Shown in pieces: positions 1-45,698 of a DNA stretch of 45,698 nucleotides. The notes under the pieces are model-generated. The model saw only the letters and a program-made list of their open reading frames with translations. It was not told the DNA's origin and ran no database searches. Position 1 is the first letter of the stretch; every line of letters starts with the position of its first letter. The stretch lies in contig WTKN01000021.1 in NCBI GenBank assembly GCA_011524395.1, positions 1 through 45,698 on the forward strand, given 5' to 3'. The stretch comes from Moorena sp. SS36440bin_2. GTDB taxonomy: Bacteria; Cyanobacteriota; Cyanobacteriia; Cyanobacteriales; Coleofasciculaceae. A program made the position numbers and the translations under genes.

Positions 1-75
1 AGTCGCTCATGGGGGGGACCCCCAAGACCGCGCTGCCTTCCCAAGACCGCGCTGCCTCCCCAAGACCGCGCTGCA
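1..75. repeat. 19-bp tandem repeat in a truncated palindromic repeat
   Basis: Three copies of a 19-bp unit with core CAAGACCGCGCTGCC start at 23, 42 and 61. They follow a G-run/C-run palindrome (about 10-25) and end in CTGCATCGCT. The same CTGCATCGCT end and G-run/C-run hairpin recur at 30840-30927, so this appears to be a copy of the same dispersed palindromic repeat, cut by the window edge and internally expanded. Confidence 0.7.
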
Positions 76-169
76 TCGCTACTCCCTACTCCCAAGGGAG
101 GTGTACCTCACCCAATTGAGAATCCCTATAAAGTATTAAGCTGTGTTTAGATCGATGCAGTTTAACCCC

Positions 170-775
170 ATGAAACTACAACGGACAACTCTGATTTTAG
201 TCATTTCTGCCATCCTCCTGGGGGGAGGTGTATATATTTATGAAATTCAGGGTTCTGAAAAGCGAGAAGCTGCTAAAGTCCCTAAAAAACCTATATTTAA
301 TTTCACTGAAGACCAAATTCAATCGTTTACTGTTAATAGTGATGACAAGACCTTAGTATTCGAGCGAGCCAGTGAGCCAGAATCGGGTTGGCGGATGAAA
401 AAGCCCAAAGAAGCAACAGCTAGTGATGCGGTTGTTTCCTTTTTGTTGAACTTGCTGGCTCAAGGCAAAAGCGATCGCATTCTTACGGTTAGCCCTGACC
501 AACTTCCAGAGTATGGATTAGACAAGCCCTCAGCAACTATAACAGTGAAACTGAAAAATCAAGACAGTCCGAAGATGATCTTAGGCAACTTGGACTTTAC
601 TCGCAGTTTCTTATATGCTCAAGTTTTACCACTGGATTCCAAATCTGAGCAGTTGGATGTACTGTTAGTGCCCGTGGACTTTCAGTATGCTGTCTCACGC
701 CCCCTCTCAGAATGGTTGGTTAATCAGGAAAAGGCTGAAGAAGACAAGCCATCTGCTGCTGAAAAAACTGACTAG
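170..775 (+). CDS. DUF4340 domain-containing membrane-anchored protein
   Basis: About 201 aa. An N-terminal hydrophobic segment (roughly residues 6-24, TTLILVISAILLGGG) looks like a signal anchor, followed by a soluble domain whose pattern (a residue-level 'F...DQIQSFTV' start, then 'YGLDKPSATITVKL' and 'LLVPVDF' near the end) resembles the DUF4340 family common in cyanobacteria. The function of that family is not established. I chose the ATG at 170 because relatives begin MKLQRTT; an ATG at 155 and a GTG at 143 are in frame and possible. The C-terminal 15 residues are acidic, lysine-rich and probably disordered. No operon partner is evident: the band-7 gene follows after 187 bp. Confidence 0.72.
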   Translation: MKLQRTTLILVISAILLGGGVYIYEIQGSEKREAAKVPKKPIFNFTEDQIQSFTVNSDDKTLVFERASEPESGWRMKKPKEATASDAVVSFLLNLLAQGKSDRILTVSPDQLPEYGLDKPSATITVKLKNQDSPKMILGNLDFTRSFLYAQVLPLDSKSEQLDVLLVPVDFQYAVSRPLSEWLVNQEKAEEDKPSAAEKTD

Positions 776-962
776 TACCAAATGCACAGAAGTAAGCTTC
801 CCTGTAGTTTTGATAACAGCTTTGACAGTCAACCCAGGGGTCGCTAGAGTGAAAGTTATCTATACACACATTTTGTGCTGTTCTATTGATAAAGTTATTT
901 CTAGCAAACGCTAGCCGCAACATCAGTTAATTGATTAATCTTATAACAGGATCTAAAACACT

Positions 963-1763
963 ATGTTCGAAACCCTTCTTAGCATACTTGCCCCAATTGT
1001 TTTAGTAGCTTTTGGATACAGCGTCGGTACCACAAAAGTTGTCCAAGAGGGAAATGAAGCTCTAGTAGAACGCTTTGGTAAGTATCGTAAAAAACTAGAC
1101 CCTGGTCTTAACTTCAATGTAGTTCCGTTTATAGACAAGATTGCTGTAGAAGAGAGTACCCGTGAACAGATTTTAGACATTGAACCTCAGCAGGCAATTA
1201 CGAAAGATAACGTTCAGGTAGAAGTCGATGCCATCGTGTATTGGCAAATTTTAGATATGTACAAAGCGTTTTATGCTGTAGACAATGTTCATGAGGCGAT
1301 TGAAAATTTAGTGATGACCACCCTGCGTTCTACCATTGGTCAGTTGGAACTAGACGAGACTTATGCCTCTCGAGACAGAATCAATCAGAACTTATTGCAA
1401 CAACTAGATGATGCCTCTGCTGATTGGGGAGTCAAGGTGATGCGGGTTGAGGTACAAGAGATTAAACCACCTCAGACTATTATCGATGCCTTAGAAAAGG
1501 AGCGAGCTGCTAAGAGTGAGAAACAAGCCAAAATTTTACAGGCTGAAGGTACAGTGGAGTCGATCCAAATGATTTCCAAAGCTCTTGAAGAGGAATCTAA
1601 TACTCAGAAAGTACTACAATTCCTGATCGCTCAACGCTATGTAGAAGCTAATGAAAAATTAAGTGAAAGCAACAATTCTAAAGTCGTATTTATGGATCCA
1701 AAAGCACTGAGTGAAGCGATGACTGATTTGCTTCAAACTGAATCTGTGGGCCAGAGTAATTAG
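963..1763 (+). CDS. SPFH/band-7 (stomatin-like) membrane protein
   Basis: 266 aa. One N-terminal hydrophobic helix (about 1-22) is followed by a band-7 domain containing the classical motifs V-EG-EALVERFGKY, 'LDPGLNF-VPF', 'ITKDNVQVEVDAIVYW' and 'LRS-IG-LELDE'. A charged coiled-coil segment (KERAAKSEKQAK, near 178-190) precedes the conserved C-terminal block ending in 'KVVFMDPKAL'. SPFH proteins form large membrane-bound oligomers that organise membrane microdomains and often regulate membrane proteases such as FtsH; that role is from the family, not from this sequence. The protein is of the QmcA/stomatin type. No NfeD partner gene is adjacent. Confidence 0.88.
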   Translation: MFETLLSILAPIVLVAFGYSVGTTKVVQEGNEALVERFGKYRKKLDPGLNFNVVPFIDKIAVEESTREQILDIEPQQAITKDNVQVEVDAIVYWQILDMYKAFYAVDNVHEAIENLVMTTLRSTIGQLELDETYASRDRINQNLLQQLDDASADWGVKVMRVEVQEIKPPQTIIDALEKERAAKSEKQAKILQAEGTVESIQMISKALEEESNTQKVLQFLIAQRYVEANEKLSESNNSKVVFMDPKALSEAMTDLLQTESVGQSN

Positions 1764-1787
1764 GGCAATAATAATGTAAGCATATAC

Positions 1788-2633
1788 TTAAATACGCCAA
1801 ATTGCATCAGCAACACGGCAGACATCATGGATCTGGCGAACATCGTGTACCCGCAGGATGTCTGCTGAACCGGCAATGGCACTACAACAAGCCGCAGCAG
1901 TTCCCCAAATTCGACCCTTGGGGTCTGGTTGATTGATGATTCGTCCAATAAAGCTTTTCCGAGATACTCCGACTAACATCGGTACACCAAGACTATTAAA
2001 CCTACGGAGTTGCCGCAGAATCTCTACACTTTGCTCACCGGTTTTGGCAAAACCAATGCCTGGGTCAATAATAATATGCGATCGCTTAATTCCTGCTGCG
2101 ATTGCGGCATTGACCTGCTCCTCCAGAAAGCTATAGATTTCCCCAATTAAGTCTTGATAATCAGTTAGTTTTTGCATGGAAACGGGGGTGCCTCGGATAT
2201 GCATTAACACAATGGGTACCCCCAACTGGGCTACGACTGGCAACATGTCTGGGTCAAATGTGCCACCGGAAATATCATTGACCATATCTGCACCAGCTTC
2301 TACTGCAGCCTTAGCCACTGATGCTCTAGTAGTATCGACAGAAATCGGTATCTTCACCACTGAAGCCATGGCCTCTACCACAGGCACGACTCGTTTGAGT
2401 TCCTCCCCTAGGGAAATTTGCTCGGCACCAGGTCGAGTCGATTGACCACCAATATCGATAATATCAGCACCAGCATCTACTAGAGCCTGAGCTTGCTTTA
2501 AGGCAGCTTCTGGAGTGTAATAATCACCGCCATCACTAAAACTATCGGGGGTAACGTTCAAGATACCCATGATATAGGTTAGTTTGCCCCAGTGGAAAGA
2601 ATAGTTCTGGATGGTTAATTTTCCTTTATCCAT
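1788..2633 (-). CDS. folP: Dihydropteroate synthase
   Basis: 281 aa, full length for the family. It condenses p-aminobenzoate with hydroxymethyl-dihydropterin diphosphate in cytosolic folate biosynthesis. Visible signatures are LNVTPDSFSDGG (about 25-36), DIGGQSTRPGA (60-70), PISVDTTRASVA with MVNDISGG, and IDPGIGFAKT near residue 200, together forming the TIM-barrel pterin and pABA sites. The ATG at 2633 follows directly from the conserved start spacing. tpiA lies upstream on the same strand, separated by a 142-bp gap full of heptamer repeats, so co-transcription is possible but not shown. Confidence 0.96.
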   Translation of the reverse strand: MDKGKLTIQNYSFHWGKLTYIMGILNVTPDSFSDGGDYYTPEAALKQAQALVDAGADIIDIGGQSTRPGAEQISLGEELKRVVPVVEAMASVVKIPISVDTTRASVAKAAVEAGADMVNDISGGTFDPDMLPVVAQLGVPIVLMHIRGTPVSMQKLTDYQDLIGEIYSFLEEQVNAAIAAGIKRSHIIIDPGIGFAKTGEQSVEILRQLRRFNSLGVPMLVGVSRKSFIGRIINQPDPKGRIWGTAAACCSAIAGSADILRVHDVRQIHDVCRVADAIWRI

Positions 2634-2715
2634 CGCTTATAGATCATGGCTAATTGCGAATTTAAAATTGTCCATTGCAATTAACCAATTAACCAATTAA
2701 CTAAATAATAATAAG

Positions 2716-2757
2716 CTAACTAACAATTAACAATTAACAATTAACAACTAACAATTA
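2716..2757. repeat. Heptanucleotide tandem repeat (ACAATTA)
   Basis: About six copies of ACAATTA or ACAACTA in a row between tpiA and folP, with related AACCAATT units just before. It fits the short tandemly repeated heptanucleotide (STRR) sequences known from filamentous cyanobacteria. Confidence 0.75.
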
Positions 2758-2775
2758 GCCAATGACTAATCACAA

Positions 2776-3501
2776 CTACTGATAATTGACAATCCTGGCA
2801 AAGCTCGCAGGTTCCAAGCTTCCTCCGCCCACCAATACTCCATCAATTTCTGATTGAGCCATAATTTCATCAATATTATTGGGTTTGACGGAGCCACCAT
2901 ATTGAATTGGGACATTAGCTTCCTTGAGTAAGGAGCGAATCAATCCAATGATTCCATTAGCTTCTGAGGCATCACAAGTATCGCCAGTACCAATTGCCCA
3001 GATTGGTTCGTAAGCAATCACTAAATTTTGCTGGTCAACGTTGACTAGGTCTTTTTCCAACTGCTTGGTAATAATGTCTTCTGTTTCACCAGCATCCCGT
3101 TGTGCTTTCGTTTCCCCAACACACAGAATCGGAATCAAACCATGACGCTGAGCAGCGTGAAGGCGTTTATTAACGGTTTCATCCGTTTCGCCGAAGTATT
3201 GACGCCGTTCACTATGACCAACAATGACATAGCGCACACCAATTTCCTTGAGCATGTCACCAGCAATTTCACCAGTGTAGGCTCCAGTATTTTCCCAGTG
3301 GATATTCTGAGCCCCGATCTGTACAGGAGTATTTTGTACATGCTCAGACATCACACCCAAGTCGGTGAAGGGAGCACACAGAACAACCTCCCGTTCTATG
3401 GGAGTTTGCTCCAGCTCAGGCAAAAATCCCTTTAAAAACTCAGCGGTTTCCGCTTGAGTTTTGTTCATTTTCCAATTACCAGCTATAACAATTTTGCGCA
3501 C
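2776..3501 (-). CDS. tpiA: Triosephosphate isomerase
   Basis: 241 aa, a complete TIM barrel. It interconverts dihydroxyacetone phosphate and glyceraldehyde-3-phosphate in glycolysis, the Calvin cycle and gluconeogenesis. The catalytic residues are all present: Lys11 in GNWKMNKT, His96 in VGHSERR and Glu165 in [11 protein letters not shown]. The phosphate-binding '[10 protein letters not shown]' is near the C-terminus. The start gives the canonical [13 protein letters not shown]. pnp lies upstream on the same strand across a 280-bp gap. Confidence 0.97.
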
Positions 3502-3747
3502 AGCTTAACTAAATCATCTCTAAACCATAATGCATTCTTTAGTTTAAAGCTTTTACTTACGCCAATATCAGAATTGTTAGACTTTTGCTGCTCACTGAGC
3601 TGATCAGACCATAACCCTAGGGTAAGTTCGCCGGAAGCATCATCAGAGTAAGGTCAATTTATTCCCCCAACTCCCCAGACGCTTCTTAAATCTGTTCTGT
3701 GACATCTCCCGACATTGATACAAGCAGCAAAAGCTGTCGCTGTTAAC

Positions 3748-3771
3748 TTTTGCCTCTTGCCTCTTGCCCTT
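3748..3771. repeat. Short TTGCCTC heptamer repeat
   Basis: Three consecutive TTGCCTC-type heptamers just downstream of pnp, followed by GCGCGTAGCGCTATA. That second motif recurs at about 16556-16570, so both are dispersed repeats. The same heptamer is expanded at 17655-17687. Confidence 0.6.
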
Positions 3772-3781
3772 GCGCGTAGCG

Positions 3782-5932
3782 CTATAACGCTGCTGCTTCC
3801 CGTGCTGCGGCAGCTTCGTCGGGATGAATGTTCAAACGGGTTAAATTAAGACGACCCTTGTTGTCAATTTCCCGTATTTTGACAACTACCTCATCTCCTA
3901 CCGCTAACTCATCTTCCACTTTGCCAACTCGGTAGTCAGCCAGTTGGGAAATGTGAATCATACCTTCTTTGCCAGGAAGTATTTCCACAAAGGCACCAAT
4001 GGGAATAATCCGGGTGACACGACCAACATAGACATCCCCTTCATTCAGCTTGCGGGTTAAGCCTTGGATGATACTGATAGCTTTTGTAGCCCTATCCCCA
4101 TCCATAGCAGATACGGTAACTGTACCGTCATCTTCAATATCGATTTTTGCCCCAGTTTGCTCGGTAATTCCTTTAATTGTCTTACCCCCTGGACCAATGA
4201 CTGTACCGATGAACTCCGGATCAATCTTCATGGTTAACAGACGAGGAGCAAAGGGTGACATGTCTGTGGAGGGTGTGTCAATCACCGCCAGCATCTTTTC
4301 TAGGATATGCAGTCTGGCCGGTTTGGCTTGCTCAATGGCCTGGGCTATGGTGTCCATGGACAAACCAGTGATTTTCATGTCCATTTGCAAAGCCGTGATG
4401 CCAGTATCGGTACCAGCGACTTTGAAGTCCATGTCACCCAAAAAGTCTTCAATACCTTGAATATCGGTGAGAATGCGGACTTCCTCTCCTTCTTTGATCA
4501 AACCCATGGCTGCACCACTAACCGGTTTGATAATAGGTACACCTGAATCCATCAAGGCCAGTGTTGAACCACAAACCGAGCCCATGGAGGTGGAACCATT
4601 GGAGGAGAGCACTTCCGATACCACTCGGATCACATAGGGAAACTCGTGTTGAGGGGGCAATACTGGCACTAATGCTCGTTCGGCTAAAGCTCCGTGACCA
4701 ATTTCACGCCGTCCGGGCGATCGCAATGGCTTGACTTCCCCGACAGAAAAGGGTGGGAAATTGTAGTGGTGCAGATAGCGCTTCTCATCTTCTGGGTTAA
4801 GGTCATCTAGAGTTTGGGCATCTCCAGGTGTTCCCAAGGTAACCGTGGATAGGACTTGGGTTAGTCCTCGGTTGAACAAAGCGCTACCATGAACTCGCTG
4901 AGGTAATAGACTGGTTTGACAAGAGACAGGACGCACTTGGTCTAGCTTGCGACCATCTACGCGCACTCCGTCTTCCACAATCTGAGTACGCATCAGTTTT
5001 TTGGTGAGGCTTTTGAACAGCTTATCGACTAATGCGCTATTTTCAGTAACCGCTACACGGATTGGGTCATCCTCTTTGAGTTCGGCAATTTCTGCTTTGA
5101 CAGCAGTGTCCTTAACTTCATCTAAGGCAACATCACGACCCTTTTTGTCCAGGTCAAATTGGGTGAGGATAGCTTTAATTTTGTCAGTGGCGCGATCGCG
5201 AATAAATTCTTCTAGATTCGAGTCTACGGCTGGGGGTTCGGCAATCACTATTTCAATTCCCAACTCCTCAAGCAGGTCTTGCTGGGCTTTGATCAAGTCT
5301 TGTACTGCTTCGTAGCCGAAATCGATGGCCTCGATTATATCTTGTTCCGGTAATTGATTGGCACCGGCTTCTACCATAATTACCCCTTGTGGGGAACCAG
5401 CCACGACTAAGTCCAAGTCGCCGTTTTCGATTTCTTTGTAGGTGGGATTAATCATAAAATCATCCCCGAGTAACCCTACCCGTACAGCTGCCATTGGTCC
5501 ATAGAAGGGAATGCTGCCCTGCAACACAGCAATCGATGCACCAGTAACTGCCAAAACATCTGGCGGTACTTGTTCATCCATAGACAGGGTAGTTGCTACA
5601 ATCTGTATATCATCTCGTAGCCAACTGGGAAATAACGGACGCAAGGGACGGTCAATGAGACGGCTAGTTAGGATAACTTTTTCTGGAGGACGGCCTTCCC
5701 GCCTGAGGAAACCACCTGGAATCCGACCTGCTGCGTAGAGTCTTTCTTCGTAGTCAACTACCAAGGGCAGAAAATCGACCCCTTCTCGACCAGGGGCACG
5801 AGTTGCTGTCACTAAAACTGCTGTATCCCCCGACTGTATCATTACTGAACCACCAGATTGAGGGGCAAGTAGACCTACTTTGAGTCTAATATCCCGTCCA
5901 TCAAAGGATATTGACTTGTCTATCTCTACCAT
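3782..5932 (-). CDS. pnp: Polyribonucleotide nucleotidyltransferase (PNPase)
   Basis: 716 aa, the usual length. It is a phosphorolytic 3'-to-5' exoribonuclease and RNA-tailing enzyme of the cytosolic RNA-degradation machinery. Two RNase PH domains are visible: the first with [21 protein letters not shown] (residues ~81-101), the second with ALVPVLPPQ and the catalytic region '[13 protein letters not shown]...LMDSGVP'. A linker precedes a KH domain (IGPGGKTI near 578-585) and a C-terminal S1 domain ([11 protein letters not shown] to about residue 702). The C-terminal tail is short and alanine-rich. Cyanobacteria use PNPase for both decay and polyadenylation; this is family knowledge. Gene order with tpiA and folP is co-directional. 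Confidence 0.97.
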
Positions 5933-6011
5933 TTCGGTACTTTTTCCTTCTTTGTTTGATCACTATTCTCGTTCTGTCGCAATCGTAGCATTTATCACTC
6001 GGGGGGGTGGT

Positions 6012-6091
6012 AAGTAGGGAGTAGGGAGTAGGGAATAGGGAGTAGGGAATAGGGACTTCGGAGCAGGGAGTCGGGAGCTGGGGAACAGGGA
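6012..6091. repeat. Heptanucleotide STRR (GGGAGTA/GGGAATA)
   Basis: About eleven heptamers of the form GGGAGTA, GGGAATA, GGGACTT, CGGAGCA, GGGAGTC and GGGAACA in phase. It is a short tandem repeat typical of this genome. Confidence 0.85.
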
Positions 6092-6467
6092 AAAAATTTC
6101 TATGCACCTGATTAGACTAGTAGACGCTATACTTTTTTATGGTGTTAGGCTAATGGGTCAACTGCTTTAGGCCTAGGGTTGCTTTCTTTTTGAAAGTGGC
6201 CAGTTTTCTTGTGGAATCACCTCAGCAGTTTTTTAGACTTTCAATACTCCTGAATACTATCACTAATAGCCAGAGAGTTTACTTCATCTTTTACAGGTTT
6301 TTTAAAAAAAAATAAAGCAATTAAAGTAGTCTATATGCAGTGTGTTTATAGTCGAATAAATTTTATTAAATCGGTAAAATACCTGGAGATAATATCGCAT
6401 AATAAGCTAAAAAAAAGTTTGCTTACGTCAAGTAATATAGTAATCTAAAGGAATTATGATAATTTCT

Positions 6468-6544
6468 GTTCCCTCTTCCCTCCTCCCTCTTCCCTGCTCC
6501 GAAGTCCCTGCTCCGAAGTCCCTGCTCCGAAGTCCCTGCTCCCT
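6468..6544. repeat. Heptanucleotide STRR, inverted orientation
   Basis: TCCCTCT/TCCCTGC heptamers, with a 14-bp higher-order unit TCCCTGCTCCGAAG repeated about four times. It is in inverted orientation to the 6012-6091 block, so the two could pair as a long imperfect hairpin. Confidence 0.8.
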
Positions 6545-6673
6545 AAAACCCAGAGATTTTTACCTAATGGGTATAAGACTTGCTATAGCTGTTAATCCTA
6601 AGGGATAAATTCAGCAAATTTGATCGATAAAACCTGGACTAGATAACAGAAAAAGACACAAAACTTACTTATT

Positions 6674-9600
6674 ATGGCAACGTTACATGGCAGTTGGATA
6701 CCTAGGGAAACTAATGGTCATCTATTTATTTGGGGAGAAACCTGGCGCACGAAGGCGCAGATATCAACTACTGCCAATGATATGTCATGTCACCCGTTTG
6801 CCATGACTGAGGAAGAATTGACGTCTTTTTTAGATTCTCATCGTCTGTCCATCGGTCAATTTTTAGAGGTGTCTGAGAAGGCCCGTTCAGGTAGTCGTAA
6901 GCGTAGTGCTCAACAGCATCACCATCCCTGGGAGTCTCAAATTGTTCTGTTACCTACTCAACCATCATCCAAGGGTGAGCCAGCTTATCCAGTGCTGTCT
7001 AGCAAACTGTTGTTAGATAGTGCAGAGGATAGCGCAGAGGGTAGCCAGTGGGAATTGCAACCATGGCAAGTGCAAGGGGTAATTCTGGAACCGATGGCAG
7101 CGGTAAAATTTCTGCAAGCTTTACCCCTGGGCTCCTTTGAAGGCTCAGACGCTTACCTGGGAGGGGAGTTGCGTTTTTGGTCTCAGGTGATGCGCTGGAG
7201 CTTGGATCTGCTGAATCGGGGTAAGTTTTTACCAGGAGTGTACCCATTGCCTGATGGTAAGGTAAGGGCTTGCTGGCAACCTCTGCTTGATAGTACTACG
7301 GATCAAGTCCGTCTAGAAACCTATATCAAGCTCATGCCCTCGGCTTGCTGTGCTTATCCACAAGAGGTTAGTTCTCCACAGTTGACCCTTGAAAGCTCCA
7401 ACCTACAACCAACCAACCTTGGCCAAAAGGCCACGCTACGCGAACAACCTCCTAACCTTAAACCTGCCAACCTTAAACCTGCAACCGATTTGGTTAAGGC
7501 TCAGGAATTGCTACTGGGATTCTTGAGTAGTGTGGTTAATACACAGGTGCATAATTTTGTCAAGGGTGAGTCGGTGCCAGTAGTAGATTCACCGATGGTG
7601 GAATGGTTGCGATCGCTTTCTTCTAATTTGTCTTCTAATTCAGATAATTTAGAAACCCTAGGGCTAGAGTCAACAACCTTAGGTCGATTAGCCGCAGCCC
7701 TCTCGACTTGGAACACTCCGGTGCAACAGAATTTAGTGACACCGACGTCCAAGAGGTTGAGGCAAAATCTGTTTCGCACCTGTTTTATCCTGAAGCCTCC
7801 TACCTCTGACCAAGAGAATTGGAGCTTGGCCTATGGCTTACAAGCGGTTGATGACCCAGACCTGGTGGTGGATGCTGAGACGATCTGGAATTACTCCGGA
7901 GAGCGATTGGAGATTAAGCAGCGAAGCATTGAACAACCTCAGGAAACCTTCCTAAAAGGGTTAGGATTAGCGACTCGACTCTATCCTCCCATCGAACCTA
8001 GCCTACACCAATCCCGTCCTGAGTTTTGTGAGCTAACCATAGTAGATGTGTATGAGTTCATTAGGGCTAGTGCATGGCGGTTGCAAAACAATGGCTTGGG
8101 TATTGTGCTACCCCCAGGATTGAAACCAGGCACGGGAGCCAAACGCTTGGGGATTAGTCTTGTGGCGGAAGTGCCACCACAAAAGAAGAATCAACGGTTA
8201 GGACTCCAAAGCTTACTGAAGTTTAAGTGGCAACTGGCGATTGGAGATAAAACCATCTCGAAGCGGGAGTTTAATCGCTTGATGGCACTGAAATCACCGC
8301 TAGTGGAGGTGGATGGGGAATGGATGGCGTTACAACCGTCTGATGTCCGTGCAGCTCAAGAGATGTTTAAGGGTTCGACAGATAACATGACTCTGTCGGT
8401 AGAGGATGCTTTGCGGATCACTACTGGTGATAATAATACCTTGGCAAAACTACCAGTAGTGAAGTTTGAAGCATCGGGAGCGTTGCAAGAGTTAATTACT
8501 AACTTACAGGGGAATCAATCCCTGGAGCCGATTCCTCAACCTGCGAGTTTTCAGGGGCAATTGCGACCCTATCAAGCTAGAGGGATGGGCTGGCTGGCCT
8601 TTCTGGAACGTTGGGGTTTGGGTGCTTGTCTGGCGGATGATATGGGCCTTGGTAAGACGGCACAACTGATTGCGTTTCTGTTGCATCTTCAGGAAGAAGG
8701 TACCCTCAATGGACCCTGCTTAGTGGTATGTCCCACGTCTGTGCTAGGAAACTGGGAACGGGAAGTAAAGAAATTTGCCCCATCCCTGAAAACTATTGTC
8801 CATCACGGGGATAAACGCTCCAAAGGGAAAGCCTTTGCTAAGGCAGTGAAGACTAAGCAGGTGATCATTACCAGTTATTCTTTAGTACATCGGGATGCTA
8901 CTACCCTGGATGGGGTGGAATGGCAGGGGGTGGTGCTGGATGAAGCTCAGAATATTAAGAATCCTAGCGCTAAGCAATCCCAAGCAGTCAAGCAACTTTC
9001 CACTAGCTTTCGGATTGCCTTAACCGGTACTCCCGTGGAAAATCGGTTGTCGGAATTGTGGTCAATTATCGATTTTCTCAATCCTGGGTATTTAGGCGAT
9101 CGCCAATTCTTCCAACGTCGATTTGCTGTACCCATTGAGAAGTTTGGCGACCGGGATTCCTTGCAGACCATGCGATCGCTAGTGCAACCCTTTATCCTCC
9201 GTCGCCTCAAAACCGATAAGTCTATTATTCAAGATTTGCCCGAAAAGCAGGAAATGAATGTTTTTTGTGGTCTTTCCGCAGCCCAAGCTACGGTTTATCA
9301 ACAGTTGGTGGATGATTCCTTAGCACAAATTGAAGAGGCTGAGGGGATTAAGCGCAAGGGCATGATTTTGACGTTGTTGTTGAGACTCAAGCAACTGTGT
9401 AATCATCCGGCACTGTTGGACAGTAAGGGGAAAAAGACTAAAGGGAAAACGGCAGATAATTCGTTAATGTCTAGCCAGCAGTCGGGTAAGTTACGACGGT
9501 TGGAAGAAATGTTAGAAGAAGCGATTTCTGAGGGAGACCGTGGCTTAATTTTTACCCAATTTTCGGAATGGGGTAAATTGCTGAAACCCTATTTAGAGCA

Positions 9601-10027
9601 CAAATTTGGCAAAGAAGTGTTATTCCTCTATGGCGCAACTCGTAAGAAACAACGGGAGGAAATGATTGATCGGTTCCAGAATGACCCCGATGGTCCATCG
9701 ATATTTATTCTGTCTCTGAAAGCGGGTGGCACTGGATTGAATTTAACCAGAGCTAATCATGTGTTTCATGTGGACCGCTGGTGGAATCCAGCGGTGGAAA
9801 ATCAAGCCACTGACCGCGTCTTTCGGATTGGTCAAAAACGCAATGTTCAAGTCCATAAGTTTATCTGTACTGGCACTGTGGAAGAAAAGATTAATGACAT
9901 TATTGAAAGTAAGAAACAGTTAGCGGAACAAACTGTAGATGCTGGAGAAGATTGGTTGACGGAAATGAATACGGAACAATTGCGGGATTTGGTGTTGCTT
10001 GACCGGAGTGCGGTTATTGATGATTAG
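6674..10027 (+). CDS. SNF2-family DEAD/DEAH-type helicase/ATPase
   Basis: 1117 aa. It is a bacterial SNF2/RapA-like translocase that probably remodels nucleic acid-protein complexes; its substrate is unknown. In order: an N-terminal family-specific region, a DUF3670-like SNF2-associated segment (about 440-600, including VYEFIRASAWRLQNNG), and the ATPase core. Walker A is DDMGLGKTAQ near 655, motif II is DEAQ near 755 rather than DEAH, motif III is LTGTPVEN, and motifs V/VI are AGGTGLNL and ATDRVFRIGQ (about 1020-1053). Residues ~242-272 form a low-complexity linker with two NLKPA copies and a peptide (GQKATLRE) encoded by a dispersed DNA repeat. A SWIM-domain protein, often paired with this helicase type in bacteria, lies 10.9 kb downstream. 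Confidence 0.94.
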   Translation: MATLHGSWIPRETNGHLFIWGETWRTKAQISTTANDMSCHPFAMTEEELTSFLDSHRLSIGQFLEVSEKARSGSRKRSAQQHHHPWESQIVLLPTQPSSKGEPAYPVLSSKLLLDSAEDSAEGSQWELQPWQVQGVILEPMAAVKFLQALPLGSFEGSDAYLGGELRFWSQVMRWSLDLLNRGKFLPGVYPLPDGKVRACWQPLLDSTTDQVRLETYIKLMPSACCAYPQEVSSPQLTLESSNLQPTNLGQKATLREQPPNLKPANLKPATDLVKAQELLLGFLSSVVNTQVHNFVKGESVPVVDSPMVEWLRSLSSNLSSNSDNLETLGLESTTLGRLAAALSTWNTPVQQNLVTPTSKRLRQNLFRTCFILKPPTSDQENWSLAYGLQAVDDPDLVVDAETIWNYSGERLEIKQRSIEQPQETFLKGLGLATRLYPPIEPSLHQSRPEFCELTIVDVYEFIRASAWRLQNNGLGIVLPPGLKPGTGAKRLGISLVAEVPPQKKNQRLGLQSLLKFKWQLAIGDKTISKREFNRLMALKSPLVEVDGEWMALQPSDVRAAQEMFKGSTDNMTLSVEDALRITTGDNNTLAKLPVVKFEASGALQELITNLQGNQSLEPIPQPASFQGQLRPYQARGMGWLAFLERWGLGACLADDMGLGKTAQLIAFLLHLQEEGTLNGPCLVVCPTSVLGNWEREVKKFAPSLKTIVHHGDKRSKGKAFAKAVKTKQVIITSYSLVHRDATTLDGVEWQGVVLDEAQNIKNPSAKQSQAVKQLSTSFRIALTGTPVENRLSELWSIIDFLNPGYLGDRQFFQRRFAVPIEKFGDRDSLQTMRSLVQPFILRRLKTDKSIIQDLPEKQEMNVFCGLSAAQATVYQQLVDDSLAQIEEAEGIKRKGMILTLLLRLKQLCNHPALLDSKGKKTKGKTADNSLMSSQQSGKLRRLEEMLEEAISEGDRGLIFTQFSEWGKLLKPYLEHKFGKEVLFLYGATRKKQREEMIDRFQNDPDGPSIFILSLKAGGTGLNLTRANHVFHVDRWWNPAVENQATDRVFRIGQKRNVQVHKFICTGTVEEKINDIIESKKQLAEQTVDAGEDWLTEMNTEQLRDLVLLDRSAVIDD
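7400..7490 (+). repeat. In-frame repeat insertion in the SNF2 gene
   Basis: Within the helicase coding sequence, CACGCTACGCGAACA (7432-7446) is identical to 11868-11882 in an intergenic repeat. It is followed by tandem CTTAAACCTGCCAAC units. Together they encode a linker, GQKATLRE followed by NLKPANLKPA, that lies outside any recognised domain. Confidence 0.7.
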
Positions 10028-10050
10028 GGAGTAGGGAGTAAGGAGTAGGG
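10025..10050. repeat. Short GGGAGTA heptamer block
   Basis: Three to four GGGAGTA/AGGAGTA units begin at the SNF2 stop codon and run into a TAGGGTGGGC motif. They mark the left edge of the accessory island. Confidence 0.65.
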
Positions 10051-10051
10051 T

Positions 10052-10116
10052 GGGCAAAATTCTCTGATCTAGAATTGTTAAAAGAATTAACCGGTTTTTT
10101 CCCACCCTAAAAGCTT
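10052..10116. repeat. TAGGGTGGGC/GCCCACCCTA-type inverted repeat at a gene end
   Basis: GTAGGGTGGGC at the left is inverted relative to the CCCACCCTAAAAG at the right. The right arm is the 3' end of the minus-strand CDS (codons for LLGW-K). In minus-strand RNA the arms AGGGTGGG and CCCACCCT could form a hairpin spanning the stop codon. A homologous arrangement lies at 13574-13672. Confidence 0.7.
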
Positions 10117-11817
10117 CTTCAGTTTGGATACTATTCTTGAGATTATATATGTAAATTTTAATCGAAATTTTAATCTGTTTAGCCTGACACAATATTCAGG
10201 AAATTTGTCAAATGTATAAACTTTCATAGTTTCTTTAATACAAGCGATTGCAAGTTTAATATTCCGTGCTTTCTTACCTTTGATTCGCTTAGCGTAAGCA
10301 ACACCCATATTAGTTTTTATAGTTGCCCAATTTTGGGGAAAAGCCTCAAAGGTATAAACTCTAAGAGCCTGTTGGTAACAAGCGATCGCATCTTCTATAT
10401 TCTGTGCTTTCTCACCTTTAATTCGCTTACAGTAAGCAACACCGAGATTATATTGTGTCATTGCCCAATCTTCGGGAAATACGTCAAAGGTTCTGACGGT
10501 AAGAGCCTGTTGGTAACAAGCGATCGCTTTTTCTATATTCTCTGCTTTCTCACCTTTGATTCGGTTACGGTAAGCAAGTCCTAGATTATTTTGTGTCCTT
10601 GCCCATTTTTCGGGAACAGCCTCAAAGGTTCTGACGGTAAGAGCCTTTTTTAAACAAGCGATCGCATCTTCTATATTCTCTGCTTTCTCACCTTTGATTC
10701 GGTCAAGGTAAGCAAGTCCTAGATTATTTTGTGTCCTTGCCCATTTTTCGGGAAAAGCCTCAAAGGTATAAACTATAAGAGCCTGTTGGTAACAAGCGAT
10801 CGCCTCTTCTATATTCTGTGCTTTTTCGCCAACAATACGATTACTATAAACAGCACCAATATAATATAGAGTTTGCGCCCATTCTTGGGATAGAGTTTCT
10901 CGCGGACGTAATTGTAAAACAGTTTTTAATCCAGTAATGGCTATTTCTAAATTATTGGCACTTTTGCCTGGAAATTTATAAATATCAAGACAAAGACTTT
11001 CTACTATTCCGGCAATTGCTTCTTTTTCTTCAGGATTTAGTTCAGTACAAGTTTTAAGGAGCCATTGTTCTAAAATGTTTGCAAAAGAGCTATTAAATTG
11101 ATCAGCATTAGAGTCAACTACATCATGAATAGCTTGTAAATCGCCATTATTTTCATATTCTAGTAATAGCAGCTTTTTCAACAAGTCATAATACTCGTCA
11201 CTACTATGAACTATATCTTTAGATACGTCCTGTGGTTTTTTCTTGTCAATATCAGCTTTAAAGGGAGTATAATAGTTGAGCAAATCAATATCTCTATCTA
11301 CAGGAAACTCGATTACTCCAGAGCGCCAATCAAAAAAATCAGGAGCACGACGGACTAAATACCTTAACGTATATTTTCTGACCGTAAATACTAAGCAACA
11401 ATTAAAATCATCTCTAAATCTTTCCCGTTGCCAATTGAGATGACCTAATAAGCTGGCTAAAGCATCTCTTTGATAGGATTTTTTAGGATTTTCAAGGGTA
11501 CGTTTAATATAATCTTCTAAGGCTAAAGACTTTTCAAGGCCACTAACAAATAAAATATCAATGGGATTGTCGTTAACCTTTTCCTCAATCAAATCATATA
11601 AATTATAAATAGAATGGTCTAGCTTTAAAACGTCAACCGTTTTATCCTTAATATCTTGTTTTATTTCTTCAATAATTCTTTTTTCTTGTACAGGAGTACA
11701 CCGCACAAATAAAATCCCAAAGCCTTCACGCCAAGATAAATCACGTTTTAACCTCAGATACGATTCTTGTTCATCTGATCTAAATGTTGTTGAATTTGAT
11801 CTCGACATTGTACTCAT
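10087..11817 (-). CDS. Inactive-STAND-like domain fused to TPR repeats
   Basis: 576 aa. Residues ~30-175 resemble the NTPase core of STAND proteins without catalytic motifs. FGILFVRCTPVQEKR stands where the P-loop should be and has no GxxxxGK[ST]; IDILFVSGLE stands at the Walker B position without the acidic pair. The STAND-like block ALASLLGHLNWQRERF with RRAPDFFDWRSGVIEF (about 119-171) is clear. After a helical spacer come five 46-residue TPR units (about 306-535, consensus TFEAFPE-WA-TQ-NLG-AY), then a basic amphipathic tail ending KKLLGWEKTG. STAND proteins sense threats and scaffold effectors; a regulatory or adaptor role here is inference. It lies 129 bp downstream of the ATPase gene and shares its tail with the 932-aa TPR protein. 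No effector domain is visible. Confidence 0.68.
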   Translation of the reverse strand: MSTMSRSNSTTFRSDEQESYLRLKRDLSWREGFGILFVRCTPVQEKRIIEEIKQDIKDKTVDVLKLDHSIYNLYDLIEEKVNDNPIDILFVSGLEKSLALEDYIKRTLENPKKSYQRDALASLLGHLNWQRERFRDDFNCCLVFTVRKYTLRYLVRRAPDFFDWRSGVIEFPVDRDIDLLNYYTPFKADIDKKKPQDVSKDIVHSSDEYYDLLKKLLLLEYENNGDLQAIHDVVDSNADQFNSSFANILEQWLLKTCTELNPEEKEAIAGIVESLCLDIYKFPGKSANNLEIAITGLKTVLQLRPRETLSQEWAQTLYYIGAVYSNRIVGEKAQNIEEAIACYQQALIVYTFEAFPEKWARTQNNLGLAYLDRIKGEKAENIEDAIACLKKALTVRTFEAVPEKWARTQNNLGLAYRNRIKGEKAENIEKAIACYQQALTVRTFDVFPEDWAMTQYNLGVAYCKRIKGEKAQNIEDAIACYQQALRVYTFEAFPQNWATIKTNMGVAYAKRIKGKKARNIKLAIACIKETMKVYTFDKFPEYCVRLNRLKFRLKFTYIISRIVSKLKKLLGWEKTG

Positions 11818-11860
11818 TTATTAGTTGTAAGCTATCAGCTATCAGCTATCAGTTTATGTG

Positions 11861-12017
11861 CTACGCACACGCTACGCGAACAGCTATGGGGGCTATGGCA
11901 AAGCTAATTTATGTGCTTATTATGAATAAAACAAGTAAGCATTCGTTTAATCGGAGTTATGGAAAGCTGACTGCTGACCGCTGACTGCTGTTCGCGCAGC
12001 GTGCGCGTAGCGCATAT
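11861..12017. repeat. Dispersed GCGCGTAGCG/CACGCTACGCGAAC repeats
   Basis: Two related motifs flank the gap between the ATPase and iSTAND-TPR genes: TGTGCTACGCACACGCTACG at 11857-11876 and its inverted relative around 11988-12015. The second overlaps the 3' end of the ATPase coding sequence. Just upstream, AGCTATC is repeated in heptamer-like fashion (11830-11850). Confidence 0.65.
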
Positions 12018-13344
12018 GCTCACTATTAGTTAAATCACGAAGAGCAGATTTAAACTCAGATGTCCCTTCAATTAAAGGGTGAACATCATACCAACTTACA
12101 GGATTATCTTCTGCATCAAACTCTCGATATTCCAAGACACAACGACGGAATAACAAACTACGATAGTATTCATCATTAGGGATAGTCTTGGAAAGAGAAA
12201 CTTCAGCTAATTTTTGCCATTCTTCAGCACTAACCGCATTACGATAGGTGCTATCTCTGGCATCACTAACCGCCCGCCTCACTATTTTTGTAGTAATCGG
12301 AAAATCATCAATATAACGCATGACTGACTGCATTAATAGCATCAACTCTCGCACATGACCACCAGTCATAGCACAAAGCTCAATGCGACTGTCTTGACTA
12401 TCAAAGATTTGTGTATCAATATCAAGAGTAGAGTCAACTAAATTAATCCTTTTTTCAATAACTTCTTTTAATTTATCTAATCCTTTTGAATAGGGTTGGT
12501 TGTGACGGTTTTTTACCATAATCATTGGTAAAACTTGAGGAGTACCATAAATATTTCTTAATTCAGTAGCTTGACTGGAATAGGCTAAGGAAATTGGTAC
12601 TGTATAAACTACGTGACAATTTAACCCTGTTAATTGACTGCTATAATCAAGAAATATTTCTTCGTGAGTTGTTCTGTCATTCCCTTTTTCCAGGGGGATG
12701 ATCCTATCTAAGTTATCTGCGATCACAACAATGTTGGATTTTTCCTCAGGTAATTTATGTTGAGCCTCTTCAATAAATTCATTTAACGCTGCAATCAACG
12801 AGACACTATAATTATCAACCTGTTTTCTAATGGTTTCACGGCTACTAGGATTTCGTCTCAAACTTGTGGTCAATTTACTAAAAACCTGAATTTGAGCTTC
12901 AACCGTTAATTTTTCAAATTCCACCTCCGATAACGCCAAATCCTTTAATTCAGTCCACCGAGACTCTAACCAATTTAATAACGGATTAGGAGCAGCATAC
13001 TCTTTAAGTTTCTCTAAAATATTACGAGTACAAGCTAACAGAATATCTGTATATTGAGCATCGATTTCATCAATATCTCCTTCCGTTGCTGGAAAATAAA
13101 CCACAAAGCAGCCATTCTTCTGCAAATAATCTTCCAGACGCAATAACTCCGTTGATTTTCCCACACCCCGATGTCCAGTATAAAGTTGACAAGTCGGTTG
13201 CTCTGAAAAAATGATAGTTTTACCAATTTCCCTGAAAATATTGTCATCTCCCCTGACTTCACTACAGTTTACATAAGCTGGATCGTTGGCTGGTAAGGGA
13301 TAAAATGGTTGAAATTTATTGTAGATTTTTTTGATTAAGCTCAT
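11947..13344 (-). CDS. P-loop AAA/STAND-type ATPase
   Basis: 465 aa from the ATG at 13344. An in-frame upstream ATG at 13419 would add residues encoded by heptamer repeat, so I reject it. Walker A is GHRGVGKST (57-65) and Walker B is NIVVIADNLD (about 204-213), the hhhhDxxD form of ORC/STAND-like ATPases. A VVYTVP segment after it fits sensor 1. The C-terminal region with LLFRRCVLEYREF and WYDVHPLI resembles a winged helix. It probably acts as an ATP-driven switch with its co-directional neighbours; the partner relation is inferred from gene order. The last ~20 residues (MRYAHAARTAV and following) are encoded by a dispersed GCGTAGCGC-type repeat, so the native C-terminus probably ended near ALRDLTNSE. 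The exact substrate is unknown. Confidence 0.8.
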   Translation of the reverse strand: MSLIKKIYNKFQPFYPLPANDPAYVNCSEVRGDDNIFREIGKTIIFSEQPTCQLYTGHRGVGKSTELLRLEDYLQKNGCFVVYFPATEGDIDEIDAQYTDILLACTRNILEKLKEYAAPNPLLNWLESRWTELKDLALSEVEFEKLTVEAQIQVFSKLTTSLRRNPSSRETIRKQVDNYSVSLIAALNEFIEEAQHKLPEEKSNIVVIADNLDRIIPLEKGNDRTTHEEIFLDYSSQLTGLNCHVVYTVPISLAYSSQATELRNIYGTPQVLPMIMVKNRHNQPYSKGLDKLKEVIEKRINLVDSTLDIDTQIFDSQDSRIELCAMTGGHVRELMLLMQSVMRYIDDFPITTKIVRRAVSDARDSTYRNAVSAEEWQKLAEVSLSKTIPNDEYYRSLLFRRCVLEYREFDAEDNPVSWYDVHPLIEGTSEFKSALRDLTNSEHMRYAHAARTAVSGQQSAFHNSD

Positions 13345-13649
13345 GGGGGGTGATGTGTATAAAGGATTTTTTTTAGGGAGCAGGGAGTAGGGAGCAGGGA
13401 GCAGGGAGACTTTTGGCAACGTTACACAAGTTCATACAATAACGCACCACCGGATAAAACCGTAACAATGAAATGCCCCCGATGGCAATTGCCCTATGGC
13501 TGGCTGGTAATGATCCTATATTAAAATAATATATTGCGGTTTTTAATTAGGTGAGGTTTTTAGGGAACAGTGCGTAGGGTGGGCAAAATAATAGTATCTA
13601 GAATTATTAAAAGAACCAAAGGGTTTTCGCCCACCCTACTTAGAAAGAA
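13345..13649. other. 305-bp spacer with heptamers and an inverted repeat
   Basis: Between the 932-aa TPR gene and the ATPase gene. It holds GGGAGCA/GGGAGTA heptamers (13375-13410). It also holds an 11-bp inverted repeat, GTAGGGTGGGC at 13574-13584 with GCCCACCCTAC at 13629-13639, which may act as a terminator or processing hairpin for the TPR transcript. No ORF is credible. Confidence 0.65.
13375..13410. repeat. Heptanucleotide STRR (GGGAGCA/GGGAGTA)
   Basis: Four to five heptamers directly upstream of the chosen ATPase start. In-frame translation of this block creates the false N-terminal extension. Confidence 0.8.
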
Positions 13650-13672
13650 TCAACGGCTTTTTGCCCACCCTA
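13574..13672. repeat. Inverted repeat GTAGGGTGGGC at the TPR gene 3' end
   Basis: GTAGGGTGGGC (13574-13584) and GCCCACCCTAC (13629-13639) are perfect 11-bp arms. A third copy, GCCCACCCTA (13663-13672), lies inside the 3' end of the coding sequence and encodes LLGWAK. The sequence TCTAGAATT-TTAAAAGAA between the arms is shared with 10070-10090. Confidence 0.8.
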
Positions 13673-16448
13673 AAAGATTCTTGATTTTTGATACTATTGT
13701 TAACAATATGTATGTAAAACTTAATACAAATATCACTCGGGTTACCCGGATCCAATATTTAGGAAATGCGTCAAATGTATAAACTTTAAGCACTTTTTGG
13801 TAACAAGCGATCTCTTTTTCTATATTCTGTGCTTTGGGACCTGTGATTCTCTGAGAGTAAGCACTACCGAGATTGTATTGAGTGATTGCCCAATATTCGG
13901 GAAAAGCGTCAAAGGTATAAACTGTAAGAGCCTGTTGGTAACAAGCGATCGCATCTTCTAGGTTTTGTGCTTTGGGACCTGTGATTCTCTGAGAGTAAGC
14001 ACTACCGAGATTGTATTGAATCCTTGCCCAATCCATAGGAAATGCTTCACGGGTGTGAACTCCTAAACCCGATTGGAAATAAGCGATCGCATGTTCTATA
14101 TTCTGTGCTTTTTCACCTTTGATTCGCTCACGGTAAGCAAAACCGAGATTATAGTTTGTCTGTGCCCAATCTTCGGGAAAATCCTCAAAGGTTCTGACTG
14201 TAAGAGCCTGTTGGAAGCAAGCGATCGCATCTTCTAGGTTTTGTGCTTTGTGACCTGTGATTCTGTTACCGTAAGCAATACCGAAATTGTATTGAGTCAT
14301 TGCCCATTGTTCGGGAAATGCTTCACGGGTGTAAACTGATAAAGCCAATTGGAAGCAAGCGATGGCATCTTCTTGGTTTTGTGCTTTGGGACCTGTGATT
14401 CTATAATAGTAAGCACGACCGAGATTATATTGAGTCGATGCCCATTGTTCGGGAAATGCTTCACGGGTGTGAACTGATACAACCGATTGGAAGCAAGCGA
14501 TGGCATGTTCTTGGTTTTGTGCTTTCTCCCCTGTGATTCTTTTACCGTAAGCACTACCGAGATGGTTTTGAGTCATTGCCCATTCAATAGGAAATGCTTC
14601 ACGGGTGTAAACTGATAAAGCCGATTGGTAGCAAGTGATGGCCTCTTCTAGATTTTGTACCTTCTGACCTGTGATTCTCTCAGAGTAAGCACTACCGAGA
14701 TTGAATTGAGTCGATGCCCATTGTTCGGGAAAAGCTTCACGGGTGTAAACTGATAAAGCCAATTGGAAGCAAGTGATGGCCTCTTCTAGATTTTGTGCTT
14801 TCGGACCTGTGATTCTCTCAGAGTAAGCACTACCGAGATTGAATTGAGTCTGTGCCCAATCCATAGGAAAAATTGCGCTGGTGTAAACTGCTAAAGCCAA
14901 TTGGTAGCAAGTGATGGCATGTTCTAGGTTTTGTGCTTTATCCCCTATGATTCTGTTATAGTAAGCACTACCGAGATTGTATTGAGTCATTGCCCATTGT
15001 TCGGGAAATGCTTCACGGGTGCATACTTCTAAAGCTAATTGGAAGCAAGGGATGGAATCTTCTATATTCTGTGGTTTAGGACCTTTGATTCTGTCAAGGT
15101 AAGCACGACCGAGATTGTTTTGAGTCATTGCCCATTGTTCGGGAAATGCTTCACGGGTGCATACTTCTAAAGCCAATTGGTAGCAAGCCATGGCATGTTC
15201 TAGGTTTTGTGCTCTCTGGCCTGTAATTCTCTCAGAGTAAGCAATACCGAGATTGTTTTGAGTCATTGCCCATGGTTCGGGACATGCTTCACGGCTGTAA
15301 ACTGATAAAGCCAATTGGTAGCAAGCGATCGCCTCTTCTTGGTTTTGTGTTCTCTGGCCTGTGATTCTCTCAGAGTAAGCAAGACCGAGATTGAATTGAG
15401 TCATTGCCCATGGTTCGGGACATGCTTCACGGGTGTAAACGGCTAAAGCCAATTGGTAGCAAGCGATGGCATGTTCTAGGTTTTGTGCTTTATCCCCTGT
15501 GATTGTTTTATAGTAAGCAATACCGAGATTGAATTGAGTCATTGCCCATTCAATAGGAAATGCTTCACGAGTGCGAACTACTAAAGCCAATTGGAAGCAA
15601 GTGATGGCATGTTCTAGGTTTTGTGCTCTCTGGCCTGTGATTCTCTCAGAGTAAGCACTACCGAGATTGAATTGAGTCATTGCCCAATCCATAGGAAATG
15701 CTTCACGAGTGCGAACTACTAAAGCCAATTGGTAGCAAGTGATGGCATCTTCTTGGTTTTGTGCTTTATCCCCTGTGATTCTCTCATAGTAAGTACGACC
15801 GAGATTGTTTTGAGTCATTGCCCATTGTTCGGGAAATGCTTCACGGGTGTAAACTGATAAAGCCAATTGGTAGCAAGCGATCGCCTCTTCTAGGTTTTGT
15901 GCTTTGGGATCTGTGATTCTCTCAGAGTAAGCATTACCGACATGGTATTTAGTCATTGCCCATTGTTCGGCAAATGCTTCACGGGTATAAACTGATAAAG
16001 CCAATTGGTAGCAAGCGATGGCATGTTCTAGGTTTTGTGCTTTATCCCCTATGATTCTGTTATAGTAAGCACTACCGAGATTGTTTTGAGTCGTTGCCCA
16101 TTGAATAGGAAATGCTTCACGAGTGAAAACAGTTAGTGCCATTTCATAACCAGTGATGGCAATTGAGCTATTGCTGGCTTTATCACCCAAGGGGAATTCC
16201 TGAAGTAGATTGCTGAAGTCAACAATAACTGCTGCTATATTTTCCGCTTCATTTGGTTTAACTTCAGCCAGCTTAGTTGTTGCCCCAGCCCGCAATAATT
16301 CTGCTAATCTATCATCCAGTTTGTCTGTATTTGCTTCCAGTAATGGGTAAACTACCTGCTGATCACCCCTACTGTCTGCAGTTGCTTGTAGTACATCTAA
16401 GAGAAAGTCAAGTTGGGCATCAGATGTGTTGTGATTCACCCCTATCAT
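13650..16448 (-). CDS. Large TPR-repeat protein, 17 near-identical 46-aa units
   Basis: 932 aa. An N-terminal helical cap (1-~107, with LLEANTDKLDDRLAELLR and NFSNLLQ-like VDFSNLLQEFPLG) resembles caps of cyanobacterial TPR-CHAT proteins. Then 17 consecutive units of exactly 46 residues follow, consensus TREAFPEQWAMTQ-NLG-AY--RITG-KAQN-E-AI-C-Q-AL-V, and a degenerate 18th. The usual C-terminal CHAT protease or other effector is absent. Instead the protein ends in a hydrophobic/basic segment (VIFVLSFTYILLTIVSKIKN) homologous to the tail of the inactive-STAND protein, possibly a membrane anchor. The repeats are strikingly alike at the DNA level (138-bp period), suggesting recent expansion or gene conversion. 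TPRs mediate protein binding; the partner is presumably one of the two genes downstream. The start is the first ATG of the cap; no strong ribosome site is seen. Confidence 0.78.
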   Translation of the reverse strand: MIGVNHNTSDAQLDFLLDVLQATADSRGDQQVVYPLLEANTDKLDDRLAELLRAGATTKLAEVKPNEAENIAAVIVDFSNLLQEFPLGDKASNSSIAITGYEMALTVFTREAFPIQWATTQNNLGSAYYNRIIGDKAQNLEHAIACYQLALSVYTREAFAEQWAMTKYHVGNAYSERITDPKAQNLEEAIACYQLALSVYTREAFPEQWAMTQNNLGRTYYERITGDKAQNQEDAITCYQLALVVRTREAFPMDWAMTQFNLGSAYSERITGQRAQNLEHAITCFQLALVVRTREAFPIEWAMTQFNLGIAYYKTITGDKAQNLEHAIACYQLALAVYTREACPEPWAMTQFNLGLAYSERITGQRTQNQEEAIACYQLALSVYSREACPEPWAMTQNNLGIAYSERITGQRAQNLEHAMACYQLALEVCTREAFPEQWAMTQNNLGRAYLDRIKGPKPQNIEDSIPCFQLALEVCTREAFPEQWAMTQYNLGSAYYNRIIGDKAQNLEHAITCYQLALAVYTSAIFPMDWAQTQFNLGSAYSERITGPKAQNLEEAITCFQLALSVYTREAFPEQWASTQFNLGSAYSERITGQKVQNLEEAITCYQSALSVYTREAFPIEWAMTQNHLGSAYGKRITGEKAQNQEHAIACFQSVVSVHTREAFPEQWASTQYNLGRAYYYRITGPKAQNQEDAIACFQLALSVYTREAFPEQWAMTQYNFGIAYGNRITGHKAQNLEDAIACFQQALTVRTFEDFPEDWAQTNYNLGFAYRERIKGEKAQNIEHAIAYFQSGLGVHTREAFPMDWARIQYNLGSAYSQRITGPKAQNLEDAIACYQQALTVYTFDAFPEYWAITQYNLGSAYSQRITGPKAQNIEKEIACYQKVLKVYTFDAFPKYWIRVTRVIFVLSFTYILLTIVSKIKNLLGWAKSR

Positions 16449-16621
16449 TAACTCCCATCAATGGCTCTATAGTATCTCCTATTATTTTATAGCCTTTCTC
16501 CTAGCTATCAAGTAAACATTATTTTTTCCCTATTGCTAGCATGCTTCTTTCCTGGCGCGTAGCGCTATACCTAATTGCAACACTGAGATGCCCCCAACAA
16601 GTCCTGCCATGTGATCAAATT

Positions 16622-16894
16622 GTACTCGTTAACAGCAAAAAAGTACTAGTTTATTAGCAACAAGTACTAGTTAATGAGAAACTAGTACTCCTTAGGAAGA
16701 AACGGGTACCCCTTTGTTACACACCAGTACTGACTTACAAGAAACGAGTACTAGTTAATGAGAAACTAGTACTCGTTTGTTATATATGGGTACCCCTTTG
16801 TTACACAGCAGTACTGGTTTACCAGAAAATAGTACTGCTGTGTGAGAAATTAGTACTCGTTAGCAATAAATGGGTACTGGTGTCTTAGAAATGA
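16622..16894. repeat. 21-bp phased array of 13 GTAC palindromic cores
   Basis: GTAC occurs at 16622, 16643, 16664, 16685, 16706, 16727, 16748, 16769, 16790, 16811, 16832, 16853 and 16874, always exactly 21 bp apart. The unit consensus is GTACTCGTT followed by A-rich sequence with AGAAA. There is an 84-bp (four-unit) higher-order repeat: the units at 16664 and 16748 are identical, and those at 16706 and 16790 differ at one base. Adjacent units form perfect inverted repeats: 13-bp arms at 16744-16776 and 12-bp arms CACAGCAGTACT/AGTACTGCTGTG around 16811-16832. A degenerate unit (GTCCTG) sits at 16601. Function is unknown; it lies 173-446 bp upstream of the TPR gene start. Confidence 0.9.
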
Positions 16895-16970
16895 TTACCT
16901 GGTCTAGTGTATTGTTAACCCTTGAGCCTTATAGCCCTACGCGCAAGTCAAAAGTATAGGGTTTTTAGGG

Positions 16971-17117
16971 CCCGTTGCTGATTCTGAGTATGGTTTCGCC
17001 CCCCTAGCCCCCCAATTCTGGGGGGAAAAAACTCTAAAAGTCCCCCAGAATTGGGGGATTTAGGGGGCTTTAATAAAACCAAATTATCGCGCATTCATTC
17101 CTTAATTCAGCAACGCC
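16971..17117. mobile_element. 147-bp MITE-like element with 8-bp target duplication
   Basis: The left end, CCCGTTGCTGATTC, is inverted relative to the right end, GAATTCAGCAACGCC-like (CTTAATTCAGCAACGCC). The element is flanked on both sides by the direct repeat TTTTAGGG (16963-16970 and 17118-17125). Inside is a strong hairpin, CCCCCAATTCTGGGGG paired with CCCCCAGAATTGGGGG. There is no ORF, so it is non-autonomous. The ends resemble those of the element at 27803-27993. Confidence 0.85.
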
Positions 17118-17120
17118 TTT

Positions 17121-17153
17121 TAGGGAGCAGGGAGCAGGGAGTAGGGAGCAGGT
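17121..17153. repeat. Heptanucleotide STRR (GGGAGCA)
   Basis: Four GGGAGCA/GGGAGTA units that overlap the right target-site copy of the MITE, so the MITE sits at the edge of a repeat block. Confidence 0.75.
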
Positions 17154-17479
17154 AAGAGTGAATTGCAAACCGCCGTCTTGATAATTGTGATCTTTTTGCC
17201 ATCATGGAAGTAACTCCTATTTAGGTGGGAGGAAAACCGCGCTGGCGTCGGTGAATGGTTGTAACCAGCGCGGTTATTAGTCTTAGTCTCAATATCTATA
17301 GTATAGATATATTTTGGGGAAAATGCAAGGGGTAATTTAAAATATTTACATTTATTTACAAATACTATTTATAGAGATTGATGGATTCAATTTTGGATAA
17401 ATTATGAGAGCAAATCAAGTCTAGTTTAGGAATTTTTTTTTTAATTATAGCGTTTATAGGACTCATGAGGTACACATTA

Positions 17480-17549
17480 TTTTTCCCTCCTCCCTCTTCC
17501 CTTCCCCTCCTCGGAGGGGTTAGGGTTGGGTTCCTGCTCCCTGCTCCCT
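17480..17549. repeat. Heptanucleotide STRR, pyrimidine orientation
   Basis: TCCCTCC/TCCCTCT/TCCTGCTCCC heptamers, interrupted by a CCCCTCCTCGGAGGGG palindrome near 17504-17519. Confidence 0.7.
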
Positions 17550-17654
17550 AAAAACCAGAATTTTTTACCTCAGAAGTCGTATAATTGCTATCATTATAAT
17601 GAGCTAATAAACTAATACAGCGTTTTCCATAACTAAGAGGTACACAGGATTTTT

Positions 17655-17687
17655 TGCCTCTTGCCTCTTGCCTCTTGCCTCTTGCCT
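17655..17687. repeat. TTGCCTC heptamer repeat at the DUF29 start
   Basis: Four to five TTGCCTC units end immediately before the ATG at 17689. Reading them in frame from a TTG would add a spurious MPLASCL extension. Confidence 0.8.
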
Positions 17688-17688
17688 T

Positions 17689-18141
17689 ATGAAATCTAAA
17701 ATACCTGACTTAAAAGAACTTTATGAAACGGAGTACGATCAGTGGTTAACTGAAACAGTTATGCTCCTGAAAACTCGTGAATTAGAAGGGTTAGATTATG
17801 AAAACTTAATCGAGGAACTAGAAGCATTGGGACGCAGTGAAAGAAATGCTGTCAAAAGTTTACTATTGCAGATAATTATTCATCTAATGCTGTACCAATA
17901 TTGGGAATCCGAGATGGAGCGAAATCGGAATCACTGGGCAGGGGAAATTATTACCTTTCGGGTGCAACTAGAGGATAAACTTACCACTAATCTTCGCAAT
18001 TACTTAGGGGATGAATTACCCAAAATCTACCAAAATGCTTTATTGATTGTCCAGAAGAAAACTCAGCTTACTGCTCTACCTGAACAATGTCCTTATTCGT
18101 TTGATAAGTTACTGGATAAGCATTGGTTTCCTAATCAATAG
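17689..18141 (+). CDS. DUF29 family protein
   Basis: 150 aa from the ATG at 17689. The sequence matches the DUF29 pattern common in cyanobacteria: LYETEYDQWL near the start, LDYENLIEELEALGRSERNAVKSLL in the middle (a long helix) and LPEQCPYSFDKLLDKHWFP at the end. The function is unknown. Members are small, helical, probably cytosolic, present in many copies per genome and often near mobile DNA. The heptamer repeat ends just before the start, so any ribosome-binding site lies inside repeat DNA. It is transcribed divergently from the TPR module. Confidence 0.85.
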   Translation: MKSKIPDLKELYETEYDQWLTETVMLLKTRELEGLDYENLIEELEALGRSERNAVKSLLLQIIIHLMLYQYWESEMERNRNHWAGEIITFRVQLEDKLTTNLRNYLGDELPKIYQNALLIVQKKTQLTALPEQCPYSFDKLLDKHWFPNQ

Positions 18142-18245
18142 GGTGCATCTCATATTTGTAAAACAAGGGAATCGGGAGTAGTGTGGAAGTTTGATTATTT
18201 AGACTTATTAAAAATACGGCGTTTTTTATCAGACATTGATTAGCC

Positions 18246-18665
18246 TTATAAAGTCCAATCTTCCACTTGTAAACCGGGAACCTTATTAAAATCTCTTTGA
18301 TTACGGGTTACTACAGTTCCTTTAACCGCAAGAGCAATTGCTGCAATTCTTAAATCTCTGGTTCCAATCCGGATTTTTTGGCGGACTAAATCATTATAAA
18401 TTAGGGAAGCTTCGGGAGTGAACTCAAGCACGTTTATGGTTGCGATATCATCCAATAATTCCTTCAAGCGTCGGTAGGCTAAAACAAGTTCATTAGGGGA
18501 GTTTGCACGTCTAATAATACTGAGCCTTCCTCTAATTTGCTCTTCAGCTGAAATAATAGTAATCGCTATTTCCTGGGATTTTATTGTAGTAATTTGTTTA
18601 CGGATACCCAGATGTCCTCGCTGCAAAAGCGACAAATGATCAGTATCGATAATCCACAAACTCAC
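18246..18665 (-). CDS. vapC: VapC-family PIN-domain toxin
   Basis: 139 aa with a GTG start at 18665 that overlaps the antitoxin stop (GTGA), a typical translational coupling. PIN-domain acidic residues are visible: Asp7 (WIIDTDHL), Glu41/42 (SAEEQIRGR), Asp104 (GTRDLRIAA) and Asp125 (TRNQRDF). VapC toxins are Mg-dependent RNases, many cutting tRNA or rRNA; the target here is unknown. The full set of acidic residues suggests an active enzyme. It ends 104 bp from the convergent DUF29 gene. Confidence 0.9.
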   Translation of the reverse strand: MSLWIIDTDHLSLLQRGHLGIRKQITTIKSQEIAITIISAEEQIRGRLSIIRRANSPNELVLAYRRLKELLDDIATINVLEFTPEASLIYNDLVRQKIRIGTRDLRIAAIALAVKGTVVTRNQRDFNKVPGLQVEDWTL

Positions 18666-18889
18666 TTAGCTTCCTCTTGATCATTCAATTCTTGTCGGTC
18701 AGCTTCAATGTAAGCTAACATGTCATCAAATTGTGGATCGTCTTGATATTTTCCCGCTAATTTGAGCCAAGGGTTTTCTTGAACGTCTAATTCCTTCTGG
18801 AGTACCTTAAATACAGCTTTCTTTCCCTCTAAAGGTAATTGCTGTACTAACATAATTACTTGCTCAACTGTTAGATCTAAGGTGGGCAT
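18662..18889 (-). CDS. vapB: Antitoxin partner of VapC
   Basis: About 75 aa (start taken at the ATG at 18889; 18898 is an alternative three codons upstream). It has an N-terminal helical segment (LDLTVEQVIMLVQQLPLEGKK) and an acidic, charged C-terminus (ADRQELNDQEEAK) expected to wrap around the toxin. It is not a recognisable AbrB or RHH fold by eye. The 4-bp overlap with the toxin gene and its length support the antitoxin role. Such proteins usually repress their own promoter; no operator was identified. Confidence 0.78.
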   Translation of the reverse strand: MPTLDLTVEQVIMLVQQLPLEGKKAVFKVLQKELDVQENPWLKLAGKYQDDPQFDDMLAYIEADRQELNDQEEAK

Positions 18890-19071
18890 ACCGATCACGT
18901 TGTGAAAGTTTCTACTTTTTTTAGTATATAGCGGTTTCTAGCTTAATGAGGTATACAGGATTTGTTACCTGTTCCCTTTGCTAGAATTTTGTCAGTCAAT
19001 CAGGGCGTCTTCTTCATCAAATATGTATCGAGTTCCGAATACTGAGAAAATAAGCTATCTATCAAGGACGA

Positions 19072-19293
19072 TTACTTCAGACATTCCCAATCCTCTTCTT
19101 CAAGGATAGAAGTGACCAAATCTCCCAAGGTTCTACCTTTACCGGCAATAGCAGCTGAGGGAGTCCGGCGCAATACGTTTGGTTCACTATCCGAAAGAAT
19201 TGTCACAATTACACGAGCTTTGGAAACTTTTGGTGCATCTGTTAACCATTGAATTTGACCATTTTCGATAATGGCTTCATAACTTTTAAGCAT
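19072..19293 (-). CDS. Antitoxin-like small protein, no toxin adjacent
   Basis: 73 aa. It begins SYEAIIENGQIQWL with ARVIVTIL, a short beta-rich N-terminus, followed by RRTPSAAIAGKGRTLGD and an acidic end EEEDWECLK. This layout is common among small cyanobacterial proteins that sit beside PIN or RelE-type toxins. Here the flanking DNA (18899-19071 and 19294-19453) has no toxin ORF, so it is either an orphan antitoxin or an unrelated regulator. Assignment rests on resemblance only. Confidence 0.6.
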   Translation of the reverse strand: MLKSYEAIIENGQIQWLTDAPKVSKARVIVTILSDSEPNVLRRTPSAAIAGKGRTLGDLVTSILEEEDWECLK

Positions 19294-19453
19294 TGCTCTC
19301 TCCTGGTTTAAAAGCTAATGTTGGATTGGAATACAACGCATTTCTCTATGTCTACGCTAATAATAGTGATTATCACCCCGTCAGGTTTGTGCTACCAAAA
19401 AACATCTGAGTAAAAATTTCTGATGTCTCAGTCTGCTGTATCGAGAACAATTT

Positions 19454-19687
19454 TCACACTTCTCCCCATTCTTCTGTCGTAGGAGTTGTTAAATCCTCAA
19501 AATACTGTACTTTACCGCGCATTTGTCCAAATAACTGTTCTGTTGAAGGGAAATTGCTGGCATATTTAGAAATTCTCACCACTGGTTTGCCCCGATCAGT
19601 GACTACAATTTCTTCCCCTTCTGACTCTACAAGCTCCAAAAACTCCAGCAGTTGGCTTTTTAGTATACTTTTGGAAATTGTTTTCAT
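19454..19687 (-). CDS. Phd/YefM-family antitoxin, orphan
   Basis: 77 aa. The Phd/YefM signature is clear: an N-terminal SILKSQLLEFLELVESEGEEIVVTDRGKPVVRI, giving the DNA-binding and dimerisation fold, and an acidic C-terminal tail that would neutralise a toxin. No Doc, YoeB or PIN toxin gene is found within 160 bp on either side. Either the toxin has been lost or the protein acts on a toxin encoded elsewhere. Members of this family normally repress their own operon. Confidence 0.82.
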   Translation of the reverse strand: MKTISKSILKSQLLEFLELVESEGEEIVVTDRGKPVVRISKYASNFPSTEQLFGQMRGKVQYFEDLTTPTTEEWGEV

Positions 19688-19880
19688 TTAGATACTACTG
19701 ACGCACTTAATTAAGATTATAATTATATCACATTTACAGGGTTTTTAATAGCTATCAGGTACACAGGATTTTTTTTCTCTTCCCTGTTCCATAAACAACC
19801 ATAACTATGTACTCAATAAAGTCGCAAACCGCTATAAAATAGGCTGACCCCTGAGCGCTAAATCCTTACTCACAAAAAAA

Positions 19881-19899
19881 AGTACCCTTGTTGGGTACT
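19881..19899 (-). terminator. Stem-loop with minus-strand T-run
   Basis: A perfect 7-bp stem, AGTACCC/GGGTACT, with a 5-nt loop. Read on the minus strand it is followed by eight T residues, the layout of an intrinsic terminator. No minus-strand gene ends here, so it could instead be part of the LysM-gene leader, or end an unannotated RNA. Confidence 0.5.
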
Positions 19900-19934
19900 G
19901 TTGAAGCTTGATGCCATTGTCCATAATGCAAAGT

Positions 19935-19959
19935 AAGCCTCGGTAAGGTCATGAGGCTT
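19935..19959 (+). promoter_or_regulatory. Leader stem-loop before the Gmad2-LysM gene
   Basis: AAGCCTC/GAGGCTT, a 7-bp stem with an 11-nt loop that includes GGTAAGGTCAT, 33 bp before the start codon. It may affect translation; no known riboswitch class was recognised. Confidence 0.4.
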
Positions 19960-19992
19960 CTTGCCGGATAAACTAACCCACAGTAGCTAGTC

Positions 19993-20574
19993 ATGATTCA
20001 GACAATAAACACCAATAGCAAGATTAGCCACCAAACCTCACAGGTTTACACAGGTACCCCTCAGCCAAGAAACAGTCTACCTAGCATTTCCGTTCGTCAG
20101 CCCCTACCCCACGACATTGTTGACAATCCCATCCGTGTCTGCGGCATTGCTACTGGCTTTGAAAACATCATTCATGTCCGTATCCGGGACAATAATGATA
20201 CCGAGTTATTCCGGCATTTTCTAACTGTTGGCGGTAATGGCATCCTCGCTAACTTCTCGGTAAAATTGCCATTAAAAAAAGTACCAGCAACCCCCCAAGG
20301 TACCGTTGAACTTTTCAGTATCTCAGCAGCAAACGGCAGTGAAATCAATCAGGTAGTCGTACCAATAGTTTTCGGCAACGCCTTGCTGCTTCGGTACTTT
20401 GGTTTCTATCAATACACTGTCATCCCCGGAGACACCCTCTTCAGCATCGCCCAACAAGTTTATGGTGACGGCAGATTGTACCCTCGGATATTAGAAGCCA
20501 ACCGACACCAGATTCACCGTCCTAATCAGATCTATCCAGGATTAGTGTTACGAGTTCCAGTCTCAAAGTTTTAG
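19993..20574 (+). CDS. Gmad2 and LysM domain protein
   Basis: 193 aa. Residues ~35-130 look like a Gmad2 immunoglobulin-like domain: RQPLPHDIVDNPIRVCG, then GFENIIHVRIRDNN, and GTVELFSISAANGSE. A C-terminal LysM domain follows (about 142-190; YTVIPGDTLFSIAQQVYGDG and PNQIYPGLVLRVP), which typically binds peptidoglycan or other GlcNAc polymers. There is no clear signal peptide; the first 30 residues are polar and Ser/Thr/Asn-rich, so export is uncertain. A role at the cell wall or sheath is inferred from the domains. Two leader stem-loops precede it. Confidence 0.85.
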   Translation: MIQTINTNSKISHQTSQVYTGTPQPRNSLPSISVRQPLPHDIVDNPIRVCGIATGFENIIHVRIRDNNDTELFRHFLTVGGNGILANFSVKLPLKKVPATPQGTVELFSISAANGSEINQVVVPIVFGNALLLRYFGFYQYTVIPGDTLFSIAQQVYGDGRLYPRILEANRHQIHRPNQIYPGLVLRVPVSKF

Positions 20575-20618
20575 TTATAGCGGTTTGCGACTTTATTGAG
20601 TACATATTTCTGGGTTTT

Positions 20619-20717
20619 TAGGGAACAGGGAGCAGGGACTTCGGAGCAGGGAGCAGAGAACAGGTAAGCAGAGAACAGGTAAGCAGAGAACAGGTAAGCA
20701 TAGAACAGGTAACAGGG
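20619..20717. repeat. STRR with a 15-bp higher-order unit
   Basis: GGGAACA/GGGAGCA heptamers followed by four copies of a 15-bp unit, GCAGAGAACAGGTAA, as shown by regular recurrence of CAGGTAAGCA. Confidence 0.8.
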
Positions 20718-20789
20718 AAGAACGAAAAAATATTGTGTACCTCATTAGACTATAAAAAGCTATAGTGCTAATATAAGCATTTGTTGCCT

Positions 20790-20875
20790 ACTCCCTACTC
20801 CCTACTCCCTGCTCCCTGCTCCCTACTCCCTACTCCCTACTCCCTACTCCCTATTCCTTACTCCCTATTCCCTTT
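20790..20875. repeat. Heptanucleotide STRR (CTACTCC/CTGCTCC)
   Basis: About twelve CTACTCC, CTGCTCC and CTATTCC heptamers ending some ten bases before the SWIM-protein ATG. It is the longest perfect heptamer run in the window. Confidence 0.88.
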
Positions 20876-20884
20876 ACTATATAA

Positions 20885-21748
20885 ATGACAAACTACGAAA
20901 TCGAAACCCAAGAATGGTGGGTAGAACGTTGGAATGACTTACTCAATTCTTATCGCTTCAAAAAGCGTTTAGAACGGGGACGTATCTATGCCAAAGAAGG
21001 CAACATTCTCAGTATTGACTTCCTAGGACCACAAGTAGTGGCCAAAGTTCAAGGAACTGCTCCGGAGCCCTATGAATTAACCATTTCCATCGAACCCTTT
21101 ACTGAGGAAGACTGGAATTATGTGGTGCAAACCCTGGCAAGTAAAGCAATTTACTCAGCTCAGTTATTAGCAGGAGAAATGCCCCATAATATCGAAGAAG
21201 TATTTACATCCAATGGTTTAAGTTTATTTCCCTTCACCCTCTCCGACGTTCGTTCCCGATGCAATTGCCCCGATCCCAAAAATCCTTGTAAGCATATCGC
21301 AGCAGTATACTATGAATTAGGCGATCGCTTCAGTGAAGACCCCTTTGTTTTGTTCCAGTTGCGGGGAAGCACCAAAGAACAAATCCTTGATGCCTTGCGT
21401 AAATTACGGAGTGGTGAAACAGGGGAAACGTCCGCCACAGAGCAGCCATCCTCAATCCCAAATCTCACCTCTGCTGATCAAAACCCTGATCAAAACAGGG
21501 AAGAGGGGGAATCAGCCATCGGCAATCCTGAAACTTCAGTTAATATTCAGCAATTTTGGCAATACGATCAGCCCCTCGATTCTTCCCTCGTGGTAATTGC
21601 ACCACCAACAGATAGTGGAACCGTCCTCGATGTCTTAGGAACAATTCCTTTAGGAGGAGCTGACCCTCGTGTCATGCAGTATCTCAAAGGAATTTATCAG
21701 ATAGTCAGCCAGAAAGCTGTAATTTCTGCATTAAATCGAGATACTTAA
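20885..21748 (+). CDS. SWIM zinc-finger protein
   Basis: 287 aa. The SWIM zinc ligands CxCx(n)CxH are visible in SRCNCPDPKNPCKHIAAVYY (about 134-153). The N-terminal region (WWVERWNDLLNSYRFKKRLERGRIYA, then VVAKVQGT-PEPYELTISIEPF) is typical of bacterial SWIM proteins. A Gln/Asn/Glu-rich linker (~180-220) precedes a C-terminal segment of unknown fold. These proteins frequently accompany a SNF2 helicase like the one at 6674-10027, probably as a DNA- or protein-binding partner; the pairing is family knowledge. Here the two are separated by the TPR/TA island. A long heptamer repeat ends just before the start, so normal promoter and RBS signals are displaced. Confidence 0.88.
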   Translation: MTNYEIETQEWWVERWNDLLNSYRFKKRLERGRIYAKEGNILSIDFLGPQVVAKVQGTAPEPYELTISIEPFTEEDWNYVVQTLASKAIYSAQLLAGEMPHNIEEVFTSNGLSLFPFTLSDVRSRCNCPDPKNPCKHIAAVYYELGDRFSEDPFVLFQLRGSTKEQILDALRKLRSGETGETSATEQPSSIPNLTSADQNPDQNREEGESAIGNPETSVNIQQFWQYDQPLDSSLVVIAPPTDSGTVLDVLGTIPLGGADPRVMQYLKGIYQIVSQKAVISALNRDT

Positions 21749-21750
21749 TG

Positions 21751-22413
21751 CTAACAAGACTTCTGAGCCACACCCTTATACATATAGCCCATAATCTTAG
21801 GAAATTTTGGTTCATAAAACTCTTCTAACGTCAGAATCTGGAAATGGTTTTCAACCAGGTGTTTGATATTACGATTAAGATGACAGCCATCCCCGATAAT
21901 CTTTTGTACAGGAGTTAAGCGATTTTGCCAAACCTGCACCTTAGGCTCATCACTCATGCCATGCTCAATAAAAAAGAACTTTCCCCCTGGTTTGAGGACC
22001 CGATAAATTTCTTGTATAGCCTGATTTACTTTAGTAATACTGCACAAAGTCCAGGTGCTAACTACACTATCGAAGCTATGATCAGCCATCGGTAAACTTT
22101 CCCCATTTAGCACCCGAAAATCAACAGTAATTTCCGATTCATTAATACGTTTTTTTGCTAAATACTCCATACCATGATTAACATCAATAGTAGTAATTTT
22201 TTGCAGGTTTTTGGGATAATAGCTTAAATTTAATCCTGTGCCAAAGCCAATTTCAAAGACTTCTCCAGACACCTCAGATAAAACCTCTTGACGATACTTG
22301 CTTAAGACCGGGTTAGACATAATCCAGTCCAGAAATCGGGGTAAAATCAACTCTGAATATACACTCATGATAAAATTACCTTGGGATAACCTTGAATTGC
22401 CACTCATTATCAA
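21751..22413 (-). CDS. Class I SAM-dependent methyltransferase
   Basis: 220 aa from the first ATG; an internal ATG at 22368 (MSVYSELILPRFLDW) matches relatives better. The SAM-binding motif I is VFEIGFGTGLNLSYYP, with later TTIDVNHGME (acidic motif post I), FDSVVSTWTLCSI, and RVLKPGGKFFFIEHG. The region after residue 150 (WQNRLTPVQKIIGDGCHLNR) is found in UbiE/PmtA-like methyltransferases that act on lipids or small molecules. The actual substrate is unknown. It ends 2 bp from the convergent SWIM gene. Confidence 0.88.
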   Translation of the reverse strand: MIMSGNSRLSQGNFIMSVYSELILPRFLDWIMSNPVLSKYRQEVLSEVSGEVFEIGFGTGLNLSYYPKNLQKITTIDVNHGMEYLAKKRINESEITVDFRVLNGESLPMADHSFDSVVSTWTLCSITKVNQAIQEIYRVLKPGGKFFFIEHGMSDEPKVQVWQNRLTPVQKIIGDGCHLNRNIKHLVENHFQILTLEEFYEPKFPKIMGYMYKGVAQKSC

Positions 22414-22745
22414 TTATATATATAGCAAGTCTTAATTAGTTATTTGACAAAGTACTGGGTTTTAGGGAGTAGAGAGTAGGGAGTAGGCAGGGCTATTTCA
22501 TTCTGGATCTAGGTAACTAGTTTAGAGGCTTTCAGGCATCCCATACCTGAATTATCGAAGGCTGAAACGACGTATCCTCGTCAATGCATAAAATATTGTA
22601 ATTTAGAATGAAATAGCCCTGAGGGAGTAGGCATGCTAGCAATAGACAATAGGGAAAAAATCCTGTGTACCTTATTACTATGAGAAAACCTATATAAATT
22701 ATAGTAGTAAACATATATATGAGCGTGCAGGCTACCGGGTGAAGT
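22414..22745. other. 332-bp intergenic region with an inverted-repeat element
   Basis: This is the divergent spacer between the methyltransferase and the rhomboid gene. It contains a 134-bp element with 17-bp terminal inverted repeats (22488-22621) inserted in heptamer repeat DNA. The remainder is AT-rich; no ORF is convincing. Confidence 0.7.
22488..22621. mobile_element. 134-bp MITE-like element with perfect 17-bp TIRs
   Basis: The left end CAGGGCTATTTCATTCT is the exact inverse complement of the right end AGAATGAAATAGCCCTG. AGGGAGTAGG flanks both sides (22478-22487 and 22622-22631), consistent with target duplication, although the target is a GGGAGTA heptamer repeat, so the flanks could match by chance. 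There is no ORF inside. It is a different family from the GTTGCTGA elements. Confidence 0.8.
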
Positions 22746-23345
22746 ATGACAAGTATATTTGATTGGATTAATCAATTCCGAAATGCTTGGGGTGACAACT
22801 TCCAGGCGGTGGGTGATTTGGTTCTTTACGCCTGGATTATAAGTTTTGTCAATTTAGTCTTATGCGGGGGAGCACTGAACGAAAAATTTGGTATCCAACC
22901 CCGCAGCTGGCTTGGGCTAGTTGGTATTTTGTTTTCACCCTTCTTGCACAAAGACTGGAAACACTTAATCGGAAACACTATTCCTTTTGCGCTCCTTGGC
23001 TGTTGGGTATTGTTACGAGGAACCGATGATTTCTGGGTCGTGACCTTGGCGATAGTCTTGATTGGTGGTTTGGCTGAATGGCTACTTGGTTCACCTAACA
23101 CGGTCTCTTATGGCGCAAGCGGTCTAGTTTTTGGGTATGTAGCTTTTCTGATCGCACAGGGGTATTTAGAAGATAACCCCCTGTTAGTCATAGGTTCTAT
23201 CGCGATTGGTGGTGTCTATGGTTTTACACTCAGAGGTTTATTGCCTGGTGAAACAGGAATTTCCTGGCAAGGACATTTATTCGGCTTCCTGGCAGGTATG
23301 CTTGCAGCCAGCAATATGGAAACCTTTCGGAATCTCTTTCTGTAA
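22746..23345 (+). CDS. Rhomboid-family intramembrane serine protease
   Basis: 199 aa, about six predicted membrane helices. The catalytic Ser125 is in YGASGLVFG and the catalytic His177 in WQGHLFGFLAG. The HxxxHLxxN-like element appears as HKDWKHLIGN (68-77), giving the oxyanion-side His73 and Asn77. Rhomboids cleave single-pass membrane proteins within the lipid bilayer. All catalytic residues are present, so it is probably active. The start at 22746 gives a short cytosolic N-terminus. Substrate unknown. Confidence 0.92.
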   Translation: MTSIFDWINQFRNAWGDNFQAVGDLVLYAWIISFVNLVLCGGALNEKFGIQPRSWLGLVGILFSPFLHKDWKHLIGNTIPFALLGCWVLLRGTDDFWVVTLAIVLIGGLAEWLLGSPNTVSYGASGLVFGYVAFLIAQGYLEDNPLLVIGSIAIGGVYGFTLRGLLPGETGISWQGHLFGFLAGMLAASNMETFRNLFL

Positions 23346-23438
23346 GCAAACATCCAGCTCCGCTTCATTCTAGTTGGAGCCACAGGCTTACTGGTCACGT
23401 AGTCTGGCTCCTAGCCGTAGTTCCGGTAAAAAAAAAAT

Positions 23439-23464
23439 CCCCGCTAGCGGCCAGACTAGCGAGG
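23439..23464 (-). terminator. Intrinsic-terminator-like hairpin
   Basis: CGCTAG and CTAGCG arms, with CC/GG outside after one mismatch, and an 8-nt loop. Ten A residues (23428-23437) become a T-run on the minus strand. It may also terminate the rhomboid transcript in the plus direction (stop at 23345), as T-rich sequence follows. Confidence 0.55.
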
Positions 23465-23629
23465 TGTGCTTTTCTCTTTGTGTTCTCAATTAATATTATT
23501 GGCTAATCATGTATCATTTGGTGTTTACTTAACGTCAATTTTTCGTGTAATTTCATATAAATTTTTATAAACTTGCTTGTTTTGGTCGATCTAGTTCAAT
23601 CTGAGCATCAGGTGATCTCGATCAAAAAA

Positions 23630-23654
23630 CTCCACTAGCCTGATACTAGTGGAG
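23630..23654 (-). terminator. Intrinsic-terminator-like hairpin
   Basis: A perfect 9-bp stem, CTCCACTAG/CTAGTGGAG, with a 7-nt loop. It is followed on the minus strand by TTTTTTGATC. No minus-strand gene upstream of it is apparent. Confidence 0.55.
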
Positions 23655-24235
23655 GCAGGGTGTGTTATTCGTCAACTTTATCGTAGATATCCGATGTTTG
23701 TGATCTGGTTTGCTTAATGTATGGTTTTGTGTTCGATTTAGTTGTTGCTCAGCATAATCTAGAGTATAGTTTTTATTCATAATATAATACCATAGCATTA
23801 AAATACTGTGGCTGTCAAGGGCAAAAAATCTGGAAGATCAGTAAGTTATAGTAATAGTTGCCTAAACTTGAGTATAATTCCCTAGGAGACAAATAGACTT
23901 TTGTGCAGCGCTTTCTGGTCAGGGATAACAGACAAACGTGAAAGACTAGAGTTATGTAAGGGACAAAAAAAATACCGAAAAGTCCAGAAGTGTCGAGGCA
24001 TTAAAACCTTGACAAGTTATAGAATCTTGATTCGGGAATCCTGACTGGGGAATCCTGACTTTTAGATAACGTTAGTTATGTCTAAATTAAGTTATTTATA
24101 CTGTTAAACACCACGATTATATCGTCATTACCCATTACGGATTACCGATTACTGGTAGCAAAAACCGTAACTAATGGAACTGAATTATCCTGTAATGGTC
24201 ATATTAGAACAGGGTATTAGCAACGGAGACGATCG

Positions 24236-25513
24236 ATGAACCATCAAATGCTTAGTCGTATAGCCACTGTTATGGCAGTCAGCATCCTGCTTACAGGTAT
24301 ATTGGGGTGTGTGTCGGAAAAAACCAATGCCCTTGACCCTCTGCCTAACTCCGAACCAAGGAAAGAATCAATGTCAGCTAAGCAGCAACCAACTCTAAAC
24401 GTAGATACCAATCTTGTAGACGCTAATACTAAATTTGGCTTCAAGCTATTCTCAGAAATTCTCAAGCAGGACACTAACAAGAATATTTTTGTCTCTCCCA
24501 CCAGTATCGCCATTGCCCTAGACATGGCTTACAACGGTGCCAGCGGCGAGACTCAAGAGGCTATGGCAAAAGTCCTAGAATTACAGGGATTAAGTCTAGA
24601 TCAACTCAACCAGGGAAATAACGCCTTAAAAGCTAGCTTGGAAAATGCTGACCCTGATGTCAAGCTTGCCATTGCCAACTCCCTGTGGGCTAACCAGGGC
24701 ATTGACATCAACCCGAAATTTATTAAAAACAACCAGGAATTCTACAAAGCAGAGGTCACAGAACTTGATTTTAGTAGTGCCAAGGCTGCCAAAAAAATTA
24801 ACCGTTGGGTCAAAAATAACACAAACGGCAAAATTAAAACGATTGTCGAACGCACTCAAGCGGATGATTTACTCTTCTTAATCAATGCCATCTATTTCAA
24901 AGGCAGCTGGACGAGAGAATTCGATAAAAGTCAAACCTCTGATCAAGCTTTTTATATCTCTGATTCAAACCAAAAGCAACATCCAATGATGTATCAATAT
25001 GGGAAGTATAAGTACTATGAAAATGATGACTTTCAAGCTGTAAGTATTCCCTACGGTAAAGAACGCCTCAGTTTATATGTTTTCTTACCCCGTGAAGGTC
25101 GCAGCTTGGCAGATTTTCAACAACAACTCACAGCAGAAAACTGGCTACAATGGATGAAAGAGTTTAAGTCTCGGGATGGGTCAATTCGGCTACCCCGCTT
25201 TAAATTTGAATACGATATTAAACTCAACGATTCCCTAAAAGCTTTGGGGATGGATGTTGCCTTTACCAATAATGCTGATTTCTCTAATCTGACCTCTGAA
25301 TCAGCAGCAATTAGTCAAGTCAAGCACAAAACCTTTGTAGAAGTTAATGAAGAAGGCACAGAAGCAGCGGCTGCTACTTCTATTGGTGTTGTTCCCACTT
25401 CAATTAGTATAGAGCAACCATTCAATCTAGTGGTTAATCGTCCTTTTTTCTGTACTGTTCGGGACAATAAAACTGGAGCAATTTTGTTCATGGGTTCGAT
25501 TGTGGAACCATAA
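24236..25513 (+). CDS. Serpin, predicted lipoprotein
   Basis: 425 aa. It begins with a lipoprotein-type signal: hydrophobic VMAVSILLTGILGC with Cys25 in a near-canonical lipobox. A serpin fold follows: NIFVSPTSIAIALDMAYNGASGETQEAM, then LINAIYFKGSWTREFD, and a C-terminal PFFCTVRDNKTGAILFMGSI. The reactive-centre loop hinge, EEGTEAAAATSIG (about 371-383), has the small residues required for loop insertion, so it should be inhibitory. Counting from the hinge Gly as P15 puts P1-P1' at about Thr-Ser. Serpins trap serine or cysteine proteases; the target is unknown. As a lipoprotein it would act in the periplasm or at the outer membrane. ATG at 24236; a run of G/A (AACGGAGACGATCG) precedes it. Confidence 0.92.
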   Translation: MNHQMLSRIATVMAVSILLTGILGCVSEKTNALDPLPNSEPRKESMSAKQQPTLNVDTNLVDANTKFGFKLFSEILKQDTNKNIFVSPTSIAIALDMAYNGASGETQEAMAKVLELQGLSLDQLNQGNNALKASLENADPDVKLAIANSLWANQGIDINPKFIKNNQEFYKAEVTELDFSSAKAAKKINRWVKNNTNGKIKTIVERTQADDLLFLINAIYFKGSWTREFDKSQTSDQAFYISDSNQKQHPMMYQYGKYKYYENDDFQAVSIPYGKERLSLYVFLPREGRSLADFQQQLTAENWLQWMKEFKSRDGSIRLPRFKFEYDIKLNDSLKALGMDVAFTNNADFSNLTSESAAISQVKHKTFVEVNEEGTEAAAATSIGVVPTSISIEQPFNLVVNRPFFCTVRDNKTGAILFMGSIVEP

Positions 25514-25608
25514 GGTATTAGCTATTGAATTAGTTTGAAGGTTATTTAGTTAAAAGTTGAAAGTTAAAGGTTCAGAATATAACCTTTAATCTGGTAACCT
25601 AGTTAACC

Positions 25609-26778
25609 TTAAGCAGGTAGCTTCAATAGAATTGCATCCCAAATACAGTATCCCTCACGTCCATATAATAGTGACGAGGGATCAGCAACACCCTGTTGAC
25701 CAGAAGGACTTACTTTCTTAATTTCTGGATAATCGTTGTCCCACAAAACTTTCCACTGACCAGAAACATCGAGTTCTTGGATTTCTAAATTTAATCCATA
25801 AGCAATCAGCTCTTGTTGGTTATTGTGCTCGAAGTTGATCGCATACAAGTTAGACTCGGAGGAGCCTTTCACAACCGGTACCACTCCTGCTGGCTGATAG
25901 GGACCGTTGATCTGTGGCGAGACAAAATGGTACAGACTTGAGTCAGTAATCGAAGCACCTTCGTTTCCAAGTTGCTCAAGCCAACGGGGATCCACATGTT
26001 GCTTCATCACAGAGAAGAAGATGTGCCACAATCCTCCTTTATAGTAAACGTGGCTTCGTTCACACTCGTAAAAGATACCTTGCTCACCTTCATCGGTGAT
26101 GAAATGAGGAAACAGGGCTGGTGGCAAGAGTGTATAGGGTCCTTCGAGTTGATCTGCTACTGCTAGACCAATACAGCCTTTCTTGGGTTGGGAATTTGTC
26201 TTGGCAGCAGCAGATAGAAACATCCAATACTTGCCTTCGTGAAAAATTGGGAAAGGATCGCGCAACTGGCGGTGACGTTGGTCCGGCATTAATGGATGCT
26301 CGGAGTAATCGTAGTATTTCTCCCAATCACGAAATTCGATCAGTTGGGGAGCTTGCCAATCAATCTCGTGATTATCCCTAATTATTCCCTTACAGAAGCC
26401 AATATACTCATGAAGCAAATTAGGACGGTCTGGAGATCCACCGTAAAAGAAATACAGGGTATTTTGGTTGACTAACCGTAAGCTTCCTGCTAGAAGGCGA
26501 GAGCTTCGCCAGTAGTCGTCCCGGTCTGGCTGAAAGACAGGACCTAAGTGTTTAATTACAGACAAATCTTCATCAAGAATAGCCCCACCCATTTCTCCTC
26601 TCTGCCAAGGCACTCCCTCTAAATCCTTTCCTCCTTGAAGGTAAAGCAAGAGATATTTTGAGAGAGCTGCTTGACTTGGAGCAGGTTGATGAGGCGTTGT
26701 CTCGATGCTGATATCATGGTTGAACAGTTGCTCTAAGGTCCCAGCGTCCCTCCTGCCCTGATCGAGTTGTTGTATCAT
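25609..26778 (-). CDS. GH68/GH43-like beta-propeller glycosidase
   Basis: 389 aa. It resembles levansucrase-type (GH68) or related five-bladed beta-propeller enzymes: LLAGSLRLVNQNTLYFFYGGS (blade 1 to 2), RDPFPIFHEGKYWMFLSA (RDP transition-state Asp), and CERSHVYYKGGLWHIFFS (candidate acid/base Glu). The WDxW motif carrying the usual nucleophile, seen in its neighbour at 28091, is not recognisable here, and the sequence starts close to the strand where it should be. The ORF upstream is soon closed by a stop, so this is not a simple start error. It may use another residue or act as a non-hydrolytic sugar-binding relative. The substrate is perhaps sucrose or fructan. Not exported by sequence. 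Confidence 0.72.
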   Translation of the reverse strand: MIQQLDQGRRDAGTLEQLFNHDISIETTPHQPAPSQAALSKYLLLYLQGGKDLEGVPWQRGEMGGAILDEDLSVIKHLGPVFQPDRDDYWRSSRLLAGSLRLVNQNTLYFFYGGSPDRPNLLHEYIGFCKGIIRDNHEIDWQAPQLIEFRDWEKYYDYSEHPLMPDQRHRQLRDPFPIFHEGKYWMFLSAAAKTNSQPKKGCIGLAVADQLEGPYTLLPPALFPHFITDEGEQGIFYECERSHVYYKGGLWHIFFSVMKQHVDPRWLEQLGNEGASITDSSLYHFVSPQINGPYQPAGVVPVVKGSSESNLYAINFEHNNQQELIAYGLNLEIQELDVSGQWKVLWDNDYPEIKKVSPSGQQGVADPSSLLYGREGYCIWDAILLKLPA

Positions 26779-26848
26779 CAGCTTCTGCTTAGAATATTTT
26801 GAGTTTTGTTAAGAGAATATTATTTTATTTAATCAATGTATTATTTTC

Positions 26849-26994
26849 TTGACAAGGGGATCGATCAAATTGCAGGGATATGGAGCATATTTTAAGTATA
26901 AATACTGATATTTTCCCATTTTTGACAAGGGGATCGATCAAATTGCAGGGATATGGAGCACAATCTAAGTATAAATATTTATCTTTTCCCAAAA
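26849..26994. repeat. Tandem direct repeat, 2 x 73 bp
   Basis: Both copies begin TTGACAAGGGGATCGATCAA, at 26849 and 26922. They share at least the next 18 bp (ATTGCAGGGATATGGAGC) and AAGTATAAATA further on, and diverge in the last third. They lie 70-216 bp upstream of the minus-strand glycosidase start. GATCGATC inside is palindromic, so a duplicated operator is possible. Confidence 0.88.
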
Positions 26995-26995
26995 A

Positions 26996-27060
26996 TTTGC
27001 GTTCGCTAGCCAACGCCCTTCGGGCTAATCGCCTTTGGCGCGGCTAAGCCGTTCGCAAAT
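26996..27060. repeat. Imperfect palindromic dispersed repeat
   Basis: ATTTGCGTTCGCTAGCC at the left and GGCTAAGCCGTTCGCAAAT at the right are imperfect inverted arms. Between them, CCTTCGGGCTAATCGC resembles 34012-34026. It is a dispersed repeat of this genome. Confidence 0.65.
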
Positions 27061-27403
27061 CCTCATTGAGGATGTGTATTACTAAGTAATACATTAAGAT
27101 TACATCTTTGAAAGCTTAATCGGTAGCCTGGCTCATGCAACTTTAGCATCGCGGTATAGGCTGAGCTCCTATCTAGAGGGCCCAAGCTTTGGGCTCCTAA
27201 ATTAGGGTTTGGCTTCGAGTTTGGCTTCGAGTTTTCCTTTCAACTGCGTAATTCCTAGTAGTCTGACCTTAGTTAAATCTTTGTCTATGTCTTCACAAGT
27301 TAAAGATTTGATTGTGATTCCAATTAATAAGCAATTTTACCAATGACATTTCCCCAACACTATTTGTTATCTTAGAATAAGTTTGGTAGTCATAGGTAAA
27401 AAA

Positions 27404-27424
27404 AAGCGAATACAGGTCTCGCTT
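27404..27424 (-). terminator. Weak A-tract hairpin
   Basis: AAGCGA/TCGCTT, a 6-bp stem with a 9-nt loop, next to A8 (27398-27405), giving T8 on the minus strand. The stem is short. Confidence 0.35.
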
Positions 27425-27802
27425 AAATTATGCTATAGCCTTAAGCTATTCTGAATCAATATTAGGAATTACGTAGTAACTCTCTGATTATATTATTGGA
27501 GGGTAGTTTACCAATTGAAACACTATGCTTTGAGCGGTCAAAAGTGAGCCTATTTGCTCATAGCTAAATCAAACTCAAACTTTATTACTTTCCAAAGTAT
27601 AGATATAGTTTTCACTGCTCTGGGTCCGTAATTCCTCACTAGTTTAATGTATTCAGTAAAAAAAATACTTGGATACATAGACTATTGTTTAATCATTAGG
27701 TGTTGCTTCTATACATTAGATAAGAATTAGACAGTCTCTAATTCTGTGCTCAGAAATTTTCCTTACTTTACCCTACTACCGAATTATTAACTTCTACTCT
27801 CT

Positions 27803-27993
27803 GGCGTTGCATAAATCCGGAAGGATTTTAAGAGTTTTTAGGTGCGCGCCTCCAAGGCAGTGAGCAATCCCTCCCAGCCTTGGGTAGCACCTGTGGAACG
27901 GCCATCTTGGTGGAATGGGCATCTTGCCTATTTCATTTCCGGGCAAGCAGGATGTCCACCCCACTCCTATTCATCCGAAGATTCAGCAATGCC
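27803..27993. mobile_element. 191-bp MITE-like element with 8-bp target duplication
   Basis: It starts GGCGTTGCATAAATC and ends GATTCAGCAATGCC, imperfect inverted ends of the GGCGTTGCTGAATC type. TACTCTCT flanks both sides exactly (27795-27802 and 27994-28001). Internal GC-rich inverted segments (CTCCAAGGC...GCCTTGG) are present. No ORF. Same end type and duplication length as 16971-17117, so the same family or transposase source is likely. Confidence 0.85.
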
Positions 27994-28090
27994 TACTCTC
28001 TAGTTTATGCCTTAGTAAAAAGGCAAAATTTCTAGGGATTTAATCACAGTTATTCACTAACCAATACTCTTACACAAAAGCAGGTAACTT

Positions 28091-29068
28091 ATGCTTCCTA
28101 ATCACAGTTTACAACTCCCAGATAAATGGATCTGGGACTTCTGGCTAGCTCAAGATATTTCCGACTATCACTTATTTTACTTGCAAGCTTCTAAGGATTT
28201 ACCGGATCCAGAAGAGCGACATTGGCATGTTTCATTTGGTCACGCTGTTTCTCAGGATTTACGCAACTGGCAGATTCTACCAGATGCTATGAAGCCTGAA
28301 GCTTATGGTGACGTGGATGAGTACACCAATTGGACTGGCTGCGTAATTCGTCATGATGGCCTGTGGTATCTCCCATACACCAGCACTGATCGCAAAGAGC
28401 AAGGAAAAATCCAACGCATCAGCCTTGCGACCTCCAAAGATTTAATCCACTGGGAAAAACATCCGAAAAACCCGGTGATCGAGGCTGATAGTCGCTACTA
28501 CGAGAAGTATGATCTCGAGCACCCTGAGAAAAACCTTTGGTTCGATGAAGCTTGGCGCGATCCTTGGGTGTTTCAGGATCCAGAAACAGGGGAATTTCAT
28601 GCTTTAATTACTGGTCGCGTTAACTATGGTCCTGCTGAAAGTCGCGGTGTGATTGCTCATGCGACTTCACAAAACCTGATTGATTGGCAAGTATTGCCAC
28701 CATTAACTGAGCCGATGACGTTCGGGACTATGGAATGTCCCCAAGTGGTGTTCATCCAGGGGCGCTACTATCTGCTCTTCTCCATCCCCCCAGGAGAGTT
28801 TGTTGATAGTAACCTCACGGGGACCTTTTACATGGTTGCTGATCATCCTTTAGGACCATTTTCTGCGCCAAGGGCGCTCTGGGCTGATTCAGTGAAGCGG
28901 CTCTATTCCGGGAAACTGGTACAAGGTCCTGATCAGATCTGGTACTTTATGTCATGGCGTAATTTTGCTCTAGACGGCAGCTTTCTCGGCGATATCAGCG
29001 AACCTATGCCGATCAAAGTTGATGACCAGGGCAATTTGATCGTGCTTGAACCAGCAATGGTTGATTAG
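28091..29068 (+). CDS. GH68/GH32-type glycoside hydrolase
   Basis: 325 aa. All three catalytic acids of the GH68/GH32 clan are visible: Asp in WIWDFWLAQD (about 13-22, WDxW nucleophile motif), Asp in WRDPWVFQDPETGEF (about 155-169, RDP) and Glu in TMECPQVVF (about 214-222). The layout matches a single five-bladed beta-propeller without the C-terminal beta-sandwich of GH32. It probably acts on beta-fructosides such as sucrose; specificity cannot be read from sequence. No signal peptide is seen. It is divergent from the related 389-aa gene. GCAGGTAACTT precedes the ATG. Confidence 0.78.
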   Translation: MLPNHSLQLPDKWIWDFWLAQDISDYHLFYLQASKDLPDPEERHWHVSFGHAVSQDLRNWQILPDAMKPEAYGDVDEYTNWTGCVIRHDGLWYLPYTSTDRKEQGKIQRISLATSKDLIHWEKHPKNPVIEADSRYYEKYDLEHPEKNLWFDEAWRDPWVFQDPETGEFHALITGRVNYGPAESRGVIAHATSQNLIDWQVLPPLTEPMTFGTMECPQVVFIQGRYYLLFSIPPGEFVDSNLTGTFYMVADHPLGPFSAPRALWADSVKRLYSGKLVQGPDQIWYFMSWRNFALDGSFLGDISEPMPIKVDDQGNLIVLEPAMVD

Positions 29069-29252
29069 ACGTCTTCGGGAATTCAGCAATAGGCAATCGG
29101 AAACGAGGAAGAGGAATGATAGTGGTTCTCAGTTTGGTGAGGTACATACTAAATTTATTCCCTCTCCTCCGTCGGTTCTCATTTCCATAGACGAAATGCT
29201 TAAGGGGGCACGGCATGTGCCCCTAAAATTAGTTTGGGTGAATGGTCAGTAA

Positions 29253-29298
29253 ACAATTACCAATTACCGATTACCAATTACCGATTACCGATTACCAG
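29253..29298. repeat. ATTACCGATTACC short repeats
   Basis: Runs of CAATTACCGATTACC-type units immediately before the pgsA start. Translating them in frame gives the false N-terminal extension NYQLPITNYRLPITR. Confidence 0.75.
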
Positions 29299-29299
29299 A

Positions 29300-29851
29300 A
29301 TGACTCTGCCTAACTGGATTACCTTTTCCCGCTTACTGGGGTTGCCCTTTATCCTATACTTCCTGAATCACCCAACTGACCAAAGCCGCTGGATCGGTTT
29401 CGGGATCTTTCTGCTGGCTGCTGGAACGGATTGGTTAGATGGTTATCTAGCTCGTAAACTGAACCAAATTACTGATTTAGGGAAATTCCTTGATCCGTTA
29501 GTGGATAAATTTTTGGTACTAGCGCCTCTACTAGCATTAATTGAGCTAGGTCAGGTACCCGCTTGGGGAGTCTGTTTGATTTTGGCACGGGAGTTAACGA
29601 TCGCAGGTTGGCGAGTTAACCCCAAGTTATCGGGTAGCGCTAGCATACAGGGAGCCAATATCTGGGGTAAACTCAAAACCGTTAGTCAAATTAGTGCGAT
29701 CGCACTTTTAATTGCTCCAACTCCCGACACCTGGATCATCCCATCCCTTATCCTTTTCTGGCTATCGGTGGTCCTAACCTTAATTTCTGGTTTAGTTTAC
29801 CTGTTACCCGCTAATATCTGGTCATCAACGGCAAAATCTACTTCAGCTTGA
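29300..29851 (+). CDS. pgsA: CDP-diacylglycerol-glycerol-3-phosphate 3-phosphatidyltransferase
   Basis: 183 aa from the ATG at 29300 (MTLPNWITFSRLLG); the longer frame from 29234 is repeat-derived. It makes phosphatidylglycerol-phosphate, the committed step to phosphatidylglycerol, in the inner or thylakoid membrane. The full CDP-alcohol phosphotransferase motif D47-G48-x2-A51-R52-x8-G61-x3-D65-x3-D69 is visible. About five membrane helices are predicted. Its last 55 bp overlap the tail of the convergent epimerase gene on the opposite strand. Confidence 0.93.
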   Translation: MTLPNWITFSRLLGLPFILYFLNHPTDQSRWIGFGIFLLAAGTDWLDGYLARKLNQITDLGKFLDPLVDKFLVLAPLLALIELGQVPAWGVCLILARELTIAGWRVNPKLSGSASIQGANIWGKLKTVSQISAIALLIAPTPDTWIIPSLILFWLSVVLTLISGLVYLLPANIWSSTAKSTSA

Positions 29852-30741
29852 TCCCGACCTGAAGCGAGATAATCCTTCTCGAAGGAATCCTTCAGTCCCG
29901 AAAGCAAATCATACTCCGGTTGCCAGTTAAGTTCCGTCTTAGCCTTATGGATATCAGCAAAAAAGTGCTGTAATCGAAATGGGAAAGCCTTGCGCTTACC
30001 AAAATCAAACTGCTTGGGGTCATAATGCACGAGCTTGACCTCATCAGCCGACTTACCACAGGCCATAGCACAGGTTCGTGCTAAACCATCAAAGGTGACA
30101 TAGCGTTCCCCGGACACATTGTAAATTTTCCCAATCGCTTCGCTATTCCCCAATACTGCCGCCATTGCCCTGGCCAAGTCCTGACAATGACCTAACTGAG
30201 TAATGTGCATGCCATTACCAGGGATGGGAATAGTGCGATCGCGAACAATCCGGTCAAAAAACCAAGCTTCGACATCATTATAATTTTGGGGACCATAGAT
30301 ATAAGTTGGACGAATCGCGGTAAATGGCACCCCAAGTTCTTGTAGGTAAGCCTCAGTATGATGTTTACCCTTGTGGCGAGAATTGGGATCAACTGGATCT
30401 CCTTCGAGATGGGGTAACTGGTCAGACTTTAAGTACACCCCAGCCGAACTCATATACACAAAATGTTGCACCCGGTCTTTAAAAATTTCCACTAAGGGTT
30501 GAGTATCACTCAACTCCCGAGCATTATTATCGAAAATGCCATCAAACTCTTGAGACGATAACATTTCTTTGAGCTGATTGGGATCCTTGCGATCGCCATG
30601 AATCTGTTGGACTCCTGGCAGTGGCGCTGGCTTATTACCCCGATTGAACAGCACCACCTCATGGCCCATCTCCACCAAAACCTTGGTTAAATAAACCCCA
30701 ACAAACCGGGTACCACCCATGATTAAAATTCGCATGGTCAC
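29797..30741 (-). CDS. NAD-dependent epimerase/dehydratase, CSP41-like
   Basis: 314 aa, an extended short-chain dehydrogenase fold. The nucleotide-binding loop is MGGTRFVGVYL (8-18), which lacks the strict GxxGxxG; the active-site region is VYMSSAGVY and HHTEAYL, where a typical YxxxK is not evident. Later PTYIYGPQNYND and HCQDLARAM match CSP41/plastid RNA-binding relatives from cyanobacteria and chloroplasts, which bind or stabilise RNA. The real reaction or binding role is thus uncertain. The ATG at 30741 or 30735 can start it. It overlaps pgsA tail to tail by 55 bp. Confidence 0.85.
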   Translation of the reverse strand: MTMRILIMGGTRFVGVYLTKVLVEMGHEVVLFNRGNKPAPLPGVQQIHGDRKDPNQLKEMLSSQEFDGIFDNNARELSDTQPLVEIFKDRVQHFVYMSSAGVYLKSDQLPHLEGDPVDPNSRHKGKHHTEAYLQELGVPFTAIRPTYIYGPQNYNDVEAWFFDRIVRDRTIPIPGNGMHITQLGHCQDLARAMAAVLGNSEAIGKIYNVSGERYVTFDGLARTCAMACGKSADEVKLVHYDPKQFDFGKRKAFPFRLQHFFADIHKAKTELNWQPEYDLLSGLKDSFEKDYLASGRDQAEVDFAVDDQILAGNR

Positions 30742-30839
30742 TAATTACTAAAAACTTTGATTCACGCTATGGATTAATCCCCTGTTCGCGTACTTTGTGC
30801 CTTCGTGGTTCCAAACCAAACCACCTATAGCATTGTCTT

Positions 30840-30927
30840 GATGCAGTCGGTTATGGGGGAAACCCCCATGACCGTAATGGTGCGTTTGACCCGTAATTAA
30901 ATTTGCCACGGGTCGCACCTCTGCATC
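30840..30927. repeat. 88-bp palindromic dispersed repeat
   Basis: Outer arms GATGCAG/CTGCATC enclose two further palindromes: ATGGGGG-AAA-CCCCCAT (30854-30870) and GGTGCG...CGCACC (about 30879-30919). CTGCATCGCT also ends the repeat at 1-75. The inner GTGCG-ACCCGT part recurs at 39525-39585 and 42566-42612. Confidence 0.82.
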
Positions 30928-31017
30928 GCTGCCAGGACTTGGACAGTTACTCTACTAGTAGGGGCACCCTACTACCTAAAGGCGTTTGGTGCCCAGTTTT
31001 GGGTAAGTCCTGATTAT

Positions 31018-31701
31018 TTAAAGTCGCAACTGAGTCACAGCAATATTACCGGAAAAACAGACATCTACATCAGTACCAGGAGCGCGATCGCGTTTGTTAT
31101 ACTCCCCCTCATAATAGTAGTGATCCCCCTCCACACGATACTTTGTCGGTAACGGTTGAGTACTCGGTTCACAAAATACCACCTCTGGCTCAGGTGAACC
31201 TGGTTCCAAGTGAGGTAAATTCACATTCCAGTAAGTACCAGCAGCAATGGGGCGATTCAACAAATCCGCCAACACCCTAGCTGTCCAACGACTAGCCACC
31301 TCCCAATTAATCACCCAAGGTTTTTTCATCCAGTGGGAAATCGCAATACCTGGTATTCCCTGTATCGCCGCTTCCCTAACCGCCGCCACTGTACCAGAAA
31401 TGTAAACATCAACCCCCAAGTTACCGCCAGCATTAATACCTGACAGAACCCACTTTACCTCTGGTATAATATGTGATATAGCAAGGCGAGTACAATCGGC
31501 TGGGGTACTAGACACTGCATACTCATAGTCTGACCGACGTTGGACGTGAATCGGTTTATACGTAGTAACCTGATGGCCACAGCCTGAATGATGCTCTTTC
31601 GGAGCGATAATTACAAAATTACCGTTACCTTTGACCGCTTGCTCTAGTGCTTTAATTCCGGGAGCATCTATCCCATCGTCGTTCGTTAGGATTATAGTCA
31701 T
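31018..31701 (-). CDS. surE: 5'/3'-nucleotidase SurE
   Basis: 227 aa. It hydrolyses nucleoside monophosphates and short polyphosphates in a metal-dependent way. The metal ligands are visible: Asp8-Asp9 in TNDDG, Ser39 in HHSGCG and Asn90 in SGINAGGN. Then GTVAAVREAAIQGIPGIAIS is the core substrate loop. The length is at the short end of the family, which commonly runs to 250 or more, but all active-site residues are present. ATG at 31701. Confidence 0.95.
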   Translation of the reverse strand: MTIILTNDDGIDAPGIKALEQAVKGNGNFVIIAPKEHHSGCGHQVTTYKPIHVQRRSDYEYAVSSTPADCTRLAISHIIPEVKWVLSGINAGGNLGVDVYISGTVAAVREAAIQGIPGIAISHWMKKPWVINWEVASRWTARVLADLLNRPIAAGTYWNVNLPHLEPGSPEPEVVFCEPSTQPLPTKYRVEGDHYYYEGEYNKRDRAPGTDVDVCFSGNIAVTQLRL

Positions 31702-32092
31702 TAGTTTAGTCGTTAGTGGTTAATCATTAACAGCTGAGTATGGAAAACGATCTAATCCAAGCCAAACTATCAAGGAATATCGAAACCGTATTACAAACTT
31801 CAAGCCAATCATCTCAAATTGCTTGAGCTATGCCGCGCTTATACTTCCTTTGGGTATAAACGTAGCTTTTAGTTTAGCTATGGAGCTTAAGCTCTGATCT
31901 CCGTAAAGCTAAAGAGCTAATAGCTGTTTGGGCAGCCGGAAACTAGCTCGTAACCTTACCGCTCAAAGTATAGCTGGGTTATAGCTACCCATAAGCAGCA
32001 ATCTTACAACGTCAGCTCAAAATCTTTCAACCAACTGCTATGGCAAGTCAGGCATACATCTACAACCTTCAACCTATTGGCAAACCAGGATT
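31702..32092. other. 391-bp intergenic region, no gene seen
   Basis: The spacer between surE (minus) and a short plus-strand ORF. It contains small palindromes such as AGCTTAAGCT and repeated AGCTA motifs (31860-31935) but no assignable signal. Confidence 0.5.
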
Positions 32093-32302
32093 ATGACTCA
32101 AAATAGCAAAAATCAGCCATCTACCCAGTCTCAGCCAAGTGTTAATTTTACCGAAGAAGAGCTGCAAGATATCTTACGCTATGCTAACGAACACGGTATT
32201 AATCCTTTTATACTAGTCAAAGTCATTGCCCAAATTCGGAAACAGAAAATTGCCCAGGCTCACCAGAGGCAGATTCGGAGCAGGGAAACCGTGTTTCAAT
32301 AG
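32093..32302 (+). CDS. Small hypothetical protein
   Basis: 69 aa, unrecognised. The N-terminus is Gln/Ser/Asn-rich (residues 2-18). A predicted helical core, FTEEELQDILRYANEHGINPFILVKVIAQIRKQKIAQAHQ, has regular hydrophobic spacing and a Gly-Ile-Asn-Pro turn, suggesting a small helix-turn-helix-like or structural protein. Composition and helical pattern suggest a real gene, but I know no family with confidence. No neighbour close enough to form an operon. Confidence 0.55.
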   Translation: MTQNSKNQPSTQSQPSVNFTEEELQDILRYANEHGINPFILVKVIAQIRKQKIAQAHQRQIRSRETVFQ

Positions 32303-33128
32303 AGGTTAGTGAACGGTAATTAAAGTCCGTCTGAATTTGTTGGCCATCAGCTTCTTTAACAAGAAGTGGTCGAGGGGATTTTCCTGCTACTCTATGCATA
32401 GTTAGGAAGAGTAAGCCAAAACACAATTTTTTTTACCCTATATCTTAACACTCACAGAGAGTATCGGATATACTGAAAGAATAATGGTAAGGTCGATAGC
32501 ATTATAAAAACAAAAACTAATAAATAATTGACGATTCAAGCCCTTATAACTTATGTTTAAAACTTAGAGTCTAATCCATAGGTTAAAAAACTCCGGTTAG
32601 CCAGCATTGAATAATACAAAAAGTTCCTCAAAGGTTTGGTTATCTTAGTAACTTTTCAATGATAGTTAAAAAAAAGCTAACCGTTAGTCCAGGGCTATTT
32701 AATTCCTGCTCCGAGATGGGCTGGTGCTATTAGAGACGCAATTTTAAATTGAACCTGGGGTTAAAACAACTGAAATAGCTAGTGTTAAAGATAGTATAGT
32801 CAAGTTTTTTTGGTCGCAGAAACTGATAGAGGGTTGTACATTCGGGATGCTCTAACTACCTTCTAGTAGTGAATAGGTTAATACTCTATAAAAAAAGGAC
32901 TCTCCTACTAAAATCAAACATTATATCTACGTAACTGGTGAACGATAACACTCAACACTCCGTAGCTGATAGTATCATCAGTATTCACCCTTACTTACCT
33001 CTTGGTTTAATAGAGTTAGTTTAATAGAATGTGGTTAACCACTATCACTGCTAGGCTTTTTGTGTCCAAGCAGTTCGAGATCGTCACTATTGCCTATAAT
33101 TCTTTCAATCTCAGCTTAAAGAACCCTA
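32303..33128. other. 826-bp AT-rich region upstream of the Crp gene
   Basis: Contains an inverted pair CGGTTAGC (32592) and GCTAACCG (32677) about 75 bp apart, and A-runs at 32668 and 32891. No convincing ORF, tRNA or promoter could be fixed. Confidence 0.5.
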
Positions 33129-33818
33129 ATGCAGACTACAGCTTATAGTGAGCTTTTCCCACTATTTAATACAGCTAGCCCAGAAACCTTAGAATGGTTT
33201 GAGTCCATTGCGGTGGAGCATGAGTACCCGACCGACCGAGCTATCATCATGGAGGATGCTTGGGGTAATGCTGTTTACTTTATTGTCTCCGGCTGGGTTA
33301 AAGTACGACACTTACGCGGTGAAAACGATGTCACACTGGCAATTTTGGGTAGGGGTGACTTTTTTGGTGAAATGGCAATTCTTGATGAATCTCCCCGTTC
33401 AACCGATATCGTTGCCATGTCGAACGTGCGACTACTGACCATTTCTGCGCAACGCTTTATTCAAACTCTCTTTAAAGATCCCCAGTTGCACCATCGCATG
33501 TTACAACTGATGGTGCGACGGTTACGTCAGAGCAATGTCCGGTTACAAAATCGCTATAAACCTCCAGCGGTTAATTTAGTCAATACTCTAGTTGGTTTGG
33601 CAGACAATTACGGTCAAATCACTGAAAAAGGCACAGAAATGTATAACATTTCCTATCAAGACTTAGCTGACATCACAGATATCAGTGTAGAGGATACTAC
33701 CAAAATTATGGAAAAGCTCGAGAGTAAGGGCTGGATTATAGCTGACTCGGAGCAGCAAACTATGCGCTTGATGAATATCAAGCAGCTAACTCAGCTGGTC
33801 AGACGAAGTAGCTCTTGA
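33129..33818 (+). CDS. Crp/Fnr-family transcriptional regulator
   Basis: 229 aa. An N-terminal cyclic-nucleotide-binding-like domain (about 10-125; YFIVSGWVKVRHL, ILGRGDFFGEMAILDESPRSTDIVA) is followed by a dimerisation helix and a C-terminal winged helix (YQDLADITDISVEDTTKIMEKLESKGWI, about 176-205). The phosphate-binding cassette reads GEMAILDESPRSTD. It keeps the Glu, Arg and Ser/Thr positions expected for cyclic-nucleotide binding, though not every residue matches E. coli Crp. No Cys cluster for an Fe-S centre as in FNR. Target genes are unknown; a link to the carbohydrate genes downstream is only positional. Confidence 0.92.
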   Translation: MQTTAYSELFPLFNTASPETLEWFESIAVEHEYPTDRAIIMEDAWGNAVYFIVSGWVKVRHLRGENDVTLAILGRGDFFGEMAILDESPRSTDIVAMSNVRLLTISAQRFIQTLFKDPQLHHRMLQLMVRRLRQSNVRLQNRYKPPAVNLVNTLVGLADNYGQITEKGTEMYNISYQDLADITDISVEDTTKIMEKLESKGWIIADSEQQTMRLMNIKQLTQLVRRSSS

Positions 33819-33902
33819 GGCAAGATTATCCCTCGGTCTTACCTGCACCACAAGGGAGGCTTGGTCTGTGGGACTAAGGAAGCTAAAACCCACATTCGTT
33901 AC

Positions 33903-33948
33903 TACTGACTACTCACTACTGACTACTCACTACTGACTACTCACTACA
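33903..33948. repeat. 15-bp tandem repeat, 3 copies
   Basis: The unit TACTGACTACTCACT is repeated exactly three times between the Crp and GT4 genes. Confidence 0.85.
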
Positions 33949-34450
33949 TTGCGTAGTTATACGCATATTACGAATTTTGAGGATTTGGCCCTGGGGCTGA
34001 GGCCACCCCCCGAAGGGCTAATCGCGATTACCCTCACTCAGTAAATTATCCTAGCATATCCCACACCAGCTTTCCCCAAACTGGTTCACCCTACAGGCTC
34101 ACCCTAGACTCGACAGCCTGTCTACCTTTCAAGTGGGTTGTTACCCTGTTACATTCTAAGGGGTTGCTTAGGAGATTTGGCTGAATTTACCAATATTGGG
34201 CTTGATAGATTACTTATCATAAGCTAATATTTCTTCATAAAGTTAAATAAAACTTAAATTAATTAGACAACCATTACCTGTAGAGTTCTAACTTACTCCC
34301 GGGGAATCTAGATAGATTAGGTCTAGCTTCTTCCCAAAAGCTAAAAACTTTCTGTAAGATAGCAGAATCGGTTTTTATTTGTGATAAGAGCAACGTCTTA
34401 AGTTTTGCTAGCTCTCAATCAAGCCAATTTAGCCAATTTAAAAGATTTTT

Positions 34451-34455
34451 GGAGG
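34451..34455 (+). promoter_or_regulatory. Shine-Dalgarno GGAGG of the GT4 gene
   Basis: GGAGG is eight bases before the ATG at 34464. This decides that start over the upstream TTG at 34449, which lies before the site. Confidence 0.8.
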
Positions 34456-34463
34456 ACTATGAT

Positions 34464-35540
34464 ATGCGGATAGCTCAAGTTTCCCCCTTATGGGAGAGAG
34501 TTCCCCCACCAGGCTATGGTGGTATCGAACTCGTTGTGAGCCAACTAACTGATGAATTAGTTCGTCGTGGTCACGATGTGACCCTATTTGCGTCTGGAGA
34601 TTCCATCACTATCGCAAAACTAAAGTCTGTGGCTCCTCAGGCGTTGCGCCTTGACCCCTCCGTAGAAGCACCAATAGTTTACGAACTACTGCAACTGGCT
34701 CAAATTGGCGAGGTGGCTAATGAGTTTGACCTAATTCACTTTCACACAGGGATGATTACCTTTCCGGTGATTGACACGTACAAGACCCCTGTGGTTCATA
34801 CCATGCATGGTCGCTTTGGCCATGATATTAGCAAGGCTTATGCACGATACAGCCACATACCCCATATTAGCATCAGTAATCATCAGCGCTCATCCGGACC
34901 AGAGATGAATTATGTTGGTACTGTTTACAATGGTGTTAAAATAGAAGACTATCCGTTCAATCCAAAAGCAGCCGATGACCCCCCCTACTTAGGGTTTTTG
35001 GGTCGTTTGTCAAAGGAGAAAGGCCCTCATCATGCGATCAGAATTGCCCGTGAAACCGGCTGGAACTTGAAAATGGCGGGCAAGGTTGATGTAGTTGACC
35101 GAGAGTTTTTTGACGAAGAAGTTGCTCCCCACATCGACGGTAAACAAATTCAATACTTGGGTGAAGTGACCCACGAACAGAAGGTGGATTTATTATCCAA
35201 AGCCAGCTTGACCCTATTTCCGATTACCTGGCCCGAACCTTTTGGTTTGGTCATGATTGAGTCAATGTGTGTTGGGACTCCAGTGATTGCCACGAACTTT
35301 GGCTCTGTACCGGAAGTGGTGGCAGACAAGAGAACTGGGATAATCTGTCCCACTGTTGAGGATATAAAGGCTGCCATTCCAGAGGCTCTTAAACTCTCTC
35401 GAGAAGAGTGCCGTAAGTATGTAGAAGAGACCTTCAGTGTTCCTAAAATGGTTGATGGCTATGAAGCGGCTTATCAGAAATTGCTAGAACAGCATAAGTC
35501 AGCTAATGGCATAAGCTCAGCCCCTGTCAGTGCAGTATAA
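34464..35540 (+). CDS. GT4-family glycosyltransferase
   Basis: 358 aa from the ATG at 34464. A GT-B fold: the N-terminal Rossmann domain has VPPPGYGGIELVVSQLTDELV and FDLIHFHTG. The C-terminal domain has LGRLSKEKGPHHAIRIA and the nucleotide-sugar E-x7-E motif in WPEPFGLVMIESM, followed by GTPVIATNFGSVPEVV. It transfers a sugar with retention from a nucleotide sugar; donor and acceptor are not readable. It lies in the carbohydrate segment close to the GH65 fusion, sucrose synthase and amylo-1,6-glucosidase genes (opposite strand), so it may belong to disaccharide or glucan metabolism. No membrane segment. Confidence 0.9.
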   Translation: MRIAQVSPLWERVPPPGYGGIELVVSQLTDELVRRGHDVTLFASGDSITIAKLKSVAPQALRLDPSVEAPIVYELLQLAQIGEVANEFDLIHFHTGMITFPVIDTYKTPVVHTMHGRFGHDISKAYARYSHIPHISISNHQRSSGPEMNYVGTVYNGVKIEDYPFNPKAADDPPYLGFLGRLSKEKGPHHAIRIARETGWNLKMAGKVDVVDREFFDEEVAPHIDGKQIQYLGEVTHEQKVDLLSKASLTLFPITWPEPFGLVMIESMCVGTPVIATNFGSVPEVVADKRTGIICPTVEDIKAAIPEALKLSREECRKYVEETFSVPKMVDGYEAAYQKLLEQHKSANGISSAPVSAV

Positions 35541-36001
35541 TCGTTTAGATAATGCTTAAGGCTTTATCCAGATAATTATAGGAAATCGGAAGGCAAAACT
35601 ACCCACATTCATGGGAAAAATGTAGCCAACCACGGCACTTTTCAGTGCAGTGAATCTGTTAGTTTCAAAAAGTAAAACCCAGTAGGAAAAACCATCTACG
35701 TTTTTAAACAATCTAGTTCAGTCTAGTTAAGTAAAAACCTCTGCAAAGCAGGCCACTACTAGATAAACTAGTATATGTATAGGTAGGAAGCCATGGTGGT
35801 AATTCACTCTAAACATAAAAACGAAATAGAAAAGTCCTGAGTTGCCAAGTTCATTGAGTTCTGAATAATAAATGACAGTAACTGATTTATAATAAGCAGC
35901 ACTCGCTACTCGGTACTCAGGACTATAACCAAAAAAATATGGCTGGGTGAATTAGACTTCACCCAGCCAATTTAGTTCAAAATAGTTAGTTCATGCATAC
36001 C
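35541..36001. other. 461-bp convergent spacer with terminator
   Basis: Between the converging GT4 and GH65 genes. It holds a strong terminator (35941-35968) for the minus-strand gene. The rest is AT-rich and shows no gene. Confidence 0.65.
35941..35968 (-). terminator. Rho-independent terminator of the GH65-betaPGM gene
   Basis: A perfect 11-bp stem, GGCTGGGTGAA/TTCACCCAGCC, with a 6-nt loop. It lies 33 bp past the minus-strand stop at 36002 and is followed there by ATATTTTTTTGG. Confidence 0.9.
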
Positions 36002-38983
36002 CTAACAAGGAATTAAACGATTCCCTGCTAATTGTTTTTGGAGGTTGCTCCAGTGTATGCCTTCGAGACTGGGTAAAACCAGGTGGGCTGCTCCAACTCG
36101 TTCAACTGGACCAAGTCCCACAGACCACATACCAGCAGCTAGAGCGGCTTCGACACCAGACCCGGCATCTTCTACTACTACACAATAAGCGGGTTCCAAT
36201 CCCAACTGCTGTGCTGCGTGCAAGAAAAGATCTGGTGCAGGCTTAGAGCGGGTGACACTGTAGCCGTCAGAAATTGAATCAATGCGATCGCTAATACCCA
36301 ATCGTTCCATAACTTCCTTGGCATTTTTGCTACCGGAGCCAATCGCAACTTTGATACCAACTTCCTTGAGTTCAGTCAATAACTCTAGGGCTCCAGGTAG
36401 TAAGTCAGCCTTAGAGATGTTCTTGATCAATTCCAGATAGAACTTGTTTTTGCGATCCATCATCTCTTGGAGTTGGTCTTCTGTGGCTGAGCGACCGTTC
36501 AAAAGTTCCATCAGGGACTCTCGACGTGAAAGACCCCGCAGTGCTTCGTTGGCCTCGCGATTAAAGGGAATACCCTCTTCATCAGCTAGTTTTTGCCAAG
36601 CTTGGTAATGATATTCTGCGGTATCAGTGATTACGCCATCTAAGTCAAAAATTACACCTTGGATTTGAGCTGGAGAGCCGGGGGGTCGAGAACTTGAGGA
36701 GATGGTAGTCCCAGATTGTGCTGTTTGAGTACTGGTTTCTGGATTGAGATCAAACTCGTACTTTTGTCCACGCCATTGCAGCTTAAACTTCAGACGTGTC
36801 CAGCCCGGTAGGAAGTGGGGAATAGCAACCGGTCCATCGTCTGTGAACTTGATCCCAGCACATCCAAAGATTATAGCTTGCCATAGACCACCACCGGAAG
36901 CAGCATGAATTCCTTCATGAGCGTTACGCCGCACATTTTCTAGGTCTACCATCGCTGCCCGCATAAAGTGTACATAAGCTTCCTCGGTCTTTCCTAATTC
37001 AGAAGCGAGGATGGCGTGAACCGCAGGACCGAGGGACGAACCATAGGTGTGATCGGTGCGAGGAGAATAGTAGTCCCAACTTCGTTGCAAAATTTCCCGA
37101 TATTTTTCTGGGTTAGAGGTTACGCCGTACTGCTCCCGCATCAGGTATAGCAACATCAAGACATCTGGCTGCTTGAGTACTTGCTTTTTACTTGCTCCCT
37201 CAATGCCAAGGATAGCCTGCATGGAACGGGTACGTGGCTCGTAATCTTCCAGGTTGATGTCTTCAATTTGGAAGAACCCCTCACACTGTTCGATTAAGTC
37301 TCTTTCATGGTCATAGGGTATCCACATCCGACGGATAATTTCAGACCACAGACTAACTCGGCTTGGGGTTAGCTCCAATGTTTCTTCTAGTTCTTTAGCT
37401 TTCTGTGGATGTTCACGACGCAACCAGTCTAGGACGAACTGAGCAGTCTCTAGGTGCCATTGAACCATGCGGTTGGTGAAGGCATTGTTGTCAATCCCTT
37501 CATGGTATTCATCAGGACCAATCACATCCCGGAGTTCATAGCGCTCCCGTTTACCATTCCACTCAACCCGAGTTCCCCAGAATACCGCTGTATCTAGGAT
37601 AATTTCAGCACCGTAACGTACCACCCAGTCATCATCACCGGTAGCTTGCCAATATTTCCAAATACCATAGACTACATCAGTAGTGATGTGGAGTTCGCGA
37701 TCGCCACACCAAATTCGGATCGGGTCTCCATCCTTCTCAGCAGGGAGAACCCAGCGAGGGGTTACTTCGTCACCGGTTGCAGCACTTTCCCAGGCGTAAA
37801 CGGCTCCCGGATAGCCCTGAAGCTTAGCTTTACGCCTTGCCCCAGGTAAAGTATGGTAACGGTAGGTCAGCAAATTCTTTGCGATCTGGGGCTGAGTCAA
37901 GATCATCAGCGGCAGGATAAAAATTTCTGTATCCCAGAAAACGTGACCCCGATAGCCAAAACCAGAAAGGGTTTTAGCGGGAATATTCACCCGGTCATCA
38001 TGACGGGGAGCACAAATAAACAATTGGAACAAATTGTAGCGTATAGCAATCTGAGCGTTGAGGTCTCCTTCAATGACAACATCGCTATCTTGCCAAATCT
38101 TATCCCAAGCTGCCTCATGTCGAGAGAATAGGGTGAGATAATCCGGTTGGTTGACCAGGTGTTCCTGGGCTACCTTTTCTGGGGTTTCGGTGTCCCGGGA
38201 TGTGAAAACACTAATTACTTTATCTAGGGTCACGAGCTGGCCTGAGCGCACTTGTAAGGTAGTGGCTAAGGTGGGGTGACCTTCACAGCCCTTCAGCTGT
38301 ATTTGGGCATCATCAACACCACTGACACTGACTCTCGAAGCCATACCCAGTTCGATGGCAGTATGACGGGTGCGAACGTGTAACCAGATACTTCCTTCGG
38401 ATGTCTGGTTAGTTCCCGTTGAAATCTGACCCTGTTTCAACCATTCCCAGTGGAGCACCCCTTGGTTATCTGGATAACCATTGATGCTGGCTTGAATTTC
38501 GATTGCCCCATCGAAATCCACCGGAGTGATTTGAAAGCGAAGGGCTAACAGATGGTCATCAGCCATACTGGCAAAACGCTCGACATGGATATCGATAGTC
38601 TTACCACCAGGACTACGCCAACGCACATCACGAGTTAGCTTGCCTCGACGCAGGTCAAGTTTACGTTCGTAGTGCAAGATCTCGCCTTGATCAAGACGAA
38701 AGCGTTCACCTTCTACAACTATCACTATCGGTAGCCAATCAGGACAATTAGCCAGTTCAGTATAGACAACTGGCACATCGTCGTAGACACCATTAATCAA
38801 TGTCATTGGCCATGCAGCGTGATACCCTTCCTCAAAGCTACCTCGGGTACTGAGGTAACCATTGCCAATGGTAAAAACGGTTTCCTTGTAGTGCAATTGA
38901 GTCGGATCAAACTTGGTCTCAGTTACTGTCCAATCGCTGTAGATGTGGTTAGAGCTAGATGGGGACGATACTTTGGCATCCAT
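36002..38983 (-). CDS. GH65 disaccharide phosphorylase fused to beta-phosphoglucomutase
   Basis: 993 aa, two enzymes in one chain. Residues ~1-760 form a GH65 phosphorylase (maltose/trehalose/kojibiose type), with an N-terminal beta-sandwich (TIGNGYLSTRGSFEEG), an (alpha/alpha)6 barrel (GYRGHVFWDTEIFILPL) and the general acid Glu in VIGPDEYHEGIDNNA near 490. Residues ~775-990 form a HAD-fold beta-phosphoglucomutase: FDLDGVITDTAEYH, catalytic Asp pair near 780, GLSRRESL and SRSKP-like TRSKPAPD. The chain splits a disaccharide to beta-glucose-1-phosphate and glucose, then makes glucose-6-phosphate. The disaccharide is not determined. The linker (TAQSGTTISSSSRPPGSPAQ) is flexible. Next upstream on the same strand is sucrose synthase. 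Cytosolic. Confidence 0.92.
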   Translation of the reverse strand: MDAKVSSPSSSNHIYSDWTVTETKFDPTQLHYKETVFTIGNGYLSTRGSFEEGYHAAWPMTLINGVYDDVPVVYTELANCPDWLPIVIVVEGERFRLDQGEILHYERKLDLRRGKLTRDVRWRSPGGKTIDIHVERFASMADDHLLALRFQITPVDFDGAIEIQASINGYPDNQGVLHWEWLKQGQISTGTNQTSEGSIWLHVRTRHTAIELGMASRVSVSGVDDAQIQLKGCEGHPTLATTLQVRSGQLVTLDKVISVFTSRDTETPEKVAQEHLVNQPDYLTLFSRHEAAWDKIWQDSDVVIEGDLNAQIAIRYNLFQLFICAPRHDDRVNIPAKTLSGFGYRGHVFWDTEIFILPLMILTQPQIAKNLLTYRYHTLPGARRKAKLQGYPGAVYAWESAATGDEVTPRWVLPAEKDGDPIRIWCGDRELHITTDVVYGIWKYWQATGDDDWVVRYGAEIILDTAVFWGTRVEWNGKRERYELRDVIGPDEYHEGIDNNAFTNRMVQWHLETAQFVLDWLRREHPQKAKELEETLELTPSRVSLWSEIIRRMWIPYDHERDLIEQCEGFFQIEDINLEDYEPRTRSMQAILGIEGASKKQVLKQPDVLMLLYLMREQYGVTSNPEKYREILQRSWDYYSPRTDHTYGSSLGPAVHAILASELGKTEEAYVHFMRAAMVDLENVRRNAHEGIHAASGGGLWQAIIFGCAGIKFTDDGPVAIPHFLPGWTRLKFKLQWRGQKYEFDLNPETSTQTAQSGTTISSSSRPPGSPAQIQGVIFDLDGVITDTAEYHYQAWQKLADEEGIPFNREANEALRGLSRRESLMELLNGRSATEDQLQEMMDRKNKFYLELIKNISKADLLPGALELLTELKEVGIKVAIGSGSKNAKEVMERLGISDRIDSISDGYSVTRSKPAPDLFLHAAQQLGLEPAYCVVVEDAGSGVEAALAAGMWSVGLGPVERVGAAHLVLPSLEGIHWSNLQKQLAGNRLIPC

Positions 38984-39380
38984 AGTTAGTCGTTAGTGTT
39001 GCTGTGGTGGGTGGTTCCTTGAGTGAGGTCAAACGCTTCCCTTCGCTTGTGGGGTATAGGGTGTAGGGTTTAGGGAGTGAGAGATAGGGGTAATGGGGCT
39101 GTGAACAGAAGATGGGACAACGCCACCCTTGAAACTCGGATCACTAACACCAGATTTTCCCCATACCCCATACCAGACAATCTAAACCCCTGCTGTGAAG
39201 GGAAGGCTACTAGCAATTAATTGAAATACTTATTGGCTCAGGCAAATTGCCCATAATTAGTGAATTCACTAATTATTATGCGATTTCCGCATTAACCGAC
39301 AAATCAACAAATCTTTGGTTAGCTGTTAGTAGCCAACATCGAAGAATCAGTTGAGGTCAGTTAAGGATAGGAGGCTTAAT

Positions 39381-39428
39381 AACTAGTAATTTCTATAACT
39401 AGTAATTTATATAACTAGTAATTTCTAG
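39381..39428. repeat. 16-bp tandem repeat, 3 copies
   Basis: AACTAGTAATTTCTAT begins at 39381, 39397 and 39413, with only one or two differences. Upstream of the GH65 gene on its own strand. Confidence 0.85.
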
Positions 39429-39524
39429 AATCAGCCTCCATAATTACACGGGTTTTGTGCAACTAAGATTAGGAGTAATGTTTTTCGGACTTCGTCCCGC
39501 TTCCGCGAACGGTAGGAATATAGA

Positions 39525-39590
39525 GGTGCGACCCGTGGCGAATTTAATTCGCCTACAGAAAGCGCACCATTACAGTCTTGGGAGTTTCCC
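39525..39590. repeat. Dispersed palindromic repeat (GGTGCGACCCGTGGC)
   Basis: GAGGTGCGACCCGTGGC-AATTTAATT is shared in inverse orientation with 30876-30921. GGCGAATTTAATTCGCC at the centre is itself palindromic. The outer arms GGTGCG and CGCACC frame it. Confidence 0.8.
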
Positions 39591-39865
39591 CAACTACTAC
39601 GGACAGAGCTACGAACTGGCGGTCATTCGTAGGTGTCGTAACCATTACAAGGAGCGGACTAATGTCCATTGCAGTGCGTCTTAGCTAGCCAATTCCGGAT
39701 TAACCAAAAATGACTAGGGAATTAACTAAGAGTGAGTTCTTATTAGCTTAAAATCAGTAGATTTTGAAGGCTTTTAAGCATTACTTTAGAAACAGTCAGC
39801 TCAACCATTAAGTTGTGATGCTTTCTGCTCTCCCTCCTCACTTTTTTATAGCCCATAATCTCTGA

Positions 39866-42286
39866 TTAACGCGAGCTATGCTTGGCTAGCAAGTTTGTCG
39901 CTCTGGGTTTATAAATCAGATAGAACAAAGCTTCTAGGTAGCGCAGCAGAGCTTCTCGGCTTTCTTTAGAGGTTTCGCTCCAGAATCCGTAAATTTTTGC
40001 GAGTGAGAGGAGCTGCTTGGTATGCAACTGCCAATTGTATTTATCCCGAACTCGCTTGATACCTGCTTGAGAAATTTTCTGCCAGTAGTCAGGGGTGTGT
40101 TCGCACTTTGAAATAAATTCCTGGATTTTTTCGGCAGTCTCTTTCAAGTCTGTGGGATTAATCAGAAACCCATTATCGCCATTTTGAATAATCTCTGATG
40201 GTCCACCAAATTGAGTAGCAAATGTTGGTAAACCGGATACCATGGCTTCTAAAACGGTGAGACCAAAGGCTTCAAAGCGAGCAGGATGGACTAAAATTCC
40301 TCCTAAATCAGCAATCACTCGGTAGGATTCACCGATATCGGGGGTGGTCAGACGTAGTCCAATCCATCGAATTTTGCCCTGAAGATGGTATTGCTCAATT
40401 AGCTGGTTGAGCTTCTCGATTTCCCCTTTCTCTTCTGGATCAGTGGCGTCCTCAACCCTGACATGGCTAGTGATTAAAATTAGGTTGCACTGTTGCTGAA
40501 GTTCTTTTGAACTGGCAAAGCATTCCACTAAGCCAGTCAGGTTTTTGATTGAGGTTAGGGGCGCAATGGTGAGAATCGGGCGCTGGTTAGGACTGTTGAG
40601 ATACCCGATAATTTCAGGGTCTTCCTTGGTCAACAGCAAGTCTTTAACCCGTTCACTGTCGTAGTCAATCCGGTCTGATGTCTGAGTGTAGGGAAAGAAA
40701 ATCTTTTCGTTGAGCCCTGGTGGTACCACATTAAATTTGGGGCTGAATAACTCAATCCCATTCACCACATGATACAGTTCAGGCATACTGAAAGATTTGT
40801 AAGACTCGTAGTAGCCTACACTCTCTGGTGTTCCCACAAGCTCCTCATAGGTACTGGTCAGAATGAAATCCGCTGAATTCATCGCAATTAAATCAGCGGT
40901 AAATTGTATGGAGAAGTTGTATTGGGACTCAAAGTCTTTCCAGTAGAGGTCGCTAAACAGATATTTAGGCTTTTCCATGGTGTGAGCAATACTGCCATGG
41001 ATAGCGTTTAGGCGTCTGGCCAGCAGAAACGCAACTAAACTCCCATCGGAATAGTTTCCGATAACTAAGTCTGGACTACCCTGGAATTCTTCTAGCAGGG
41101 CTTTTTCTGCATCTAAGGAAAACGATTCGAGATAGGGCCAGATCTCAAATTTGGAAATCCAGTTGTCGGTGACATTTGGATTAAATTCCTGGAAAGGAAC
41201 GCGCAAAATCCAACCGTTGCTGGTGCCTTGGATTTTTTCTAGGCGTAGATTGCACTGGGTTCCTTCACAGTTGGGAATTAGGCGAGTCAGAACGATCACC
41301 TTTGGTTCGACGCCCAGAACGTCAAGACCTGAGAGTTTAATATTGTTTTGGATGGTTTTTTCCAGGCTACTGGCTTGGTCGATGACGTATGCCACTTGAC
41401 CAGCGGTTTCGGGAAGACCCAAGACTCCTTCTTGGCCAACCCAGCCATGAACGGAAACCAGAACAACCCGAAAGATTAGGGGAATACGAGAAATAAAGGC
41501 TTCGAGGACTGCATGATCAGGAGCGTCCATTAACCGCTCAAGGAGTTCTAGGGTTTCCCGCACTCGACCAGCAGTGTTACCCCAACCTGCTTCAAAACCC
41601 AGAACTTGAAGCTCGAAGCGAAACTTTTCATAGGGGGTATGAGCTGGTAGATCCCCGACTAATGTGAGTGCTTCCTTAAGCTTGTCAAAGAGTTGGGTCG
41701 TTGAGTCAATTCGGTTGTTGAGGAGTAATGGGGTCTGGTCGTAGTGGTGTGCTCGTAAGTTTTTCAACAGCTCTTCTAGCCATTGCTTAGAGTCAGCAAA
41801 TAATTGGCTAGATAAGTAACGGTTAAGAAACTCCAGTCCATTGCCAATTTTTCTCGGGTCACGAATTGTAGGAGTATTTTTGTAAAACGGACCAACATCA
41901 ATTTCTAGCAGACCCCCTTTTTCTGGGAAGTAGCGCTTAACCCAGCGATCGCGTAAGCTTAGTAACTCCTCTACTGGCATTGGTTCAAAACTGCTCAAAT
42001 CCGCTGCCAGCCGATAGATTTCTTGAGAAGCAACCCTTGTGCGCAGAAGAAGCCAAAGGTTTTGCTTTTCCAGAATAATTTCGTGGGTATAGTTCAGTAG
42101 TTCGGCGATAGAGGAAGTTCTTTTAAAGTAAGCAGGCTTGTCATGAGTAGTGCAGTAATTATCAAACGCTTGCAGAATCTGATTCCTTAGAAAGTACTGC
42201 TCTTGTTCAGATCGCAGTTGGCTGATAAACTGACGCAAATCAGCTTTCTCGTTACTTTGGAGAACAGCTCGTAACAAACTAGACAT
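39866..42286 (-). CDS. susA: Sucrose synthase
   Basis: 806 aa, the normal length. It reversibly converts sucrose and a nucleoside diphosphate (UDP or ADP) to a nucleotide-glucose and fructose. The N-terminal regulatory region (MSSLLRAVLQ, residues 1-~270) is followed by the GT-B core: GRVRETLELL, VHGWVGQEGVLGLPETAGQVAYV and VVPPGLNEKIFFPY. The E-x7-E motif FGLTVLEAMVSGLPTFATQFGGP (about 680-702) marks the nucleotide-sugar site. In cyanobacteria it mainly serves sucrose breakdown feeding glycogen and polysaccharide synthesis (family knowledge). It ends before the GH65-betaPGM gene on the same strand across a repeat-rich gap. Confidence 0.96.
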   Translation of the reverse strand: MSSLLRAVLQSNEKADLRQFISQLRSEQEQYFLRNQILQAFDNYCTTHDKPAYFKRTSSIAELLNYTHEIILEKQNLWLLLRTRVASQEIYRLAADLSSFEPMPVEELLSLRDRWVKRYFPEKGGLLEIDVGPFYKNTPTIRDPRKIGNGLEFLNRYLSSQLFADSKQWLEELLKNLRAHHYDQTPLLLNNRIDSTTQLFDKLKEALTLVGDLPAHTPYEKFRFELQVLGFEAGWGNTAGRVRETLELLERLMDAPDHAVLEAFISRIPLIFRVVLVSVHGWVGQEGVLGLPETAGQVAYVIDQASSLEKTIQNNIKLSGLDVLGVEPKVIVLTRLIPNCEGTQCNLRLEKIQGTSNGWILRVPFQEFNPNVTDNWISKFEIWPYLESFSLDAEKALLEEFQGSPDLVIGNYSDGSLVAFLLARRLNAIHGSIAHTMEKPKYLFSDLYWKDFESQYNFSIQFTADLIAMNSADFILTSTYEELVGTPESVGYYESYKSFSMPELYHVVNGIELFSPKFNVVPPGLNEKIFFPYTQTSDRIDYDSERVKDLLLTKEDPEIIGYLNSPNQRPILTIAPLTSIKNLTGLVECFASSKELQQQCNLILITSHVRVEDATDPEEKGEIEKLNQLIEQYHLQGKIRWIGLRLTTPDIGESYRVIADLGGILVHPARFEAFGLTVLEAMVSGLPTFATQFGGPSEIIQNGDNGFLINPTDLKETAEKIQEFISKCEHTPDYWQKISQAGIKRVRDKYNWQLHTKQLLSLAKIYGFWSETSKESREALLRYLEALFYLIYKPRATNLLAKHSSR

Positions 42287-42565
42287 AGTAACTTAGCGTG
42301 TCTTGTCCATGGTGGGTCTGTAACCTACTCTTGCTAAGCGCCCTTGGCTAGCAGGAAGTAGGATTGTCGTCGGAGATTGGCTCACTCCTTGGGATCTTCT
42401 GGCAGTGGGGCAATCGCTTACCCCACTATCGTGATTTGAATTAGGGCGGGGTGTGCCAAGCTTTAAGTAAGCAACCGCCATATTTACATGATTCCCTTAG
42501 ATCGACAAGGCAGTTGGAAAATACATGGAAACAATTAAGCTTTTAATTATGATTAAAATAATTTT

Positions 42566-42612
42566 TTTAGGTGCCCTTGACCAATGACGAATTAAATTCG
42601 CCCTTTGGTGCG
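42566..42612. repeat. Dispersed AATTAAATTCGCC palindromic repeat
   Basis: AGGTGCCCTTGACCAATGAC, then GAATTAAATTCGCC and GGTGCGCACCT: outer arms AGGTGC/GCACCT with a GAATTAAATTC core. Related to the repeats at 30876-30921 and 39525-39590. Confidence 0.75.
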
Positions 42613-42750
42613 CACCTGCCGATACCCCACCTACACTCAAACACCCTGAACAATAGGTTTAAACTCCCAAGCACTATCCGGCTGAATGGTCAAGACAACT
42701 TGCCGACCATCGGCACGAGCGCAAGTATAAAGGAAGTGCGTGGGAGTTCA

Positions 42751-42798
42751 GCGCTTAGTGCTAAGGGTCAATTGTATGAAAGCCTTACCACTAAGCGC
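42751..42798. promoter_or_regulatory. Long stem-loop downstream of the debranching gene
   Basis: Arms GCGCTTAGTG-C-TAAGG and CCTTA-C-CACTAAGCGC pair over 15 bp with a single C-C mismatch and a 16-nt loop. It is 53 bp past the minus-strand stop at 42851, but no T-run follows, so it may be an mRNA-end structure or a repeat rather than a standard terminator. Confidence 0.55.
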
Positions 42799-42850
42799 CA
42801 GACAAATTTATAGCCCTATGCTTTGTCTTTTCCCTTTGCTATTAACTGGA

Positions 42851-45097
42851 TTAGCTTTCGATCACAACCGTGAGGTTACCGGAATTTTTGACCACTTTAC
42901 AGGTGGTGGTTGTGTCAGCTCGTTCCAATTGCAAGTCTAGCACCGTTGAACCAATCCGCAAGTTACGAACTAAGAGTTGATTGATAAAATTTGGTAAAGT
43001 TGGTTTGAAAATATGTAAATTGTTTCCTGGAGCATCCGGTTCCAAATTCACCATCATTTGCAGCAGTTGGAAAATACTGCCAGTTGCCCAGGCTTGGAGA
43101 GGACAGGCTCCTGGATACTTGACCGGAGAGCTGTTGGGAGTGCGCTGGTAACCAGAGAATAGTTCTGGAGGACGATAGTAGGGTTGCTCAACGGTCATGT
43201 CAATCATGCCTTTGGCAATTTCTAAGGCTTGATCAACTTGATTTAGCGTACGCAATCCCAGGGCAATCAAGGAATTTTCGTGGGGCCAAACTGAGCCGAC
43301 ATGATAGCTGATCGGATTGTAAGCAGCGGATTGATTAGTTAGGGTACGAATCCCCCAACCATTAAACATATCTGGTTCTAACAGTCGCTTTGCTACACTA
43401 GCTGCTTTTTCTGGAGTAAAAATGCCCAAAGACAAGCAATGGCCAGGATTGGAGGTTATGCTATCTACTAGTTTTCTTTTTCCATCTAGTGCTAAGGCAC
43501 AGAAGTCTAGGTCGTCTAGCCAAAAATCCTGATTGAAGCGTTCCTTGAGTTCCTGGGCTTGGTTTTCCCAACGCTCCGCTAAATCAATTCGCTGCTTGAT
43601 CCTGGCCAGATGGCTTAGCCTAACTTTAGCGCCATAGACATAAGCTTGGACTTCGCATAATGCGATCGCTCCCGTTGCTAGGGAACCATCACGAGTGACC
43701 ATGGAATCACCGGAATCCTTCCACCCTTGATTACGCAAACCCTTTTTGGATTGGCGCTGATAACAGAGATAGCCGTTTTCCTGAGATTGACTATCAATCC
43801 AATCCATGGCAGCCAAAGCATTGGGCCAGAGCTGGTCTAGGGTAGTGGTGTCATTTGTCCAAGCATAGTAATCGGCATAGAGTATCAGCCAGAGTGGGGT
43901 AGCATCAACTGTACCGTAGTAGGGAGTATGAGGAATTTCCCGACAGCGAGCTAATTCCCCAACCCGGAGTTCATGCAAAATCTTACCTGGTTGCTCATCC
44001 CGCGATGGGTTATCCTCTTGGCCTTGGTACTGGGCTAAAATTTCCAGAGTCCCTTTGGCGATGGTAGGGTCAAGGATTAAGGTTTGTGAGGCAGCAATTA
44101 AGGAATCTCGTCCAAACAAGGTGGAAAACCGAGGTACTCCTGCGGAAAGAACTGTGCAGCCATTAATAGTCTGCCTTAGTAAAAAGATGTCTCGTATTGC
44201 CCGAGAAATCACTTGGTTAAGGGTTTCATTATCCGAGCTAATGTGAGTTATCTGTTTATACCATTCCTGGTTTTGGAGTAAGTTAGCGGTCTTAGCTTCT
44301 TCAAGGGTGGTGGGAATGTTAGCTGTAGTGATTCGGGCTTTGTGGGTGACCATTTCTAGTCGATAGCCTAAGGTTTCCGTAGCGCCAGGCTTAAGGCACA
44401 AGTCCCAAACTGCTGTGTCCCCTTTGTAGGTGTCTGGGAGACGGTGCATAAAGTAGATCTGAGATTCAACCAGGGAGTTATCGAGTCCCTGGTAAGCTAG
44501 GTTGATGGTATTGGTGTTGAACTCAGTTAGGCTTAGCAGGGTATCTAAATCGATATCGATATCAGGGGGTAGTGAACGCAGCAGAGTTCCCCGTTGCTGT
44601 CGCTGATGACCCCGGACTTCAAACCAGTCTTTAAAATCGGCATCAAAACTGAGGCTGACGCTGAAGTTAAGGGGTTGAGTGTCGTAATTGGTGATTACAA
44701 TTTCTTCCCATAAGCCACCATGGAGGGCTAGCTGCCGCTGAATGCCTAGGGTTTTTGGGGGAAGATTAGGTGAACGGGGATTGCAACACATGACCGATAG
44801 GACAAATCCTTCCTCAGCACTGCTACTAAGGGGAATGGGGAGTTGCCCTTCAATTTGTAACTCTAAGCGAGAGAGAAAGCGGGTATCTTGACAAAATAAC
44901 CCGGTTGTGCTGGTGGTTTCGTTTTCTAAGTTTCCCGAAATATTCCCTAGGGTATCTGTGACTAAAAACAGGTCATCTACTTTGAGAGGAAGGGTTGGTA
45001 GAGGTTGGTTTGTGGTGAGCCGAGGCCATTCGGTCATCGACAACTGCTCGGTAGGAAGGTATCGTCTACCATCTCGTTCGATAATCTGTAGATCCAT
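42851..45097 (-). CDS. Amylo-alpha-1,6-glucosidase / glycogen debranching-type enzyme
   Basis: 748 aa. An N-terminal GDE_N-like beta-sandwich (TTGLFCQDTRFLSRLELQ and YDTQPLNFSVSLSFDADFKDWFEVRG) is followed by a glucoamylase-like (alpha/alpha)6 barrel (GVPRFSTLFGRDSLIAA, GWKDSGDSMVTRDGSLATG, NPISYHVGSVWPHENSLIALGL). Such proteins remove alpha-1,6 branch glucose; many cyanobacterial members are annotated amylo-alpha-1,6-glucosidase but lack an assigned substrate. There is no signal peptide. It is upstream of susA on the same strand. The ATG at 45097 gives the conserved DLQIIERDGRRYLPTEQL start. Confidence 0.88.
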   Translation of the reverse strand: MDLQIIERDGRRYLPTEQLSMTEWPRLTTNQPLPTLPLKVDDLFLVTDTLGNISGNLENETTSTTGLFCQDTRFLSRLELQIEGQLPIPLSSSAEEGFVLSVMCCNPRSPNLPPKTLGIQRQLALHGGLWEEIVITNYDTQPLNFSVSLSFDADFKDWFEVRGHQRQQRGTLLRSLPPDIDIDLDTLLSLTEFNTNTINLAYQGLDNSLVESQIYFMHRLPDTYKGDTAVWDLCLKPGATETLGYRLEMVTHKARITTANIPTTLEEAKTANLLQNQEWYKQITHISSDNETLNQVISRAIRDIFLLRQTINGCTVLSAGVPRFSTLFGRDSLIAASQTLILDPTIAKGTLEILAQYQGQEDNPSRDEQPGKILHELRVGELARCREIPHTPYYGTVDATPLWLILYADYYAWTNDTTTLDQLWPNALAAMDWIDSQSQENGYLCYQRQSKKGLRNQGWKDSGDSMVTRDGSLATGAIALCEVQAYVYGAKVRLSHLARIKQRIDLAERWENQAQELKERFNQDFWLDDLDFCALALDGKRKLVDSITSNPGHCLSLGIFTPEKAASVAKRLLEPDMFNGWGIRTLTNQSAAYNPISYHVGSVWPHENSLIALGLRTLNQVDQALEIAKGMIDMTVEQPYYRPPELFSGYQRTPNSSPVKYPGACPLQAWATGSIFQLLQMMVNLEPDAPGNNLHIFKPTLPNFINQLLVRNLRIGSTVLDLQLERADTTTTCKVVKNSGNLTVVIES

Positions 45098-45264
45098 AAA
45101 ATCAGCGCTAGGGCTTTGGGTTTAACTAGTGGTGGACGCTTGGGGGATGTCATAAGTCTCTCTCTACCGCTGTTGTCAGGGTCGGGAGACATCGACATTA
45201 CCCAAGTTAATTATCAATTGTTTTGGACAGGTCGAGGATCGAAGATTTAGTAACGGGAAAAGGA

Positions 45265-45313
45265 AGCAGGGAGCAGGGAGCAGGGAGCAGGGAGCAGGGA
45301 GCAGGGAGCAGGG
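45265..45313. repeat. Heptanucleotide STRR (GGGAGCA x7)
   Basis: About seven consecutive perfect GGGAGCA units (AGCAGGG phase). It is one of the most regular blocks in the window. Confidence 0.9.
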
Positions 45314-45523
45314 AAAAAATATTGTTGACTTTATAGTTATGAAAAACCCTGTATTATAAGTATCTAAAATTAGAGATTACCAAAGAGTCAACATTTTTAA
45401 TTACTATAGAAAAAATTTATATTCCTTGATTTAGGAAATATAAAAAAATGCTCGTTGTCTATAATTTAATAAAACCAAAGCTGATTGTTCATAATACTAA
45501 AAACTATCCTCTCTTTCCTACTA

Positions 45524-45604
45524 TTCCCTACTCCCTGATCCCTGCTCCCTTTTCCCTTTTCCCTTTTCCCGATTCCCGATTCCCGATTCCCGATTCCCGA
45601 TTCC
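45524..45604. repeat. Heptanucleotide STRR (TCCCTTT/TTCCCGA)
   Basis: CTCCCTGATCCCTGCTCCC units pass into TCCCTTT and then five TTCCCGA units, all 7-bp phased and opposite in orientation to 45265-45313. Confidence 0.85.
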
Positions 45605-45698
45605 CTCTATGTTTACATCTCAAATGAAAATGCTATCTGGTCAGAGGATTGCTACCCTTAGAGCTAAATGGTAATCCCTAAAGTTGAGTAATGACTGA

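Follow-up and report, generated by a model that had tools for sequence, protein, structure and literature searches.

Why should the tetranucleotide GTAC recur, at steps of exactly two turns of the DNA helix, in front of a large TPR-repeat gene in a cyanobacterium of the genus Moorena? Such a row could be read as DNA by a protein, as RNA through its folding, as codons, or not at all. The window (the whole stretch of DNA that was analysed, 45,698 nucleotides) is contig C344 in the 7.75-Mb genome of Moorena sp. SS36440bin_2. The initial annotation of this DNA offered three guesses for the row: a phased operator, a structured RNA, or an abandoned heptapeptide-repeat gene. Of these, the operator is favoured here, on the grounds of dyad-symmetric constraint, helical phase and position next to genes; that a protein binds the row is what we infer from them.

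Layout of the array

The 13 exact cores reported for the array are present, and 12 of 12 intervals between them are 21 bp (Table 1). Shuffling does not yield such rows: when the whole window was dinucleotide-shuffled 100 times, the longest chain of GTAC at 21-bp steps had two members, and when the array region was shuffled 2000 times it had three. The family consensus unit is GTACTNGTTTNTNANAAACNA, with dyads centred on GTAC and on the spacer. Because these dyads are 10.5 bp apart, all sites lie on one face of the helix.

Two further features of the initial annotation, i.e., a degenerate unit ahead of the first exact core and an 84-bp higher-order repeat, were confirmed. Tandem Repeats Finder gave periods of 20–21, 42 and 84 at the array (and no 7-bp unit), and the related array L311 is shorter than the window array by exactly 84 bp, the length of the higher-order repeat. 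The window, L300 and L311 have the 3′ tail block in common, until about position 16935. Perfect inverted repeats between neighbouring units had also been described; these exist in the window array, where the predicted fold has a 15-pair stem with a 7-base loop, but are exceptional across the family, in which only 3 of 162 neighbouring unit pairs have seven or more perfect pairs outside GTAC (20 array pieces, seven near-duplicate pieces being omitted, as in the complementarity counts below).

Table 1. Features at the array locus (positions in the window)
Feature	Position	Strand	Remarks
TPR-repeat gene	13650..16448	-	932 aa; start faces the array
Tandem array of DNA within the TPR gene	13797..16130		138-bp unit, 16.9 copies, 82% matches
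Degenerate first unit	16601..16621	+	core GTCC; by eye, like the 5′ end of other arrays (CATGTGA...)
Array, 13 units	16614..16886	+	exact GTAC cores at 16622, 16643 ... 16874, i.e., 16622 + 21k (k = 0..12)
Higher-order repeat within the array	16659..16877	+	four units (84 bp)
Conserved 3′ tail	16887..16935	+	degenerate in-phase unit TTAC at 16895, then block
MITE-like inverted repeat	17000..17075		CCCCCCAATTCTGGGGGG ... CCCCAGAATTGGGGGATTTAGGGGG; by eye, beside other arrays too

A family of arrays in Moorena

The array is one of many. BLAST with the window array found seven further loci in its own genome and others in three other Moorena genomes, and the suggested search of related genomes gave 24 loci over the four genomes (8, 5, 5 and 6 per genome), two intron-split pieces being taken as one locus. 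Outside the 24 are L305 (G001 C1:1338030), a short match without a row of three cores, and weak short matches. Of the 242 intervals from core to core in the 25 array pieces, 232 are multiples of 21; the others measure 20 (six), 41 (one), 26 (two) and 73 (one). The claim that the spacing has no slip is therefore true of the window array but not of the family, where these 10 of 242 intervals depart from it. In L304 (G001 C1), a family array is interrupted by a group II intron (RF00029, 60.9 bits, 9317–9395), which separates two array pieces by 4.3 kb, between 5103 and 9403; its 5′ end, judged by eye, is near 5113.

The pattern AGTACTNGTTN7AACNAGTACT occurs in one of 386 genomes of the phylum, namely the window's own, in a sample without the other Moorena genomes; in viral contigs it occurs in two stretches, each with a single core pair. 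A three-unit profile matches five of 20 genomes of the bacterial family (the four Moorena genomes and G007, from a sister genus), and a four-core pattern matches six (the same five and G015, where the match appears to resemble a Ser/Gly codon repeat). The bare pattern of GTAC every 21 bp matches at least 118 stretches in genome contigs and 107 in viral contigs; among the matches scored, most of the 70 listed are near-identical tandem repeats. Dyad symmetry of 9/10 was found in 4 of 109 genome-contig arrays, the Moorena array L104 being among the four. In the titles and abstract openings of the literature covered, outside which most subscription journals lie, no description of such arrays was found.

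Genes beside the arrays

The start of the window TPR gene is 174 bp from the first array core. Its protein has no CHAT match; relatives such as that at L306 have a C-terminal CHAT domain. The gene facing the array encodes TPR and/or CHAT at 13 of 24 loci (the window, L294, L296, L297, L301, L302, L304, L306, L307, L308, L313, L314 and L315, with L294 and L315 classed as TPR through BLAST to the window TPR protein) and a TPS secretion domain at two of 24 (L293 and L298). At the other nine of 24 it is neither of these: CAP (L299 and L309), RRXRR-HNH with an EAD4-NB-ARC gene on the opposite side (L303 and L312), the g490 gene with an AAA-type match (L300 and L311), phospholipid methyltransferase with a WD40-TPR gene on the opposite side (L295), and the SHMT/PEP-CTERM region (L310 and, by DNA identity, L316).

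Among the CHAT matches listed, a CHAT domain is within 5 kb of at least 12 of 24 loci. In G001 this applies to three of five loci, against 0.23 expected at random places (p = 0.0009; 37 CHAT places on C1, out of 51 matches counted in the genome), although the CHAT/TPR loci are not independent cases, because many are relatives of one gene subfamily. One CHAT domain in that genome (G001:C1:227443-228255) is within an open frame of 14,761 codons.

In the 19 gene-side flanks taken from the 24 loci, the distance from array to gene is 5 to 652 bp. A TATAAT stands 79–99 bases from the last core in five of the 19, all relatives of the TPR gene; it stands at different distances in L306, L315 and L296, and it was not found in at least six of the other flanks. 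By eye, the orientation of the array relative to the gene is flipped in the window lineage. The stretch 13639–16624, which carries the TPR gene, parts two blocks that are at most 5 bp apart in L300, and since one junction of this stretch coincides with the array edge, the array is at a breakpoint.

Substitutions between orthologous arrays

Stems should show compensation, and codons should show a third-position rhythm. Rates were counted in three pairs of orthologous arrays (window–L300, L294–L302 and L301–L313). Core positions had changed in 0 of 152 cases and positions ±1 to ±4 in 27 of 304 (p = 2e-5); in the spacer, 14 of 363 had changed. Two comparisons omitted from the core count do contain core changes: window–L306 (2 of 48 core positions) and window–L311 (3 of 32, all in the first unit, where the L311 homology ends). 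The pair L303–L312 was omitted from the rate counts, because its two arrays have different numbers of units and were aligned out of register.

The profile around the core was drawn from four pairs, i.e., the above three and L300–L306. At distances 1 to 8 from the core, the numbers of changes were 2, 8, 8, 0, 2, 1, 4, 1 in the left arm and 2, 9, 6, 0, 2, 3, 2, 2 in the right arm. The two profiles mirror each other (r = 0.89, permutation p = 0.008): core plus ±4 had changed at 2 of 300 positions, and ±2 and ±3 at 31 of 200.

BLAST identity between the window and L300 is 96.1% in the array block, 92.8% in the neighbouring gene and 89.0% in the downstream stretch (a flank figure of 40/153 for this pair was not used, as that flank extends into non-aligning sequence), whereas in L294–L302 and L301–L313 changes were no rarer in the array than in the flank (19/231 vs 23/298 and 14/336 vs 7/318).

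A proposed row of sites for a dimeric protein

Halves that are equally constrained, without compensatory change, are the trace of a protein dimer, and for this reason an operator-like array was chosen over the other explanations. Repeated two-fold-symmetric sites in helical phase, one mark of a tandem operator array for a dimeric regulator, are what the family contains. To judge from the DNA, the array may thus be an upstream, operator-like row of two-fold-symmetric sites for a putative dimeric DNA-binding protein, a proposal for which confidence and doubt are about equally weighted. The sites would be approximately AAC-N-AGTACT-N-GTT, two helical turns apart; dimers of the putative sequence-specific protein would sit next to one another along a single face of the DNA, probably in a cooperative manner; and the bound protein would control the large TPR/CHAT and TPS genes, most likely by repressing or gating them. 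What speaks most strongly against a protein site pure and simple is the excess complementarity of the arms (given below with the hairpins), which a dimer site alone does not account for. Also weighing against the proposal are the nine loci with other neighbours, the kinship among the CHAT/TPR genes, the flipped orientation in the window lineage, the spread of array-to-gene distances and of TATAAT positions, the two orthologue pairs whose arrays are no better conserved than the flank, and the core changes in L306.

A wider and distinctly more speculative scheme, unlikely as a whole, is that of a genus-wide regulon: the putative protein would assemble on the phased dyads before genes for CHAT caspase-like, TPS and other conflict-type proteins, the array would derive from a copy-control or partition array of a plasmid, and the number of units, changing in whole 21-bp steps, would tune the response. 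In practical terms, the arrays, of which each genome has 5 to 8 loci, provide a concrete DNA target in the search for a protein that may act on CHAT/TPR genes, and the symmetric substitution profile illustrates how a comparison of orthologous arrays can aid in telling protein sites apart from RNA hairpins or genes before experiments are begun.

Other explanations of the array

The array could instead be an inert satellite, i.e., an old tandem repeat, phased by unequal recombination and copied together with the TPR modules, without function. Whole-unit indels such as the 84-bp loss, the heptamer repeats that often flank the arrays (by eye), and the presence in Nostocaceae of 21-bp arrays of different sequence would all suit this explanation. 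However, GTAC and ±4 are fixed and the substitution profile is symmetric, although neighbouring units are about one third different (identity 0.57–0.71 in the Moorena rows). An inert satellite is unlikely, though it deserves to be taken seriously.

Less probable again, and rather doubtful, is a centromere-like or iteron-like site: an array for partition or replication control of a plasmid which has moved into the chromosome. It arises from a contig of the sister genus (G007 C681, 8,718 bp) with six GTAC cores at intervals of 21, 21, 21, 31 and 21 (profile E = 1.2e-9). On one side of these cores is a gene of the plasmid-replication type CyRepA1 (355.5 bits, above the cut-off), and on the other is the gene for a 204-aa protein whose helix-turn-helix matches fall below the Pfam cut-off; the array begins 28 bp before the ATG of the latter gene. 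The same contig carries a 32-bp tandem repeat of 12.4 copies (L392, 123–520). Against a plasmid origin is the lack of any row of at least three phased GTAC in the other 19 of the 20 CyRepA1 or helix-turn-helix regions read, among them those of all four Moorena genomes. The six Moorena CyRepA1 regions read have no phased GTAC row, and among the regions read only in G007 C681 does a rep gene adjoin an array; the nearest likeness elsewhere is in G003 C21, where 2.6 copies of a 21-bp GGTACGATCGCATGGCCTTAG repeat follow CyRepA1. Neither 72,556 plasmid records nor 50,697 phage records gave a match to the L012 array (E 1e-5), and no partition family, whether of ATPase or adaptor, was found among 34 array-neighbour proteins scanned (for two of these, among the best 25 families). 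The helix-turn-helix protein of G007 was considered as the binder of the array and set aside, its CyRepA1-side relatives being without an array and relatives in the four Moorena genomes numbering 0 (E 0.001); it remains a lead.

A structured RNA, i.e., a row of hairpins in a leader transcript, is weakened by the same orthologues that favour a dimer site, and is now very unlikely. The array RNA folds strongly (z −7.0 on the + strand and −6.3 on the − strand, with 0 of 100 shuffles equally stable on either), but this does not discriminate, because any row of palindromes folds. More to the point is complementarity at ±1, which is 0.76 against 0.65 in shuffled arms (z 4.3, 20 pieces; z 6.8 in another count). 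Perfect arms are also longer than in shuffled arrays, both within units (z 4.5) and between neighbours (z 3.6), an excess that is absent at larger unit distances (z −0.4, 0.2 and 1.8). The complementarity excess could reflect the common ancestry of the units or a weak pairing constraint. On the other side, complementarity at ±2 and ±3 is barely over chance (0.35 vs 0.29 and 0.51 vs 0.47); in the four orthologue pairs, a base pair within three positions of the core was broken by 11 single and two double changes and made by four changes, and no double change kept one; and Rfam 15 gave no match in the window above the gathering score.

Intrinsic curvature upstream of promoters, from phased runs of AAA/TTT, is more doubtful still. 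In each of the eight arrays tested, AA/TT power at 10.5 bp is 1.4–2.6, where shuffles average about 0.2, but such a harmonic comes readily with any 21-bp repeat, and curvature, which is judged here from AA/TT power only, does not require a near-invariant GTAC.

The abandoned heptapeptide-repeat gene is hardly credible: one frame does read as VLVNEKR-like heptads with only 2–5 stops in the 10 arrays translated, but that best frame has at least two stops in 10 of 10, with a stop followed by Gln-Gln at one recurring place in 8 of 10, substitutions show no rhythm over the codon positions (22/15/19), the family has six one-base slips, and an 84-aa query matched 17 other genomes of the 386 only weakly (best 3.6e-7), the eight such loci inspected being other 21-bp arrays or short repeats.

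Comparison with known systems

Plasmid centromeres, such as sopC of F and parC of pSK41 and R1, consist of tandem phased repeats that serve as protein sites. In this they are like the Moorena arrays, by an analogy of how they would work. The Moorena arrays differ in being dispersed in the genome beside TPR/CHAT genes, in having two dyads per 21-bp unit, and in having neighbours without partition genes among the proteins scanned. Plasmid iterons are about 19–22 bp with two-turn spacing; the Moorena arrays are alike in unit length and spacing, and one array relative adjoins CyRepA1 in G007. However, the Moorena units are dyad-symmetric, and in the regions covered no Moorena array was seen to adjoin a rep gene.

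The cyanobacterial LexA box, given as RGTACNNNDGTWCB in the excerpt consulted of the source (PMC3091678), is also pseudo-palindromic with a GTAC half-site, but its half-sites as given there start 8 bp apart, whereas the array cores are 21 bp apart. A LexA operator was rejected: the window has 13 matches with at most one mismatch against 13.4 expected, and two of the 13 are in the array (one place with one mismatch, both strands), with no exact match among those listed.

The heptamer STRR, as outlined in excerpted accounts, are likewise tandem repeats of filamentous cyanobacteria, and 21 is 3 × 7; compared with these accounts, the Moorena units are diverged and dyad-symmetric, with a fixed core. 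The Nostocaceae-like genomes G086, G185, G356 and G119 have 21-bp arrays of other sequences (L317–L336), which in G086 occur in 11 of 11 regions read. The commonest type (CGTGAACGAGTCTTTGATACT) has the same 21-bp period, many loci and, by eye, ACTCGTKAACGAG in common with the Moorena unit. In contrast to those of Moorena, the Nostocaceae units are near-identical and have a different core, and a dyad score below p 0.05 was obtained for two of 26 Nostocaceae arrays and for four of five Moorena arrays.
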